Shown here in pieces: positions 1 to 64,000 of a stretch of DNA of 64,000 bases. The stretch covers positions 1,222,554-1,286,553 of the forward strand of contig JAVDKL010000001.1 in NCBI GenBank assembly GCA_030849965.1, written 5' to 3'. Below the pieces are notes generated by a model. It ran no database searches, was not told where the DNA came from, and worked only from the letters and a program-made list of their open reading frames with translations. A program made the position numbers and the translations under genes. This stretch comes from Schauerella fraxinea. Its GTDB lineage: Bacteria; Pseudomonadota; Gammaproteobacteria; Burkholderiales; Burkholderiaceae_B. The number at the start of each line of letters is the position of its first letter. Position 1 is the first letter of the stretch.

Positions 1-1
1 C

Positions 2-775
2 AAATTCGAAGGCGCCCTCGTCCTGCAAATGCAAGGCGATGGCCCGATCTCGCTGCTGGTGGTCGAATGCCGCGCCGATCTCAGCCTGCGCGCAACCGTC
101 AAACTGCGCGAAGAATATGTGGTGCCCGACACCGGCTCGTTGCAAAGCCTGGTGAACCCGGGTGGCAAAGGCCGCTTCATCGTCGTGCTCGATCCGCAAA
201 GCCGCCATACCGGTCAGCAAGCCTATCAAGGCATTGTGCCCATCGAGGGCGACACGGTGGCCGATGTGCTCGAGCACTATATGAAAGCCTCGGAACAGCT
301 CGATACCCGCATGTGGCTCAGCGCCGATGGCGATCATGCCGCCGGCATGCTCGTGCAGCGTCTGCCGGATAACGGCGGCAGTGCGGCGCGCGCCGGCATC
401 AGCGAAGAAGAAGCCATGGAAGCCGCCGCCGAGACCTGGCGCCGCACCGTGCATCTGGCCTCCACGATCAAGCGCGAAGAATTGCTTGAGCTGGATACCG
501 ATACGCTGATGCATCGCCTCTTCTGGGAGGAAACGCTGGTCGCCTTCGATCCGCAAACCGTGCAATGGCATTGCCCCTGCACGCGCGAGCGCGTGGCGGA
601 AATGCTGCGCATGCTGGGCCGCGACGAAGTGGAAGACATTCTGGAAGAACAGGGCAAGGTCGATGTGGCCTGCGACTTCTGTGGCAAGCCTTACCACTTC
701 GATGCGGTCGACTGTGCGGAGTTGTTTATCGACAAGCCGAGCTTGTCGTCGCAAAACCCGCCAACGATGCATTGA
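2..775 (+). CDS. hslO: Hsp33 redox-regulated chaperone, 5'-truncated by window edge
   Basis: Cytoplasmic holdase chaperone activated by oxidation. The reading frame is open from base 2 (first residues KFEGALVLQ), so the true start lies before the window; the first ATG at 29 is internal. The Hsp33 core (QGDGP, LLVVEC) is followed by the C-terminal redox switch: an HCPC motif at about 569-580 and a CDFC motif at about 671-682 supply the four zinc-binding cysteines. The C-terminus is complete. It is followed after 6 bp by a small membrane protein gene on the same strand. Family identification is firm; only the N-terminal part is missing. Confidence 0.95.
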   Translation, partial: KFEGALVLQMQGDGPISLLVVECRADLSLRATVKLREEYVVPDTGSLQSLVNPGGKGRFIVVLDPQSRHTGQQAYQGIVPIEGDTVADVLEHYMKASEQLDTRMWLSADGDHAAGMLVQRLPDNGGSAARAGISEEEAMEAAAETWRRTVHLASTIKREELLELDTDTLMHRLFWEETLVAFDPQTVQWHCPCTRERVAEMLRMLGRDEVEDILEEQGKVDVACDFCGKPYHFDAVDCAELFIDKPSLSSQNPPTMH

Positions 776-781
776 GCGCCA

Positions 782-1156
782 ATGGCACGCGCCTCGGCAC
801 ACCGATCGATGAAGCGTAAATCGGGCACTTCCGGCTATAAGACGATCGCAGCGATTGTGGCGGGCTTTGCCGCCGCTTTCGTGCTGCTCGGCGGCATCTC
901 TGCGGGCTACTCGCCGATCAGCATCATGCTGCTGGCTGCCGTCGGCGTGCTGTTCGGCGCCGTCGCCGCGCCGGAAATTGAGCCGGGGTTGTTCCGCTAC
1001 CCCGTCCTCTGGCAAGTGAGCTTTACCATGATGGGGTGCATCATGGTTGCGGCGCTGCTCGGCCTGTCGTTCGAAGGCTACGGCTTGGCCGCCATCGTGG
1101 GGATCATCGCCGGCTATCTTGGCCCCTATTGGATTCGGCAAGTACGCTTGCCATAG
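782..1156 (+). CDS. Small membrane protein, function unknown
   Basis: Predicted 124-residue inner-membrane protein with about four hydrophobic segments (roughly residues 20-40, 44-64, 75-95, 98-118), a basic N-terminus and a basic C-terminal end. A second in-frame ATG at 809 (MKRKSG) may be the true start, which would give 115 residues and the usual positive-inside N-terminus. It lies 6 bp after hslO and may be co-transcribed with it. I do not recognise the family and can assign no function. Confidence 0.6.
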   Translation: MARASAHRSMKRKSGTSGYKTIAAIVAGFAAAFVLLGGISAGYSPISIMLLAAVGVLFGAVAAPEIEPGLFRYPVLWQVSFTMMGCIMVAALLGLSFEGYGLAAIVGIIAGYLGPYWIRQVRLP

Positions 1157-1212
1157 CGACCCCTTATCCACCCGACGTCGGTACCCACCCGCCCCCGCTC
1201 TTCACCCACAGC

Positions 1213-1602
1213 ATGCCTGAATTCCCCACCGATCTCCGCGCCTTTTCGTTCGTGCTCGCCGTACCGGATCTCGAACGCAGTGCAGCGTATTTTCGTGATG
1301 CGCTCGGCTTCCAGCTCGCATGGCCGGAAGGCACTGGCTGGCAGCTCGTCTCACGGGGCGCTGTGCGCATCATGCTGGGGCATTGCCCCGATGCCATCGC
1401 GCCTGCAGACATCGGCGACCACAGCTATTTCGGCTACCTCAATATCGACGATGCCGATGCGCTGCATAACGAATTCGTCGGCCGCGGCGCCATCGTCCTT
1501 CAACCGCCCACCGATAGACCGCACGGCATGCGTGAGTTCGTGGTCGCCACGCCCGATGGTCATCGCATGATGATCGGCCAGGATTTATCGGCGGTTCGGT
1601 AA
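1213..1602 (+). CDS. VOC / glyoxalase-fold protein
   Basis: A 129-residue protein of the vicinal oxygen chelate superfamily (glyoxalase, bleomycin-resistance, dioxygenase). The N-terminus FVLAVPDLERSAAYFRDALG is the typical first beta-alpha unit, and a C-terminal VVATPDGHRMMIG matches the usual last strand. The start at 1213 gives the normal VOC length; the longer reading frame upstream overlaps the preceding gene. Its 3' end overlaps the convergent MFS gene by 18 bp. Substrate unknown; single-domain VOC proteins are often annotated only to superfamily level. Confidence 0.75.
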   Translation: MPEFPTDLRAFSFVLAVPDLERSAAYFRDALGFQLAWPEGTGWQLVSRGAVRIMLGHCPDAIAPADIGDHSYFGYLNIDDADALHNEFVGRGAIVLQPPTDRPHGMREFVVATPDGHRMMIGQDLSAVR

Positions 1603-2793
1603 GGGTGAATGCGCGGCATCCATTGCCACGGACTCGACCCCTTTGTGCAGCAGCATCCCCACAAGGGCCACCGCAGCCGCAAGCGCGCCCACCAGCGGCA
1701 CGTACGCCAAGCTGCCATATGCGATCGTGGCACCCCCAATCGCCCCGCCTAATGCGGTACCCAGATTGAACGACGCGATATTCAAGCCCGCCGCAATGGC
1801 CGTCGCATCAGGCGCGTAGCGGTGCGCAAGCATCAGCAAGTGCAACGTGAGCATGGTCACGATTGAAAAAAAGCACACACCGAGCGTGCCGATCAACGCC
1901 ATCGCGATAATGGGAGCCTCGCCAAAGGCATAGAGGCCGATCAACGTCAGCATCAAGCCGATCAATGCACCCATGATGCTACGCCTGGCATCCAGCTTAT
2001 CCACGAGAGCGCCGCCAAGCAGATTACCCACGATGGCGCACAGGCCAAACAACAGCATGGCAACGCTCAGCCACGTGATATCCACGTCGGCAATATGCAG
2101 CAAGTAAGGGGACACAAACGTAAAGAAGGAAAACGTTGCCACACTCACCAGCGCGGCAATGCCGGCCGCGATCAACAACTGCGGGTGCAGGATGGCTTTG
2201 ATCCGCCTCAACACACTGATCGACTTGACGTGCTGAGCATTGGGGACCAAGGGCACGCAATAAAGCAACCCAACAATACTCACCGCACCGAGCGCCGCAA
2301 CGCTCGCGAAAACCATTCTCCAGGACCACATACTGCCGAGATAAGTGCCCAGCGGCACGCCCAGCGCAAGCGCCAACGTCAATCCGATCCACACTACCGA
2401 AAGCGCGCGCCCGGCACGTTGCCGATCCACCAATCTCGTCGCCGCATCGGAAGCCACGGCCATGAATACGCCATGCGCCAAGCCCACCACAAATCGCACA
2501 GCCAGCAGCACGGCCAGATTGGGCGACATGCTCATCAACACGCTGCCCACGGCAAGTACCGCCATGGCAAGGATGAGAATGTGTTTATCGCGCCATTGCG
2601 CCAGACATGCAGTAATGAACGGCGCCCCGATCGCCGCGCCGAACGCGTAGGCTGCGATCGCTGTACCGGCGGCGGCAATACTGGCATCGAGATCGCTCGC
2701 CATCGCCGACACCAATCCAGCCACCACAAACTCTGATAGACCGAACGCGAAGGTACACAACGAAAACACATAGATCGCAACAGGCATGACCAT
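1585..2793 (-). CDS. MFS exporter, DHA1-type
   Basis: A 402-residue 12-TM major facilitator resembling the AraJ/YdhP/Cml drug:proton antiporter branch: short N-terminus, TM1 with FAFGLSEFVVAGL, then a motif-A-like loop ACLAQWRDKHIL after TM2. Probable efflux of small hydrophobic compounds or sugars across the inner membrane; the substrate is not deducible. The start could be the ATG at 2793 or the one at 2787. A LysR-type gene lies upstream in the same orientation, separated by an inverted repeat and a tandem-repeat tract, so it may be under that regulator. Confidence 0.8.
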   Translation of the reverse strand: MVMPVAIYVFSLCTFAFGLSEFVVAGLVSAMASDLDASIAAAGTAIAAYAFGAAIGAPFITACLAQWRDKHILILAMAVLAVGSVLMSMSPNLAVLLAVRFVVGLAHGVFMAVASDAATRLVDRQRAGRALSVVWIGLTLALALGVPLGTYLGSMWSWRMVFASVAALGAVSIVGLLYCVPLVPNAQHVKSISVLRRIKAILHPQLLIAAGIAALVSVATFSFFTFVSPYLLHIADVDITWLSVAMLLFGLCAIVGNLLGGALVDKLDARRSIMGALIGLMLTLIGLYAFGEAPIIAMALIGTLGVCFFSIVTMLTLHLLMLAHRYAPDATAIAAGLNIASFNLGTALGGAIGGATIAYGSLAYVPLVGALAAAVALVGMLLHKGVESVAMDAAHSPLPNRR

Positions 2794-2897
2794 CCAGATT
2801 CAGCAGTGAAGGACATCCGCGCCTTGGTCGACACGAACGTGCTGGCGCAGAATAGCGTTCAGGCCTGTGATGTAGAAATACTGTTTTCGTCTTGGAC

Positions 2898-2916
2898 TGA
2901 GACGTGCAACGTCTCA
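2898..2916. promoter_or_regulatory. Perfect inverted repeat upstream of MFS gene
   Basis: Arms TGAGACGT and ACGTCTCA are perfectly complementary around a GCA centre. It lies about 105 bp upstream of the MFS start and adjoins the 16-bp tandem tract. There is no T-run next to it in either direction, so an operator is more likely than an intrinsic terminator. The role is inference. Confidence 0.4.
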
Positions 2917-3042
2917 TTGGTTCGATCGCTCAGTGGCTCAATCGTTCAATGGCTCAGTGGCTCACTGGCTAAACCGTTCATTGGCTAAACCGTTAATTGG
3001 TTCATTGGCTCATTGGCTAAACGACTAATGGCGCAATGATTC
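2915..3042. repeat. Tandem tract A, 16-bp period, 8 degenerate units
   Basis: Eight consecutive 16-bp units run from 2915 to the stop codon of the minus-strand LysR gene (3041-3043). The best-conserved unit is CATTGGCTAAACCGTT. Units vary at several positions but the 16-bp spacing never slips, and an inner 8-bp half-period (CATTGGCT) is visible. On the minus strand the tract starts immediately after the LysR stop. It fills about half of the 247-bp gap between the two genes; no gene is apparent in it. Confidence 0.85.
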
Positions 3043-3949
3043 ACTGAAGTGGCATCGCTCGCCGTACCTCGGCCATCAACCGATCCCGGATCGGCAAATC
3101 GCGACCCGTATGCCAAGCCATGAACAAATCAAGATGCTTGAGATCTTCATCAGCGTCGACAGCGATAGGACGAAAAACAATATCGTCGCGCGCCGCCATC
3201 GCAAGCGACGCCGGCATCAGTGCAATGCCAAAACCGCTCGCCACCAACGCAATCACCGTATGCAGCTGCCGCGCATGTTGAACGACATGGGGTTCAAAGC
3301 CCGCCGCTTGGCAGAGACGAATCATCTGATCGTGAAAACCCTGCCCAAGTGGCCGAGGAGACGCGACAAACGCATCATCCTTCAGGTCAGCCAACCAAAC
3401 AGACGCACGTTTTTCAAAGTGATGTCCAGCCGGCAGCACCACGCATATCGGCTCGCGCAGAATCGACTCAAAGCAGAGATTGGGCGCCGTTCGTCCCGGT
3501 GCGCGCATGAATCCGATATCGGCGTCACCTCGCTCCAACGCCTCGACCTGCTCGTGCGTGGTGGCCTCTTTCATCGTGAATGAGACCTTGGGCGACGCCA
3601 ATCGAAGATTGCGCAACGCCCGCAGCAACGGCGGATAGTTCACGATATTGATAAACGTCATCGTGAGATGACCATCGATCCCTTGCGCCACACGGCGCGT
3701 ACGCGCCACGCTCTCGTCGATCGATGCGAGTATGGATCGGGCTGCGTCCAGAAATGACGACCCTGCCGGCGTGAGCGTCACACGTCGGTTCGTGCGTTCA
3801 AAAAGGGCGTAACCCAGTTCATCTTCCAATCGACGGATCGCCTGACTTAACGGCGGCTGCGCCATATGCAACCTTTCGGCGGCACGACTGAAATGCAATT
3901 CTTCGGCCACGGCAACGAACTGCTGTAGCAAGCGCGTTTCAATTACCAT
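3041..3949 (-). CDS. LysR-family transcriptional regulator
   Basis: A 302-residue LysR protein. The N-terminal winged HTH (residues 1-65; LQQFVAVAEELHFSRAAERL, then QPPLSQAIRRLEDELG) is canonical, followed by the periplasmic-binding-like effector domain. N-terminal similarity is to the BenM/CatM/CbbR-like group. It is encoded upstream of and in line with the DHA1 MFS exporter, its most likely target. The gap 3950-4203 upstream is AT-richer near 3960-4000, consistent with its promoter, and holds no other gene. Confidence 0.9.
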   Translation of the reverse strand: MVIETRLLQQFVAVAEELHFSRAAERLHMAQPPLSQAIRRLEDELGYALFERTNRRVTLTPAGSSFLDAARSILASIDESVARTRRVAQGIDGHLTMTFINIVNYPPLLRALRNLRLASPKVSFTMKEATTHEQVEALERGDADIGFMRAPGRTAPNLCFESILREPICVVLPAGHHFEKRASVWLADLKDDAFVASPRPLGQGFHDQMIRLCQAAGFEPHVVQHARQLHTVIALVASGFGIALMPASLAMAARDDIVFRPIAVDADEDLKHLDLFMAWHTGRDLPIRDRLMAEVRRAMPLQ

Positions 3950-4203
3950 ATTGCAGTCAGATTGATTCAGATCTATTCATATCCAAATTATATCGACGTC
4001 GAACATTTTGCATCGTCAACGCGCAAAGTGGGCCGGCCTGACGACCGGGCAACCCTTCGCGTTGCGATCGCTCGACCCTGCATGATCGGGTAAGAGGCAG
4101 TGAACATCTGCACATCGCGCTTCATGTCGTCATCGCGCGCGAGAAGGCCTGAGGTTTCTCCGGCGCGCTACCCGGCCCCCGCGTTGATGCGTACACTTGC
4201 GGC

Positions 4204-4818
4204 ATGCTACGCATCGACAATCTCACCAAGCGCTACGGCGACCACGTTGTATTCCAGGGGCTCACGCATCAGTTCCAGCCGGGTTGCGTGGCGCTCTGCG
4301 AAGAAGACAGCACCGGCAAATCCAGTCTGCTGAACCTCATCGCGGGCGCTATCGCGCCTGATGAAGGCGACGTCTTGATCGACGGCCATTCGATCGTCCA
4401 CGCGCCGCAGCAGGCCCGCGCTCGTCTGGCATACGTGCCCGATAACTGCTTGGCGTTTCCCATGCAAACCGGGCGAGGATTGCTTGAGCAAGTCGCCGCT
4501 GAGAAGCGCTTAAGCGTCGACGACGCTATTCTCGACATTGCCTACCGACTGGGATTGGAACCGCATCTGGACAAGCGCTTTGAACAGATGTCCACCGGAA
4601 CGCGCCGCAAGGTCTATCTGACAGCGGCGGCTTTGGGTGAGCCGGCCGTTGTGATCGCAGACGGTGCAAGCAACGGGCTCGATGCGCCGGCGCGGGCCGT
4701 GCTGGCCGACCTGTTCAAGACCTGGGCGCACGATCGCGTCGTTTTGTTTGCAAGTCACGATCCAGAACTGGTCGAAGCGTGCGAAGCTAGTTTGTTCAGT
4801 CTGGCCGCGTCGCGCTGA
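4204..4818 (+). CDS. ABC-type ATPase homologue with degenerate nucleotide-binding motifs
   Basis: A 204-residue stand-alone ABC ATPase fold: MLRIDNLTKRYGDHVVF at the start, signature-like MSTGTRRK (129-136), D-loop SNGLD (156-160) and a switch His at 185 (FASHD). Key positions are unusual. The Walker A first Gly is Glu33 (EEDSTGKS, 33-40), the Q-loop position reads Asp80 (YVPD), and the Walker B catalytic Glu is Gly154 (VVIADG). Lys39, Ser40 and Asp153 remain, so nucleotide binding without efficient hydrolysis is possible. There is no adjacent permease. It may be a regulatory or decaying ATPase; I know of no characterised counterpart. Confidence 0.7.
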   Translation: MLRIDNLTKRYGDHVVFQGLTHQFQPGCVALCEEDSTGKSSLLNLIAGAIAPDEGDVLIDGHSIVHAPQQARARLAYVPDNCLAFPMQTGRGLLEQVAAEKRLSVDDAILDIAYRLGLEPHLDKRFEQMSTGTRRKVYLTAAALGEPAVVIADGASNGLDAPARAVLADLFKTWAHDRVVLFASHDPELVEACEASLFSLAASR

Positions 4819-4865
4819 GTCACGCGCGACAGCAGTGCCATAAAAGCCCAATCGGTTCCCTGAAG

Positions 4866-5849
4866 CTACAGGTCGATTATCCGCGTGCCCGGTATACGCT
4901 GCGCATGCGCAGAACCAAACACACGTGCGGGCGTGTCGAATCCCACGTTCACCTCGCCACGAAGCACACGCCTTGCCGTCTCGATCGCCGCCAGCGGTGT
5001 ATACGAATAGCCATTGATCGTCTCGATCATCGAACGCGCGATCGTGCCATCCGCGCTGGTCACCTCTGCCACGGCGCGCGCCCCTTGACTGTCACGTTCC
5101 GCCTGCGTCGGGCCGTCCGGCAACTTCGACAAATCGCCGCCTGGAAAGGCATCTCCCGTGACGTTGACGAACATCGCAATATTGGGAATTCCGGTCGAAT
5201 GCCACGCGGTGACGAGATCGCCGAATGACAACGGCGCGCACGCCACCGGGCCATCACCGAAATCGAACTGGGCGCACGCCATACTCGATGACGATATGAG
5301 CGCACCGTCCACCCGCGTGAGCAGCCCAGCGGCGACGATTTCTCCCGCGCTGACTGCCGACCCGCGTGACATCGATCCTGCAACTTGCAGCGCGATGCGA
5401 AGTGCGACGGGTTCTTTCACACGCCGGGCCACATGGACCGCCAGACAGTCTGTCGTAACCACGTCCCATCCCACGCCAGGCATCACCATGATGCCTGCCT
5501 CGGCGGCAGATGCACTGAACCGTTCTGCCATGCGATAAACGTTGATTTCGGCAGTGATATCCAGGTAATGCACCTGTGCTGCCATGCTTGCGCGTATCAA
5601 CGCCTCTGCGCTTCGAACGAATGGACCTGCGCAGTTGAGCACTGCACTGAAGCCTCTCAGTTGCTCTGCCACAACGGTAGCGTCGCCGAGGGTGAAGGCG
5701 CGATAAGGCACCCCCAATTCGGTGGCAAGCGCGGCGAGCTTCTCCGGGTCTCGCCCGGCGATCGAGAAACTCAGCCCTGCCTGTTTTGCCTGCCGCGCCA
5801 CCATGCTGCCGGTGTAGCCCGTCGCACCGTATATCAACAAATTGTTCAT
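4866..5849 (-). CDS. Saccharopine dehydrogenase-like / trans-acting enoyl reductase-type oxidoreductase
   Basis: A 327-residue NAD(P)-binding protein. A Rossmann start LLIYGATGYTGSMVARQAKQAG is followed by AGRDPEKLAAL, then VLNCAGPFV, the layout of saccharopine dehydrogenase NADP-binding-domain proteins of the uncharacterised oxidoreductase/trans-enoyl-reductase group. The ATG at 5849 is chosen because the glycine-rich strand begins directly after it; the upstream extension looks non-coding. It is convergent with the ABC-like gene and lies 70 bp after the SDR gene in the same orientation, so the two could be co-transcribed. Substrate unknown. Confidence 0.75.
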   Translation of the reverse strand: MNNLLIYGATGYTGSMVARQAKQAGLSFSIAGRDPEKLAALATELGVPYRAFTLGDATVVAEQLRGFSAVLNCAGPFVRSAEALIRASMAAQVHYLDITAEINVYRMAERFSASAAEAGIMVMPGVGWDVVTTDCLAVHVARRVKEPVALRIALQVAGSMSRGSAVSAGEIVAAGLLTRVDGALISSSSMACAQFDFGDGPVACAPLSFGDLVTAWHSTGIPNIAMFVNVTGDAFPGGDLSKLPDGPTQAERDSQGARAVAEVTSADGTIARSMIETINGYSYTPLAAIETARRVLRGEVNVGFDTPARVFGSAHAQRIPGTRIIDL

Positions 5850-5919
5850 GGATGTACCTGCAGCCGAACACGGTTGCTTGCCGCGAGGCAAGTGGGGTCA
5901 TTGCTCATCGTTGCCGCCA

Positions 5920-6672
5920 TCAGATGTTGTAGCCGCCGGCGACTTCGATGTTTTGCGCGTTGATCCAGGCGCTGTCCGGTGACAGCAGGCCGGCGATCAC
6001 GCGTCCCACGTCGTCGGGTGCGCCGATGCGGCCCAATGCCGTTTGGCCGGCAAGCATGGTTTCAAACTCGGGACTTTGATCGAACGCGCCGCTGGTCATA
6101 TCGGTGCGGACGGCGCCGGGAGACACAGAATTTGCCCTGATGCCGCGGCTCCCAAATTCCTTGGCCATGTAGCGGGTGAGCACTTCAAGCCCGCCTTTGA
6201 AGGCCGCATAAGGTGCAGCGCCGGGCGTCGCAACGCGGGTTGTCGCGCTGGTGAGATTGACGATGTGACCGCCATCCACCATGAGCGGCAGCAGCGCCTG
6301 CGTCAGGAAAAACGGACCTTTCAAATGCACATTCAGCAATCCGTCGAACTCGGCCTCGGTCACGCTTTCGATTGCGTTGAAGATGCCGTAACCGGCGTTA
6401 TTCACCAGCGCGTCGAAACGGTCGGTATTCCATGTGTTCTTCAATATGACGGCCACCGCATCACGGAAAGCGGCAAAGGATGCGACGTTGCTGACGTCCA
6501 ATCCGATCGCGGCTGCCTTTCCGCCTTTGGCTTCGATGCTGCGGACAATGGCCTCGGCACCTGCCGCGTGACTGTTGTAGGTAAGAATGACGCCCATGCC
6601 GCGATCGGCGGCCTGCATGGCCGTGCTTGCGCCCAGGCCGCGGCTCGCGCCGGTGATGATGACTACGCTCAT
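5920..6672 (-). CDS. SDR-family oxidoreductase (module 1)
   Basis: A 250-residue classical short-chain dehydrogenase: TGASRGLG cofactor loop (residues 7-14), NNAG, a Ser/Thr-rich catalytic strand (NLTSATT), YAAFK as the Tyr-x-x-x-Lys pair, and an SPGAVRTDM segment. The start at 6672 is set by a GGAGAA ribosome-binding site and the position of the cofactor loop. It is divergently transcribed from an AraC regulator (6800-7690), the normal arrangement for a reductase controlled by that regulator. It forms the left half of a mirror-image pair with the AraC/SDR module at 7710-9551. Confidence 0.88.
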   Translation of the reverse strand: MSVVIITGASRGLGASTAMQAADRGMGVILTYNSHAAGAEAIVRSIEAKGGKAAAIGLDVSNVASFAAFRDAVAVILKNTWNTDRFDALVNNAGYGIFNAIESVTEAEFDGLLNVHLKGPFFLTQALLPLMVDGGHIVNLTSATTRVATPGAAPYAAFKGGLEVLTRYMAKEFGSRGIRANSVSPGAVRTDMTSGAFDQSPEFETMLAGQTALGRIGAPDDVGRVIAGLLSPDSAWINAQNIEVAGGYNI

Positions 6673-6752
6673 GTTCTTCTCCGTTCGGTAAGTGATGAAA
6701 TGAACGATAGATCTCAGAGCGCTTTGATATCTGCCCGTTTCCGCTGCAAACC

Positions 6753-6776
6753 TGCCTGATCCTCCTAAGTGCTTGC
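6753..6776 (+). promoter_or_regulatory. Candidate AraC-type operator, copy 1
   Basis: TGCCTGATCCTCC (6753-6765) followed by TGCTTGC (6770-6776), 24 bp before the AraC gene. Nearly the same pair of blocks, in the same orientation towards the other AraC gene, occurs at 8645-8669. Conservation between two otherwise unlike intergenic regions is seen directly; the operator role is inferred. Confidence 0.5.
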
Positions 6777-6799
6777 GGCCCTGACCGAATCGGGGTCTG

Positions 6800-7690
6800 A
6801 TGTTTACTATGGAAGAACAGCTGAACGAACTTCGAATGCTTGCGGCGGATGCCAAGAATCGCATGACCGAAACGGGCATTCCTCGAGTCGTCATGGTGCA
6901 AGGGAAGATTCCCGAGCATGAGCTGAGCGCCGTCTACGAGCCAATGGTCAACCTGGTTCTTCAGGGCAGCAAGTCGATGGCCGTAGGCGATCGCACCCTG
7001 CACTACTGTCCCGCCAACTATTTCGTCATGTCGATCGACTTGCCTGCCGTCGGCACGGTGTGGCCGGCGCAGTCCGGGGCACCCTATCTGGCCGTGGCGC
7101 TCACTTTGCGGCCCGCGATCGTGGCCGATCTCATTGCGGACTTGCCTGCGCGCGATCGCAGCGAGAAGGCCGACGCGGGGTTTGCGGTAGCTGCAGTGAC
7201 GCCGGATCTCATGGACGCATGGGTTCGCCTGTTGCGCCTGATGCGGCGACCGGCCGACATTCCCGCCCTCGCACCTGCTTATGAGCGCGAAATTCTCTAT
7301 CGCGTGCTGCAGGGCCCTCAGGGTTCGATGCTGCGTGACATCGCGACGCCGGATAGCGCCAGCGCACGGGTCAGCCTGGCTATTCAGTGGATACGCCGCG
7401 AATTTGCCGAACCGCTGCGCGTCGAGACCTTGGCTAAAAAGGCGGCGATGAGCGAATCGGCATTCCACCGACATTTCAAAGCCGTCACGGCGATGAGTCC
7501 GCTTCAGTATCAGAAGCGGGTACGCCTGCTCCAGGCCCGCACGCTATTGCTGGTCGGCCGCAAAAGCGTCACCGCTGCGGCCTTCGAGGTGGGGTACGAA
7601 AGCGCCACCCAATTCAGCCGCGAGTATGCCCGCGCCTTCGGATTACCCCCGGGACGCGATGCGCAACAGGTTCAGACGCGCTACCAGTAG
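6800..7690 (+). CDS. AraC-family regulator with AraC_N domain (module 1)
   Basis: A 296-residue regulator: N-terminal AraC_N-type ligand domain (residues about 20-175, containing YEPMVNLVLQGSKSMAVGD) and a C-terminal pair of helix-turn-helix motifs (residues about 195-290, with MSESAFHRHFKAVTAMSPLQ and YESATQFSREYARAFG). Regulators of this type commonly control adjacent aldo-keto or SDR reductases. It is divergent from the SDR at 5920-6672 and tail to tail with a clear paralogue at 7710-8612; the two stop codons are only 19 bp apart. Confidence 0.9.
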   Translation: MFTMEEQLNELRMLAADAKNRMTETGIPRVVMVQGKIPEHELSAVYEPMVNLVLQGSKSMAVGDRTLHYCPANYFVMSIDLPAVGTVWPAQSGAPYLAVALTLRPAIVADLIADLPARDRSEKADAGFAVAAVTPDLMDAWVRLLRLMRRPADIPALAPAYEREILYRVLQGPQGSMLRDIATPDSASARVSLAIQWIRREFAEPLRVETLAKKAAMSESAFHRHFKAVTAMSPLQYQKRVRLLQARTLLLVGRKSVTAAAFEVGYESATQFSREYARAFGLPPGRDAQQVQTRYQ

Positions 7691-7709
7691 CCGCCCAGCG
7701 GCGCGTCGG

Positions 7710-8612
7710 CTAGACCAGCGCTGGCGTGGGCAATGCGTTTTCGGACATTGGCTGAGTTTTGAATCGAGCGATATCCTTGGCGGGCGGCATCCCGAACATC
7801 CGCGCGTATTCACGGCTGAACTGCGACGCGCTTTCATAGCCGACGGAAAACGCAATTGTTGCGGTATCGCGCGGTTCGAATACCAGCAGCCAGCGGGCTC
7901 TGAGCAATCGAAGGCGCTTCTGGTACTGAATCGGCGTCATGGCGGTAATCGCCTTGAAGTGGCGATAGAAGGCGGCCACGCTCATGTCGGCCATTGCAGC
8001 AAGATGCTCTACCAGGAAGGGTTCGGTGTAATGGTCGCGGATCCAGTCGATCGCGCGACGAATATGAGACATGCGCCCGCCGGGCCGTGCCGCCTCACGC
8101 AGAAAGCCGCCAAGCGGCCCTTGCAAGGCACGAAACAATATCTCCCGCTCGATCATCGGCGCCAGCGTGGCAATCTCGCGTGGGCGGGCAACAAGGCGTG
8201 CCATGCGCAGCCACCCATCGATCACGTCGGAAGACGCCGGTACCCCTGCAAAGCACACAGCGCTCGGCGTGTCGACGGCGTCGACGCGGTTGGCGAGAAG
8301 TGAAGCGATCACGCCAAAATCGAGCGTCAAACTGATGGCGAGATAAGGCAGACCCGGACCGCTCGCCTGGCTCTGTCCGGTGGCAGGGACGTCGACCGGC
8401 ACGACAAAATAGGTTCCTGCTTCATAAGTCAGCAGCTGGTCGCCGATCGACAGCGTCTTGACCCCCTGCACAACCAGATGCAGCATCGGTTGATACACCT
8501 GATCCGCACAGGCCTCCGCGCGCACCATCGCAAGCCGCGGAACACCGGTATCCGTCCACCTGCTCTCCGCGCGCATCACAATGCCGCGCAACTCGCTCAA
8601 CGCATTCGTCAT
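7710..8612 (-). CDS. AraC-family regulator with AraC_N domain (module 2)
   Basis: A 300-residue paralogue of the neighbouring AraC protein: shared YxPMxxLVxQGxK in the sensing domain, an EREIL(Y/F)RxLQGP linker, and near-identical recognition helices (FYRHFKAITAMTPIQYQKR). The start at 8612 (MTNALSEL) matches the N-terminus of the paralogue; the extra upstream codons are unlikely. It is divergent from the SDR gene at 8799. This gives the symmetrical order SDR, AraC, AraC, SDR, pointing to inverted duplication or paired recruitment. Confidence 0.9.
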   Translation of the reverse strand: MTNALSELRGIVMRAESRWTDTGVPRLAMVRAEACADQVYQPMLHLVVQGVKTLSIGDQLLTYEAGTYFVVPVDVPATGQSQASGPGLPYLAISLTLDFGVIASLLANRVDAVDTPSAVCFAGVPASSDVIDGWLRMARLVARPREIATLAPMIEREILFRALQGPLGGFLREAARPGGRMSHIRRAIDWIRDHYTEPFLVEHLAAMADMSVAAFYRHFKAITAMTPIQYQKRLRLLRARWLLVFEPRDTATIAFSVGYESASQFSREYARMFGMPPAKDIARFKTQPMSENALPTPALV

Positions 8613-8644
8613 GCAGACCATCTTGGGCGCTCTGCCATGGCAAT

Positions 8645-8669
8645 GCAAGCAGTGTGAGAAGAATAGGCA
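8645..8669 (-). promoter_or_regulatory. Candidate AraC-type operator, copy 2
   Basis: On the minus strand this reads TGCCTATTCTTCT, then TGCTTGC, matching the copy at 6753-6776 in both blocks and in orientation towards the AraC gene. It is 33 bp upstream of the AraC start and 130 bp upstream of the divergent SDR. The role is inferred from conservation and position. Confidence 0.5.
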
Positions 8670-8798
8670 AGGACGCGAGAAAAACCGGCACCTTCAAAAC
8701 CTCGACGGGACCAATACTGACTTCACAAGATGCACACATCGGCCACGTCCGGCCTGAAACGCGGCGCATCGCAAAAATCTTTTTGAAGAGGTATTTCC

Positions 8799-9551
8799 AT
8801 GAAGCTGAACAATAAAATCGCACTCGTCACCGGCGCATCGAGCGGCATCGGGGCCGGCATCGCCCAAGCACTCGGTACCGCGGGCGCCACGGTGATCGTG
8901 AACTACGCAAATAGCAAAACGGGCGCCGACCGCGTTGTGGCAGCGATAGAAGCCTCAGGCGGGACGGCCAGCGCCATGCAAGCCGACATGAGCAAATCGG
9001 CAGACGTGGTTCGCTTGTTCGACACCATCAAGGCCGATTACGGCAAGCTCGACGTACTCGTCAACAATGCTGGCGTTGCCGTATTCGAAATGGTGGACGA
9101 TTTTACCGAAGACGCTTTTCACAAACAGTTCAACATCAATGTGCTCGGCTACTTCCTAGCCATTCGCGAAGCAACCAAACTCTTCGGCACAGCGGGCGGC
9201 AGCATCATCAACATCAGCTCGATTCTGAGTACAGACCGCTACCTCGCATCAAGTGTTTACGCCGCCACCAAAGGCGCCATCGACACGATGACGCTGGCAC
9301 TGGCCCGTGAGCTGGGTCCACGCGGCATTCGGGTAAACGCAATTCTGCCTGGCCATACCAATACACCAGCCACCGCTGGCCACTTCACCGGTGACCTCGG
9401 TGTGAAACTGATCGCAGGTACGCCACTGGGGCGTTTCGGCGAACCCGAGGATATCGCGCCGGTGGCGGTGTTTCTCGCGTCGGAAGACGCGCACTGGGTG
9501 ACGGGGGAATCGTTGCGCGCGGCAGGCGGCGTTCGCGGCGTCGGTTATTGA
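8799..9551 (+). CDS. SDR-family oxidoreductase (module 2)
   Basis: A 250-residue classical SDR related to 3-oxoacyl-ACP reductase/glucose dehydrogenase types: TGASSGIG cofactor loop, NNAG, catalytic Ser in INISSILS, YAATK catalytic pair, and the typical C-terminal ASEDAHWVTGE segment. A GAAGAGG ribosome-binding site precedes the ATG. It is divergent from the second AraC regulator and probably controlled by it. It is not especially similar to the SDR of module 1, so the SDRs may have separate origins even though the regulators are paralogous. Confidence 0.9.
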   Translation: MKLNNKIALVTGASSGIGAGIAQALGTAGATVIVNYANSKTGADRVVAAIEASGGTASAMQADMSKSADVVRLFDTIKADYGKLDVLVNNAGVAVFEMVDDFTEDAFHKQFNINVLGYFLAIREATKLFGTAGGSIINISSILSTDRYLASSVYAATKGAIDTMTLALARELGPRGIRVNAILPGHTNTPATAGHFTGDLGVKLIAGTPLGRFGEPEDIAPVAVFLASEDAHWVTGESLRAAGGVRGVGY

Positions 9552-9613
9552 TCGCTGCCAGACACTCCGCGTACCGGATGATCCGGCCCAACGCCTTGAC
9601 CCATTACTGAAAG

Positions 9614-11020
9614 ATGCCCCCGATGACCAGTCTGACCTTACCGCGCGCCGCGCTCACACCGACGCACCGAACGCTTGCGCTTTTCACTGTGCTCGCGGCG
9701 CAATGCATGTTCGCCATGGATCTGCTCATTGTGGTCGTCGCGTTGCCGCACATGCAGCAGGACCTCGGATTCAGTCCGGCATCCTTGACCTGGGTGCTCA
9801 ATGCGTTTGGTCTGGCGTTCGGCGGGCTGCTTCTGCTCGGCGGCAGATTGAGCGACATGATGGGTCCGGTTCGAGCGTTCCGCGCCGGGCTGGCGGTGTT
9901 TGTGCTGGCGTCGCTTCTGGGAGGCTTCGCTCAAACACAATGGGCGTTGGTTGCCGCACGCGTTTTTCAAGGTATCGGTGCGGCGCTCGCGGGCCCCAGC
10001 GTGCTTGCATTGGTGATGATCATGGCACGCACTGCGACCGAGCAGGCGCGCGGCATGGCGCTGTTTATCGCGGTCTCCACAGTGGGTGCCTCTGCGGGGC
10101 TAATACTGGGCGGTGTGCTCACCGAATATTTTTCGTGGCGGTGGGCGTTATTGATCAACGTCCCCGTGGGCGGATTGGTGGTCGCCATCATCGGAAGACT
10201 GGTGGTGAATACACCTGCGAAACAAGCGCGACTCGATGTGATCGGCGCCCTGACTGCAACGTTGGGATCGGGCGCATTGGTGTACGGCTTCATCCGTGCC
10301 GCCGAGATTGGCTGGGCGCACACCGGCACAATCGCGTCGTTCGCCATGGCCATACTGTTGTTTGCCCTTTTCATACGCACCGAATCACGTCACCGTTCGC
10401 CCTTGCTCGACTTGCGACTGTTGCGCAACCCCGCCCGGCTTAGCGGCCTGGCAGTGATGGCCCTCATCGTGGGCGTGCATTTCTCGGTGCTCTTCACTCT
10501 CGTGCAGTACTTTCAGCACGTGCTGCACTACTCACCTGTTTTTGCCGGACTCGCTTATCTTCCCATGACGGCCACCGTATTCGCCATCAATCAATTCATG
10601 CCACGATTGATCCAGCGCTTCGGTATTCGTCCCCTCCTGATCACAGGCAGTTTGCTTGTCGCCATCAGCCTTCTATGCTTCGCGGCACTCGACGAACACG
10701 ATGCGTACGCCACGGCCGTCTTGATCCCGTTGATCGTGCACGCCGCTGGCATCGCACTGGTTTTCGCGCCTGGCACCGTGGCCATCATGCAAGGTGTGCC
10801 GAAGGCGCAAGCTGGCGCAGCTTCAGGGCTGCTGCAGATGGACCAGCAAATCGGTGGTGCACTGGGCATCGCCGCCATCACCTCGATTTATGCGTTCGCC
10901 GCCACACCTGGCCAGTACGCCTCCGGCCTGCCGGCCGCCTTCGCGGGCGGCGCGCTGATTGCATTGGCCGCGATGCTGATTGCCTGGAAAGTCTTTCGAG
11001 AGGACACCTCATCCGCGTAA
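9614..11020 (+). CDS. MFS exporter, DHA2/EmrB-QacA type
   Basis: A 468-residue, 14-TM drug:proton antiporter-type protein. TM1 contains MDLLIVVVALPHMQQDLGFS (the DHA2 motif D1 region), the TM2-3 loop has GGRLSDMMG (motif A), and TM5 has a motif-C-like GLILGGVLTEYFSWRW. The start could be 9614 or the ATG 9 bp later. It follows the SDR gene by 62 bp and may be read with it. No membrane-fusion partner (EmrA) is adjacent, so export into the periplasm is assumed. Substrate unknown. Confidence 0.85.
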   Translation: MPPMTSLTLPRAALTPTHRTLALFTVLAAQCMFAMDLLIVVVALPHMQQDLGFSPASLTWVLNAFGLAFGGLLLLGGRLSDMMGPVRAFRAGLAVFVLASLLGGFAQTQWALVAARVFQGIGAALAGPSVLALVMIMARTATEQARGMALFIAVSTVGASAGLILGGVLTEYFSWRWALLINVPVGGLVVAIIGRLVVNTPAKQARLDVIGALTATLGSGALVYGFIRAAEIGWAHTGTIASFAMAILLFALFIRTESRHRSPLLDLRLLRNPARLSGLAVMALIVGVHFSVLFTLVQYFQHVLHYSPVFAGLAYLPMTATVFAINQFMPRLIQRFGIRPLLITGSLLVAISLLCFAALDEHDAYATAVLIPLIVHAAGIALVFAPGTVAIMQGVPKAQAGAASGLLQMDQQIGGALGIAAITSIYAFAATPGQYASGLPAAFAGGALIALAAMLIAWKVFREDTSSA

Positions 11021-11115
11021 CAGCGACGATCAGATTCGATCGGCTCTCCGATGCACTTTGACGGCCGTTGGCGTCATAATCGATGGGCACGTCTTTCTGT
11101 CAATTCTGGAGCATC

Positions 11116-11598
11116 ATGATGGTCCGAAGAAACACGATCTGCCTTTGGTATGACGGCACCGCCCAAGACGCCGCCGAGTTCTACGCCCACACATTTCCCG
11201 ATAGCGAAGTGCTGGCCGTCCATCGGGCGCCAGGCGACTACCCTTCAGGAAAACAAGGCGACGTCATCACGGTGGAATTCACCGTACTCGGCATCCCCTG
11301 TCTCGGCCTGAATGGGGGACCGATGTTCAAACATAGCGAAGCCTTTTCTTTCCAGGTGGCGACCGAGGATCAAACCGAAACGGATCGCTTGTGGCACGCC
11401 ATCATCGACAATGGCGGTCAACCCAGTGCATGCGGATGGTGCAAAGATAGATGGGGGTTGTCTTGGCAGATCACGCCAAAAGCGCTCATCGAGGCCATCA
11501 CCGATCCAGACCCCGCTGCGGCAAAACGCGCGTTTGAGGCCATGATGGGCATGACGAAAATCGACATCGCCGCGATAGACGCCGCGCGGCGTGGCTAG
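11116..11598 (+). CDS. PhnB-like VOC protein (3-dmu-9_3-mt family)
   Basis: A 160-residue protein of the PhnB / '3-demethylubiquinone-9 3-methyltransferase-like' VOC family. It shows CLWYDGTAQDAAEFYAHTFP, then GIPCLGLNGGP, FSFQVATEDQ and a GWCKDRWGLSWQ segment, all typical. Start codons at 11116 and 11119 are both possible behind a GGAG at 11107-11110; the longer reading frame from 11083 is unlikely. The family name derives from old annotation; a methyltransferase function is not supported and the true role is unknown. Confidence 0.85.
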   Translation: MMVRRNTICLWYDGTAQDAAEFYAHTFPDSEVLAVHRAPGDYPSGKQGDVITVEFTVLGIPCLGLNGGPMFKHSEAFSFQVATEDQTETDRLWHAIIDNGGQPSACGWCKDRWGLSWQITPKALIEAITDPDPAAAKRAFEAMMGMTKIDIAAIDAARRG

Positions 11599-11698
11599 CG
11601 AGAGCGCCCGCGCGATGTTGCGCGAATTGAACGCGATGCAGAACGCGCGGCGCCGCGCGGTCATGATGCCGCGTCCTTGAAAACTGAATGAGGAATGA

Positions 11699-12232
11699 AT
11701 GCGTTTTTTGGTGGTCGGAACGAGCGGTGCCGGCAAGTCTACGTTTGGCCAGGCACTGGCAGGCGCTTTGCAGTACCCCTTTGTTGAGCTGGACGAGCAT
11801 TACTGGGGCCCGCACTGGACACCCGTTCCGCATGCCGACTTTGACGCGGCCGTGCGCGCGGCAACGAGTGATGATCGCTGGGTCGCCGACGGCAATTACA
11901 GCGCCGTGCGCGACGCCTTATGGCCGCGAGCCACGCACGTGGTGTGGCTCAACTACAGTCGGCGTGTGGTGTTCATGCGCGTGCTGCGACGAACGCTACA
12001 TCGTGGTTTGACACGATCGAAACTCTCGCACGGCAATCGGGAATCCCTGCTCACGGCATTTTTCTCGAAAGACTCGATTCTCTGGTGGTCGTATTCGACC
12101 TTCAGAAAGAACCAGCACAAGTACGCTGCGCTTCGCCGAGATCCTGCCTATGCGCATCTTGAATGGACGGAACTGAACCGGCCGTCGCAAGCGAAGGCGT
12201 TCATTGCAAAGCAGAGGCGCGCGCCAGCCTGA
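11699..12232 (+). CDS. P-loop NTPase, adenylate-kinase-like ('topology modulation' type)
   Basis: A 177-residue protein beginning with a strand and a Walker A loop (GTSGAGKST, residues 8-16), then LDEHYWGP, WVADGNY and LNYSRRVVFMRVLRRTL, the pattern of small nucleoside-kinase-like P-loop proteins annotated as FlaR/topology modulation proteins. It probably phosphorylates or binds a nucleotide in the cytoplasm; the substrate is unknown. The next 3' region (12233-12362) has no clear gene before the repeat tract. Confidence 0.75.
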   Translation: MRFLVVGTSGAGKSTFGQALAGALQYPFVELDEHYWGPHWTPVPHADFDAAVRAATSDDRWVADGNYSAVRDALWPRATHVVWLNYSRRVVFMRVLRRTLHRGLTRSKLSHGNRESLLTAFFSKDSILWWSYSTFRKNQHKYAALRRDPAYAHLEWTELNRPSQAKAFIAKQRRAPA

Positions 12233-12326
12233 CCTATCTGCTTGCGGCATAAGTTCGGCGCACAGCGGGCGCACTACGTACAACTCGCACTAGCGGCGCC
12301 GGGCAGGGGCAGCCAGACTGGCTTGC

Positions 12327-13541
12327 ATGTCGTCGTCTGATTTCCCGATCTCACTGCTCGTGCCGCTGTCCCGGCGATTACGCTGGTCGTTGCCGCGTCG
12401 TGTGCTCTTGTCATTGCCGCGTCGTTTGCCCGTGCCTTCGTTGCGTCGTTTCCGCTTTTCCTTGTCGCGGCGTTCGCGCTTGTCGTCGCCGCAGTGTGTG
12501 CTCGTATCTTCACCGCGCCGCTCAGGCCTGTCGCAGTCGCGGCAGTCGTCACAACGCTCTTGCACGACTACATCATGGCGAGCGCGTCAAAGGGGACAAG
12601 CGCTCATCGAATTCGCGATCGTGGCGATGCCGATATTGCTCGCCGGCGCGGCCATTATTGAAGTGGCGCGATGGCAGGCCGCACGCATGATGGCGGGCAT
12701 GGCGCTCCTGGAAGCCGCACGTGCAGCCAGCACGCAGCACGGCAATCCTGATGCGCTGCAATCGGCATTCGAGCACGCGCTGCGACCTTGGTTTGCCGCC
12801 AGCGGCAGCAATGGCGACAGCGCTAACCGGCAACGTACGCGCTTCGCAGCGATCGAGGCGCAGCTTGCGCAAGCGCCTTATCGCGTGCAAATCGACGCGC
12901 CAAACGATAGCCACTTCGCCCGCTTCGCCGATCCAACGCTCAAACTCGCTGCCGCAGGCAGCCGCAAGATCATCAATGCGGATTATGTGGCCGAGCAACA
13001 CGCAAGATCGAAAAGTCGGCGTGCGGCAAGCGGCGACACCATTTTCGACGCCACCACACTCAAGCTGAGACTGACCTATCTGCACGCGCCGATCGTGCCG
13101 GGCGTGCGTGCGATCGTGCAGATGCTGGGTTCGTCGAGCGATGCCTTCGGCACGCAGGCCATTGCGAAAGGATTCATTCCGATTCGACGCGATATCGCAC
13201 TCGAGATGCACTCCCACCCCGTGCAGTGGACCACCGTCAATCACGCCATGGCGCGCGTCGTCCACACCCGAACGTCATCAGCCCCAACGTTGCCGCCCAC
13301 GAGCGCCACGCCGCCGACATGGCAGTGGGGAGCGCCGTCGATTACGCATCCAGGCGCAGGCGCCACACCGCCCGCAGACCATGGATCGGAGGGGCCCGAT
13401 GCGTGGCGGCCCATCGCCGAACCCGATGTACCGACAACAGATCCCCCACCTGGCGCAGGAGACGATCCATCCGGCGCCGGCAGTGAGGGTGACAGCCTGT
13501 TGGATCCTGCCTGCGGCGCAGTGATTTGCTGCGATCGTTGA
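12327..13541 (+). CDS. Orphan TadE-like pilus assembly protein with repeat-encoded N-terminus
   Basis: The recognisable part begins with RQRGQALIEFAIVAMPILL (from about codon 87), the TadE/TadG pseudopilin-like N-terminal helix with its conserved Glu, followed by IEVARWQAARMMAGMALLEAARAAS. The middle (to about residue 310) is soluble and presumably extracytoplasmic. The last 90 residues are Pro/Gly/Thr-rich and end in CCDR. No in-frame ATG, GTG or TTG occurs between 12501 and the GQALIEF helix, so translation must begin inside or before the 24-bp repeat tract; ATG 12327 and GTG 12498 are candidates. No other tad genes are in the window. It may be an accessory minor pilin or a decaying gene. 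Confidence 0.55.
   Translation: MSSSDFPISLLVPLSRRLRWSLPRRVLLSLPRRLPVPSLRRFRFSLSRRSRLSSPQCVLVSSPRRSGLSQSRQSSQRSCTTTSWRARQRGQALIEFAIVAMPILLAGAAIIEVARWQAARMMAGMALLEAARAASTQHGNPDALQSAFEHALRPWFAASGSNGDSANRQRTRFAAIEAQLAQAPYRVQIDAPNDSHFARFADPTLKLAAAGSRKIINADYVAEQHARSKSRRAASGDTIFDATTLKLRLTYLHAPIVPGVRAIVQMLGSSSDAFGTQAIAKGFIPIRRDIALEMHSHPVQWTTVNHAMARVVHTRTSSAPTLPPTSATPPTWQWGAPSITHPGAGATPPADHGSEGPDAWRPIAEPDVPTTDPPPGAGDDPSGAGSEGDSLLDPACGAVICCDR
12363..12554. repeat. Tandem tract B, 24-bp period, 8 degenerate units
   Basis: Eight 24-bp units in strict register; a typical core is TTGCCGCGTCGT. In the frame of the TadE-like gene each unit encodes eight residues around an S-L-P-R-R core. It starts about 130 bp after the stop codon of the P-loop NTPase gene and runs into the TadE-like coding frame. 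The period and register are read directly from the sequence. Confidence 0.8.
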
Positions 13542-13616
13542 ACAGCCACCGCGGCGCTGGGTGCGCAGCGGTGGCCTGTTGACCTACTACTTAAATGATG
13601 ACGTAGCAGCCAATTC

Positions 13617-13634
13617 TGTATAAAATTTTATACA
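13617..13634. promoter_or_regulatory. Perfect 18-bp palindrome, candidate TA operator
   Basis: TGTATAAAATTTTATACA is perfectly self-complementary and ends 10 bp before the toxin start codon. It contains TATAAAAT-type -10-like elements on both strands. Autoregulation of toxin-antitoxin operons through such palindromes is common; here it is inferred. Confidence 0.65.
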
Positions 13635-13644
13635 AGAGTGCCTA

Positions 13645-13983
13645 ATGGACAAAGAAATTCGCTGGGCTGGCTCAGCGTATGACGACCTTCTGTCTTTTCC
13701 TGTCGAACCACGTCGACAGGCTGGGTTTCAGCTGGGCAAGATCCAGGCGGGTCTGGATCCGGCAGACTGGAAGCCCTTCGATGACGTGGGAGCCGGCACA
13801 CGGGAAATTCGTATCAGGGAGTCCAGCGGTACATTCCGAGTGTTATATGTCGCCCGGTTCGAAGAAGCCGTGTACGTCCTGCATTGCTTTCAGAAGAAGA
13901 CACAAGCGACGAGCCAGCAGGACAAGCGCATCGCCGAAAAGCGCTACAGCGCGATCGTCAACGCCAGGAAAAACAAGCCATGA
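13645..13983 (+). CDS. HigB/RelE-superfamily toxin (Gp49-like)
   Basis: A 112-residue protein of the phage-derived Gp49-like/HigB family: EIRWAGSAYDDLLSFP at the start, GTREIRIRESSGTFRVLYVA in the central sheet and VYVLHCFQKKTQATSQQD near the C-terminus with the family's FxKK(T) segment. Members cleave mRNA at the ribosome. Translation couples to the antitoxin through an ATGA overlap at 13980-13983. The toxin-first order is typical of HigBA-type systems. Host targets cannot be read from the sequence. Confidence 0.88.
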   Translation: MDKEIRWAGSAYDDLLSFPVEPRRQAGFQLGKIQAGLDPADWKPFDDVGAGTREIRIRESSGTFRVLYVARFEEAVYVLHCFQKKTQATSQQDKRIAEKRYSAIVNARKNKP

Positions 13984-14315
13984 AGATCGACACTGACATC
14001 CGCCATGTGACCAAACCGGGAGAGAATCTGTTTTTGCAACTTGGTTTCCCACCGGAAGAAGCCAAACGCCTGCAGTTGGCGTCACAAAGGCATATCAATG
14101 ACACAAAGCAGCTTAAGGAACAACTCATGGCCGAGCTCGCGGCGTGGATTGAACTGCATCACTTGAAGCAGGCCGAAGCGGCTGAAATCCTAATGGTGTC
14201 CAGACCGCGCGTGTCTGATGTAGTGAACAGAAAGACGACAAAGTTCACTATCGATACGCTGGTCGAAATGCTCAGCCGCATCGGCAAGCCCGTTCGGTTG
14301 GCGGTGGGTCAGTAA
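13980..14315 (+). CDS. HigA-type XRE antitoxin
   Basis: A 111-residue antitoxin with a C-terminal helix-turn-helix (residues about 45-100): LKQAEAAEILMVSRPRVSDVVN is the recognition region, followed by FTIDTLVEMLSRIGKPV, the usual end of this XRE subfamily. The N-terminal 40 residues would wrap the toxin. It overlaps the toxin stop codon by 4 bp and probably binds the palindrome at 13617-13634. Confidence 0.88.
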   Translation: MKIDTDIRHVTKPGENLFLQLGFPPEEAKRLQLASQRHINDTKQLKEQLMAELAAWIELHHLKQAEAAEILMVSRPRVSDVVNRKTTKFTIDTLVEMLSRIGKPVRLAVGQ

Positions 14316-14335
14316 AAGCACCGTCACAGCCGATC

Positions 14336-15226
14336 TCACTGCGCCGGCGGTGCGAGCATCGTCTTGATCACGGCGGCCATGCGCGGCGCCAGAATACTGC
14401 CGGCCTGAGGCCGATAGATGGCGCTATAGGTGTTTACAGGCAAAGCAGGTCTGATGTCGAGCGACATCAACCGACCTTCAGCGATGTCCTCGCGGCAAAA
14501 GGTTTCAGGCAGATTGGCCACCCCGAAACCCGCTACTGCCAAAGCTTTGAGTCCTTCAAGACTATTGCACGAAATCAATGTCGGCAGCGCCGCATGGTGC
14601 TCGACAAACCACCGTTGCACGATCCCGTTGAGCACTGAGCTGCTGGGTTGCAGGATCAGCGATAAGGTTGTGAGCCGCGCCGGCGTAATGGGAACCTCGC
14701 CGTAATCGAAGTTCGGACTGCACACCCACAGGTTGATGCTTTCGAATAACGTCATCGCCGCCAGTCCGTCCAGGAAGACGGGCGTGGGCACGATGACCAG
14801 GTCCAACTCCCCTGCACGAAGGTCCTTGATCAAGTCGAAGGTGAGGCCTACACGCGGTTCGAGCATCACGTGCTCATACTGCGATCGGATGCCTTCGACC
14901 AGAGCGGGCAGCCACGATTTGGCAATCAGCTCGGTCATGCCAAAGCGAAACCGCCGGCCCACGAATTCGGGGCTGCTCGCCAACTCTTCAATGGCATCGC
15001 GGCGCTCGAGAATTTCCACACCCAGCCGAAGCACTTCATGGCCCTTTTCACTCAACTTGAGCGCCCGGCTTTGACGGTCGAAGAGCGCCACGCCAAGACT
15101 GCTTTCCATTTCGAGCAGACGTTTGGAAATCGCCGACTCTGTCGTGAATAGCCGCTCAGCGGCGCGCGCAAGGCTACCGCAGCGCGCCAATGCATCCAAG
15201 GCTTCGAGTTGCTTGATGGTGATCAT
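14336..15226 (-). CDS. LysR-family regulator of the RraA/AtzE-like cluster
   Basis: A 296-residue LysR protein: HTH with IKQLEALDALARCGSLARAA and ESAISKRLLEMESSLGVALF, then an effector domain. It is divergent from the RraA-like gene at 15371 with 144 bp between, the classic position for a LysR activator of a catabolic operon. The shared gap (15227-15370) is AT-richer near 15290-15345, where promoters would be expected; I could not pick out a convincing LysR box there. Confidence 0.88.
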   Translation of the reverse strand: MITIKQLEALDALARCGSLARAAERLFTTESAISKRLLEMESSLGVALFDRQSRALKLSEKGHEVLRLGVEILERRDAIEELASSPEFVGRRFRFGMTELIAKSWLPALVEGIRSQYEHVMLEPRVGLTFDLIKDLRAGELDLVIVPTPVFLDGLAAMTLFESINLWVCSPNFDYGEVPITPARLTTLSLILQPSSSVLNGIVQRWFVEHHAALPTLISCNSLEGLKALAVAGFGVANLPETFCREDIAEGRLMSLDIRPALPVNTYSAIYRPQAGSILAPRMAAVIKTMLAPPAQ

Positions 15227-15370
15227 CGCGTGTGCTTCTTCAACGGCTGGAAGACGGCGAGCAGCTCGGCCCAGCTTTCCGATACTGGAATAAAACGCTA
15301 GCTTAACTTGGATTCATTTCGCTTATCTTCTTTTCAACGCGGTGCCATGATGCAAAAAAAGGAGCTGCAC

Positions 15371-16009
15371 ATGGATACCCCGCTTTCGTTTGACCCCACG
15401 CTCACCGACGCCTATCGCGCCCTCTCGACCTCGCTGATCAGCGACAACCTCGACCGACTTACCGGTGCTGTGGGCTTACGCGCGTTTCACCATGCGCCGC
15501 GATTGGTGGGACGCGCTTTTACGGTCAAGACCCGCCCTGGCGACAACCTGTTTGTTCACCTCGCGCTCGATCTGGCCGCCCCCGGCGATGTGATTGTGGT
15601 GGACGCAGGCGGTGACGTGACCAATGCATTGGTCGGCGAGATCATGCGCCGTTATGCCGAAAGCCGCGGCATCGCAGGGTTTGTGATCGACGGCGCCATC
15701 CGCGACGCCGATACCTTCGCGCAGGGCAACTTCCAGTGCTTTGCCCGTGCGGTCTCGCATCGCGGCCCTTACAAGAATGGACCCGGCACCGTTCACGACG
15801 CGGTGTCCATCGGCGGCATGACGGTTCATCACGGCGATCTGATTGTGGCGGACGGCGACGGCGTGATCGCGATTCGCCCCGATGTGGCGACGCCGCTGCT
15901 TGCCCGCGTGCAGGCGTCACTGGCGTACGAGACCGAACTGATGCGGCAAATTTCCGTGGGCGAGTTCGATCGCAGCTGGCTGAACGATCTGCGTGCCAAG
16001 CACCAGTAA
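15371..16009 (+). CDS. RraA-family aldolase/decarboxylase-like protein
   Basis: A 212-residue member of the RraA / 4-hydroxy-4-methyl-2-oxoglutarate aldolase family. Conserved VVDAGGD, GFVIDGAIRDAD (the Arg-Asp pair positions the metal and substrate in the aldolases) and DLIVADGDGVIAI are all present. A GGAG ribosome-binding site precedes the ATG at 15371, so the upstream ATGs are not used. Retention of catalytic residues favours an enzyme acting on a 4-hydroxy-2-oxo acid or oxaloacetate over an RNase E inhibitor. First gene of a five-gene plus-strand unit. Confidence 0.8.
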   Translation: MDTPLSFDPTLTDAYRALSTSLISDNLDRLTGAVGLRAFHHAPRLVGRAFTVKTRPGDNLFVHLALDLAAPGDVIVVDAGGDVTNALVGEIMRRYAESRGIAGFVIDGAIRDADTFAQGNFQCFARAVSHRGPYKNGPGTVHDAVSIGGMTVHHGDLIVADGDGVIAIRPDVATPLLARVQASLAYETELMRQISVGEFDRSWLNDLRAKHQ

Positions 16010-16071
16010 AAGGCACTGGAAACGCTTCGCCCCATCCCACCGCATCACCTCTCATTCTGGACGCCAAGACG

Positions 16072-16899
16072 ATGTCACGTAAAACCTACCTTCCCTTGCT
16101 CACCAATGAAGAAGCCGCCGCAGCCAGCCGCGCAGGCGAGGTATTGCTGCTGCCACTGGGCACGGTCGAGAGCAATGGGCCGCATCAGATTCTCGGCTGC
16201 GACTTCATCGTGGCCGAACGTTTGGCCGAAGTCGTCGCCGCACGGACGAACGCTTTGCGTATGCCCACGTTCCACTACGGTATTTCTGAATTGCATGGCG
16301 GCCTGCCGGGCACCTTTGCACTTTCAGAACCGCTCTTCACGCAAATGATCGAAGCACTGTTGCGCGGTGCGGCCCACAATGGTTTCAAGCACGTTGTTTT
16401 GTTCAACTGTCATCGTCACAACCACCAGCCAATCGAGATCCTGGCGCGCGCTTTGCGCCGTGAGCAGTGCATCGGGGTGGCCGTCATCGATCCGCTGGAA
16501 GTCGCGCGCGATCTGGCACGCGAGCAGTTTGCGGGCGACCCAGCGGGTGCGGTGGGTCACGGTGGCGAACCGTTGATGTCGCTGATCGCGCACCTCAACC
16601 CTGACGATATTCGGATGAATCGTGCCGCGTCGCCCGACCTGGCCACGTTTCACGGCCTGCAGGCGCTGTCGTCCACCCGCTTCAAATTCGGCGGCAGCAA
16701 GGTTGGCTTGTTCCCTTATGCCGAAGAGGTCAATGCGAGTGGCGCGTGGGCAGACTTGTCCACCATGAGCGCGGCGCGCGGCCAGATCGCCTTCGAGCGG
16801 CTATGCGACTTCACAGTCGATTTTGTCGAAGCGTTTCGCGCGATGCCGTTGATCACCAATCAATCCCCACGAGGGGCGAATCCCGGGGCAGGCGCATGA
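16072..16899 (+). CDS. Creatininase-family amidohydrolase
   Basis: A 275-residue creatininase-superfamily protein. LLLPLGTVESNGPHQILGCDFIVAE carries metal-ligand candidates (Glu, His, Asp), GISELHGGLPGT the next His, VLFNCHRHN a further cluster, and GHGGEPLMSLI the late Glu. Family members hydrolyse cyclic or linear C-N bonds (creatinine, formamides, mycofactocin peptide). It is translationally coupled to the AtzG-like gene by an ATGA overlap. In this cluster a lactam or ureido ring opening is plausible but unproven. Confidence 0.8.
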   Translation: MSRKTYLPLLTNEEAAAASRAGEVLLLPLGTVESNGPHQILGCDFIVAERLAEVVAARTNALRMPTFHYGISELHGGLPGTFALSEPLFTQMIEALLRGAAHNGFKHVVLFNCHRHNHQPIEILARALRREQCIGVAVIDPLEVARDLAREQFAGDPAGAVGHGGEPLMSLIAHLNPDDIRMNRAASPDLATFHGLQALSSTRFKFGGSKVGLFPYAEEVNASGAWADLSTMSAARGQIAFERLCDFTVDFVEAFRAMPLITNQSPRGANPGAGA

Positions 16900-17081
16900 A
16901 CCGTCCCGCCGACACGGCCGCCTATGTCCGGCATGCGCTGCTGTTGCAGCGCTACGAAGGTGACGACGCCTTTCTGGGAGAGGTAACCGTCGAGTTCGAA
17001 CGCCTGCGCGACATGGCGCAACGCCTCGACGACCCGCAGTTGCCGCACACGTTGCAGCCGGCGCCGGAGTTCACGCCATGA
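16896..17081 (+). CDS. AtzG-like small subunit (DUF4089)
   Basis: A 61-residue protein resembling AtzG, the small partner that stabilises the AtzE amidase in the cyanuric acid/biuret pathway. It is mostly helical, and its C-terminal PQLPHTLQPAPEFTP resembles the extended tail of the family. It overlaps both neighbours by ATGA junctions (16896-16899 and 17078-17081), implying stoichiometric coupled translation with the amidase. AtzG-AtzE complex formation is known for the named pathway; its extension to this pair is inference. Confidence 0.8.
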   Translation: MNRPADTAAYVRHALLLQRYEGDDAFLGEVTVEFERLRDMAQRLDDPQLPHTLQPAPEFTP

Positions 17082-18424
17082 AGGTGACGGCACACGATAT
17101 CGCGGGTCAGATCGCTCGGGGTGAGCGCAGTGCGGCAGAGGTTGTGGCCGCGGCATTACAGGCGATCGACCACGATAATCCTCGCTTGAACGCCTTCACC
17201 GCCATCACCGCCGATCGGGCGCGCGCCGAAGCGGCGGCGATCGACACGCGCCGGGCGCAAGGTGAACCGCTGCCGCCTCTGGCCGGCGTGCCCTATGCCG
17301 TCAAAAACCTGTTCGATGTCGCGGGGCACGTCACGTTGGCCGGTGGCCGCGTAAACGCCGGTAATCCGGCCGCACTTGCCGACGCGGCGCTGGTGGAACG
17401 CATGCATCACGCCGGCGCCATCCTGGTGGGCACGCTCAACATGGATGAACATGCCTATGGCTTCACGACCGAGAATACCCATTACGGCGCTTGTCGCAAT
17501 CCCTTGGATGTGACGCGGGTTGTTGGCGGCTCGTCGGGGGGCAGCGCGGCCGCCGTGGCGGGCGGTATCGTTCCGCTGAGCTTGGGTTCGGACACGAACG
17601 GCTCGATTCGAGTGCCGGCGTCGCTGTGTGGCATCTACGGGCTCAAGCCCACGTATGGACGGCTTTCGCGCGCAGGCGTCTTCCCATTCTCGTTCAGCCT
17701 GGATCATGTGGGACCGATGGCGGCAACGCTGGACGACCTTGAACTGGCCTACACCGCACTGCACGACGCGACGCGCGACCGCCAACCCGTGCCGACGCGG
17801 CGCGGATCGCGGCTGCGCGTGGCCGTGCTCGGCGGATATTTCGACGAATGGTCGAGTGCTCCGGCGCGCGCCACCGTCAGTCATGCGGCACGCATCCTCG
17901 GCGCCAGCGAAATCGTGACCTTGCCCGATGCGGCACAGGCCCGCGCGGCGGCATTCATCATCACTGCAGCCGAAGGCGGCGCGTTGCATGCCCCGCGACT
18001 GCGCGAAGCGTATGCGCAGTTCGAACCGCTCTCGCGTGCGCGTCTGGTTGCGGGCAGCCTGGTGCCTGCCGAGTGGGTGCAAAAAGCCCAGCGCGTGCGG
18101 CGCCGTTTTCTCGAGCAAGCCAAAGCGGCATTTGATCGCTACGACGTTCTGCTCGCGGCCGCAACGCCGGTCTCGGCACCCAAGCTGGGCGCAACCACCA
18201 TGACGATCGGCAACTCGGACGTTCCGGTGCGGGCTGGGCTGGGACTGCTCACGCAACCGATTTCCTTCATCGGATTGCCCGCGTGCAGCGTGCCGGTACC
18301 CATGCCGAACGCCGCCCTACCGATCGGGGTGCAGGTGATCGCCGCACCGTGGCGGGAACAGGATTGTTTTACTGCTGCGCGCATTCTCGAATACGCCAGT
18401 AGCGGCCGTTGCCGTCCGGCCTGA
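17078..18424 (+). CDS. AtzE-family amidase (amidase signature)
   Basis: A 448-residue amidase-signature enzyme. Catalytic triad candidates are Lys76 (AVKNLF), cis-Ser152 (GGSSGGSAA) and nucleophile Ser176 (SDTNGSIRVPAS), with the expected 24-residue spacing between the serines. The AtzG-like partner directly upstream points to the AtzE type, which hydrolyses 1-carboxybiuret in s-triazine mineralisation. No cyanuric acid or biuret hydrolase is nearby, so the substrate is probably another N-carbamoyl or ureido acid. Confidence 0.85.
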   Translation: MKVTAHDIAGQIARGERSAAEVVAAALQAIDHDNPRLNAFTAITADRARAEAAAIDTRRAQGEPLPPLAGVPYAVKNLFDVAGHVTLAGGRVNAGNPAALADAALVERMHHAGAILVGTLNMDEHAYGFTTENTHYGACRNPLDVTRVVGGSSGGSAAAVAGGIVPLSLGSDTNGSIRVPASLCGIYGLKPTYGRLSRAGVFPFSFSLDHVGPMAATLDDLELAYTALHDATRDRQPVPTRRGSRLRVAVLGGYFDEWSSAPARATVSHAARILGASEIVTLPDAAQARAAAFIITAAEGGALHAPRLREAYAQFEPLSRARLVAGSLVPAEWVQKAQRVRRRFLEQAKAAFDRYDVLLAAATPVSAPKLGATTMTIGNSDVPVRAGLGLLTQPISFIGLPACSVPVPMPNAALPIGVQVIAAPWREQDCFTAARILEYASSGRCRPA

Positions 18425-18467
18425 AGATATCGCAAAGACGGCATATAAAAAACCAAGGGGAATACCG

Positions 18468-19463
18468 ATGTTCAACGCATTCAAGCACACAGCAGGCGCA
18501 ACGGCGGCCGCTACATTGGCCGCTGCATTATCGATCGGCGCAGTGCACGCCGCGCCCTATCCCGAGCGCAGCATTCAAATCGTCGTACCGGTAGCACCGG
18601 GCGGCAACACCGATATCGCCACACGATTGCTGGCGGCAAAGCTTAAGGATCGGTTGCACCAAAGTGTGGTCGTCGAGAATCGTACCGGCGCGGGCGGTGG
18701 CATCGGGGCTGACTACGTTGCGCGCGCCAAGCCCGATGGCTACACGCTCCTGTCCGCATCGAACGGCCAATTGGCGGTGAATCCGGCCGTCAACAAGAAG
18801 CTCTCGTACGATCCCATTCGCGACTTCGCGCCCATCGGACTCATCTCACGCGTGCCGCTCGCGTTGACGGTGCCCGCGGACTCGCCCATCACCACACTGG
18901 CCGCGTTTATCGACGCCTCGAAAAACAAAGCCGGCGGCTTGACCATCGGCACATCCGGCACCGGCGGCGCGCACCACTTGGTCATGGAAGCCTTCGCCAC
19001 ACAGACCGGCGCCAAACTGATCCAGGTGCCCTATCGAGGCGGTAACGCCATCATCCCGGACCTGATCGCCGGCAGCATCGACGGCACGTTCAACGAGTTG
19101 CCCAATGTGATCGCCCTGCATCGCGAAGGCCGGGCGCGGATCATCGCCATCGCCTCCACCGACCGTGCAGCCTTGCTGCCGACGATTCCAACGTTCGATC
19201 AAGCCGGCGTAAAAGGCTTTACCGCTTACAGTTCGAACGGCTGGCTGGCGCCTGCGGGTACCCCTCCCGATGTGATTGAAGCCTTGCGCGCCGCGCTGGT
19301 AGAGGCCCTGCACGATCCGGCCGTGCGCAAACGCTTCGAAGAAATGGCGCTGGTCATCGCGCCGGAGACGGAAACGTCCCCCGGCCAATATGGCGCCATC
19401 ATGCAGCGGGATCTCGAAGCCGCTCGCCGTACCGTGGCCGAACACAACATCAGCATCGAGTGA
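18468..19463 (+). CDS. Bug-family periplasmic solute receptor (TctC-like)
   Basis: A 331-residue tripartite-tricarboxylate-type receptor. A signal peptide (about residues 1-28, ending AVHA) is followed by the family landmarks YPERSIQIVVPVAPGGNTD, VVVENRTGAGGGIG and ADGY-like PDGYTLL, then QVPYRGG. It captures a carboxylated ligand in the periplasm. No TctA/TctB membrane genes are in the window, as is usual for orphan Bug receptors. As last gene of the RraA/creatininase/AtzGE unit it may bind that pathway's substrate. Confidence 0.9.
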   Translation: MFNAFKHTAGATAAATLAAALSIGAVHAAPYPERSIQIVVPVAPGGNTDIATRLLAAKLKDRLHQSVVVENRTGAGGGIGADYVARAKPDGYTLLSASNGQLAVNPAVNKKLSYDPIRDFAPIGLISRVPLALTVPADSPITTLAAFIDASKNKAGGLTIGTSGTGGAHHLVMEAFATQTGAKLIQVPYRGGNAIIPDLIAGSIDGTFNELPNVIALHREGRARIIAIASTDRAALLPTIPTFDQAGVKGFTAYSSNGWLAPAGTPPDVIEALRAALVEALHDPAVRKRFEEMALVIAPETETSPGQYGAIMQRDLEAARRTVAEHNISIE

Positions 19464-19481
19464 TGGCAGCGCGCGCCGGGT

Positions 19482-19569
19482 TGCCAATCCATCGGGCCCG
19501 ATGCGTTCCTGAAAGCGAATGACGGTTTCGATTTTCTGGCGGATCGCCTTTTCATAAGCCGAATCCGAT
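19482..19569 (-). pseudogene. metE: Short relict resembling cobalamin-independent methionine synthase
   Basis: Between the convergent Bug and SDR genes the minus strand encodes about 30 residues, including AYEKAIRQKIETVIRFQERI followed by GPDGLA. This matches the MetE segment that reads Y-x-x-I-x-x-x-I-x-x-x-I-x-x-QE-x-(I/L)G-x-D-x-L just before the zinc/substrate region. The similarity then stops and the rest of MetE is absent. I read it as a remnant of a displaced metE at the junction of two inserted gene clusters. The match is from memory of the family and needs alignment. Confidence 0.4.
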
Positions 19570-20265
19570 TCACGACGGCAGCGACGCCCCACCGCAGATC
19601 GCAATATCCTGCCCGGTGATTGCGGCGGCGGCATCGGAGAGCAAGAACGCCACCAGCGCGGCGATCTCCGCCGGTTCGATCAGTCGACCCAAGGGTGGCA
19701 GGCGCGGCGCGCTGGCCGCGCGTGATGGATCCTGCAGCATGCCAGTAGCGGTGGCTGCAGGCGACACCACATTCACGGTCACACCTTGCGCCGCCACTTC
19801 ACCCGCCCAACTGCGCGCCATCGCGATCAGCGCGGCTTTGGTCGCTGCATATTGACCACGCCCAGGCATGCCCTGCGCCACGCGGCTGCCGACGAACACC
19901 ACGCGGCCGCTGCCGCGTGCCGCCATCGACGGCACGATGACATCGGCCAAGCGCGCAGCGGCTTCCACATGCAACCGCCACATCAGCGCAGCGCCAGTGT
20001 GGTCGAGCTCACCCAGGCACCCTACCCGCAGCACGCCGGCGGCATGCACGAGCGCGTCTACGGGCATCAGCGTTGCAGCGACGCTTTCGATCGCAGCACC
20101 GTCAGCCAAATCGACCGGCACCGGTGTGAAGCTGGCGTGTTCCAAACTCGGCGTGGCGATATCCAGACCGCTTACCTGCCAGCCATTGGCAAGCAGATGC
20201 GCGGCAATCGCCCGGCCGATGCCGGCGCTGGCACCGGTCACCACCGCATGTTCATTGTTCGACAC
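19570..20265 (-). CDS. SDR-family oxidoreductase
   Basis: A 231-residue SDR with TGASAGIG cofactor loop, an acidic residue after the second strand (GLDIA, favouring NAD), HAAGV in place of NNAG, catalytic Ser in VFVGSRV, YAATK catalytic pair and the ITGQDIAICGG end. Last gene of a minus-strand unit with a Bug receptor (14-bp overlap) and, further upstream, a DapA-like aldolase. It probably oxidises or reduces a hydroxy/oxo acid in that pathway. Confidence 0.85.
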   Translation of the reverse strand: MSNNEHAVVTGASAGIGRAIAAHLLANGWQVSGLDIATPSLEHASFTPVPVDLADGAAIESVAATLMPVDALVHAAGVLRVGCLGELDHTGAALMWRLHVEAAARLADVIVPSMAARGSGRVVFVGSRVAQGMPGRGQYAATKAALIAMARSWAGEVAAQGVTVNVVSPAATATGMLQDPSRAASAPRLPPLGRLIEPAEIAALVAFLLSDAAAAITGQDIAICGGASLPS

Positions 20266-21223
20266 GGATATTGCCCTCGGTCACGATCTTCTGCGAACGC
20301 GCCATATCCTCATGCTGGAACCTGGCGAAGTCGGCGGCCGACCCCGGCGTCAACAACAAGCCTTGCTCAACCAGCCGATCGCGCATATCCGTACTCAATG
20401 CTTTGTTGACTTCGGTATTCAAGCGCGTGGCGATGTCGGGCGGCAACTTGGCCGGTCCCCACAAACCATACCAACTATAAAACTCAAACCCCGGAATGGT
20501 TTCGGCCACGGTGGGCACCTCCGGCAGATTGGGGGCACGAGCCGCTGACGTGACGGCCACCACTTTAAGCATGCCGGATTTGTAGTATTGCAGCGACCCC
20601 AAGATGGGATCAATGAAGCCGTCGATTTGCCCGCCGATCAAGTTGTTGAAGGCCGGCGCCGTGCCCTTGTACGGCACGATCAGATATTCCAGATTGCCTG
20701 CGCGTTTGAGAAGCTCGGTCGACAGATGACCTGCCGATCCGATGGAACCCACCGCAAAGGTCATCTTGCCCGGATTGGCTTTGGCATACGCCATCAACGA
20801 TTTGATGTCGGTGATCGGCAAGTCCTTGTTGATCGCCACCGATAGCGGCGCCTTGGCGACCAGCGCAATCGGCGTGAAGTCGCGCTCAACTTCATAAGGC
20901 ACCGACTTCATCGTCATTTGCGCCGACGTAAATGTAGACGCATTGAAGAGCAAGGTGTAGCCATCGGCCGGCGCCTTGGCGACGAGATCGCCACCGATTA
21001 CACCATTGCCGCCAGAGCGATTTTCAACCACGATGGATTGCCCCATCTGCTCGCCGAGTTTCTGCGCCAGCATGCGGCCCACGATGTCCAACGTGCCGCC
21101 GGGCGGAAAGGGAATGACCATTCTGATGGGCCGGCTCGGATAAGTGTCGGCGGCTACGGCTTGCGCCGAGACGGCAAACGCCATCGCCGCGCACACCGTG
21201 CCCACGATCTGTTTGATCTTCAT
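20252..21223 (-). CDS. Bug-family periplasmic solute receptor (second copy)
   Basis: A 323-residue Bug/TctC-like receptor with a signal peptide (residues 1-25, ending AVAA) and the landmarks YPSRPIRMVIPFPPGGTLD, VVENRSGGNG and ADGYTLLFNA. It differs clearly from the receptor at 18468-19463, so it is not a recent duplicate. It overlaps the downstream SDR by 14 bp. Orphan as to membrane subunits. A TAATTATCGA sequence 20 bp upstream recurs inside the start of the DapA-like gene. Confidence 0.9.
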   Translation of the reverse strand: MKIKQIVGTVCAAMAFAVSAQAVAADTYPSRPIRMVIPFPPGGTLDIVGRMLAQKLGEQMGQSIVVENRSGGNGVIGGDLVAKAPADGYTLLFNASTFTSAQMTMKSVPYEVERDFTPIALVAKAPLSVAINKDLPITDIKSLMAYAKANPGKMTFAVGSIGSAGHLSTELLKRAGNLEYLIVPYKGTAPAFNNLIGGQIDGFIDPILGSLQYYKSGMLKVVAVTSAARAPNLPEVPTVAETIPGFEFYSWYGLWGPAKLPPDIATRLNTEVNKALSTDMRDRLVEQGLLLTPGSAADFARFQHEDMARSQKIVTEGNIRVEQ

Positions 21224-21310
21224 GAAATTGTCTCCTCGTTTCTAATTATCGAGACCGCGTGCTGAACACGTCGGCCGTACTTTTTATTCGGTTTGCAAAC
21301 GCAGTCGCCC

Positions 21311-21436
21311 GTACACGTAGATGTTCAAGTACAGGTTCAGCGACTGGTTCAGCCACCGGTACAGATACGCATACTCGTACGCTTACGCTTACGCCTACGC
21401 CTACGCTTACGCCTACGCCTAAGCGTCAAGTCGAAA
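21311..21436. repeat. Tandem tract C, 6-bp period, about 21 units
   Basis: A hexamer register holds from 21311 to about 21436. The outer units are degenerate (GTACAC, GTAGAT, GTTCAG) and the core 21377-21418 is nearly pure TACGC(T/C). It lies in the 264-bp gap between the Bug gene and the DapA-like gene, on the 3' side of the DapA-like stop. No gene is apparent in the gap 21224-21487. Confidence 0.85.
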
Positions 21437-21487
21437 CACACCTACGCTCAGTTCAAGCGGGCGCACACGTTCAGGCGCGATGCTTCC

Positions 21488-22426
21488 TCAACGGGCCAGC
21501 AATCCCGCTTGCTTGACCGCCGCGCGCAGTGCGTCCATCTCTTGTGCGTTGGGTGCTTCGGTAGGTGGGCGCACCGTGGCGTCGTCGAGCACGCCTGCCA
21601 AATACATCCCGCCCTTCATGCGCGCGTGCGCTTCTCCCGTAGGCTCGCCCCCGCCATACACGGCGTCCTTCAAAGGCGTGATCAGTGCCTGCACGGCCAT
21701 CGCTTTGTTCAGATCGCCGGCCTTCACAGCATTCCACAGGTCGATGATGAGTTGGGGGATGAACGTGGCGAAGCCCACCAGTGCACCGTCCACGCCTTGC
21801 ACCATCGAGGCCAGCAGATACTCGTCGTGGCAGGTGAGAATGGCCTTGCTTGGATCGGCTTCGCGAATAGCCTGGATATCGCGTGCATATTTGTTCATGT
21901 CGCGCTGGCCCACTTTGAACGCCTGCAGATACGGCAACCGAGCAAGATCGGCGAGCAACTGCGACGAGTAGGCGGCGCGCGTCCACGCGGGGTATACGTG
22001 GCACACCAGATCGAGATCGGGCGCGGCTTGGTGGATGGCATCGAAATACTGCAGCGCATGGCCAGGCGTGAAACCAAAGCGCAGCCAATGATGCGGCGGC
22101 ATCACATCCAATGCAACGGCACCGGCGTCGCGTGCCGCACGGGCATGATCGGCGGCGTCAGCGAGGCCTTCGCACACGATGGACGAAATCACCGGCAGCT
22201 TGCCGCGCAGTTCGTCAGCCACGATGCGCGTGACCTCGGCGCGTTCGCGCGGAGTGAGCGAAAACACCTCGCCGGTATGACCGTTGGTCATGATGGCGAC
22301 CACGCCTTCGTGGCCCGCCAGCCATGCCGCCAGCTTGCGCAGGGCCGGCTCGTCAATGCGGTGATCGGGCGTGAAGGGGCAGGAAATGGCGGGTATGATC
22401 CCTCGATAATTATCGATGGCAGGCAT
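21488..22426 (-). CDS. DapA-like (N-acetylneuraminate lyase superfamily) aldolase
   Basis: A 312-residue class I aldolase/dehydratase of the DHDPS/NAL superfamily. The Schiff-base lysine is Lys171 (AFKVGQRD), the catalytic Tyr is Tyr145 (CHVYPAW), and NGHTGE (48-53) replaces the GTTGE loop of DapA. The HTGE variant and lack of dap context argue against lysine biosynthesis and for breakdown or synthesis of a 2-oxo-3-deoxy acid. It is divergent from a LysR regulator with an inverted repeat between them. Confidence 0.82.
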   Translation of the reverse strand: MPAIDNYRGIIPAISCPFTPDHRIDEPALRKLAAWLAGHEGVVAIMTNGHTGEVFSLTPRERAEVTRIVADELRGKLPVISSIVCEGLADAADHARAARDAGAVALDVMPPHHWLRFGFTPGHALQYFDAIHQAAPDLDLVCHVYPAWTRAAYSSQLLADLARLPYLQAFKVGQRDMNKYARDIQAIREADPSKAILTCHDEYLLASMVQGVDGALVGFATFIPQLIIDLWNAVKAGDLNKAMAVQALITPLKDAVYGGGEPTGEAHARMKGGMYLAGVLDDATVRPPTEAPNAQEMDALRAAVKQAGLLAR

Positions 22427-22446
22427 TGATGTCTCCGGGTCTGGTT

Positions 22447-22468
22447 ATAGGTGTGCGAACACACGTAT
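22447..22468. promoter_or_regulatory. Inverted repeat in divergent DapA-like/LysR promoter region
   Basis: Arms ATAGGTGTG and CACACGTAT pair at 8 of 9 positions around CGAA. It is centred in the 104-bp gap between the divergent genes, the normal site for LysR binding. The symmetry is seen directly; the protein partner is inferred. Confidence 0.55.
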
Positions 22469-22530
22469 GTTTTCCCAACCGCAGGCCTGCGTCCAATACT
22501 CGAAACGCATACAACTATCCATAAGCGACC

Positions 22531-23490
22531 ATGGGCCCTGGCAATCGACCGCTCGACCTCGAATGGCTGGAAGATTTTCTGTCGCTGGCCGAGAGCGGTA
22601 ATTTCTCACGCGCGGCCGAAGCGCGGCGTATCGCCCAGCCCGCATTCAGCCGCCACATCCGGGCGCTTGAAGAATGGGTGGGCGTAGACCTTTTCGATCG
22701 CAGCGCGCATCCCACGGCATTGACGGCAGCGGGCAAGCGCATCCATCCCTTGCTCGAAGATGTGCTGGCCGGGCTGGAGGCTGCGCGCATCAAGGCGCGC
22801 ATTGCACATGACCTTTCTGCAGCCAGCTTGCGCATCGCCGCCACGCATGCGCTCTCGGTCACGTTCTTTCCCACGTGGCTGGCCACCATGGAAGCGCAAC
22901 TGCATCTTGGCCCGATCCAGACCATGTCGGATAGCGCGCAAGCCTGCGAAGACCTCATGCTGCAACGCCGTGTGCAGTTCGTGCTGTGCCACGGCCATGC
23001 AATCGCGCCGAGCCGCCTGGATGAGGCACAGTACCCCATGCGGGTACTCGGACACGACGTGCTCACGCCCGTATGCGCACCGGACAAAACCGGGGAACCA
23101 CGCTACACAACCGGGCAAAGTGAGCCGCCGCCCCTATTGGCGTACAGCGAAGTGTCGGGATTGGGGCGCATCATGCGTGCGCAATCGCGCAGCGCCTTTG
23201 CGCACATCGGCGAAGACGCAGCGTCCAGCCGTGCCAACGTTGTGTTTACGGCGCATCACGCGATGTTGTTGAAAGCGATGGCACTTGCCGGTCGCGGCAT
23301 TGCCTGGCTGCCCTTGAGTCTGATCGGCGATGAATTGGCAAACGGCACACTGATGGACGCCGGAGACGACGCATTGCGCGTGGCGATCGAGATTCGACTC
23401 TATCGGCAGCCGGCCGATATGGCACCGGCAGCAGAAAGCCTGTGGCAACTCACCCGCGACGGCATCGCACCGACGTCGTCAGTCGGCTAA
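22531..23490 (+). CDS. LysR-family regulator of the DapA-like/Bug/SDR unit
   Basis: A 319-residue LysR protein: LEWLEDFLSLAESGNFSRAA and QPAFSRHIRALEEWVGVDLF form the HTH, resembling the HypT/YjiE-type group (LDLEWLEDFL). The effector domain follows and contains several Cys/His residues (CHGHAIAP). It is divergent from the DapA-like gene. The alternative start at a codon closer to LDLEWL cannot be excluded. The 3' flank leads into tract D. Confidence 0.88.
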   Translation: MGPGNRPLDLEWLEDFLSLAESGNFSRAAEARRIAQPAFSRHIRALEEWVGVDLFDRSAHPTALTAAGKRIHPLLEDVLAGLEAARIKARIAHDLSAASLRIAATHALSVTFFPTWLATMEAQLHLGPIQTMSDSAQACEDLMLQRRVQFVLCHGHAIAPSRLDEAQYPMRVLGHDVLTPVCAPDKTGEPRYTTGQSEPPPLLAYSEVSGLGRIMRAQSRSAFAHIGEDAASSRANVVFTAHHAMLLKAMALAGRGIAWLPLSLIGDELANGTLMDAGDDALRVAIEIRLYRQPADMAPAAESLWQLTRDGIAPTSSVG

Positions 23491-23540
23491 ACGGGCCGAG
23501 CGTTTACGGGATGGCCACATCCGGCTATTGCCGGTCGCAG

Positions 23541-23705
23541 TGAGGTTGCTGCATTGAGATTAGCTGCTATGAGCTTGGCTGCTGTGAGATCGGCTGCTGT
23601 GAGATCGGCTGCAATGAGATCAGCTGCAATGAGATCAGCTGCAATGAAATCGGTTGCAATGAGCTTTGCTGCGATGAGCTTGGCTGCGATGATTGCACGC
23701 TGCGA
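23541..23705. repeat. Tandem tract D, 15-bp period, about 11 units
   Basis: Eleven units, nine of them exactly 15 bp, with consensus TGAGATCGGCTGCAA; the first is 14 bp and the last 16 bp. It occupies the gap between the convergent 3' ends of the LysR gene and ftsB (23491-23751). In one minus-strand frame the tract reads as repeated A-D-L-(I/T)-A units, but there is no start codon near enough for a gene. Confidence 0.9.
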
Positions 23706-23751
23706 TGATGGACGCCGCAGCGAAGAAAAGCCGCGATTACCGAAGGCCCAT

Positions 23752-24414
23752 TTATTGACGGCGCTCGGTGCCAGCAGGTTGTGCAGGGCGTGAGCCTGTG
23801 GGGTTCGCACCGGCCGGGGCGGTGCGCGACGGCGTGGTCGTCGCACCGGCAGGCGCGGTACGCGATGGTGCGGTCGTTGCGCCGGCCGGAGCCGTGCGCG
23901 ATGGTGTGGTCGTCGCGCCAGCAGGCGCGGTACGCGACGGCGTGGTCGCGGCCCCAGACGCAGGGGCGGTGCTACCTGCGGCAGGACGTGCCGGATTGGC
24001 ACGCGGCTGCGCCCCAGGAACTCGCCCGGAAGCACCGTTTTGCACTGGCGGTTTGGTCGGATCCGTGCCCGGAGGCGCTTCGCCGGCGGCAGCCGCACCG
24101 ATGGACGTATGCGCGCCTGCCGGTGGCGCCGTGTGCTGCGGCAAGATCTGCACATAGACCTCGCCTTCGCGCATCATGCCCAGATCGCCCCGTGCACGCT
24201 CTTCGAGTGCACCCGTGCCGGTTTGCAAGTCTTGCACTTCGGCGTCCAACGCCGCATTGCGCGCGCGCAGGCCTTCGTTTACCGTTTTTTGTTCGGCAAG
24301 CGCCCCTTGCAATTCCCAGGCATTGAACCAGCCGCCCTTACCCAACCACAGTGGGTACTGGATCAGCGCAGCCAGCACAACAACGATCAAAAACACCAAA
24401 CGCATGCGCAACAC
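23752..24414 (-). CDS. ftsB: Cell-division protein FtsB with long repeat-rich C-terminal extension
   Basis: Residues 1-95 are a normal FtsB: short cytoplasmic end, one TM helix (about 5-22, ending [11 protein letters not shown]), then a periplasmic coiled coil ([20 protein letters not shown]) and [19 protein letters not shown]. It links FtsL and FtsQ in the divisome. Most FtsB proteins end near 100-120 residues; this one has 220. The extra part is Pro/Ala/Thr-rich and includes four near-identical 12-residue repeats around [12 protein letters not shown] (36-bp DNA repeats, about 23800-23950). The start may be the second Met (24405). Directly after eno, as in other betaproteobacteria. Confidence 0.88.
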
Positions 24415-24465
24415 ACCTAATACGCGAAATCAGGGCAGCGCCGTGTGCGGCACTGCCCAATCCGA

Positions 24466-25920
<1,455 letters not shown>

Positions 25921-25942
25921 CCGGGATCACCGATGCGGATGC

Positions 25943-26227
25943 TTACACACCCTGCACAATGATCATATTCATGTCGGCCGCACCTTCACGCGCATTGCGC
26001 GCGCGGCGGTACTGCCAGGAGTCGTAAAAGGCCTGCGCCTTTGCCATCGTCGGAAACTGCAGCAGCACGGTACGTCCAGGCTCACGGCCTTCGAGAACCC
26101 GCGATTCGCCGCCGCGCACCAGCACCTTGGCGTCGTGGGCCGTCATCGCGAGCGAGGACAGGCGCTTGTACGCTTCATATTGGGCTGGCTTGGTCACATT
26201 GACATCGACAATGATGTAGGCAGTCAT
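25943..26227 (-). CDS. DUF1330 family protein
   Basis: A 94-residue dimeric alpha-beta-barrel-type (DUF1330) protein: YIIVDVNVTKPAQYEAYKRL, ESRVLEGREPGRTVLLQFP and AFYDSWQYRRARNAREG are typical. Function unknown. It lies 10 bp after kdsA and before the terminator. Conserved placement between kdsA and eno is frequent in betaproteobacteria and suggests a housekeeping role. Confidence 0.88.
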   Translation of the reverse strand: MTAYIIVDVNVTKPAQYEAYKRLSSLAMTAHDAKVLVRGGESRVLEGREPGRTVLLQFPTMAKAQAFYDSWQYRRARNAREGAADMNMIIVQGV

Positions 26228-26237
26228 TTTTTCTCCT

Positions 26238-28786
<2,549 letters not shown>

Positions 28787-28904
28787 TTATAGCCGGGCCG
28801 AACGACACTTTCGATACCCCCGAGCGCATTTGTGCAGTCTGCCCTTGCTATGATCGGCCTGCTACGCCCGGCAATGCGCCAGGCTGGAAACCCGGAGCTT
28901 TTTT

Positions 28905-29915
28905 TTGCAACTGCCCCGCAACGCCTCCTTCTCCACCCCGGCTCGATGGGCACTGTGTGCGACGGCCATCCTGATTGCCGTCCATTTGGTGGACATCCTG
29001 TTCGAGACGTTGACCGGCCCGTTTGCCCAGCAGGCACGGACGCTCTACGCCATGTGGTCGTTCCAGCGGCTGGTGGGCATCGGCATGCTCTTCAACGGCG
29101 CCGTGGCATGTGTGGTCGCGTATGCGCTCGTGGCGCAGCGCCTGGCCCCGCTCCGGTCGCGGCACCCGCAGGCGTTTGCGGACCATGCACCCGACGTCGC
29201 GAACACCAACTCTCCGCCGCTGTGGCGCTTCGCCCTGATCCTGAGTGTTCTCGGCCTGGCGGCACATCGGCTGACGCCCTACCTTTTTGGCGGCGTGCTT
29301 GAAACGATGCAATCGCTGGAGGGCCCTGAGCGGTTGGTTCGAATTGCCATCACCGGTGTCGACATGATCCTCGCCGCGCTGGTAACGGCACTGCTGGTGC
29401 AGATTGCCGTCTGGCTGGCATGGCGCCCGGCGCGCGTCGCCGCCCGCTCGCAGGCCCCTCTGGGCGCGGCCTACACTGGATCGCTTTACGGCGCGATGTT
29501 CGCCACCTTGTGGCTCACGCAACTGCGCCTGGGCTGGGCGACCGATCTGATTCCGGAATCGTCCATGGCGCTGGAGCTGCCGTTGCTGCTGCTGGCACCC
29601 CTGTTTGTGGGGGCCTACGCACGCCACTTGGCGACTGCCGCGTTGGTGTTGGGCGGCGCGCCGCACGGCGCGGGCACCGATGCGATCTGCGCCGAGCAGG
29701 CCCGACCCGGATTGCGCACCGGTGCCACCTTGAAGGCGGCGCTGTTCGGCTTCATTCTGGCAGGCCTGGCCGCCTGGATTCTGGTGCAGGCGTTGAATCT
29801 GGCCGCCCCGCTTTTCGAATGGGACAACGTCTTGGGCTTGGTCGTGATGTTTGCGGCGCTCCCCGCCGCGGTCAAGCTCAGCATGCGCAAGCGCCTGAGA
29901 CAAACCGGCCCCTGA
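28905..29915 (+). CDS. Multi-pass membrane protein, function unknown
   Basis: A 336-residue predicted inner-membrane protein with about seven hydrophobic segments (roughly residues 13-33, 48-75, 104-122, 146-172, 190-208, 218-238, 282-325). The start is a TTG at 28905, supported by GGAG at 28893-28896; no ATG occurs before residue 49. It is divergent from pyrG and convergent with the aminopeptidase gene. I do not recognise the family. Confidence 0.6.
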   Translation: MQLPRNASFSTPARWALCATAILIAVHLVDILFETLTGPFAQQARTLYAMWSFQRLVGIGMLFNGAVACVVAYALVAQRLAPLRSRHPQAFADHAPDVANTNSPPLWRFALILSVLGLAAHRLTPYLFGGVLETMQSLEGPERLVRIAITGVDMILAALVTALLVQIAVWLAWRPARVAARSQAPLGAAYTGSLYGAMFATLWLTQLRLGWATDLIPESSMALELPLLLLAPLFVGAYARHLATAALVLGGAPHGAGTDAICAEQARPGLRTGATLKAALFGFILAGLAAWILVQALNLAAPLFEWDNVLGLVVMFAALPAAVKLSMRKRLRQTGP

Positions 29916-29933
29916 GCGCATCCGCACGCCAAG

Positions 29934-29964
29934 CGGCGGCATCCTCAGGCGGCCGGCCGCCGCG
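29934..29964. terminator. GC-rich hairpin between convergent genes
   Basis: GCGGCGGC (29934-29941) and GCCGCCGC (29957-29964) form an 8-bp stem. It sits between the 3' ends of the membrane protein gene and the peptidase operon. There is no T-run, so it is at best a weak bidirectional terminator or a transcript-end stabiliser. Confidence 0.3.
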
Positions 29965-29990
29965 ACATCAAGCGACCAACGCTTCGAACG

Positions 29991-31961
29991 TCAGCCCGCC
30001 AGCGGCTGCGTGCGCGACGTGACCCAGGCGGCAACTTCAGGTTCGACCAACGGTACGATCGCTTCACGAACCTTGTCGTGATAGGCATCGAGCCAGGCGA
30101 TTTCGTCGGGCCGCATCAACGCGAGATCGATGCATCGCACATCGATAGGGCACAAGGTAAGCGTTTCGAAATTCAGAAATTCGCCCAGGGCGGTTTCCTG
30201 CCAGGGCCGGTTGGCCACCAGGTTTTCGATCCGCACGCCCCACTGGCCGTCACGATAGATACCGGGCTCGTTGGACGTGATCATGCCGGGTTCCATCGCC
30301 ATGTTTGGATTACCGGGCGAGCGATAGGAAATCACTTGCGGACCTTCGTGCACATTCAGGAAATAGCCTACGCCGTGGCCGGTGCCATGGCCGTAGTCGG
30401 CGCCACCGGCCCAGATCGGCGCGCGCGCCAAGGCATCGAGCGCCGGTGCCGGCGTGCCACGCGGAAAGATGGCTTGCGAAAGCGCGATCATGCCCTTGAG
30501 CACACGCGTAAAATCCTGCTTTTGCGCGGCGGTGGGCGTGCCCACGGCCACCACGCGCGTGATATCGGTGGTGCCCCCCACATACTGGCCGCCCGAGTCG
30601 ATGAGCAGCAGGCCATCGCCTTCGATGGTGCTGTGCGCCTCAGGCGTGGCGCGGTAGTGCGGCATGGCGCCGTTGGCATTGAAGCCGGCGATCGTGGGGA
30701 AGCTCAGACCCACGAAGCCCGGCCGGCGCGCCCGCGCGGCCGTCAACCGTTCGTCCACAGTCAATTCGGTCATGGGCGTCTTGCCCTGATTGGCGTCGAA
30801 CCAAGCGAAGAATTCGCACAATGCCGCACCGTCGTTGGCCATCGTGGCGCGCACGTGCGCCAGATCGTCGTCGGTCTTGCGTGACTTCAACAGGGTGGAC
30901 GGATTGATCGCTTCCACGCGATGCACGGCGGCAGGAACGTCGGCCACGCCCCCCACTGTGACGCGCGCCGGGTCGATCAGCAACGTGGCGCCGGCGGGCA
31001 ATGCCGCCAGTGCTTGCGGCAAGGCGAAATAATCTCCAACGGCAATGCCATCGCTGGCGAGCTCGGCGCGCAAGGCATCATCGATCGTACCGTCAGCCAC
31101 GAACAGCGTGACGTGGTCCTGATCGATCAGCGCATGCCCCAGAAAGACGGGGTTGTAATCGACATCGCTGCCGCGCAGATTGAACGCCCAGGCGAGATCG
31201 TCGAGCGTTGAAATCAGATGCACATCGGCTTTGTGCTTCGCCATGCCCGCGCGGATGTGTGCCAGCTTGGCCGCGCGCGGCTCGCCCGCATAGGGCGCAG
31301 CATGGGCGTATACCGGTTGAGCCGGCAAGCCTGCCCGACCCGGCCAGATTGCGTCGAAAAAATCGTGCGTGGTATCCAGCACGATGGTGGGCGCATCATC
31401 GGTCGCCGACCTGTTCGGCGTCGGCGTCGCGGCGGCATCCGCGACACTGCCGGCGGGGGGCACAGCGACGACGTTGACGGCACCTAGCGCCAGCGTGAGC
31501 GCGCGTTCGGCGTTCAAGCTCAGCACATGGGCGTCGACGGCCACACGGCGCGCGCGCGGCGAAGCGGTGTGGGATGCGGCACCCTGGGCGGCTTCAGGCT
31601 CGCTTGGCGCACCCAGCGACGCAAAATGCTCGGCAAGCCACTTCGGATGCGGCGGCACGTCGTCTTCGCCAAGGCGCATCAACACGATGCCGGATCCGGC
31701 CAGTTCCGCCTCGGCCTGCGACCAGTAGCGGCTATCGGCCCACAAGCCGGCAAAGGTGTCGGTCACGACCACGATGCCTGCCGACCCCTTGAAGCCCGAC
31801 AGCCATTCACGGCCCTGCCAACGCGGCGGCACGTATTCCGACAAATGCGGATCGGAGGTGGGCACGACCACGGCATCGACGCCGGCCTCGCGCATGGCGG
31901 CCCGCAATCGGGCAACGCGTTGTTGAGGAGTATCGGGCGTCTGGGTCGTGGCAGGCATCAA
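29991..31961 (-). CDS. Aminopeptidase P family (Xaa-Pro) metallopeptidase
   Basis: A 656-residue M24B peptidase of the long, three-domain type: two creatinase-like N-terminal domains (VVPTSDPHLSEYVPPRW; LDDLAWAFNLRG) and the pita-bread catalytic domain with DSGGQYVGGTTDITR, GHGTGHGVGYFLNVHE, SNEPGIY and RIENL supplying the two-metal ligands. Two Ala/Pro/Thr-rich insertions (about residues 117-137 and 172-192) lengthen the N-terminal domains. It removes N-terminal residues ahead of proline. Last gene of the gsi-type peptide operon, 4 bp after the DppA-like gene. Confidence 0.9.
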   Translation of the reverse strand: MMPATTQTPDTPQQRVARLRAAMREAGVDAVVVPTSDPHLSEYVPPRWQGREWLSGFKGSAGIVVVTDTFAGLWADSRYWSQAEAELAGSGIVLMRLGEDDVPPHPKWLAEHFASLGAPSEPEAAQGAASHTASPRARRVAVDAHVLSLNAERALTLALGAVNVVAVPPAGSVADAAATPTPNRSATDDAPTIVLDTTHDFFDAIWPGRAGLPAQPVYAHAAPYAGEPRAAKLAHIRAGMAKHKADVHLISTLDDLAWAFNLRGSDVDYNPVFLGHALIDQDHVTLFVADGTIDDALRAELASDGIAVGDYFALPQALAALPAGATLLIDPARVTVGGVADVPAAVHRVEAINPSTLLKSRKTDDDLAHVRATMANDGAALCEFFAWFDANQGKTPMTELTVDERLTAARARRPGFVGLSFPTIAGFNANGAMPHYRATPEAHSTIEGDGLLLIDSGGQYVGGTTDITRVVAVGTPTAAQKQDFTRVLKGMIALSQAIFPRGTPAPALDALARAPIWAGGADYGHGTGHGVGYFLNVHEGPQVISYRSPGNPNMAMEPGMITSNEPGIYRDGQWGVRIENLVANRPWQETALGEFLNFETLTLCPIDVRCIDLALMRPDEIAWLDAYHDKVREAIVPLVEPEVAAWVTSRTQPLAG

Positions 31962-31965
31962 GTCG

Positions 31966-32784
31966 TTATCTCAGCATGAAGGACATGGCGGCCAGGCTGT
32001 TGAGCATGCGCACGGCGTCCCCCATGCTGGCGGCGTTGAACCGCACGAGGTTGCCATCGACGCGCTCCAGCGCCGGCCACAGACAAAACAGATCGGCGAG
32101 CGCCGAACTCTGGGTCTGCAGCACACATTCTATAGGCGGCGCGATCACGAAGGGCTTCAACACAGACAAATTCGACAGCGCGCTCTGCACGCCGATCTGA
32201 ATCCGATCGCGCGACAGCGCCGGCGATAGCGTAACGCCCGTCCCCTGCCCGCGCGCCACCTTGGTTTCGACCCAATGCGTGGTGGGAAACAGACTTCGGT
32301 TTTCCGAAATGAACACGTCGTCGCCCGTGCCGATGGCCACCGGCACGCCGCGTTCGCCGGCCAATGCGCCGTAGATGCCGGCTTCCCCCAACTCCATCCC
32401 GTTAATCGTGACGCGCGCAAAGGCAAAGCCGTTGATGGTGTGCGCCAGAATGCCGCGGCCCTGGGCGCGCGAGTGATAACCGATCAGGCACACCGCATCG
32501 CAGCCCTCTTCCAGGCCGGACATCATGCCCAATTGGCGCGGCTTGCCCAGCACCAGGCGGGCGCGCGCGTCGATCGCGTCCGGCAGCAGATTGCGAAAGC
32601 CGCCGTGCGAGTCGTTCACCAGCACTTCGGACGCGCCAGCCGCGAAGGCCCCCTGCACGGCTGCGTTGGCTTCGCCCGTCATCCAGCCTCGGGCGCGCTC
32701 GTACTCGCCATTGCCCGGACGCACCTGTTCGGCATGAAATACGCCGGCCACGCCTTCGATGTCGGTGGAAATCAGAACTTTCAT
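31966..32784 (-). CDS. dppA: M55 D-aminopeptidase (DppA-like)
   Basis: A 272-residue zinc peptidase of the DppA family. ISTDIEGVAG near the N-terminus carries the first metal ligands (Asp8, Glu10), VLVNDSHGGFRNL and GYHSRA the following ones, and HTINGFAF and GEAGIYGALAG are conserved. The Bacillus enzyme releases D-Ala from D-Ala-containing peptides. In this operon it would act in the cytoplasm on imported peptides with D-residues. The symbol refers to the peptidase, not the dipeptide-binding protein of the same name. Confidence 0.88.
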   Translation of the reverse strand: MKVLISTDIEGVAGVFHAEQVRPGNGEYERARGWMTGEANAAVQGAFAAGASEVLVNDSHGGFRNLLPDAIDARARLVLGKPRQLGMMSGLEEGCDAVCLIGYHSRAQGRGILAHTINGFAFARVTINGMELGEAGIYGALAGERGVPVAIGTGDDVFISENRSLFPTTHWVETKVARGQGTGVTLSPALSRDRIQIGVQSALSNLSVLKPFVIAPPIECVLQTQSSALADLFCLWPALERVDGNLVRFNAASMGDAVRMLNSLAAMSFMLR

Positions 32785-32811
32785 GACGGTATCCCGGTAC
32801 GGAACGAATGA

Positions 32812-33870
32812 TCAGGGGGCAGCGTGCGCGGCACGCCAGGTCGGCCAATCGGTAATGCTGTCGGTAATGGCGGCGCGCCGATGGCCATCGCGCCCCGTCA
32901 CGGTTTCGGCGCGCCACAAGGCGTTGACGATGGCCTGCTCGCAGGCTTCGGCCGCGGCTTCGAAAAGCGGATCCAACAACGTTTCGTGCACGCAGGTCAC
33001 GGCCGGCATTGGCGTCTTCACGTCGTGCGGCACGGTATAGGCGGTCGAAAATGCCAGCGCGATATCGCCGCTGCCGTGTCCGAACACCGAACCGGTGCGG
33101 GCCAAGCCGGCGCCCGCGCGCAGCGAGAGCCGCCGCAGTTGCCGCGCATCGAGCGCGGCGTCGGTGGCGAGCAGCAAAATGATCGAGCCTTTTTCGGGCG
33201 CCTGGGCGGTCTCGGCATCGTGGGCCAACTGGCGGCCCACCGGATGGCCGGCCACGGTGAGCTGATGCGGTCGGCCAAAATTGGATAGCACCAGAGCGCC
33301 TACAACGGCGGGCACGCCAGCCAACGAGACACTGCGCGAGGCTGTGCCGATGCCGCCTTTGAAGCCGAAGGACGACATCCCGCGACCGGCGCCAACGGCA
33401 CCCTCGGGCACCGCAACAGCGGCGGCAGCCAAGGCGCGCTCGTAGTGTGCAGGCGTGACCGCCATCGCCTGAATGTCGTTCAAATAGCCGTCATTGCATT
33501 CGAGCACCAGTGCGTTGACCGTGGGCCACGCGCGGCCGATTTCTGGATTGGCCGCGATGGCGGCGCAGATCTGCGCCTCGGCCACGGCCGGCACGCCAAA
33601 CGTGTTGGTCAACGCGATCGGCGTTTCCAACACGCCCAACTCTTCGATCTGGATCAGGCCGCAGCTTTTGCCGAAACCGTTGATCACGGTGGCAGCCGCT
33701 GGCACTTTGTGGAGATAGATATCGCCGGCATGAGGTCGAACCACCGTCACGCCCGTCTGCAGCGCGCCGTCGGCAATCGTGTCGTGGCCGACGGTGACGC
33801 CGGCCACATCGGTAATGGCATCGCGCGGGCCGGCGGGCAGCCAACCCACGCGCGGCGTGGCGGTCGTCAT
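32812..33870 (-). CDS. P1/S58-family aminopeptidase (DmpA-like)
   Basis: A 352-residue N-terminal-nucleophile peptidase of the DmpA (L-aminopeptidase/D-Ala-esterase-amidase) family. DVAGVTVGH and ATVINGFGKSCGL are typical, VGAGRGMSSFGFKGGIG lies in the core, and the autoprocessing site is probably the Gly-Ser of EKGSIILLLATDAALD. After self-cleavage the new N-terminal Ser is the nucleophile. It acts on beta-peptides, D-Ala amides or small peptides. It is 3 bp from gsiD and belongs to the peptide-uptake operon. Confidence 0.88.
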   Translation of the reverse strand: MTTATPRVGWLPAGPRDAITDVAGVTVGHDTIADGALQTGVTVVRPHAGDIYLHKVPAAATVINGFGKSCGLIQIEELGVLETPIALTNTFGVPAVAEAQICAAIAANPEIGRAWPTVNALVLECNDGYLNDIQAMAVTPAHYERALAAAAVAVPEGAVGAGRGMSSFGFKGGIGTASRSVSLAGVPAVVGALVLSNFGRPHQLTVAGHPVGRQLAHDAETAQAPEKGSIILLLATDAALDARQLRRLSLRAGAGLARTGSVFGHGSGDIALAFSTAYTVPHDVKTPMPAVTCVHETLLDPLFEAAAEACEQAIVNALWRAETVTGRDGHRRAAITDSITDWPTWRAAHAAP

Positions 33871-33873
33871 CGC

Positions 33874-34776
33874 TTACTTCCGATCGATCTTGGGATCGAG
33901 CGCATCGCGCAGGCCGTCGCCCAACAGGTTGAAAGCCAACACCGTCAGGAAGATGGCGATCGCCGGGAAGATGGCGATGTGCGGCGACATCACCATATCG
34001 GCCCGCGCTTCGCTCAGCATCGCGCCCCACTCGGGCGTGGGCGGTTGTGCGCCCATGCCCAGGAACGACAAGCTGGCGGCGGTGATGATGGAGGTGCCCA
34101 CGCGCATCGTGCCGTAAACCACGATCGGGGAGATCGTGCCCGGCAGGATGTGACGCATGATCACGGTCCAGTCGGACGCGCCCACGCTCTTGACGGCTTC
34201 GACATACGTCATCTGCTTGATCGCCAGCGTATTGCCGCGAACGAGCCGCGCAAACGCCGGCACGCTGAACACGGCCACGGCCACGATCACGTTGATCATG
34301 TTCGAACCCAGGATCGCGACCACGCCGATGGCGAGCAGCATGCCGGGGAACGCCAGCAGCACGTCGGACAAGCGCATGGTGATGCGTTCCCACCAGCCTT
34401 CGTAGTAGCCGGCCATCAGGCCCATGAACGTGCCGACGACGGCACCCATGGCCACCGACAAGAAGCCCGCGGCCAGCGAGATGCGCGCACCCATCAGGAT
34501 GCGGCTGAAAATATCGCGGCCCAGCGAATCCACGCCCAGCCAATGCGTGGCATTGGGCAAGGCATTGAGGGCGTCGTAGTCGAAGAAGTTTTCGGCGTCG
34601 AACGGCACGATCCACGGCGCAAACACGGCGGCAATCACGAGCAGCAGCACGAATACGCCGGCGGCGACCGCCAGCTTCTGCTTCTTGAACTTGCGCCAGA
34701 ATTCCGACGCGGGAGTACGAACGTCGTTGACGACGGGTGCGGTAGCCGGCACGGCGGCATTATCGGTAACAGTCAT
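33874..34776 (-). CDS. gsiD: Peptide/glutathione ABC transporter permease GsiD-like
   Basis: A 300-residue DppC-type permease. A cytoplasmic N-terminus with [15 protein letters not shown] (OppC_N) precedes TM1; [24 protein letters not shown] is the DppC hallmark; the EAA loop for ATPase contact is [21 protein letters not shown]. The start at 34776 is chosen because the family N-terminus follows; the longer upstream frame overlaps gsiC. The symbol follows the iaaA-gsi operon layout; peptide specificity is not proven. Confidence 0.9.
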
Positions 34777-34783
34777 GCCGGCC

Positions 34784-35704
34784 TCACTTGTAGCGAATGC
34801 TGGGATTGATCGCGCCGTACAACACGTCGACAATCAGGTTGATCAGAATGAATTCGAACGAGAACAGCAGCACGAGGCCCTGGATCACGGGGTAATCGCG
34901 TTGCGTGACGGCGTCCACCAGCAAACGGCCCAGGCCCGGCCAGTTGAATACCGTCTCGACCACGATGGAGCCGCCCAGCAAAAAGCCGAACTGCAGGCCC
35001 ATCATCGTGACCACGGGAATCATCGCGTTGCGCAAGGCATGCTTGATGATGACGGTGCGTTCCGAGAGGCCCTTGGCGCGCGCGGTGCGCACGAAGTCTT
35101 CTTGAATCACTTCGACGAACGAGGCACGCGTAAAGCGCGCCATCACGGCGGCCACAGCGGCGCCCAGCGTGATCGACGGCAGGATGTAGTGCTTCCAGGT
35201 CGACGCGCCCACCGTGGGCAACCAGCCCAGGTTGACCGAGAACACTTGCATCAACATCATGCCCAGCGCAAACGCCGGAAACGAAATGCCGGAAACGGCC
35301 AGCGTCATGCCCAGACGATCGGGCCACTTGTTGCGCCAGACGGCCGACACGATGCCGATAATCATGCCGAACATCACGGACCAGATCATGCTGGCAAACG
35401 TGAGGTACAGCGTGGGAAGAAAGCGGTCGGCGATTTCAGTCGACACGGGGCGCTTGGTGCGCAACGAGGTGCCGAGGTCGCCTTGCAACATGTGCGAGAA
35501 ATAGCGAACGAACTGCTGGTGCATGGGCAGATCGAGGCCCAGGTCCTTGCGTACCAGCTCGACGGTCGCCTGGTCGGCTTCGGGGCCGGCGGCGAGTCGC
35601 GCGGGATCGCCCGGCAGCATATGAACGAACAGAAACACCACGACAGCCACGAGGAGCAGTGTGGGAATCATGCCCAAAAGACGTTTGACGATATAGGTCA
35701 GCAT
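34784..35704 (-). CDS. gsiC: Peptide/glutathione ABC transporter permease GsiC-like
   Basis: A 306-residue DppB-type permease: [20 protein letters not shown] at the start, [11 protein letters not shown] after TM1, [20 protein letters not shown], and the EAA loop [25 protein letters not shown]. It pairs with GsiD to form the inner-membrane channel. It lies 7 bp before gsiD and 67 bp after gsiB. Confidence 0.92.
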
Positions 35705-35771
35705 TGCACTTCCTGCGCTCGCGCCGCCTGCCCCGTGCGGGGTGGCGGCGCGATGGGTAAAGCCTGAGTTT

Positions 35772-37319
35772 TTACTGCTTCAGATCGATGTCGCCGAACC
35801 AGAACGAGGTATCGGGCATCACGTACACGCCGGAGAGGTTTTTGCTCTGCACGGAAACGTTGTTCTGAGTCACCAGGAAGGCCCAGGGTGCTTCCTTGTA
35901 GATGATCTCTTGCGCTTCCTTGTAGAGCTTTTCCTTCTCGCCGCGATCGGTCGTGGCCAATGCCTTCATGATGTTGGCGTCGACTTGATCGTTCTTGTAG
36001 TACGAGATGTTGTTCAACACGGGCGGGAAAGCAGTGCCCGACAGCAACGGACGCAGGCCCCAGTCGGCTTCGCCGGTCGAGGACGACCAGCCGGCGTAGT
36101 ACATGCGGACCTTGGCATCTTCAGGCTTCTGCACCTGTTGCACGCGCTGCACGCGTTGACCCGATTCCAGCACTTCGACCGACACCTTGATGCCGACTTG
36201 TGCCAGCTGCTGTTGCAGGAACTGAACCACCTTTACCGACGTGCCGTCGTTGTAGGCCGACCAGAGCGTGCTTTCGAAACCGTTGGGATAACCGGCTTCT
36301 TTCAACAGCTCGCGCGCCTTGGCGGGGTTGTATTCCCACGGGTTCATCTTGTAGGCGAAGTCCACGCCCTGGGGCACGACGCCTTCAGCGGGGCTGGCAT
36401 AGCCCGAGAACGCCACCTTGGCCAACGCTTGCTTGTTGATGGCGTAGTTGATGGCCTGGCGAACCTTCACGTCATCGAACGGCTTTTGCATGACGTTCAT
36501 CGACATGTAGCGCGTCATGATCGACTTCTTGTCGACCACGTCCAGCTTGTCGTTCTTGGCCAGCGACGCGGCTTGTTCGAACGGCACCGGGAAGGCAAAG
36601 TGGGCTTCGCCCGTTTGCACCACGGCAGCGCGCGTGTTGTTGTCGGTCACGGTACGGAACGTGATCGTGTCGACCTTCGGATAGCCCTTCTTCCAGTAGC
36701 CATCGAACTTCTCGACCTTCATGTATTCGGCGGGCTTCCACTCGACGAACTTGAAGGGACCGGTACCCACGGGGTGGAAACCGATTTCCTTGCCGTATTG
36801 CTTGAGCGCGGCGGGCGAGATCATCATCGCGGCGGGGTGAGCCAGCGCGTTGATGAAGGCCGAGAACGGCTCTTTCAGCGTGATGCGGATCGTGTTGGCG
36901 TCGACCACTTCGGTCTTGGCCACGCGGTTGAACTGGGTGTAGCGGGCCAGGCGGTTCTCGGGGTTCGAGACGCGGTCGTAGTTGACCTTGGCGGCTTCAG
37001 CGTTGAAGTCGGTGCCGTCCTGGAATTTCACGCCTTCGCGCAGCTTGATCGTGTAGACCAGGCCGTCGGGGCTCACTTCGTAGCCCGTGGCCAGGAGCGG
37101 CTGGATCTTCAGGTCCTTGTCGAACTCGAACAGGCCTTCGTAGTAGGCCTTGCCGGCCGCCTGGTTCAGCGTGCTGTTCGTGTTGTAGGGATCCAGCGTT
37201 TCGAGAGCGATGGAGACTGCGAAGGTCACGTCCTTGGCTGCGTGAGCCAAGGGCGCCGCCAGCACCCCGAAAGCCAGCGCTGCGGCGGCCACGAGACGGG
37301 TTGGGCGCAATGTTTTCAT
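35772..37319 (-). CDS. gsiB: Peptide-binding periplasmic protein GsiB-like
   Basis: A 515-residue SBP_bac_5 family protein with a signal peptide (residues 1-27, ending AHA). Landmarks: ALETLDPYN, the [16 protein letters not shown] motif, NPVGTGPF-like [14 protein letters not shown], and [18 protein letters not shown]. It delivers peptides to GsiCD. The start at 37319 is set by the signal peptide; the frame upstream overlaps gsiA and is non-coding there. A glutathione-like ligand is suggested by operon similarity only. Confidence 0.92.
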
Positions 37320-37395
37320 GAAATGCACTCCTGTTCCGCGAGGGAATCGGTTTGATGGAAAGAAAGGTACCGCGAGCAAAACAAACAACGAGCGA

Positions 37396-39306
37396 TCAGT
37401 ACGCGCCGCCCACCGGGTGACGCGCCACGAAATGGTCAGGACCCACTTGCACCAGCGGCGCGACCACGGGGTCGTCGCCCAGATTGCGGATCGGGCTGGG
37501 AATTTCATCCACGAGCAACGTGCGCTTCAAGTGACGGCGCGCCGGATCGGCGATCGGCACGGCCGACATGAGTTTCTTGGTGTAGGCGTGTTGCGGATTT
37601 TCGAAAATCGCGCGGCGCGGACCGATTTCCACGATCTGGCCCAGATACATCACCGCCACGCGATGGCTGATGCGTTCGACCACGGCCATGTCGTGCGAAA
37701 TGAAGAGGAACGCCACGCCCAGATCGCGTTGCAGATCGATCATCAGGTTCACGATCTGCGCCTGGATCGACACGTCCAACGCGGACACGGACTCGTCCGC
37801 GATCACGACTTTCGGGTTCAACGCCAAGGCGCGGGCAATACAGATCCGTTGCCGCTGACCGCCCGAAAATTCGTGCGGATAACGCTGTGCCATTTCCGGC
37901 GGCATGCCGACGCGCTCGAGCAACTCGGCCACGCGCTTGCGTGCAACCTCGCCCTTGGCCACGCCGTGCACCAGAAGCGGCTCCATGATGGAGAAGCCCA
38001 CGGTGACGCGCGGATCCAGCGACGCGAACGGATCCTGGAACACGAACTGGATATCGCGGCGCAAGGCCTGCAGTTCGCCGTGCTTGAGTTGCACGATATC
38101 GCGGCCGCCAAAGCGGATCTCGCCGCCCTGCGAGTCGACCAGGCGCAGCAGCGAGCGGCCAGTGGTCGATTTGCCGCAACCCGATTCGCCCACCAGGGCC
38201 AACGTTTCGCCAGGATAGAGATCGAAGCTGACTTTTTCGACGGCGTGCACACGACGTCGCACACGATTCAAAATGCCACCGCGCACATCGAAACGCGTGA
38301 TGAGATCGCGCACGCTCAGCACCGGCTCGCGGGCCTCGGCGGGCTGCGCCAGTGGCGTGGGCGCGGCTTCGGCGATGGCCTCTTCCTTGGCCGCGTCGAC
38401 GACGGCCACAGCCTTATCGCCAAACAGTTGCACGAGTGGGAAACGCGCCGGTTTGTCGGTGCCTTGCATCGCGCCCAGCTTGGGCACGGCCGACAGCAAC
38501 GCCTGCGTGTAGGGGTGCTCCGGACGCGCAAAAATCGTTTCCGACGGGCCTTCTTCAACCTTGTCGCCGCGATACATCACGAGCACGCGATCGGCCACTT
38601 CAGCCACCACGCCCATATCGTGCGTGATGAAGATCACGCCCATATTCATTTCATCCTGCAGTTGACGGATCAACTGCAGAATCTGCGCCTGGATGGTCAC
38701 GTCCAACGCGGTGGTCGGCTCATCGGCGATCAACAACGCGGGCTTGCACGCCAAAGCCATCGCGATCATTACGCGTTGACGCATGCCGCCCGACAACTGA
38801 TGCGGAAAGCGATCCATGATGGCGCGCGCTTCCGGAATGCGCACCTGTTCGAGCATGCGCAACGCCTCGGCACGGGCCGCTGCGGCGTCCTTGCGTTGAT
38901 GCAGGCGGATCGACTCGGCAATCTGCTCACCAGCGGTAAACACCGGATTGAGCGAGGTCATCGGTTCCTGAAAAATCATCGCCATGTCGGCGCCACGCAC
39001 CCGGCGCATCGCGCGCTGGTTGGCGGCGGTCAGGTCGATGATCTCGTCGTTGCGGCGCCGCAAGGCGATCTTGCCCGTCAAACGGCCACCGCCGTTTTCG
39101 ACCAGCCGCATCAGTGCCAGGGAGGTCACCGACTTACCCGAACCCGACTCGCCGACGATGGCCAGCGTCTCGCCGCGATCGACGTGGAACGACAGATGCC
39201 GTACCGCTTCGACCGTGCGCTCGGAGCCCACGAAGCGGACACCCAAGTCGTCCACCTGGACGACACGGTTCGCGGGGAGCGACGGGGTTTGAATATGTTG
39301 GGCCAT
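37396..39306 (-). CDS. gsiA: Fused double ABC ATPase GsiA-like
   Basis: A 636-residue fusion of DppD- and DppF-like ATPases. Domain 1 (residues about 15-270): GESGSGKSV Walker A, LSGGMRQR signature, [12 protein letters not shown] Walker B. Domain 2 (about 325-590): [29 protein letters not shown], where Ser follows the catalytic Glu as is usual in DppF. An Ala/Glu/Pro-rich linker joins them. It powers the GsiBCD importer. E. coli GsiA is likewise a tandem fusion. Confidence 0.94.
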
Positions 39307-39346
39307 GCTGTGAGAAAACCTTTAACGACTGCTTCTAAGTAAACGC

Positions 39347-40321
39347 TTATCGATAGATGGCGGTAACCGGCTTCTCGCCGACCCGCGCATAACCGCGATA
39401 CATCCCTTCGGTGTTGAACGGCAACACCACATTGCCCGCGGCGTCGACCGCGATCAAACCGCCCTTGCCGTCGATCGTGGGCAATTTGTCGTGCACCACG
39501 CTATCGGCGGCTGCCGCCAACGTGGCGCCGCCATATTCCATCTGGGCCGACACGTCGTAGGCCGCCACCATGCGAATGAACATCTCGCCGGTACCGGTGG
39601 TCGACACCGCGCACGTGCGGTTGTTCGCATAGCAGCCGGCGCCGATCATCGGCGCATCGCCCACGCGGCCCACTTGCTTGTTGGTCACCCCGCCAGTGGA
39701 GGTCGCCGCAGCCAGGTTGCCCTGCGCGTCCACAGCCACGGCGCCTACCGTGCCGAATTTGCGATCGGGATCGATCGGCTCAGGCGCACGTTGCACACCC
39801 GCCACCATGGCCTGACCATCGTGGTCGAGTACAGCAGCATCGGGATGCTCGGCCTGCACGCGCAGCAATTGCTCGCGGCGGGCATCGGTCGAGAAGTAAC
39901 TGGGATCGACGATATCCAGGCCCTGTGCGCGGGCGAAGGCTTCGGCGCCCTCACCCACGAAAAAGACGTGTTTGCTATCGGTCATCACGCGGCGGGCCGC
40001 CAGAATCGGATTGCGCACGCAGTTCACATTGGCGATCGCGCCCGAACGCAACGTGGCGCCATCCATGATGGAGGCGTCGAGCTCGTGAGTGCCGGCACTG
40101 GTGAACACCGCGCCGTGCCCGGCATTGAACAAGGGGCAATCTTCCAACCGGGTCACGGCTTCGGTGACGGCATCCAGCGCGCTGCCGCCCTGGGCGAGCA
40201 CGGCTTGCGCGGCCACGAGAATGCCATCCAGCGCGGACAGATACTCAGCTTCTTTTTCGGGCGACATCGCCGCGCGCGACATGGCGCCGGCGCCGCCATG
40301 AATGGCAATTATGGGTTGCAT
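39347..40321 (-). CDS. iaaA: Isoaspartyl peptidase / L-asparaginase
   Basis: A 324-residue Ntn hydrolase of the plant-type asparaginase family. IAIHGGAGAM at the start, NAGHGAVFT, DASIMDG, and the autoprocessing site before Thr191 (KFGTVGAVAVD), followed by TSTGG and the GTGEMFIR oxyanion/substrate region. It removes isoaspartyl residues from peptides. The ATG at 40321 overlaps the stop codon of the RpiR-like gene (TGATG), so the two are coupled. Next to gsiA, as in E. coli. Confidence 0.94.
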   Translation of the reverse strand: MQPIIAIHGGAGAMSRAAMSPEKEAEYLSALDGILVAAQAVLAQGGSALDAVTEAVTRLEDCPLFNAGHGAVFTSAGTHELDASIMDGATLRSGAIANVNCVRNPILAARRVMTDSKHVFFVGEGAEAFARAQGLDIVDPSYFSTDARREQLLRVQAEHPDAAVLDHDGQAMVAGVQRAPEPIDPDRKFGTVGAVAVDAQGNLAAATSTGGVTNKQVGRVGDAPMIGAGCYANNRTCAVSTTGTGEMFIRMVAAYDVSAQMEYGGATLAAAADSVVHDKLPTIDGKGGLIAVDAAGNVVLPFNTEGMYRGYARVGEKPVTAIYR

Positions 40322-41217
40322 CAACGTTTTCCTGATTCTGCGCCGTGGAACAGCCACGGCATCACGGATTGGGTCACACCCATCGCGGCGGCGACTGAAT
40401 CCTTGGCGCGATAGGCAACGGCTGCGCTCAAGCCTTCGATCAGGCCAAGTGCAGCGGTTTCGGAACTGGACGAGAGTTGTCGGCTCGTCTGGGCATACAA
40501 CGCCACCGTAGCGGTGGGCGCCAGGGGCGACGTCGGCGAATCGGTCAGCACAAGCACCGGCACGCCGTTCTTCTGCGCCGCGCGCGCCAACGTGACGGTG
40601 TCGGCCAGATAGCGGGGAAATGCGATCGCGATCAACAAATCGCGCGACGACATCCGCGACATCTGCCGAGCCGCATGCGACACGCCGCCGGGGCCGGAGA
40701 GCAGCTCGACAGTGCGGCAATGCATGCACAAGCCACGCTGCAACAGGCCGGACAAAAACCCGCTGGCACCGAAACCGATCACAAAGACGCGCTCGGCGTC
40801 GAGCACGGCCGTGACGGCGCGCTCACACGCATCGGCGTCCAGCGACTGCAGCGTGCGCTGGGCGTTACGGATATCTTCTTCGAGTGTGGCGGCGAACACC
40901 TGCACCGCAGACGCCGAGGTAGACGACGCCAACTCGGTGCGCAGCTTTTCGACCGGCGCCAACGCGGCTTCGAACCTGCGGGCCAACTCGGAGCGAAATT
41001 GCGGATAACCGGGCAAGTCGAGGGCGCGAGCGAAACGATTGGCCGTGGCGATCGACACGCCAACCGCCGTGGCGAATTCATCGATCGTCATCGTGGCGAC
41101 CCGGAACGGGTGCGCCAATACATATTCCGCCATCCGATGCTGGGTGCTGCTCATCCCCGCTTGCGCACGCGCAATACGGTCGGAAATGGTGATCGGTGGG
41201 GTGACAACGGCGGACAT
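40321..41217 (-). CDS. RpiR/MurR-family regulator with SIS domain
   Basis: A 298-residue regulator: N-terminal HTH_6 (residues about 10-85; TIDEFATAVGVSIATANRFARAL) and a SIS sugar/effector-binding domain (about 125-265; VFVIGFGASGFLSGLLQRGL, then LLIAIAFPRYLADTV). First gene of a nine-gene minus-strand operon and translationally coupled to iaaA, so it probably autoregulates the peptide operon. A SIS domain suggests a phosphosugar or muropeptide-like effector, which would link the operon to cell-wall peptides; that is inference. Confidence 0.9.
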   Translation of the reverse strand: MSAVVTPPITISDRIARAQAGMSSTQHRMAEYVLAHPFRVATMTIDEFATAVGVSIATANRFARALDLPGYPQFRSELARRFEAALAPVEKLRTELASSTSASAVQVFAATLEEDIRNAQRTLQSLDADACERAVTAVLDAERVFVIGFGASGFLSGLLQRGLCMHCRTVELLSGPGGVSHAARQMSRMSSRDLLIAIAFPRYLADTVTLARAAQKNGVPVLVLTDSPTSPLAPTATVALYAQTSRQLSSSSETAALGLIEGLSAAVAYRAKDSVAAAMGVTQSVMPWLFHGAESGKR

Positions 41218-41235
41218 GGTGCGACGGCAGGCGTC

Positions 41236-41251
41236 TGAAAATGAATTTACA
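41236..41251. promoter_or_regulatory. Candidate RpiR-type operator
   Basis: TGAAAATGAATTTACA has 6 of 8 symmetric pairs and resembles palindromes bound by RpiR-family proteins such as HexR. It is 18 bp upstream of the RpiR-like start codon. A further AT-rich half-symmetric GAAATTTTC lies at 41273-41281. Confidence 0.4.
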
Positions 41252-41309
41252 TGGCGATTTTAAGCAAGAAAAGAAATTTTCATCCCTAGGACAAACCCGT
41301 ATATCCCGG

Positions 41310-42260
41310 TCAGATCCGGAAATGGCGCGCCAAGGCACCTGCCAGCATCTCAGCCGCAGGCATGTGGGCCGCGCCGGGCGATCGGAGCAGCACCACTTCA
41401 TGGCGCGCAATCGCCGGCAGTTCGGTCAGTACCCGCATGCGGGCCGTGACGCGGGACCGATCCACCACACTGATACCCAAGCCCACTTCCACACAGGTTT
41501 CGATGGCCTGGCTCGACGGACTGGCCAACACCACCCGCCAGGCACGACCGGCCTGGTCCAGGCTGTCGGTCATTGCCGTCCCATAGGGGCACCCCACGGC
41601 GTGCAGCGCCAAAGGCAAGGGATCGTCCAGCGGAGCGAGCCGCGACGCGCCGCACACCCACACAGGCTGAACCGACGCCAGCAGTGGCACGTCTGCGGGC
41701 TCGGGCGAGGCGCGACCGGCGATCTGAGGGATGCTCTGTTGGCCAGCCAGATGTTGTGCATCGTTATCGCCGACGGCCCGTTGTTGTAGATCGTCATCGG
41801 CGACGACCCGTCGCGCGGTAACGGCCATATGCAAGCGCTTTCGGGCAATCTGATCGCGCAATGTGCCGCTGGGCGCTGTGGTGACGTCCAATACCACGTT
41901 CGGCCACGCCGCTGCGAAGCCGGGGAGGATGTCGCGAATCACATGGGCCGCATATTCGTCGGGCACCCCAAAACGCACGCGCCCGGCAACCTCGGCGCCA
42001 AACAACGCCCCCAGCGCCCGGTCGTGCGCCTGCAGCACTTGGGCCGCATGCTGAGTAAACCGCTCGCCCAATGGGGTGAGCGTGACGGATTGATTGTCGC
42101 GATCGAGCAACCGACCGCCCGCAATGGCCTCCAGTCGCTGCACATGCACGCTTACCGCCGCAGGACTCTTATGCACCTGCTCGGCAGCGGCGCGAAATTG
42201 GCCCAGGCGCGCGACCGCCTGAAACGTGCGCAGCAACTCGATATCCAGGGTTCGATTCAT
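41310..42260 (-). CDS. LysR-family regulator with unusual insert in effector domain
   Basis: A 316-residue LysR protein: LDIELLRTFQAVARLGQFRAAAEQ and PAAVSVHVQRLEAIAGGRLL form the HTH. The effector domain contains about 35-45 extra residues after AVTARRVVADDD, before VWVCGASRL, encoded partly by two imperfect 23-bp repeats with a 29-bp period (41761-41812). The start at 42260 matches the family N-terminus. It is divergent from the DMT exporter gene and probably controls it. Confidence 0.85.
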   Translation of the reverse strand: MNRTLDIELLRTFQAVARLGQFRAAAEQVHKSPAAVSVHVQRLEAIAGGRLLDRDNQSVTLTPLGERFTQHAAQVLQAHDRALGALFGAEVAGRVRFGVPDEYAAHVIRDILPGFAAAWPNVVLDVTTAPSGTLRDQIARKRLHMAVTARRVVADDDLQQRAVGDNDAQHLAGQQSIPQIAGRASPEPADVPLLASVQPVWVCGASRLAPLDDPLPLALHAVGCPYGTAMTDSLDQAGRAWRVVLASPSSQAIETCVEVGLGISVVDRSRVTARMRVLTELPAIARHEVVLLRSPGAAHMPAAEMLAGALARHFRI

Positions 42261-42438
42261 GAAGGGTCCTTTGCGCAATGTCGAGCCGTTAAAACAGCGG
42301 CCCCGGGAAATGGCACAGGCGACCCCCGGAATGCAAACCGGCCGTTGGCTTCCAAATACCAAGCACTGGGCGCCGGGCTTAGCAACCCAGCCCAAACCGG
42401 TAGTTTACTTTTACTGAACTACCCATCCAATAGGTTTT

Positions 42439-42451
42439 GATTTATTAAATC
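42439..42451. promoter_or_regulatory. Palindrome in LysR/DMT divergent region
   Basis: GATTTA and TAAATC are perfectly complementary around one T. The site is 40 bp before the DMT start codon and has the size and AT-rich symmetry of a LysR (T-N11-A-like) box. The role is inferred. Confidence 0.45.
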
Positions 42452-42490
42452 GCGCTGCCGGTCTACCGTCAAGGCTCTACTGGAGACGAC

Positions 42491-43438
42491 ATGACCGCAA
42501 CTGCCTCGCACGCCGCGCCGCACGGCCAGGCCAAGCGGCCCGCTTCACGGCTGCATCGCTTGATCGATACGTTGCCATTGCTCGTTCTGGAAGCCGGGCT
42601 GATTCTCGCTTGGAGCTCAGGCTTCATCGGGATGCGATTCACTACCGATCACGCGCCGGTGTTTACCGTTTTGCTGTGGCGTTGCGTGTTGGTCGGGATC
42701 GCCTTGCTACCTTGGGTGATCCGCAGCCTGCGGGCGGCCCCCGCCTCGGTATTGCTGCATCACGCAGGCATCGGCTTGCTTTCGATGACGCTCTATCTTG
42801 CCTGTGTGGCACGCGCGATCGAACTTGGCGTGTCGTCCGGATTTGCCGCCCTTATCGCCGACCTGATGCCGATCGGTACGGCCTTGTTAGCCACGATCGT
42901 CTTCCGCGCGCGTCTGAACGCACGCGTTTGGGCAGGGCTGGCCATCGGCTTGGTGGGGGTGGTGATCGTCGGGCACGACGTGCTGGCCCTGGGCGATGCG
43001 CCGCTGTGGGCGTATGCCCTGCCCTTCGTCAGCATGCTCGCGCTGGCCGTCGCAACCGTGTGGCAAAAGCGCACGCAGCACGCGCATGCGCTGGGCTTGT
43101 TGCCGACGCTATGGGTGCAATGCATGATTTCGGGCGTGGCCTTCGGCGCCGTGGTGGCATATGACGGACAACTCATGCCAGTGCTCACACCAGGCTTTGC
43201 AGCGGCCACCCTGTGGATGGCGCTGCCGGCCACGCTCGGCGGCTACGGCCTCTACTGGATTTGCCTGCGCCGGTCGTCGCCCACACGCGTGGCCAGCGTG
43301 CTCTATCTGAGCCCGGGCGCCACCGTCATTTGGGCGTGGGCCATGTTCGGCGAGCCGCTTTCGTGGCTCATCGCCGCCGGCGTGGCAATCTCGGCAGCCG
43401 GCGTATGGCTGGTTATCCGCGCCAAACCTGAGGCTTAA
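42491..43438 (+). CDS. DMT-superfamily (EamA) transporter
   Basis: A 315-residue, 10-TM drug/metabolite transporter with two EamA repeats. LILAWSSGFIGMRFTTDHAPVFTVLLWR is the usual TM1 with the W-S-S-x-F motif, and a second repeat starts near ALPFVSMLALAVATVWQKR. A probable exporter of amino acids or metabolites. Divergent from a LysR gene with a palindrome between. Its stop codon is followed after 9 bp by tandem tract E. Confidence 0.88.
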   Translation: MTATASHAAPHGQAKRPASRLHRLIDTLPLLVLEAGLILAWSSGFIGMRFTTDHAPVFTVLLWRCVLVGIALLPWVIRSLRAAPASVLLHHAGIGLLSMTLYLACVARAIELGVSSGFAALIADLMPIGTALLATIVFRARLNARVWAGLAIGLVGVVIVGHDVLALGDAPLWAYALPFVSMLALAVATVWQKRTQHAHALGLLPTLWVQCMISGVAFGAVVAYDGQLMPVLTPGFAAATLWMALPATLGGYGLYWICLRRSSPTRVASVLYLSPGATVIWAWAMFGEPLSWLIAAGVAISAAGVWLVIRAKPEA

Positions 43439-43447
43439 AGTAGACGG

Positions 43448-43573
43448 CTAGACCGCAGCGGCTACACCGCAGCGGCCGCAGCGCAGCGAGCGCATTGCAG
43501 CGGGCGCATCGAAGCGAGCGCACCGCAGCGGGTGCAGCGCCACGGCCGCACCCCAGCGGGTGCAGCACCTGTC
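43448..43573. repeat. Tandem tract E, 14-bp period, 9 degenerate units
   Basis: Nine 14-bp units in strict register (example CTACACCGCAGCGG, later GCGCACCGCAGCGG). It begins 9 bp after the DMT stop codon, in the 236-bp gap before the convergent ybhN-like gene. No gene is visible in the gap. Confidence 0.85.
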
Positions 43574-43674
43574 ACGATGTCGTGCCGCAACCGCCGCAAT
43601 GTCAGCCGTAGCGGCGTGCCGATTTAGAGGTGAGCGGGCAATCGGGATGCGATCCTGATGCCCTCAAGCGCGCG

Positions 43675-44676
43675 TTACGCCTCAGCGGCTTTAACTGAAG
43701 CGTTCGCGCGGCGATGCGAGGCTTCCAGCGCCACATAACCCAAGGTCGCGATCAGCAACGGTGCCAGATAGTAGATGGCTCGATACACCACCAGCGCGCC
43801 GATCAACTGCGAACTGGGAATCTTGGGCGAGAGGAACGCCACAAACACGGCTTCGATCACGCCGATGCCGCCCGGCACATGCGCCAAAGCGCCCGCCATG
43901 CCACTCAGCAGAAACACGCCCAACACCAGCCAATAGTCGGCCCGTTCCTCGAGCAGGATCCAAATGATGCAGCCGATGCTGGCCCAACTTGCGATCGCCA
44001 GCGCGTTTTGCACGACAGCGATCCGGAAGGACGGCAACTCGATATCGTGGCCCTTGATCGTCCATTTCTTGCGTTTGGACAAGCCGCACATGGCGATGTA
44101 CGCCACGCCCGCCAACACCATGGCACCGCCAATCAGGCGCAACGCTCCGGTGCCGATTTCCCAGCCCTTGGGCGCTTGCAACAGGCCGGAAGCGAAGATC
44201 GCACCCGCCAGTAGGCAATAGCCGATCCAATTGGTGGCCAGGCTCAAGCCGAGGATGCGCGTGATCACGCCGTTCTTCAAGCCCAGCTTCGAATACAGGC
44301 GATATCGAAACCCGACCCCGCCGATAAACGAACCCAGGCTCAAATTGAACGCATAACTGATCGCACAAACAGACAGCACTTTCCAGTTGGCCAGCTCATG
44401 CCGCGTATACCACTTGCCCACCAGATCGTAAGTCGAGTAAAGCATGTAGCTCAACAGCGCGCAGGCGCTGGCCAAGCCAAGCACACTCCACTTGGTGTCG
44501 TGAATGGCTTTGACGACTTCGTCCCATTTGACCTCGCGGGCGAGCATGACCAGAAACACCACCACGCAGCCGACGAAGATCCACATCAGGATCTTTTTGA
44601 TCAGCGGCCAGTTGCGAACGGTCCACGCCCACGCGCCCTTTTTATCCGACGGTTTCGCGTTCGCGCTGCTGCTCAT
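43675..44676 (-). CDS. ybhN: YbhN-like membrane protein (LPG synthetase-flippase-like, UPF0104)
   Basis: A 333-residue inner-membrane protein with about eight TM segments, related to the flippase half of MprF. NLSLGSFIGGVGFRYRLYSKLGL and HVPGGIGVIEAVFVAFL are the family signatures. It may move lipids across the membrane; the substrate is unknown. It overlaps the 3' end of clsB by 35 bp. In E. coli ybhN likewise follows clsB and ybhP. Confidence 0.85.
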   Translation of the reverse strand: MSSSANAKPSDKKGAWAWTVRNWPLIKKILMWIFVGCVVVFLVMLAREVKWDEVVKAIHDTKWSVLGLASACALLSYMLYSTYDLVGKWYTRHELANWKVLSVCAISYAFNLSLGSFIGGVGFRYRLYSKLGLKNGVITRILGLSLATNWIGYCLLAGAIFASGLLQAPKGWEIGTGALRLIGGAMVLAGVAYIAMCGLSKRKKWTIKGHDIELPSFRIAVVQNALAIASWASIGCIIWILLEERADYWLVLGVFLLSGMAGALAHVPGGIGVIEAVFVAFLSPKIPSSQLIGALVVYRAIYYLAPLLIATLGYVALEASHRRANASVKAAEA

Positions 44677-45877
44677 GACTTAATTCCTGTACGGGAGGCT
44701 CTGCAGTGGTCAAGGTGACCTTATGCGTCGGCAACATGCTTACCCAGGCGGGGAAGCGGCGCAAAAAGTGAAAAACGATCACACCGATAAAGGTGCGGTA
44801 GATCTTGCGGCGGGGCCGCTCATTCGGTTTGATCTGCTTGCAGTGGTTGTCGATCAACTTCTGCAGATTGTCATGCAGCACGCGATTGAAGGCGGCGTCG
44901 CGAATCATGACGTTCGCTTCCAAATTAAGCGATAGGCTCAACGGATCCAGGTTGCTCGAACCCACCGTCGACCACTCATCGTCGGCAATCGCGACCTTGC
45001 CGTGCAACGGCCGCTGGCAATATTCGAAGATCTGTACACCCGCCGACAACAGATAATCGTAGAGCATCGACGCGGCAAGCTTGGCGATCGGCATATCCGG
45101 TTCACCTTGCAGAATCAAGCGTACCCGCACGCCTCGCTTGGCCGCGCGGCGCAAATCGCGCAGCAGCCGATAACCCGGGAAGAAATAGGCATTGGCCAGC
45201 AGAATCTCTGATTTTGCGGCGCGAATGGCAATACGGTAGTGCTGCTCGATATCGGTGGGATGGTCGACGTTATCGCGCGTTACCAGCGCGGCCGACGCGG
45301 TGCCGTTCTCGCCCAACGGCAGCGACTTCAGGCGCTTGCCACGGCGTTGCCACCAACGTTTGGGCTTGACGGGCGCCAACGCCTTGCGCACGAACTCATG
45401 AATATCGTCGACCACCGGACCGCGAATTTCGACCGCGTAATCCTGCTTCGCCTCGGGGCCGAATTCGGCCAGATGATCCAGGCCGTAATTGATGCCGCCC
45501 ACGAAGGCAATGTCACCGTCGATCACGACGATCTTGCGATGCATGCGGCGCACGGGATTCGTACGCACGCCAAACAGCCGCGAGGTGGGATCGAAGACGT
45601 GGAAGCTGACGCCAGCCGCCGTCATGCCGTCGATGAATGCAGGCGTCAGATCGGCCGAGCCCCAGCCGTCCACCAGCATATCCACACGCACACCGCGTTC
45701 GGCCGCGAAGATCACGGCAGCACGCAACTCCTGACCCACCTTGTCGTCGAACAAGATGAAGGTCTCGAGCATGACCTCCTTCTTCGCTTCGCGAATCGCT
45801 TCGAAAACGCGGGGGTAGAACTCCTCGCCGTTTTCCAATAACCGAAAGGCATTGCCTTTCGTCCAATGCGCACTCAT
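44642..45877 (-). CDS. clsB: Cardiolipin synthase B
   Basis: A 411-residue phospholipase D superfamily enzyme with two HKD motifs: HRKIVVIDGD (His113, Lys115, Asp120) and HGKVAIADDE (His292, Lys294, Asp299), each followed by the usual GG(I/S)N-type segment. It makes cardiolipin from phosphatidylglycerol. There is no N-terminal TM helix, as in ClsB. The start at 45877 overlaps the upstream EEP gene stop by 4 bp (ATGA), so the two are coupled. Confidence 0.92.
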   Translation of the reverse strand: MSAHWTKGNAFRLLENGEEFYPRVFEAIREAKKEVMLETFILFDDKVGQELRAAVIFAAERGVRVDMLVDGWGSADLTPAFIDGMTAAGVSFHVFDPTSRLFGVRTNPVRRMHRKIVVIDGDIAFVGGINYGLDHLAEFGPEAKQDYAVEIRGPVVDDIHEFVRKALAPVKPKRWWQRRGKRLKSLPLGENGTASAALVTRDNVDHPTDIEQHYRIAIRAAKSEILLANAYFFPGYRLLRDLRRAAKRGVRVRLILQGEPDMPIAKLAASMLYDYLLSAGVQIFEYCQRPLHGKVAIADDEWSTVGSSNLDPLSLSLNLEANVMIRDAAFNRVLHDNLQKLIDNHCKQIKPNERPRRKIYRTFIGVIVFHFLRRFPAWVSMLPTHKVTLTTAEPPVQELSHEQQRERETVG

Positions 45878-46638
45878 ACCACTACCTCTGCGGCCAACGG
45901 CGCATGATCCGACAAATGCGTCCAGGGACGCGACGGCAATGCCAACGGACGAAACTCGCGGGCATTGCGAACATAAATACGATCCAGCCTGAGGATCGGG
46001 AAACGGGCGGGAAAGGTTTTGGCGGCCTTGCCGTGCGCATCGACGAAGACTTCGCGTACGCCGGGCACACGCATCAAACGGCGATGGGCATGCAGGCGCC
46101 AATCATTGAAATCGCCCGCGATCACCAATGGTGCGTCAGGCGGAATCTGTTCTTCGATCAAACCGGACAAGAGTTCAAGCTGTTGCTGACGATGCGACTC
46201 GCGAAGCCCGAGATGCGCGCAGATCGCGTGGATCTGCGGACGCCCACCGGGCGGCTGAAGCACGCAATGCAAGAGACCGCGCTTTTCCTGTTCACCCACC
46301 GAGACGTCGAGATTGTCGTAACGCACGATCGGAAACTTGGACAGCAGCGCATTGCCGTGATGGCCGTGCGGATAGACGGCATTGCGGCCATAGGCGAAAT
46401 CCGTCCAGATCGTATCGGCCATGAATTCATAATGCGTGGTCGTGGGCCAGTCAGCCACCTTGGCCGCATGACGGTGATGCTCGCCCAGCACTTCCTGCAT
46501 GAAGACGATATCGGGCCCCACTTCTCGGACGGCTTCACGCAGGTCGTGCAGAATGAACCGCCGATTGAAGAACGTGAACCCCTTGTGCGTATTGACCGTG
46601 AGAACTCGTAAGCTCAGATCTGCTGCGCCATCGGTCAT
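45874..46638 (-). CDS. ybhP: YbhP-like endonuclease/exonuclease/phosphatase-fold protein
   Basis: A 254-residue EEP-superfamily hydrolase: VNTHKGF (Asn ligand), MQEVLGE (catalytic Glu), AHLGL, VIAGDFNDW and SDHAPLAAEV (Asp-His pair), all intact. First gene of the ybhP-clsB-ybhN order. Probably a phosphodiesterase acting on a lipid headgroup or nucleotide; the biochemical substrate of YbhP is unsettled. The start at 46638 has no competing start nearby. Confidence 0.88.
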   Translation of the reverse strand: MTDGAADLSLRVLTVNTHKGFTFFNRRFILHDLREAVREVGPDIVFMQEVLGEHHRHAAKVADWPTTTHYEFMADTIWTDFAYGRNAVYPHGHHGNALLSKFPIVRYDNLDVSVGEQEKRGLLHCVLQPPGGRPQIHAICAHLGLRESHRQQQLELLSGLIEEQIPPDAPLVIAGDFNDWRLHAHRRLMRVPGVREVFVDAHGKAAKTFPARFPILRLDRIYVRNAREFRPLALPSRPWTHLSDHAPLAAEVVV

Positions 46639-46696
46639 GATGCCCCGGTTGCTTTGTCATAAACGCGCGGTTACAGCAAAAGCCGTGCCTGTAATC

Positions 46697-46722
46697 AAAA
46701 ACCCCCGGTAAAACCGGGGGTT
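46697..46722 (-). terminator. Rho-independent terminator after scoB
   Basis: AACCCCCGGT and ACCGGGGGTT form a 10-bp perfect stem around AAA. On the minus strand the stem is followed by TTT-rich sequence (TTTTGATT), so it ends the scoAB transcript before the ybhP promoter. Confidence 0.85.
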
Positions 46723-46826
46723 AGCAAACGCGCCAAGCACTTAGCGACTGCGCGTAAGGGGTGATGGAGCGAAACGTTGGCCCGGGTGGTGGCGAGCGGA
46801 TGCCGCCACCGGCACGCGCCAAGCGC

Positions 46827-47483
46827 TCAGGCAGCGACGGCCGATACGTCTACCTTGGCGCCCGTCTTGGCTTGGATCTCTTCAGCCGTCACGCCTGGCG
46901 CCGTTTCGATCAGCTTCAAGCCGGCATCCGTCACTTCCAGCACGCCTAGATCGGTGATGATCAGGTCGACGACGCCTACACCGGTAAGCGGCAGCGTGCA
47001 CTCGGGCAGCAGCTTCAAATCTTCGCTGCCGTCCTTCGCGCGTGCCACGTGGTCCATCAGCACCACGACTTTATTGACGCCTGCCACCAGATCCATGGCG
47101 CCGCCCATGCCCTTGATCATCTTGCCCGGGATCATCCAGTTGGCCAGATCGCCATGCTCGGAGACCTGCATCGCGCCCAGGATGGCCAAGTTGATCTTGC
47201 CGCCGCGAATCATCGCAAACGAATCGGCCGACGAGAAAATCGACGAGCCGCGCTGCGTGGTGACCGTTTGCTTGCCCGCGTTGATCAGATCGGCATCGAC
47301 CTGATCGTCGGTGGGAAACGGGCCGATGCCCAACAGCCCGTTTTCGGACTGGAGCCACACTTCGATGCCTTCCGGCACATAGTTGGCCACCAGGGTCGGC
47401 ATGCCGATACCCAGGTTCACATAAAACCCGTCTTGCAGTTCTTTTGCCGCCCGTGCGGCCATTTCTTCACGTGTCCATGCCAT
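46827..47483 (-). CDS. scoB: 3-oxoacid CoA-transferase subunit B
   Basis: A 218-residue beta subunit of a class I CoA-transferase. [15 protein letters not shown] and the catalytic Glu47 in QSENGLLG are intact; ATVTT-like [12 protein letters not shown] and [28 protein letters not shown] are conserved. With ScoA it moves CoA between succinyl-CoA and acetoacetate or a similar acid. It is 12 bp after scoA. A GAA-type ribosome-binding region precedes the start. Confidence 0.93.
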
Positions 47484-47495
47484 TATTTTTTCTCC

Positions 47496-48194
47496 TCAAG
47501 CCGGGCGGACGGTGCGTTGCTCGATGCGCTTTTCGGGCGTTGCATTGAGCACGATGCGATGGGCATAAATGCCGGGCAGATGAATCTCATCCGGATCCAG
47601 GTCGCCGGTGTTGACGATTTCCTCGACCTCGACGATGGTGATCTTGCCGGCCATGGCCACGTTGGGATTGAAGTTGCGCGCCGTGCGGCGGAACATCAGA
47701 TTGCCGCTGCGGTCGGCCACATGCGCTTTCACGAGCGACACGTCCGGCACCAGCGATTGCTCCATCACATACTGCTTGCCATTGAACTCGCGGATTTCCT
47801 TGCCGTCGGCCACGATGGTGCCCACGCCGGTGGCTGTGAAGAACGCCGGAATGCCGGCGCCGCCCGCGCGCAGTTTCTCAGCCAGCGTGCCCTGCGGTGT
47901 GAATTCGAGTTCGAGCTCACCCGCCAGGTACTGGCGCGCGAATTCCTTGTTTTCGCCCACATACGAGGCAATCATCTTGCGGATCTGGCGGGTGGTGAGC
48001 AACTGACCCAAACCGAAATCGTCCACGCCGGCGTTGTTGCTGATGCAGGTCAACCCTTTGACGCCAGAGTCGCGCAAGGCGGCGATCAAGGCTTCGGGAA
48101 TACCGCACAGACCGAAGCCGCCCACGGCGATCATCTGGTCATCCTGGACCACTCCCGCCAGCGCCTCGGCGGCGCTTGCATACACTTTATCCAT
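47496..48194 (-). CDS. scoA: 3-oxoacid CoA-transferase subunit A
   Basis: A 232-residue alpha subunit: GGFGLCGIPEALIAALRD, SNNAGVDDFGLGQLLTTRQIRKMIASYVGEN and LEFTPQGTLAEKLRAGGAGIPAFFTATGVGT are the CoA-transferase A signatures. First gene of scoAB. The 250-bp upstream gap 48195-48444 contains no gene I can support; it presumably holds the promoter. Confidence 0.93.
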   Translation of the reverse strand: MDKVYASAAEALAGVVQDDQMIAVGGFGLCGIPEALIAALRDSGVKGLTCISNNAGVDDFGLGQLLTTRQIRKMIASYVGENKEFARQYLAGELELEFTPQGTLAEKLRAGGAGIPAFFTATGVGTIVADGKEIREFNGKQYVMEQSLVPDVSLVKAHVADRSGNLMFRRTARNFNPNVAMAGKITIVEVEEIVNTGDLDPDEIHLPGIYAHRIVLNATPEKRIEQRTVRPA

Positions 48195-48444
48195 GACTCC
48201 TTCTTCCTTATTGGTTTGATCGCCGTTAGCAGACGTATTGTTATTCCAGCCCAGCGCGGCGGCCGCCCGGCCGGATACTTTTCCCGGTTGTTGCCCTAGA
48301 TACTAACGAATGTTCGCGCTCGAAAGTGGCGACTGCGACTTTTTTAAGCCTGCATCTCATCAACCAAGCCTGCATCCCACCGTGCCTCGAGCAAATGGCC
48401 TGACGCCACCCGCGCATCACGCCTGGGTCGCGAAAGGCCGGCGA

Positions 48445-48894
48445 CTAAGCGCCGAAGGTCTTCGCCAGCGCAGCCAGCACATGATCAGGCCACGGCAGCG
48501 CGCGGCCCGACTCGGCATCCACCCACACCAGCACGTTGCTGCCGCTCGCGTATTCCAATCCGGGCTCGGCTTCGTTTTCAATCACGAGTTGAAAGGTCAG
48601 GCTGGAGCGGCCGACGCGCGTCACATGGTGCGTGACCACCGTGGTCGCCGGATACACCAGCGGCTTGCGGAAATCGCACGAGGCGTGCGCCAGAATCGCG
48701 TACTGATGCTTGGGCTGGACATTCATGCTGCTCGCATGGAAGAGCTGGATTCGCGCCTCTTCCATCAGACGGAAGTAGATGGTGTTGTTGAGGTGATTGA
48801 GGGCATCCATATCGCCCCAACGCAGCGGAATCGTGCAGCGGAAAGTTTGTCCCGGCTGCAGTGCGGGAGCGGCTTGTGCGGGGGTGTCGCCCAT
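48445..48894 (-). CDS. Hotdog-fold acyl-CoA thioesterase (4HBT/YbgC-like)
   Basis: A 149-residue hotdog protein. LRWGDMDALNHLNNTIYFRLMEEAR carries the catalytic Asp of the 4-hydroxybenzoyl-CoA thioesterase subfamily, and VTRVGRSSLTFQLVI the following strand. It hydrolyses an acyl-CoA; chain preference is unknown. The start at 48894 gives a short N-terminal tail before the hotdog; the longer frame is less likely. Divergent from the ETF-QO gene, which fits fatty or branched-chain acyl catabolism. Confidence 0.85.
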   Translation of the reverse strand: MGDTPAQAAPALQPGQTFRCTIPLRWGDMDALNHLNNTIYFRLMEEARIQLFHASSMNVQPKHQYAILAHASCDFRKPLVYPATTVVTHHVTRVGRSSLTFQLVIENEAEPGLEYASGSNVLVWVDAESGRALPWPDHVLAALAKTFGA

Positions 48895-49080
48895 ATTGCG
48901 GTTCTCTCTGTGTGATCGGCAAACGGCCATGTTACTGCGCCGTGCAAGCGTCGCGCGCAGTGCAATACAATCAGGCGATCACCGGCCGCAGCGTGGTGGC
49001 GAATATCTCGCAAGGAAGGAGATAGGCGCCGCAACATTTGGCCTCAAGACTTATAAAACTCAGCAGGGAGTCGGGACATT

Positions 49081-50727
49081 ATGTCTGAACGGGAATCGAT
49101 GGAATACGACGTTGTCGTAGTAGGCGGCGGTCCAGGCGGCCTCGCCACGGCAATTCGTCTGAAGCAGTTGGCGGCCGAGCGCAACCACGACGTAAGCGTC
49201 TGTGTGCTCGAAAAAGGCAGCGAGATCGGTGCGCATGTGTTGTCCGGCGCCGTGATGGATCCGGGAGCGTTGACCGAGCTGATCCCCGACTGGAAAGCCA
49301 AAGGCGCACCGCTCAATGTGCCCGTTACCGAAGACAAGTTCCTGTTCCTGAGCGCCACCGGCAGCCGCGCCACGCCCAATTGGTTGTTGCCGGCCTGTTT
49401 TCAGAATCATGGCAATTACATCGTGCGCCTGGGCGACGTCACCAAGTGGCTGGGTGAGCAAGCCGAGGCGTTGGGCGTGGAGATTTTCCCGGGCTTCGCC
49501 GCGGCCGAAATCTTGTATGACGAGGCCGGTGCCGTGCGCGGCGTGGCCACCGGCGACATGGGCGTCGCCCGTGACGGCAGCCACACGGCGCATTACCAGC
49601 CCGGCATGGAACTGCATGCCCGCTACACCGTTTTTGCCGAAGGTTCGCGCGGTCAATTGGGCCGGCAACTGATCGACCGCTTCAAGCTCGACGCCGGCCG
49701 CGATCCGCAGAGCTACGGCATCGGCATCAAGGAACTCTGGGAAGTCGATCCGTCCCAGTCCAAGCCCGGCCTGGTGGTGCACACCGCCGGCTGGCCGCTC
49801 GATTCGGATACCTACGGCGGCTCGTTCCTGTACCACCTCGATAACAACCTGGTGGCGGTGGGCCTGGTGGTCGGTCTGGATTACGCCAACCCCTGGATTT
49901 CGCCGTTCGATGAATTCCAACGCTACAAAACCCATCCCGCGATTCGCAAAACCTTCGAGGGCGGCAAGCGCATCTCGTACGGCGCGCGCGCGCTCACGGC
50001 AGGTGGCCTGCTGTCACTGCCGAAGGTCGTGTTTCCGGGCGGTGCGCTGGTCGGTTGCGAAGCCGGCTTCCTGAATGCATCGCGCATCAAAGGCAGCCAT
50101 GCAGCGATCCTGACCGGCAAAATGGCCGCCGAAGCCGCGTTCGACGCTGTCGTGGCCGATCGCAAGCAGGACGAGCTCACCGCCTATCCGGCGGCCTTCG
50201 AGCGCTCGGCCCTGTACGAAGAACTGAATAAAGCGCGCAACTTCAAGCAGTGGTTCAAGAAAGGCCGCACGGTGGCCACCGTGATGACTGGCGTGGAGCA
50301 ATGGCTGCTCAAGGGCAAAATGCCCTGGACCATTCATCGCACCAAGCCCGATCATGCCTGTCTGCAACCGGCGGCCGAATGCGCCCGCATCGACTATCCG
50401 AAACCCGATGGCAAGCTGACGTTCGACAAGTTGAGCTCGGTATTCATTTCCAATACCAACCATGACGAAAACGAACCTGTCCACCTCACGCTCAAGGATC
50501 CCAGCGTGCCGGTCAATGTGAATCTGGCCAAGTATGGCGGGCCGGAAGCGCGCTATTGCCCGGCGGGTGTGTATGAGTTCGTCAAGGACGACAGCGGCGC
50601 CGATCGCTTGCAGATCAACGCCCAAAACTGCGTGCATTGCAAAACCTGCGACATCAAGGACCCCACCCAAAATATCGTGTGGGTGGCGCCGCAAGGCGGT
50701 GAAGGCCCCGTGTACAGCGGAATGTGA
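49081..50727 (+). CDS. Electron-transfer flavoprotein:ubiquinone oxidoreductase
   Basis: A 548-residue ETF-QO passing electrons from acyl-CoA and amino-acid dehydrogenases to ubiquinone. N-terminal FAD site VVVVGGGPGGLATAIRLKQL, then HVLSGAVMDPGAL; the C-terminal domain has CPAGVYE followed by NCVHCKTCDIKDPTQNI, giving the four cysteines of the 4Fe-4S cluster. Length matches the family. Its stop codon overlaps the GTG start of the next gene. Confidence 0.96.
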   Translation: MSERESMEYDVVVVGGGPGGLATAIRLKQLAAERNHDVSVCVLEKGSEIGAHVLSGAVMDPGALTELIPDWKAKGAPLNVPVTEDKFLFLSATGSRATPNWLLPACFQNHGNYIVRLGDVTKWLGEQAEALGVEIFPGFAAAEILYDEAGAVRGVATGDMGVARDGSHTAHYQPGMELHARYTVFAEGSRGQLGRQLIDRFKLDAGRDPQSYGIGIKELWEVDPSQSKPGLVVHTAGWPLDSDTYGGSFLYHLDNNLVAVGLVVGLDYANPWISPFDEFQRYKTHPAIRKTFEGGKRISYGARALTAGGLLSLPKVVFPGGALVGCEAGFLNASRIKGSHAAILTGKMAAEAAFDAVVADRKQDELTAYPAAFERSALYEELNKARNFKQWFKKGRTVATVMTGVEQWLLKGKMPWTIHRTKPDHACLQPAAECARIDYPKPDGKLTFDKLSSVFISNTNHDENEPVHLTLKDPSVPVNVNLAKYGGPEARYCPAGVYEFVKDDSGADRLQINAQNCVHCKTCDIKDPTQNIVWVAPQGGEGPVYSGM

Positions 50728-51608
50728 ACGTGGCTCAACGCATCCTGATCGTCGGCTGCGGCGATCTCGGCACCCGCGCCGCGCGCCTGCTGACGGCGCC
50801 GCAACCGTCGGAAGCGTCTGAAGGCGCAGCGTCCGCTGAAGTGTGGGGACTGCGCCGCCATCCGCCGATCGACCGGCCGGCGCAGCCGGGCGATCCGATC
50901 TGGATCGCGGCCGACATTGGCGATCCGGCCACCCTCGCGGCATTGCCCTCGGGGATCACGCAGCTCTTGTTTTGCCAGACGCCAGGCGGGCGCACGCCTG
51001 AAGCCTATGCGCGCGCGTTTCTCGACGGCCCGCGCAATATCCTCAACGCGCTGGACCGCACGGCACTCGAACGCATCGTGTTCGTCTCGTCGTCGGCCGT
51101 TTACGGCGAGCACGCGGGTGCCTGGATCGACGAAACCACCCCCACCGGCCCGCTGGGCTTCAATGGCCGCATTCTGTGCGAAGCCGAAGCCAGTCTGTGG
51201 ACCCAATTTCCCGCCACGGTCGTACTGCGCCTGGCCGGGCTTTATGGCCCGGGACGCACGCAGTTGCTCGATCGCCTGCGCCGCGGCGAGGCGCACGTGC
51301 CGCCGGCGTCGCCGCCGCAATGGGCAAATCGCATGCATATCGACGATGCAGCGGCCGCGTGTGCGCATCTGCTCACGCTTGCCGCGCCCGACGCGCTTTA
51401 TCTGGGCGCAGACGATACGCCGCTGCCGCTCGACATTCTTTACCGCGATCTCGCCCACGCCTTGGGCGCTGCCGAGCCCGCCTTGGGCGACCCACCCAAA
51501 GGGGTGGGCAGCAAACGCATGCGCAATGCGCGTCTTCGCCAGAGTGGATTTGTTCCGCGCTGGCCCGATGCCCGCGAGGGCTACCGTGTTCTTATCGCTC
51601 CCACATGA
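50724..51608 (+). CDS. NAD(P)-binding SDR/epimerase-like protein (YeeZ-type)
   Basis: A 294-residue extended-SDR-like protein. ILIVGCGDLGTRAARLL is an atypical glycine motif of the YeeZ/NAD-dependent epimerase group, and VFVSSSAVYG provides a Tyr-containing active-site strand. The start is GTG, either at 50724 (overlapping the ETF-QO stop) or at 50730. It couples to the next gene through an ATGA overlap. Substrate unknown. Confidence 0.75.
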   Translation: MNVAQRILIVGCGDLGTRAARLLTAPQPSEASEGAASAEVWGLRRHPPIDRPAQPGDPIWIAADIGDPATLAALPSGITQLLFCQTPGGRTPEAYARAFLDGPRNILNALDRTALERIVFVSSSAVYGEHAGAWIDETTPTGPLGFNGRILCEAEASLWTQFPATVVLRLAGLYGPGRTQLLDRLRRGEAHVPPASPPQWANRMHIDDAAAACAHLLTLAAPDALYLGADDTPLPLDILYRDLAHALGAAEPALGDPPKGVGSKRMRNARLRQSGFVPRWPDAREGYRVLIAPT

Positions 51609-53941
51609 AACTTGTTCGCTTTGCCGGTTTGCTGATCAGCGCAGCCGCGTTTGTCGGCCCCACCTTATCGGTTGCGGCCGCCGCCCCGCTCAACTATGAC
51701 GCCTGGATGAACCGGCAAGCGCCCGCGGCCGATCCGCAGGCGCGCGACGCCTTCGTGGAAAACCTGCTGCAGCAGATGACGCTGGATGAAAAGATCGGCC
51801 AATTGCGGCTGATCAGCGTGGGTCCGGACAATCTTCGTCCCGATGTGCTCAAGGACATCGCTGCCGGACGCATCGGCGCGATTTTCAACACGGTCGTCGC
51901 ACGCGATATCCGGCCGATGCAGCAAGCAGCGATCGACAACAGCCGTCTGAAGATTCCGCTGTTTTTTGCGTATGACGTGTTGCACGGCCATCGCACGGTA
52001 TTTCCCATCGGGCTGGGTTTGGCGGCCAGTTGGGATATGAACGCCGTTGCCACCAGCGCGCGCATCGCCGCGCAGGAAGCGGCCGCCGATGGCCTGGACA
52101 TGAGCTTTTCGCCGATGGTCGACATCACCCGCGATCCGCGCTGGGGCCGCGTCTCGGAAGGCTACGGCGAAGATACGTGGCTCACCTCGCGTATCGGCGA
52201 AGTGGTGGTGCGCGCCTATCAAGGCCACGACCTCACCGCACCGGACAGCATCATGGCCGGGGTCAAGCACTTCGCGCTGTATGGCGCGGGCGAAGGCGGA
52301 CGCGATTACAACACCGTCGACATGAGCCCGCAGCGCATGGCGCAGGATTATCTGCCGCCTTACAAGGCGGCCGTGGATGCCGGCGCGGGCGGCATGATGA
52401 TTTCGCTCAATTCGATCAACGGCATTCCCGCCACCTCCAATAAATGGTTGCTGCAAGAAGTGTTGCGCAAGCAGTGGGGCTTCAAGGGATTGACGATCAG
52501 CGACCATGGCGCCATTCACGAGCTGATGCGTCACGGCGTAGCGCGCGATGGCCGCGAGGCCGCCAAGCTCGCCATCCAGGCCGGTATCGATCTGAGCATG
52601 AACGATCGGCTTTACGCCGAACATCTGGCGCCATTGCTGCGCGACGGCGAGATCACGCAGGATGAGATCGACCGTGCGGTGCGCGACGTGTTGGCCGCCA
52701 AATACGACCTGGGCCTGTTTGCCGATCCCTACCGTCGTTTGGGACCTGCGTCGGAAGATCCGCCCGACGTCAACGCCGAATCGCGTCTGCATCGCGATGC
52801 CGCGCGCGACATCGCCCGCCGCAGCCTTGTGCTGCTGAAGAACGACAAGCAAACGCTGCCACTGCAAAAGCAAGGCACGATCGCTGTGGTCGGCCCCTTG
52901 GCCGATAGCCAGCGCGATGTGATGGGCAGTTGGTCGGCGGCAGGCGTGGCCAAGCAATCGGTGTCGGTACTGACCGGCATGCAGCGCGCCGTGGGCGATC
53001 GCGTGCGGTTGATCACCGCACATGGTGCCAACGTGACGGACGACCCCGCGATTCAAGGCTACCTGAACGAGTATCTGCCTGATGTGGTGGTCGATCCGCG
53101 TCCCGCGCAGGCGATGATCGACGAAGCCGTGCAAGCCGCTCAGGCGGCGGACGTCGTCGTTGCCGTGGTAGGCGAAGCGCAAGGCATGGCGCACGAGGCG
53201 TCGAGCCGGACCGACATCGACATTCCGCCCAGTCAGAAACGCTTGCTCGAAGCACTCAAGGCCACCGGCAAGCCACTGGTGATCGTGCTGATGAATGGCC
53301 GCCCCCTGAGCCTGACCTGGGAACACGCGAATGCCGATGCGATGCTCGAGACCTGGTTTGCCGGCACCGAAGGCGGCAATGCCATTGCCGACGTGCTGTT
53401 TGGCGACTACAACCCCAGCGGCAAGTTGACGATGACGTTTCCCAAGAATGTGGGCCAGGTGCCGCTGTACTACCAGCATCTGAATACCGGACGCCCCTTC
53501 AATCCCGCCGCGCCCAACAAGTACACCTCGCGCTATTTCGATATCGAAAACGGGCCGCTCTACCCCTTCGGTTACGGCTTGAGCTACACCCAGTTCAGCC
53601 TCTCGGACGTGAGCCTCTCGAGCAAGACGATCAAGGCACGCGATCCGTTGACGGCCAGTATTACCGTGCGCAACACCGGCAAGCGCGCTGGCGAAACCGT
53701 GGTGCAGCTTTATCTGCAGGATCTAGCCGGGTCGATCAGCCGTCCGGTCAAGGAGCTTAAAGGTTTCCAGAAGGTGATGTTGCAACCGGGCGAACAACGC
53801 ACGTTGCAGTTTCCGATCGCCTACGACGACTTGTCGTTCATCAATAACGACTTGAAGCGCGTGGTCGAGCCGGGTGAGTTCAAGGTTCACCTGGGTCTGG
53901 ATTCGCAGGATGTGAAAGAGGCGCGATTCACGTTGCAATAA
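51605..53941 (+). CDS. bglX: Periplasmic beta-glucosidase, GH3
   Basis: A 778-residue GH3 enzyme with a signal peptide (residues 1-27, ending AAAA), catalytic (beta/alpha)8 domain, second alpha/beta domain and a C-terminal FnIII-like domain (from about 680; VRNTGKRAGETVVQLYLQD). The nucleophile is Asp300 (TISDHGA) and KHFALYGAGEGGRDYN is the BglX substrate loop. The start at 51605 is set by the signal peptide. It hydrolyses beta-glucosides in the periplasm. It overlaps the upstream gene by 4 bp, an unusual partner. Confidence 0.93.
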   Translation: MKLVRFAGLLISAAAFVGPTLSVAAAAPLNYDAWMNRQAPAADPQARDAFVENLLQQMTLDEKIGQLRLISVGPDNLRPDVLKDIAAGRIGAIFNTVVARDIRPMQQAAIDNSRLKIPLFFAYDVLHGHRTVFPIGLGLAASWDMNAVATSARIAAQEAAADGLDMSFSPMVDITRDPRWGRVSEGYGEDTWLTSRIGEVVVRAYQGHDLTAPDSIMAGVKHFALYGAGEGGRDYNTVDMSPQRMAQDYLPPYKAAVDAGAGGMMISLNSINGIPATSNKWLLQEVLRKQWGFKGLTISDHGAIHELMRHGVARDGREAAKLAIQAGIDLSMNDRLYAEHLAPLLRDGEITQDEIDRAVRDVLAAKYDLGLFADPYRRLGPASEDPPDVNAESRLHRDAARDIARRSLVLLKNDKQTLPLQKQGTIAVVGPLADSQRDVMGSWSAAGVAKQSVSVLTGMQRAVGDRVRLITAHGANVTDDPAIQGYLNEYLPDVVVDPRPAQAMIDEAVQAAQAADVVVAVVGEAQGMAHEASSRTDIDIPPSQKRLLEALKATGKPLVIVLMNGRPLSLTWEHANADAMLETWFAGTEGGNAIADVLFGDYNPSGKLTMTFPKNVGQVPLYYQHLNTGRPFNPAAPNKYTSRYFDIENGPLYPFGYGLSYTQFSLSDVSLSSKTIKARDPLTASITVRNTGKRAGETVVQLYLQDLAGSISRPVKELKGFQKVMLQPGEQRTLQFPIAYDDLSFINNDLKRVVEPGEFKVHLGLDSQDVKEARFTLQ

Positions 53942-53985
53942 CGCGACCGAGGCACTTGCCTCATCCGCCTCCTTGACAGCTTTGG

Positions 53986-54014
53986 AACAGCCGGCATCGC
54001 CCGGCTGTTTTTTT
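53986..54014 (+). terminator. Rho-independent terminator after bglX
   Basis: AACAGCCGG (53986-53994) pairs with CCGGCTGTT (54001-54009) around CATCGC and is followed by a run of T to 54014. It closes the ETF-QO/epimerase/bglX transcript. Confidence 0.9.
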
Positions 54015-54036
54015 GTCGGGTGCGACACCTAAAGGA

Positions 54037-54066
54037 TGACAATCCAAGTTTTACCGCTGATAGAAT
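54037..54066 (+). promoter_or_regulatory. Candidate sigma-70 promoter very close to the start codon
   Basis: TGACAA (54037-54042) and TAGAAT (54061-54066) are separated by 18 bp. A start of transcription about 7-8 bp after the -10 would fall at or next to the ATG at 54075. No ribosome-binding site is visible before that ATG. Confidence 0.45.
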
Positions 54067-54074
54067 GTTTCACC

Positions 54075-55592
54075 ATGAAACGCGCGGAGTTCGACTCGAG
54101 TTCAGTATCTGTCAACACTGCCGCACGCGCAGGATTGAAGCTCGGCCTCGAATTGGAAATGGGCGTCGTCGACCAGGCCTCCGGCGCCAGTCACCCCGTC
54201 CAAGGTTATTTCGATCGGCTCGCCGCGCGCCGTCGGGCACGCGGCGAGCCGGTTGCCGAAACCGCGCTCGAGGGGCGCACCGTCAACCTCGCCGGCCCCG
54301 CCGGTCACAGCGGCCTGGACAATGCCTTCAATTTGCTTGAAACCGCCTTCGATCCCATCGTGGCGCCCGACGGACTCGATGCGTTGCATCGAACCGTGGT
54401 GGCCGAGATCGCAGACGCGAACGCCGTGCTTGCCGAAGAAGGCGCCGTGTTGCTCAATGCTGCGGAACACCCCGACTGCGCGTTGAGCGACACGTGGTAT
54501 CGCAGCGTGGTGGCACCGCGTCGCGTTTATGCCGAGATGGCCGGCTTTCGCGGCTGGCGGCATCAATTGGGAATCGACGCGAAAGCGCAGAACAGCCCTT
54601 GCACCGCCGTGCCGATCGCGCAAGCCGCGCGCGCGCTCAATGTGATCCTGGCGTTGGCGCCGGCCAATATCGCATTGTTTGCCAATAGCCCCCTCGAAGG
54701 TGGCCGCGACACCGGCCTGCAGGAAAACCGCTTGACGATATGGGACCGGATGTTCAGCGGCACCCGTTTCGCGTGCGACCATCGGCTCCAGCAGCTCCCG
54801 GATGCGCCCTTCGCGGACCTGGGCGCGTACTTCCGCTGGATGTTCGGACCCGACACGGTGACGCGCGCCCTGCCCGCGTCCACCGGCGCCAGCTACAAAT
54901 CCGGTGCCCATGTGTACCTGAACGACAACCCGCCGCTCGCCGCGTTTTTGCGCAGTGCATCCTGGCCCGGCATCACAGACGATGGCGACACCATCGTGCT
55001 CGTACCGGAAAGCGCGCATTTCGTGCACGGTCAGTTCGGCAACTTCATCGATGCCCGCTGGCGCTATCGGCTGGCCGATTTTCCGGAACTGCCGGCGCTG
55101 CTGCGCGCATGGGAGACGCCGGGCGGACTCGAAACCTTGTTTGCGCAACATGGCGTGGACGGCTATATCGAAGGCCGCGCCCCTGGCGCCAACTTCGCCG
55201 ATCCGCAACTGCTTGCGCTGGCCGGGCCGGACATCTGCCGAACGGTGACGATCGCGCCGTCGGCCATTCAGCTTGGGCTGATGCGCAATCTTGACGCCGC
55301 CGAGGCGCTGGTGCGCCAATGGGGCTGGGGCACGCTTGCGGCACTGCGCGCCGATGCCATTCGATACGGCATGGCATCCGATCGCATCCATGCGCTGGCC
55401 CGAGACACCCTGGCCGTGGCGCGTGGCGGCCTGAGTGCAGACGACGCGTCCTGGCTGGCTTATGCCGAATACGTGGCCGATGTGCGGGAAACCGGCGCCG
55501 ACCGACTACTACAACTGTGGCGGGCGCACGAGGCGCGGCCGCGTGACCGTTTGGCACAAGTGTGTGCTCAACGCCACTGTTTGGCGCTCTGA
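54075..55592 (+). CDS. Glutamate-cysteine ligase superfamily (GCS2-like) enzyme
   Basis: A 505-residue carboxylate-amine ligase fold: LGLELEMGVV at the N-terminus (metal/ATP Glu residues), LLETAFDPI, NSPCTAVPIAQAARALNVILALAPANIALFANSP and ENRLTIWDRMF are characteristic. It forms a gamma-glutamyl or other amide bond using ATP. It may be the cell's glutathione-pathway ligase or a specialised ligase for the following transporter cluster, from which it is separated by 131 bp on the same strand. No ribosome-binding site is seen before 54075. Confidence 0.78.
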   Translation: MKRAEFDSSSVSVNTAARAGLKLGLELEMGVVDQASGASHPVQGYFDRLAARRRARGEPVAETALEGRTVNLAGPAGHSGLDNAFNLLETAFDPIVAPDGLDALHRTVVAEIADANAVLAEEGAVLLNAAEHPDCALSDTWYRSVVAPRRVYAEMAGFRGWRHQLGIDAKAQNSPCTAVPIAQAARALNVILALAPANIALFANSPLEGGRDTGLQENRLTIWDRMFSGTRFACDHRLQQLPDAPFADLGAYFRWMFGPDTVTRALPASTGASYKSGAHVYLNDNPPLAAFLRSASWPGITDDGDTIVLVPESAHFVHGQFGNFIDARWRYRLADFPELPALLRAWETPGGLETLFAQHGVDGYIEGRAPGANFADPQLLALAGPDICRTVTIAPSAIQLGLMRNLDAAEALVRQWGWGTLAALRADAIRYGMASDRIHALARDTLAVARGGLSADDASWLAYAEYVADVRETGADRLLQLWRAHEARPRDRLAQVCAQRHCLAL

Positions 55593-55723
55593 CGTGACGC
55601 CGTCGAGCACTCTGGCCCCACTTTCCCGCGCGCTCGTGCTACACCTGCAACTGCCGTCGGATGGACCGTTTCTCGCCGATCCGTTACCTATAGGGTTCAA
55701 TTTGCATTACCGCACCCAGCCCG

Positions 55724-58324
55724 ATGCCTAACTCGCTCACGCCGCATACGTCAGCCCGACCTCCGCGACACCCCATTCTGGCGGTGACGTTGGCGAGCTT
55801 GATCGTGCTCGTGCTGGCGCAGGCGCTGATCGGCTCGTTGAGTCTGGCGGCGTTGAATCGGCTGATGGCGCAAACCACGGCCGACCGGATCGAGGTCACC
55901 GCCCGCAGCCTGGGCGCGGAAATCCAGAACGGCTTGCGATTGGGTAAGCCGCTGGCGCAGTTTTTCGGCTTGGACGATATCCTGCGCAAGTCGTCGACGG
56001 GCGACCATCCTCCCTCGCTGCAAGTGGTTCAAGTCGACGGCACGGTACTCGCCAAGCGCCAGGGCGATGGCCGCATCGATACCGCCGGCGATGCGCAAGC
56101 CTTGCTCGCCGCACTGGCGCTGCCCGCCAAACGCGGGCACAGCCCGCCGCCCGACTCTCGCGAAACGCCCGTGCGGCTGCCCTCCGGCACCGCCATGATT
56201 GCGCGCGACCAAAGCGTGACGATCGCTGCCCCCTTGATGAACACCGCCGGCCAACTGACCGGCGCCATCATTGTCGACGTCGAGCGCAACGCCCTCGCCT
56301 GGCGCGAACTCGTGGTGCGCAATACCACCGTGCTGATTCTGGTGACGGCATGCGGCGGCTTGCTGCTGGCCGTGGGGTTTCGATTGTTTGCACCGTTCGG
56401 CAGTTCGACTGCGGGCAGCCGCGCTCGCTTCATCGTGCCGCTGGTGGCGATTCTGCTCGCGCAGGGCCTTTACGCGGCGTATACGATTTCCAATTTCCGC
56501 ACCGTGTGGCTACAGGTCACGCGCGAAAACGCCAATATGCTGGCCGAGGGGATGCAGCGCGACCTGAATCGGGTGCTGGGCTACGGCCTGAGCGTGGGAC
56601 AGCTGCGCGGACTGGAAGCCCCGTTCACGCGATTGCAAGCGTCGTTTCCAGCGATCGGACAAATCGCGGTGACTGACGCCAGCGGCAAAGTACTGGCGGT
56701 GAGCCGACTGCCGGACATGCCGAACCCTGGGCTGGATCTGCGGCCCGACCTGACGTTTTCACTGCCGTTGAACGATGCCAATCCGGCGCAATCGGCTGGG
56801 CAACTCAGCATCACGCTCAACGCCGCCATCATCGACGACGGTGTACGCAATCGCGTGATCGACGCCCTGACCGTGAGCGCCGTCGCGTTGATCACCGCGA
56901 TGGAAATGCTGATGCTGCTGTCGCTGTTGATGATTACCGGAACGCTGCCCACCCGGCGCGCCGCCGACGAAATCCTGCGGCAGGACGATCGCGGGCAAGC
57001 AGCGCTCGTCGGTCGACTGGCGCGCCCGGTGATGTTTTCGTTTCTGTTCGCCTGGGCCTTGCCGTTGGGCTTTTTGCCCGTGTATGCGCGCACATTGCCG
57101 CCCGGTGCATTGGATCTGCCGCCCAATCTGCTCATGGCGCTGCCGATCTCGATCGAGATGGCGTGCGGCTTGATCGCGGCGCTGCTGGCTGGTCGCCTGA
57201 CCGATCGGCGAGGCTGGCAAACCCCGGTGATCGCCGGGCTGGGCGTGGCTGCAGCGGGCATGCTGGCCTGCGCGCTTGCCGATACCTTGCTGGGTTTTGT
57301 GGCGTCGCGTGGCCTGGTGGGCTTTGGCTACGGACTCGCGTGGATGGGGTTGCAAGGGTTTATCGTGACGCGCAGCGCCCCGCAGGCGCGCGGCCGCAAT
57401 ATGACGAGCGTGATCGCCGGACTCTTTGCCGGGCACTTATCGGGCGCGGCCGTGGGCTCGATGCTGATGGAGCAAACGGGCTACCACACGGTATTCGTGG
57501 TGGGTGCGACGATGCTCATCCTGCCGCTCTGCGGCGTCTGGTTCTTGTTGCGCCCTTATATGACCGGGCCGCTCGCCGCCAAGGTCGGCGGCACGCCGCC
57601 CGTCAAGACCGAAGCAGGTGCCGCCGCAATGGCCCCCGCAGCGTCGGTCGCCATCACACCGGCGACCACATCGGCGACCACAGCGGCCCCCGCGCTGGCC
57701 GCCCCGCCGCATCGGCTGGCCGAAACGATCAAGCTGGTGTTTACACGCGACTTCGGCATGCTGCTGGCCGGCAGCATCGTGCCGTTCTCGATTGCCCAGG
57801 TGGGACTGATCTCGTTTGCGTTGCCGCTTTACCTCGAATCGCAGGGCGCCGCGGCATCCAGCGTGGGCCGCATTCTGATGCTCTACGGGCTGTGTGTGAT
57901 TTACGTGGGCCCCATCATGGGGCGCATTGCCGATCGCAGCGTCTCCAAGAAACGGTGGATCGTCGTGGGTGGCATGATCGGCAGCCTGGGACTCATGGCG
58001 CTTTACCTGAACAGCGGCATGCTCGCCGCCGCAGCGGCCGTGCTTTTGCTGGCGTTGGCGAGTTGCGCCAGCGGCGCGTCGCAATCGCCTTATATGTTGG
58101 GCCTGCCGCACGTGCAAGCCTACGGCGCGGCCGGTGCCACCAGCGTCATGCGCGCCGCGGACAAGCTGGGCCAGATGGCCGGACCCTTGATCGTCGGCGG
58201 CCTGTTTGGCGTGGTCGGCATGGGCACGGGGTTGGCCGCCACCGGCGCCATCTATTTGTGCGCGACACTCGCCTTCTGGGCGTTCGCACCCGCCGGTACC
58301 CCAAAAAAAGAATCGCTGACATGA
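55724..58324 (+). CDS. MFS transporter fused to two N-terminal sensor-like membrane modules
   Basis: An 866-residue chimera. TM1 (about 17-45), extracytoplasmic region 1 (about 46-190, with VVQVDGTVLAKRQGDG and IAAPLMNTAGQLTGAIIVDV, a Cache/PAS-like pattern), TM (about 200-220), TM (about 236-257), extracytoplasmic region 2 (about 258-375, with IGQIAVTDASGKVLAVS), TM (about 385-410), then a 12-TM MFS core (about 430-855) with LLAGRLTDRRGWQ (motif A). An Ala/Thr/Pro-rich insert (about 630-660) lengthens the central loop. Sensing fused directly to transport suggests ligand-gated uptake or export. It is followed by the Alr-like gene after 19 bp. Confidence 0.8.
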   Translation: MPNSLTPHTSARPPRHPILAVTLASLIVLVLAQALIGSLSLAALNRLMAQTTADRIEVTARSLGAEIQNGLRLGKPLAQFFGLDDILRKSSTGDHPPSLQVVQVDGTVLAKRQGDGRIDTAGDAQALLAALALPAKRGHSPPPDSRETPVRLPSGTAMIARDQSVTIAAPLMNTAGQLTGAIIVDVERNALAWRELVVRNTTVLILVTACGGLLLAVGFRLFAPFGSSTAGSRARFIVPLVAILLAQGLYAAYTISNFRTVWLQVTRENANMLAEGMQRDLNRVLGYGLSVGQLRGLEAPFTRLQASFPAIGQIAVTDASGKVLAVSRLPDMPNPGLDLRPDLTFSLPLNDANPAQSAGQLSITLNAAIIDDGVRNRVIDALTVSAVALITAMEMLMLLSLLMITGTLPTRRAADEILRQDDRGQAALVGRLARPVMFSFLFAWALPLGFLPVYARTLPPGALDLPPNLLMALPISIEMACGLIAALLAGRLTDRRGWQTPVIAGLGVAAAGMLACALADTLLGFVASRGLVGFGYGLAWMGLQGFIVTRSAPQARGRNMTSVIAGLFAGHLSGAAVGSMLMEQTGYHTVFVVGATMLILPLCGVWFLLRPYMTGPLAAKVGGTPPVKTEAGAAAMAPAASVAITPATTSATTAAPALAAPPHRLAETIKLVFTRDFGMLLAGSIVPFSIAQVGLISFALPLYLESQGAAASSVGRILMLYGLCVIYVGPIMGRIADRSVSKKRWIVVGGMIGSLGLMALYLNSGMLAAAAAVLLLALASCASGASQSPYMLGLPHVQAYGAAGATSVMRAADKLGQMAGPLIVGGLFGVVGMGTGLAATGAIYLCATLAFWAFAPAGTPKKESLT

Positions 58325-58343
58325 TCATCCCGGGAGAAAGCCT

Positions 58344-59489
58344 TTGACTGCAGCACTGCCGCTTTCCCTCTTTGCCAGCGAACGGGTATACGCCAGGATC
58401 TATCCACAGGCCGTTGCCAACAATCTCGCAGTGCTCAAGCGCACCCTGGCCCGCGACGGCGGCGCCCACGCACCACGCATCTGGGCCACGGTCAAAGCCG
58501 ATGCCTATGGGCATGGGGTGGCACAGATTCTGCCGGGCCTGCGTGACGCGGACGGACTGGCCGTCATGCACCTCACCGATGCGCACATCTGCCGCGATGC
58601 GGGCTGGTGCGGCCCGATTCTGGTGATGGCCGGCCTGGCGCACGCCTCGGAGATTGCATTACTCGACATGCCCGGCCTGCACTTGCTGCTATCGCGAGAG
58701 ACGCAATTGCAATGGCTGGCAGCGGCGCCTGTGCTGCGTGCGCCGCCCGCCATATGGCTGCGGTTTCGCGGCGACATCGGGATGATCGGCTTCGATGCCG
58801 ACACCTACCGGCAAGCCTTTGCGCAATGTCTGGCGCTGGCCAGCACCGGTCGTATCGGCGCGCACATCGGACACCTCAACCACTTCGGCAGCGCGGAGCG
58901 CGCGGATGGCATCGACGAGGCGTGCGCCCGCTTCACGGCCGTCGTGCATGATCTGCCCGGCCCCCGTTCCACGAGCAACTCCGCCGCGATCATGCGCCAT
59001 CAGGTCCATGCCGTGGCCACCGACTGGGTGCGACCCGGGTTGACGCTGTATGGCGCGAGCCCGCTCGCCGATCGCACTGCGGCCGACCTCGGCCTGCTGC
59101 CGGCGATGTCTTTACACGCCCGCATCCTGGATATCCGCACGCTGGCGGCCGGCGATCGGCTGGGCTATGGTGGCAGTTTCAAGGCGCCCATGCCGATGAC
59201 GGTCGGTTTGGTCAACTGCGGCTATGCCGACGGTTACCCGCGCCACGCGCCGGCGGGCACGCCGGTCATCGTGGCGGGTCAGCTCACGCGCACGTTGGGC
59301 GCGGTCACCATGGATTTGATGACGGTCGATCTCACCGGTCTGATCGCGGTCGTGGGCGCCCCCGTCGTGCTGTGGGGCGATCCCGCGCTGCCGGTCGAAC
59401 GTGTGGCGGCCGCCATGGGCACCATTGCCGCCGAACTGCTGACCGGTCTGACGCGCCGGGTGCCGTTGCTGACGGTACCGATGCGATGA
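58344..59489 (+). CDS. Alanine-racemase-fold PLP protein with altered active site
   Basis: A 381-residue fold-type III PLP enzyme. PLP Lys51 (TVKADAYGHG), opposite-face Tyr275 (GYGGSF), PLP-phosphate region SNSAAI (211-216) and Arg230 (VRPGLTLYG) are retained. The usual K-x-DTGM-x-RLGF segment reads RFRGDIGMIGF (140-150): the carbamylated-Lys position is Arg140 and the substrate-carboxylate Arg is Met147. It may racemise something other than alanine or act as a sensor. TTG start at 58344 behind a GGGAGA ribosome-binding site; no suitable ATG. Confidence 0.82.
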   Translation: MTAALPLSLFASERVYARIYPQAVANNLAVLKRTLARDGGAHAPRIWATVKADAYGHGVAQILPGLRDADGLAVMHLTDAHICRDAGWCGPILVMAGLAHASEIALLDMPGLHLLLSRETQLQWLAAAPVLRAPPAIWLRFRGDIGMIGFDADTYRQAFAQCLALASTGRIGAHIGHLNHFGSAERADGIDEACARFTAVVHDLPGPRSTSNSAAIMRHQVHAVATDWVRPGLTLYGASPLADRTAADLGLLPAMSLHARILDIRTLAAGDRLGYGGSFKAPMPMTVGLVNCGYADGYPRHAPAGTPVIVAGQLTRTLGAVTMDLMTVDLTGLIAVVGAPVVLWGDPALPVERVAAAMGTIAAELLTGLTRRVPLLTVPMR

Positions 59490-59556
59490 CTACCGCTTTA
59501 CCCCTACCGCCACCGCACACCGGCGCGGCCCCATCGATCACAGCAGGAAGCCGCTC

Positions 59557-60732
59557 ATGCGCCTCACCTCCGCCGCGTTAATGTTGTGTCTGGCGCTGTT
59601 TGCGCCCATTGCCGCACCCGCCCAACCCGCCCCCCCGCTGGCATTGCCCACAGCCGAGAAAGAAAAAGTGTTCCCGACCACGCCCCGGGCGCGGGCCGAC
59701 GGCAAACGCTGGCGATTGGGTTACTTCGAAAGCGGCGACTACAGCGAATATCCGCGCACGATGAAGGTGCTTATCGAGGGACTGGAGCAACTGGGCTGGA
59801 TCCAGATTCCCACCATCCCCGAAGGACTCGACGGCCATGCAACGTGGACGTTCATCGCGCGCAATGCCCGTAGCGACACAATAGAGTTCGTGGAAGACGC
59901 ATGGTGGCAGCCCGGCAACTTCGACCCCGTCAAACGCCCCGGCGTGCGCCAGGCCATTACCGAACGGCTCACGACCAAACACGATATCGATCTCATCATC
60001 GCGATGGGCACCTGGGCCGGCCAGGACATGGCGACGTTGGGCGCGCCGGTACCCACCATCGTGGGCTCCACCAGCGATGCCGTCGGCGCGAAAATCGTGA
60101 AGAGCGCCGAAGACAGCGGATATGACAACCTGCATGCGCGCGTGCAGCCGGAACGGTATCAACGGCAGATTCGGTTGTTTCACGAAATCGTGCCGTTCAA
60201 AACGCTCGGACTGGTCTACGAAAACAGCCCTGAAGGCCGCACGTATGCCGCCGTCGATGCCGCGACCCAGGTGGCTGCCGAACTCGGTTTTGCGATCCGC
60301 AGTTGCGACGCCCGCTCAAACGGTATCGACCTGGAACTGGCCAAGCGCAATGTGCAGGAGTGCTACCGCGAGGTGAGCCAACAATCGGATGCCGTGTATG
60401 TGACGGTGCATCGCGGACTCACGCCCGATAATGTGGGCACGGTAGCGAACATTCTGCGCGAGGCCAAGGTGCCCAGCTTCGCCATGCTCGGATCGGAAGA
60501 AGTGAAGAAGGGCCTGCTGATGAGTTTGGCGCAGGCCGATTATTCCTACGTCGGCCTTTTCTATGCCGAAAACATCGCCCGCATCTTCAATGGCGCACAA
60601 CCGCGCTCGCTGAGCCAGATCTGGATCGATCCGGCCAAAATCGCGCTCAATATCGAAACCGCGCGCATCATCGGCTTCGATCCGCCCGTCGATATTCTGC
60701 TGGCGGCCGATGAAGTGTACGAGGGACGATAA
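59557..60732 (+). CDS. ABC_sub_bind-type periplasmic binding protein
   Basis: A 391-residue secreted type 1 periplasmic-binding-fold protein (ABC_sub_bind/TrpX-like family). A signal peptide (residues 1-22, ending APAQ) precedes WRLGYFESGDYSEYPRTMKVLIEGL, DLIIAMGTWAGQDMA, PTIVGSTSDAVGAKIVKS and VYVTVHRGLTPDNV. No ABC permease or ATPase is adjacent. It could present a ligand to the extracytoplasmic sensor regions of the MFS fusion encoded two genes upstream; that is inference. Confidence 0.82.
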   Translation: MRLTSAALMLCLALFAPIAAPAQPAPPLALPTAEKEKVFPTTPRARADGKRWRLGYFESGDYSEYPRTMKVLIEGLEQLGWIQIPTIPEGLDGHATWTFIARNARSDTIEFVEDAWWQPGNFDPVKRPGVRQAITERLTTKHDIDLIIAMGTWAGQDMATLGAPVPTIVGSTSDAVGAKIVKSAEDSGYDNLHARVQPERYQRQIRLFHEIVPFKTLGLVYENSPEGRTYAAVDAATQVAAELGFAIRSCDARSNGIDLELAKRNVQECYREVSQQSDAVYVTVHRGLTPDNVGTVANILREAKVPSFAMLGSEEVKKGLLMSLAQADYSYVGLFYAENIARIFNGAQPRSLSQIWIDPAKIALNIETARIIGFDPPVDILLAADEVYEGR

Positions 60733-60738
60733 GCCGCG

Positions 60739-61383
60739 TTACCCCTTCGGCCGGTGCATCTTGAATAGATTGTCAGGCGTGATGCCGAAGTAATCGGCCG
60801 GACCGCCGCCACGCATGATGGGCTGGGCGGCTGCCGTGTCGTAAATGCCGTCGACGAGCAGCCGCTTGTCGATGTGGATACCCACCACCTCGCCCAGCAC
60901 CAACCAAGTATCCACGTCGTCGCCGGCCGCGGTTTTCAGTTGAATGATCTGCGTGGCACGGCACTCGAAACTCACCCGCGCCCGCGCCACACGCGGCACG
61001 GCGATATGGGTGGACGCCACCTTTTCCAGACCCGCGTAGTCGAACTCGTCGACCTCGGGGCCCACGGCCGCACACGTCTGATTCATGGCCTCAGCCAGCG
61101 GACGGGTCACCAAATTCCAGGTGAATTCGCCGGTCGCCGCCACATTGGCCACACTATCTTTGTAGCCAATGCTGGAAAAGCCCACGATGGGCGGCACGTA
61201 ATTGAATGCATTGAAAAAGCTGTAGGGCGCGAGGTTGACCGTGCCCTGCGCATCCTGCGACGCTATCCAACCGATGGGGCGCGGCGCCACGATGGCATTG
61301 AACGGATCGTGCGGCAGCCGATGCCCGTCGCTGGGCGTGTAGAAATGAAAATCGGCTGGGGCGTCATGCGGATGATCTTCCAT
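60739..61383 (-). CDS. Flavin reductase-family protein (FMN-binding split barrel)
   Basis: A 214-residue flavoprotein of the flavin-reductase-like/DIM6 group. NAIVAPRPIGWIASQDAQGTVNLAPYSFFNAF is the FMN-binding signature, then VGFSSIGYKDSVANVAATGEFTWNLVT. It probably binds FMN and reduces flavin or an unknown substrate. Convergent with the binding-protein gene, with 6 bp between their ends. No oxygenase partner is nearby. Confidence 0.88.
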   Translation of the reverse strand: MEDHPHDAPADFHFYTPSDGHRLPHDPFNAIVAPRPIGWIASQDAQGTVNLAPYSFFNAFNYVPPIVGFSSIGYKDSVANVAATGEFTWNLVTRPLAEAMNQTCAAVGPEVDEFDYAGLEKVASTHIAVPRVARARVSFECRATQIIQLKTAAGDDVDTWLVLGEVVGIHIDKRLLVDGIYDTAAAQPIMRGGGPADYFGITPDNLFKMHRPKG

Positions 61384-61407
61384 GGTGTGTTGTCGGGTCG
61401 CCCGGGA

Positions 61408-61755
61408 TCAACCGCAACGCACATCGGTGATCGCGCCCTGGGCATCGATCAACACATTCAGGCGGCTTGGGTTGTATTCCATGGTGATCATCTCACCCGG
61501 CTTGAGCACACGCGCCGACCCCGAACCCGATTGGGTGCGCAACTGATCGAGCACCGACTGGGAGATGGCCGTGCCGATGCCTTTCTGCACCGCGCCGCTA
61601 TTGCACTCGCCCGCTTGCCCCGGCGCGCCCGACACCATGCCGGGACTGCGACCGGTATCACCCGCCGCGCTCGCTGGCGTGGGAGACCCCGACTTCATCA
61701 TCGAGCAGCCCGCCAAGCCGACCACAGCCGCCATCGTAATGAGTTTCCAAGTCAT
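61408..61755 (-). CDS. I78-family peptidase inhibitor lipoprotein
   Basis: A 115-residue lipoprotein: signal peptide with lipobox LAGC (Cys17), a flexible Ser/Pro/Gly-rich spacer, then a domain with ECNSGAVQKGIGTAISQ and the C-terminal YNPSRLNVLIDAQGAITDVRCG that fits the Inhibitor I78 family. It likely protects the periplasm from serine proteases. It lies 24 bp after the flavin reductase start on the same strand, so it precedes that gene in a shared transcript. Confidence 0.82.
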   Translation of the reverse strand: MTWKLITMAAVVGLAGCSMMKSGSPTPASAAGDTGRSPGMVSGAPGQAGECNSGAVQKGIGTAISQSVLDQLRTQSGSGSARVLKPGEMITMEYNPSRLNVLIDAQGAITDVRCG

Positions 61756-61896
61756 GCTCGCTCCAACATTCGCATTATCAAATAGGGGTATCAGACGTCA
61801 GGCCGGCTGAATGGGCCGGCCCGAGAGGCTGCAAGATCATCCATGGCGCAGTGCGCGCCGGACATCTGCGATTCTATCGCTCAAGCAGACGCGGCG

Positions 61897-62088
61897 TCAG
61901 TCGGCGCGCATTTTCTCGATTTGCTGTTCGCCCGCCCGCCGCGCCTCATCTTCCGTCGCATAACCGGTGGTGGCGCGTTCGATGCGCGGCATGGTACCGA
62001 TATCGCCTTCCACAGCGGTGACCACCCAGATGAACTTGCCGTCGGTCGTCTTATCGATGGCAAGGGTAGCTCTGATCTTTTCCGACAT
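61897..62088 (-). CDS. Small conserved-looking protein, function unknown
   Basis: A 63-residue protein starting MSEKIRATLAIDKTTDG with an AGGAG ribosome-binding site 8 bp before ATG 62088. It ends with a basic/acidic helix (EDEARRAGEQQIEKMRAD). A possible small alpha-beta fold; no family recognised. The longer frame to 62298 is not supported. Downstream, GGCCGGC and GCCGGCC (61801-61821) could form a transcript-end hairpin. The gap 62089-62340 holds only the leader of the next gene. Confidence 0.65.
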   Translation of the reverse strand: MSEKIRATLAIDKTTDGKFIWVVTAVEGDIGTMPRIERATTGYATEDEARRAGEQQIEKMRAD

Positions 62089-62340
62089 AACGATCTCCTG
62101 ATGATTGGGTTGTGCCAGCCATGAGCAAGCCCGGTTCCCGGCATCGCGATGCATGGAGCGCCATCCTGCCCCAATTAGGCGCTCTCGCTTTAAACGGGGA
62201 CGGGCATCGAACTCGCTGCGGTGCAATAAGGGAATACAACCGTTGTCAGGGTTTGACAAGCTGGTTATGTTCACAGGCTGGGTCCTGCTCGCATGCATTC
62301 AGGCGCAGCCCGCACGACGAACACATCAACGGAGTTTTGA

Positions 62341-63927
62341 ATGGCACTACGCTTCAAACGCGCTCTAGCGTACGGCTCGGCCGCCGTTTTTCTTGCCATG
62401 GGAGCCGCCGGTTCGGCTTGGGCTCGCGACCTCACGATCGCACTCAAAACCGAGCCCAGCGCCATGGACCCGCAATACCACGCGCTCACGCCCAACAACC
62501 AGATCGCCCAAACGATCTTCGACCCGATGATCCTGCTGGACAAGGATCTCAAGCCGCAACCCGGTCTGGCCGAATCCTGGACGGTGGATGGCAAAGTGTG
62601 GACGTTCAAGTTGCGCCCGAACGTCAAGTTTTCCGACGGCACGCCCTTTACGGCCGAAGACGTGGTCTTCACCTACGACCGTATCCCGAAGGTGCCCAAT
62701 AGCCCGTCGCCCTTCACGCTCTACCTCGGTTCGGTCGCCAAGACCGAAGCGGTGGATCCGATGACCGTGCGCATCACCACCAAGGAGCCGTCGCCCTTGC
62801 TGTTGGTGAATCTGGCGCAATTGCCCATCCTGTCCAAGAAAGCGGCATCGGGTCCGGCTGCCGAAGGCAAGACCACCATGCAGCTCAACAGCGGCGATGG
62901 CTTGATCGGCACTGGTCCTTATAAATTCGTCTCCTGGCAGCGCGGTTCGGAATTCATCCTGGCCCGCAATGATAACTACTGGGGTGCCAAGCCTACGTGG
63001 GATCGCGTCATCTATCGTCCGATGACCAATCCCGCTGCGCGCGTCGCGGCGCTCCTGGCCGGCAACGTCGACATGATCGAAGATCCCCCAACGGACGATC
63101 TGCCCGCGCTGAAGAAGAACAAGGCGCTGGCCGTTGAAGAAACGCCTTCGGTGCGCACGGTGTACGTGGCACTGGACCAGTTTGCCGAACCCAGCCCCGG
63201 CATCAAAGGCACCGACAAAAACCCGCTGAAAGACAAGCGCGTGCGTGAAGCGCTGTCGCTGGCGATCAATCGCGACGCCATCGTCGAACGCGTGATGGGC
63301 GGCGTGGCCCTCGGCGCCGGCCAGATGCTGCCGTACCCGATGTTCGGCGCCTCCAAGGCGCACTCGGTGCCCCCTAAGGCGGATATCGAGAAGGCCAAGA
63401 AGTTGCTGGCCGATGCCGGTTATCCCAACGGCTTCGAGATCACGCTGGGTTCGCCGTCGGGCCGTTACGTCAACGACTCGAAGGTCGCCCAAGCGGTGGC
63501 CGGCATGTGGAGCCGGATCGGTGTGAAGACCAGTGTCGACGCCATGGCGCCGCCGGTGTTCTTCAAGAACCGCGACAGCTACGCGTTCAGCGCTTACCTG
63601 GCCGGCTGGTCGGTGTCGACCGGCGAAATGTCCAATGCCCTGTCGTCGCTGCTGGTCACACCCAATCCGGCCGCCGGCCTGGGCACGACCAACCGCAGCC
63701 GTTACTCCAACCCCAAGATGGATGAGCTCGTCGCCCAATCCGGATCGGTGATGGATGACGGCAAGCGCGCCGAAATGCTCCAGCAGGCAAGCGATCTGGC
63801 GATGAACGACTACGCCATGTTGCCGTTGCATTACGAACTGTCGGTCTGGGCCATGAAGAACGACATCCAGTACCAGGGTCGTCCGGATCAGGTCACGCTG
63901 GCGCAGTTCGCTACGCTCAAGAAGTAA
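62341..63927 (+). CDS. Oligopeptide/dipeptide-type ABC periplasmic binding protein
   Basis: A 528-residue SBP_bac_5 protein with a signal peptide (residues 1-28, ending AWA). ALKTEPSAMDPQYHALTPNN, LRPNVKFSDGTPFTAEDVVFTYDR, GTGPYKFVSWQRGSEF and VREALSLAINRDAIVERVM are the family landmarks. A GGAG precedes the ATG by 7 bp. Permease and ATPase genes, if linked, would lie beyond the window. Not closely similar to GsiB, so it probably serves a different importer. Confidence 0.92.
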   Translation: MALRFKRALAYGSAAVFLAMGAAGSAWARDLTIALKTEPSAMDPQYHALTPNNQIAQTIFDPMILLDKDLKPQPGLAESWTVDGKVWTFKLRPNVKFSDGTPFTAEDVVFTYDRIPKVPNSPSPFTLYLGSVAKTEAVDPMTVRITTKEPSPLLLVNLAQLPILSKKAASGPAAEGKTTMQLNSGDGLIGTGPYKFVSWQRGSEFILARNDNYWGAKPTWDRVIYRPMTNPAARVAALLAGNVDMIEDPPTDDLPALKKNKALAVEETPSVRTVYVALDQFAEPSPGIKGTDKNPLKDKRVREALSLAINRDAIVERVMGGVALGAGQMLPYPMFGASKAHSVPPKADIEKAKKLLADAGYPNGFEITLGSPSGRYVNDSKVAQAVAGMWSRIGVKTSVDAMAPPVFFKNRDSYAFSAYLAGWSVSTGEMSNALSSLLVTPNPAAGLGTTNRSRYSNPKMDELVAQSGSVMDDGKRAEMLQQASDLAMNDYAMLPLHYELSVWAMKNDIQYQGRPDQVTLAQFATLKK

Positions 63928-63968
63928 GCGGTTCTTGAAGTAAACGAACGGTGAAGTAAACGATTCGC
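63921..63968. repeat. Tandem tract F, 16-bp period, 3 units
   Basis: Three 16-bp units beginning GAAGTAAGCG, GAAGTAAACG and GAAGTAAACG at 63921, 63937 and 63953. The first unit contains the last codon and the TAA stop of the binding-protein gene, so the tract looks seeded by the gene's own 3' end. It may extend beyond the region visible here. Confidence 0.75.
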
Positions 63969-64000
63969 GGGCGGTGCGTGCGCGGTGCACCACCCCCGCC

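Follow-up and report, generated by a model that had tools for sequence, protein, structure and literature searches.

The btr-type unit and its conservation

The window, by which we mean the whole stretch of 64,000 nucleotides analyzed here, carries four co-directional genes in the order btrM-btrO-alr-btrN (Table 1). The ORF check placed the last three, all on the plus strand, exactly where the original prediction had put them. The first gene, which encodes a GCS2-type ligase and was absent from that prediction, lies 131 bases 5' of the MFS gene, and a GCS2 ligase gene also accompanies the unit in other genomes.

Table 1. Genes of the btr-type unit and features within them, with positions in the window
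Feature	Position	Strand	Basis
btrM-like; GCS2 (PF04107) ATP-dependent carboxylate-amine / glutamate-cysteine-ligase-type enzyme, 518 aa	54036..55592	+	Pfam; BP2232 BtrM by family and order
btrO-like; MFS transporter, 866 aa, with two extracytoplasmic sensor domains at the N-terminus	55724..58324	+	Pfam, fold model; BP2229 BtrO by family and order
First extracytoplasmic PAS/Cache domain (modelled), BtrO residues 46-187	55859..56284	+	AlphaFold2 model and VIA-align
Second extracytoplasmic PAS/Cache domain (modelled), BtrO residues 261-367	56504..56824	+	VIA-align on model
MFS core, BtrO residues ~434-856	57023..58291	+	PF07690 over cut-off; conservation in 52 rows
btr-type alr; alanine-racemase-family PLP enzyme, 381 aa, TTG start	58344..59489	+	TIGR00492
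Altered substrate-site stretch of Alr, R140-M147, RFRGDIGM	58761..58784	+	Alignment to DadX/Alr; 33 rows
btrN-like; ABC_sub_bind (PF04392) binding protein, 391 aa	59557..60732	+	Pfam; BP2231 BtrN by family and order

The clustering of transporter, racemase, and binding protein, which had been proposed from this one sequence, is conserved across genomes. Of 11 loci in other genomes where the MFS protein occurs, all 11 also have the binding protein close by, and the racemase and the GCS2 ligase are close by in 10 each. In the set of 58 public loci, the neighbors of BtrO include BtrN in 50, BtrU in 48, BtrM in 41, and Alr in 39, all of the last in Alcaligenaceae. BtrM lies elsewhere in the genome for 12 more loci, bringing its total to 53 of the 57 tested; a loss of btrM in Achromobacter was considered and set aside, as the gene instead lies farther away, beyond SctV in G004. 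BtrN was not seen at eight loci (L052, L057, L064, L070, L090, L093, L095, and L096), at least four of which are cut by contig ends; L090 has BtrO alone, and L096 has only BtrO and BtrU. In an order-wide search, the MFS protein and BtrM were found in the same two of 399 Burkholderiales genomes, where 13 listed genomes came from the window's own family and two to three candidates were scored per genome, so that its misses are weak evidence. When the window is compared with its sister species, dN/dS is 0.045-0.125 for all four genes, indicating purifying selection. Because the partner genes co-occur in the 11 loci and the window genes are under purifying selection, the unit is more than a chance arrangement. 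A promoter and terminator scan of the unit yielded no more than shuffled sequences did.

NRPS genes adjoin the locus in 9 of the 58 loci, and a biosynthetic-cluster reading prompted by these neighbors was set aside on account of that frequency. None of the four proteins had a PADLOC match at E<=1e-5, which speaks against a defence system. As for a plasmid origin, 11 plasmid records matched the racemase or binding-protein part only, at 60-80% identity, and none of them covered 80% of the query.

The original prediction held that no characterized system has this composition, a view that is overturned by the Bordetella btr locus. According to Table 3 of PMC7498569, this locus consists of btrV-btrW-alr-btrO-btrU-btrN-btrM-btrA-btrS and is involved in T3SS regulation, and the same four gene families are clustered in the unit of the window. 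BtrO, BtrN, BtrM, and Alr are tabulated there as of unknown function, while type III secretion in Bordetella is described in the same paper as being under the control of BtrU, BtrV, and BtrW by a mechanism yet unknown. The table order V-W-alr-O-U-N-M recurs in each of the seven named Bordetella loci whose context is whole (L041, L047, L050, L051, L054, L076, and L077). Through these seven loci the names BP2228-BP2232 were putatively assigned by gene order and family.

MFS core and sensor domains of BtrO

BtrO carries an MFS_1 domain (PF07690) over residues 437-791 (79.8 bits, cut-off 33.4), in which the loops GRLTDRRGW and MGRIADRS, presumably of the motif-A type, are found and R529 is invariant in 52 rows. 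The protein reached no NCBIfam cut-off; the best match of its core, the multidrug-resistance superfamily model TIGR00880, scored 44.9 bits, under the cut-off of 131. BtrO shares with the drug-efflux MFS transporters of this model the MFS core and the conserved motif-A-like loops, but differs from them in an N-terminal extension, where four long helices, taken as transmembrane, hold two sensor domains.

In the AlphaFold2 model of BtrO (52 rows, mean pLDDT 85), the first domain lies between long helices at residues 17-72 and 190-222 and was matched by VIA-align to 3cwf (Z 11.6, rmsd 2.6, 107 residues), with further fold matches to CitA, WalK, DcuS, and LuxQ. LuxQ reached Z 8.9, and some of the LuxQ entries are complexes with LuxP. 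The second domain was matched to 4onx (Z 10.0, rmsd 2.8, 100 residues), few of 50 rows covering its residues. An integrative model, 9a5d, ranked first in VIA-align (Z 11.8, rmsd 43) and was left out; Foldseek alone gave one match at E<=0.001. By sequence, dCache_1 scored 23-26 bits on BtrO, under its cut-off of 45, and a Cache profile matched 3 of 52 BtrO members at E<=0.01. Both N-terminal loops are thus modelled as extracytoplasmic PAS/Cache folds, among the structures listed, and the likeness is fainter by sequence than by fold. The model agrees with the earlier expectation that the N-terminal regions are globular and, together with the MFS_1 score, that sensor regions are fused to a full MFS core in one polypeptide. 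A literature search found no record of an MFS transporter fused to a Cache domain among the matches listed, and transport regulation by Cache sensors built into an MFS transporter would be unusual.

Binding protein, ligase, and racemase

BtrN belongs to the ABC_sub_bind family (59.6 bits, cut-off 25.9) and has, as judged by eye, a Sec-type signal without a lipobox. Its profile matches the structures 3lkv, 6hni, and 3lft, which we take to be binders of aromatic amino acids, and places it in the same PF04392 family as these proteins and TrpX. Unlike TrpX-type proteins, BtrN scores far under the cut-off of the TrpX tryptophan-binding equivalog (60.3 against 390 bits) and has no ABC partner beside it: in agreement with the original prediction, neither an ABC permease nor an ATPase was found by Pfam among the eight scanned ORFs of 50724-63927.

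It is possible, although we consider it rather unlikely, that the unit serves nutrient uptake and assimilation, in which BtrN would capture an amine or amino acid and BtrO would be a ligand-gated importer; once in the cytoplasm, the substrate would be gamma-glutamylated by BtrM, its isomers would be interconverted by Alr, and the signalling in other genomes would be a side branch. The structures matched by the BtrN profile are consistent with such a role, and the genes beside the locus in some relatives, which we take to be pxpB/pxpC-like (5-oxoprolinase), would fit gamma-glutamyl turnover. However, these genes are present at some loci only, the nearest NCBIfam model of the BtrO core is a multidrug-resistance model that itself falls under cut-off, and we know of no MFS importer that depends on a binding protein.

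BtrM matches GCS2 (PF04107) at 53.1 bits (cut-off 21), and a profile of 40 BtrM members matches the plant GCL structure 2gwc (E 1.8e-10). Five glutamate-cysteine ligase, EgtA, and YbdK models scored 16-26 bits against cut-offs of 176-463; within this set, the values for EgtA, YbdK, and plant GCL were 21-26 bits. The company of this ligase-type protein with BtrO in 53 of the 57 loci tested, the weakly efflux-like MFS core, and the frequency of the receptor-type BtrN (50 of 58 loci) and of a Cache phosphatase (48 of 58) would also suit a loop of synthesis, export, and sensing. There, BtrM would make a small gamma-glutamyl signal, BtrO would export it under Cache control, BtrN would be its periplasmic receptor, and BtrU its transducer, so that the window lineage would be left with sender and receptor but no read-out. 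We judge such a loop unlikely, since the product of BtrM is hypothetical and a sender without read-out is not expected to stay under purifying selection unless it has another use.

The racemase contains Ala_racemase_N (134.9 bits) and Ala_racemase_C (117.9 bits), both over the Pfam cut-off, and meets the curated alanine-racemase equivalog TIGR00492 (251.4 bits, cut-off 168). In an alignment of 33 rows, comprising the window and 32 of the 39 loci with Alr, the PLP lysine K51 and the tyrosine Y275 are kept in all rows. It shares with Alr and DadX (TIGR00492; 1rcq, 2rjg) both domains, the PLP lysine, the catalytic tyrosine, the M-D motif, and the curated score, but differs in the substrate site, where RFRGDIGM aligns with the KxDSGMxR or KxDTGMxR of DadX and Alr. 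Position 140 is Arg in 33 of 33 rows and position 147 is His in 23, Leu in 6, and Met in 4; we equate these two positions with K129 and R136 (Geobacillus numbering) of the alanine racemase substrate site. As a control, the other Alr of the genome (L001), 43.5% identical to the btr-type protein, keeps both positions (KLNTGMNR). The change throughout the alignment argues against ordinary alanine racemization by the btr-type Alr. The description of the racemase as diverged thus stands for the substrate site and not for the family score, which is that of an alanine racemase.

A D-amino-acid ligand made or removed by this enzyme, as originally proposed, would accord with the Alr genes near BtrO at 39 of 58 loci, the invariant K51 and Y275, and the curated score. 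Yet it appears very unlikely to us, given the altered K129/R136 positions and the absence of an Alr gene at the locus itself in 16 of 16 cases outside Alcaligenaceae, several of them cut by contig ends, and in three inside, where BtrO, BtrN, and BtrM mostly persist.

Missing relay and proposed working of the unit

In contrast to the Bordetella btr locus as tabulated in PMC7498569, no BtrU, BtrV, or BtrW was found at the window locus. A BtrU-type SpoIIE is absent from the whole window genome, the best score being 84 bits against 177-192 bits in 10 relatives; the best match to a BtrU profile was 63.5 bits, and HATPase_c_2 proteins elsewhere in the genome reached 54 bits at best against 62-77. 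For SctV, the one T3SS protein family searched, the window genome has no match over cut-off (best 581 bits, in the flagellar-type range, cut-off 692). A. aestuarii likewise has neither a BtrU-type phosphatase nor an SctV over cut-off. On sequence grounds, the unit corresponds to a reduced version, in a relative of Achromobacter, of the btr locus known from Bordetella. The T3SS link falls mostly within one inner clade of a quick LG+G4 tree of 52 rows, which has SH-aLRT support only and long-branch warnings and was rooted by choice on L090 and L096. From this tree we infer that the relay was probably lost in the window lineage, in which the position of the window pair within a 19-row clade is unsure (84).

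These absences, of a BtrU-type phosphatase and an SctV over cut-off from the genome and of BtrV and BtrW from the locus, could be taken to mean that the unit is a decaying, functionless remnant of a T3SS regulatory locus. We find this scarcely credible, as it is contradicted by the purifying selection on all four genes, and SctV over cut-off is missing from 29 of the 49 locus-bearing genomes searched.

BtrO, BtrN, and BtrM occur without a full-length BtrU anywhere in five genomes (the window, L039, L084, L088, and L089), from which it follows that BtrN is kept with BtrO alone. In these genomes BtrO is the sole locus-encoded Cache-type protein remaining for BtrN, which strengthens the link first proposed between the binding protein and the sensor regions. 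The one BtrU scanned (L032) has Cache and PP2C domains over cut-off and a weak HAMP match (18.2 of 25 bits).

LuxP is a periplasmic binding protein that docks on the PAS/Cache domain of the membrane protein LuxQ. By analogy, BtrN would most likely present its ligand to the Cache domains of BtrO. A binding protein and extracytoplasmic PAS/Cache domains are common to both systems, and LuxQ is among the fold matches of BtrO; BtrO has an MFS core where LuxQ has a histidine kinase, and BtrN is a PF04392 protein, so the likeness is one of working and not a claim of homology. Against docking, many Cache domains sense directly and make a binding protein unnecessary, and BtrN could act as a scavenger or work with an ABC transporter encoded elsewhere.

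We see about an even chance that btrM-btrO-alr-btrN form an orphan operon, namely the sensor and transport half of a Bordetella-type btr locus, that works by such docking. BtrN would bind its ligand, a small and probably amino-acid-like molecule, in the periplasm and dock on the PAS/Cache domains of BtrO in the manner of LuxP on LuxQ, which would shift BtrO between transport states, whichever the direction of transport may be. BtrM would ligate a carboxylate such as glutamate to the molecule that is transported or to its precursor, and Alr, an accessory of Alcaligenaceae loci, would epimerize a related substrate. Where BtrU is present, BtrN would also dock on this Cache-bearing PP2C phosphatase, so that, where the locus is complete, this ligand state may also set BtrU activity and hence the phosphorylation of BtrV.

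Because 29 of the 49 locus genomes have no SctV over cut-off and five have BtrM-BtrN-BtrO without full-length BtrU, the comparison suggests that BtrO, BtrN, BtrM, and Alr are not parts of the T3SS, and it points to BtrN and BtrO as a ligand-sensing transport core that may be older than the T3SS link. Stripped-down genomes, such as those of the window and A. aestuarii, allow the four uncharacterized btr genes to be studied without the relay or a secretion system. A bolder reading, which we regard as improbable, is that BtrM-BtrN-BtrO is an ancient free-standing device in which a small molecule made by the ligase is exported by an MFS protein gated through its Cache domains and sensed by a periplasmic receptor. 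The partner-switching phosphatase would then be a frequent read-out, and the T3SS would have joined late, as a client, in Bordetella and Achromobacter. If this were true, the btr locus would be a system of chemical signalling that was co-opted to control virulence.

The four-gene unit and the Bordetella btr locus

The original prediction proposed ligand-gated transport by a three-gene unit of an MFS protein, a racemase and a binding protein; ORF calling recovered all three genes in place, and Pfam and NCBIfam assigned them to MFS_1, alanine racemase (TIGR00492, 251.4 bits, cut-off 168) and ABC_sub_bind, so the observation was confirmed, while its interpretation was borne out in part only. A fourth gene, encoding a GCS2-type ligase (PF04107, 53.1 bits, cut-off 21), lies 131 bases upstream of the MFS gene; all four genes are co-directional, and 6 bases separate the last of them from the end of a convergent flavin-reductase gene. 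Just ahead of the ligase gene, an inverted repeat (AACAGCCGG/CCGGCTGTT) followed by T residues, which was read by eye and is absent from the promoter/terminator scan list, looks like a terminator for the preceding gene. Genes for an I78-type peptidase inhibitor and a family 5 solute-binding protein are located downstream.

The unit had been regarded as without a characterised counterpart, but a precedent by family and gene order exists in the Bordetella btr locus. Its Table 3 entries are BtrV (STAS), BtrW (kinase), alr, BtrO (MFS), BtrU (SpoIIE phosphatase), BtrN ('ABC transporter'), BtrM ('gamma-glutamylcysteine synthetase'), BtrA and BtrS, and the table enters the function of alr, BtrO, BtrN and BtrM as 'unknown' (PMC7498569). 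All seven named Bordetella loci whose context is complete (L041, L047, L050, L051, L054, L076 and L077) show the first seven genes in this order; the window unit is therefore btrM-btrO-alr-btrN, on the basis of family and gene order rather than alignment with B. pertussis or B. bronchiseptica sequences. A literature search by gene name for Bordetella btrO, btrN and btrM found no paper beyond PMC7498569. As grouped in PMC7828420, B. pertussis BP2229-BP2233 share one expression group, while alr falls instead with blood-responsive secretion genes. Between the window and its sister species (locus L028), dN/dS values from our own Nei-Gojobori script were 0.094 (btrM), 0.059 (btrO), 0.125 (alr) and 0.045 (btrN); the neighbouring flavin-reductase gene, used as control, gave 0.040. 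The unit evolves under constraint.

Coordinates of the unit and of related features
Feature	Sequence	Position	Strand
Inverted repeat and T residues	window	~53985-54015	
btrM-like	window	54036-55592	+
btrO-like	window	55724-58324	+
alr	window	58344-59489	+
btrN-like	window	59557-60732	+
I78-type inhibitor gene	window	61408-61755	
Family 5 solute-binding protein gene	window	62341-63927	
btrO	Achromobacter Root83 (G004/L053), C25	351827-354265	
btrN (from L031)	Achromobacter Root83	~356.4-357.6 kb	
SctV	Achromobacter Root83, C25	378478-380523	
btrM	Achromobacter Root83, C25	385918-387384	
btrM match	A. deleyi (G065), C6	109039-110505	
Binding-protein gene	plasmid NZ_CP006368.1	97731-98462	
SctV/FlhA-type protein	L089 genome (G106), C12	25888-27906	

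Gene linkage and the missing relay parts

The MFS protein was detected (E<=1e-20) in 12 of 61 genomes, namely the window's own and 60 relatives. At the 11 loci of the other genomes (19 kb each), it is accompanied by the binding protein (11/11), the racemase and GCS2 gene (10/11 each), an RsbW-like kinase (9/11) and a STAS protein (7/11). A SpoIIE-type phosphatase gene sits between the MFS and binding-protein genes in 10 of these loci and is missing in L028; the sole phosphatase scanned, from L032, scores over cut-off for Cache domains and for a SpoIIE/PP2C domain, and weakly for HAMP (18.2 of 25 bits).

Scanning species genomes with the MFS alignment and two short peptide patterns gave a non-exhaustive set of 58 loci, in nearer hosts (Achromobacter, Bordetella, Candidimonas, Pusillimonas, Paralcaligenes, Verticiella and kin) and distant ones (Azospirillum, Aureimonas, Tianweitania, Methylobacterium, Rhodobacteraceae, Chitinilyticum and Desulfobulbaceae/Desulfobacterales). 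A tblastn search (E<=1e-8) of the surrounding ~10 kb, which contig ends truncate at several loci, located the binding protein in 50, the phosphatase in 48, and GCS2 and the kinase in 41 each; the counts were 39 for the racemase and 38 for the STAS protein. BtrM accompanies BtrO in 53 of 57 loci, distant Achromobacter btrM included and L052 outside the count, and was not found at or for L074, L090, L093 and L096; all 13 Achromobacter genomes tested carry it. The A. deleyi btrM match has an internal TGA, and the 13 other matches of the same search are stop-free. On a 489-kb plasmid of Aureimonas sp. AU20, the DNA of a binding-protein gene is 64% identical to window btrN.

NRPS genes lie next to the locus, on one or the other of its sides, in Candidimonas, Paralcaligenes, Pusillimonas and kin (L033, L035-L037, L055, L056, L058, L062, L063, L069, L079, L081 and L083); in the three loci checked by Pfam (L033, L035 and L037), condensation, PCP, thioesterase and AMP-binding domains are present, and L037 adds a phosphopantetheinyl transferase. 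As well, a xanthine/uracil-type permease (PF00860, seen in L032) lies beside the kinase gene in 13 of the 58 loci, e.g. L082:14008, followed in some by genes that are presumably pxpB/pxpC.

A family search with 10 relatives as comparison found no BtrU-type SpoIIE phosphatase in the window genome, whose SpoIIE proteins reach 84 bits versus 177-192 bits in the relatives, and whose best match to the BtrU profile is 63.5 bits. Full-length BtrU matches (>800 bits) occur in 6 of 12 genomes tried, three with BtrU at the locus (L050, L080 and L086) and three in which it was unseen there (L070, L093 and L095); the profile found none in the genomes of the window, L039, L084, L088, L089 and L090. Among these, the genomes of the window, L039, L084, L088 and L089 have BtrO, BtrN and BtrM. 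PP2C proteins of other kinds are numerous in L089 (best 156 bits). The window locus lacks BtrW and BtrV, the STAS search being confined to the locus; HATPase_c_2 proteins elsewhere in the genome score at best 54 bits versus 62-77 in ten relatives, in one of which (G011) the best match lies ~50 kb from the locus.

The T3SS link

The best window-genome match to the model of SctV, the T3SS export gate (TIGR01399, 581 bits), is below the 692 cut-off and within the range of flagellar-type matches; among 12 genomes compared, only Root83 exceeded the cut-off. A survey of 49 genomes, from 50 of the 58 loci, found SctV over cut-off in 20 and none over cut-off in 29. The L089 genome encodes a protein just below the cut-off (676.7 bits), possibly flagellar or from a divergent T3SS.

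In an MFS tree of 52 rows, built by a quick method and rooted by our choice on L090 and L096, one clade (support 99) comprises the window pair, 16 of the 17 T3SS-labelled rows and a further row outside the SctV search. The remaining labelled row is L071, a MAG, and SctV over cut-off was found in none of the other outer rows tested, four lying outside the test; the label requires at least three changes on the tree. The T3SS thus looks like a late client of the btr locus. In Root83, btrN and btrM are separated by SctV, and presumably by the T3SS block, whereas btrM adjoins btrN in the B. pertussis table order. In 8 of 13 Achromobacter genomes, btrM is 2.5-5.4 kb from SctV on the same contig.

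Racemase, sensor domains and proposed working

The racemase alignment contains 33 rows, from the window and from 32 of the 39 racemase-bearing loci. K51, the PLP lysine, and the tyrosine Y275 are kept in all rows. In a register taken from separate alignments, all 33 have Arg at the position of the lysine that is carbamylated in alanine racemase. In the same register, the arginine that holds the substrate carboxylate is replaced by His in 23 rows, by Leu in 6 and by Met in 4. A second alanine racemase of the window genome (L001), 43.5% identical, retains KLNTGMNRLG. The btr-type Alr probably still carries out PLP chemistry, with another substrate or with one held in another way. At locus level (tblastn), this racemase occurs at none of 16 loci outside Alcaligenaceae and is missing at L066, L073 and L075 inside.

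AlphaFold2 models of whole BtrO (52 rows; pLDDT 85.2, pTM 0.86) and of residues 1-428 alone (85.6 and 0.77) were obtained, and BtrO is modelled with two loops between long helices, each in a helix-plus-sheet PAS/Cache arrangement. By VIA-align, whose list covers widely only residues 27-200, residues ~46-187 match 3cwf (Z 11.6), CitA, WalK and DcuS (Z 10-11) and LuxQ (Z 8.9), and residues 261-367, with few rows behind this second domain, match 4onx (Z 10.0). Foldseek alone gave a single E-value < 0.001, to an integrative WalK model, and sequence profiles detected Cache in only 3 of 52 BtrO members.

Given the retention of BtrN with BtrO where BtrU is absent, together with the two periplasmic Cache-type domains of BtrO, the simplest reading is that BtrN presents its ligand to BtrO in the manner of LuxP with LuxQ. 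A role in producing or altering the molecule would fall to BtrM and Alr. Where present, BtrU would sense that ligand state through its Cache domains and relay it to BtrV, the phosphorylation of which governs BtrW binding in Bordetella (PMC8256260). The ligand, the direction of transport and gating are our inferences, and import, export-and-sense and D-amino-acid versions of the unit are rival readings. Made up of four genes without known function, the window unit is an informative stripped-down variant of the known btr locus.
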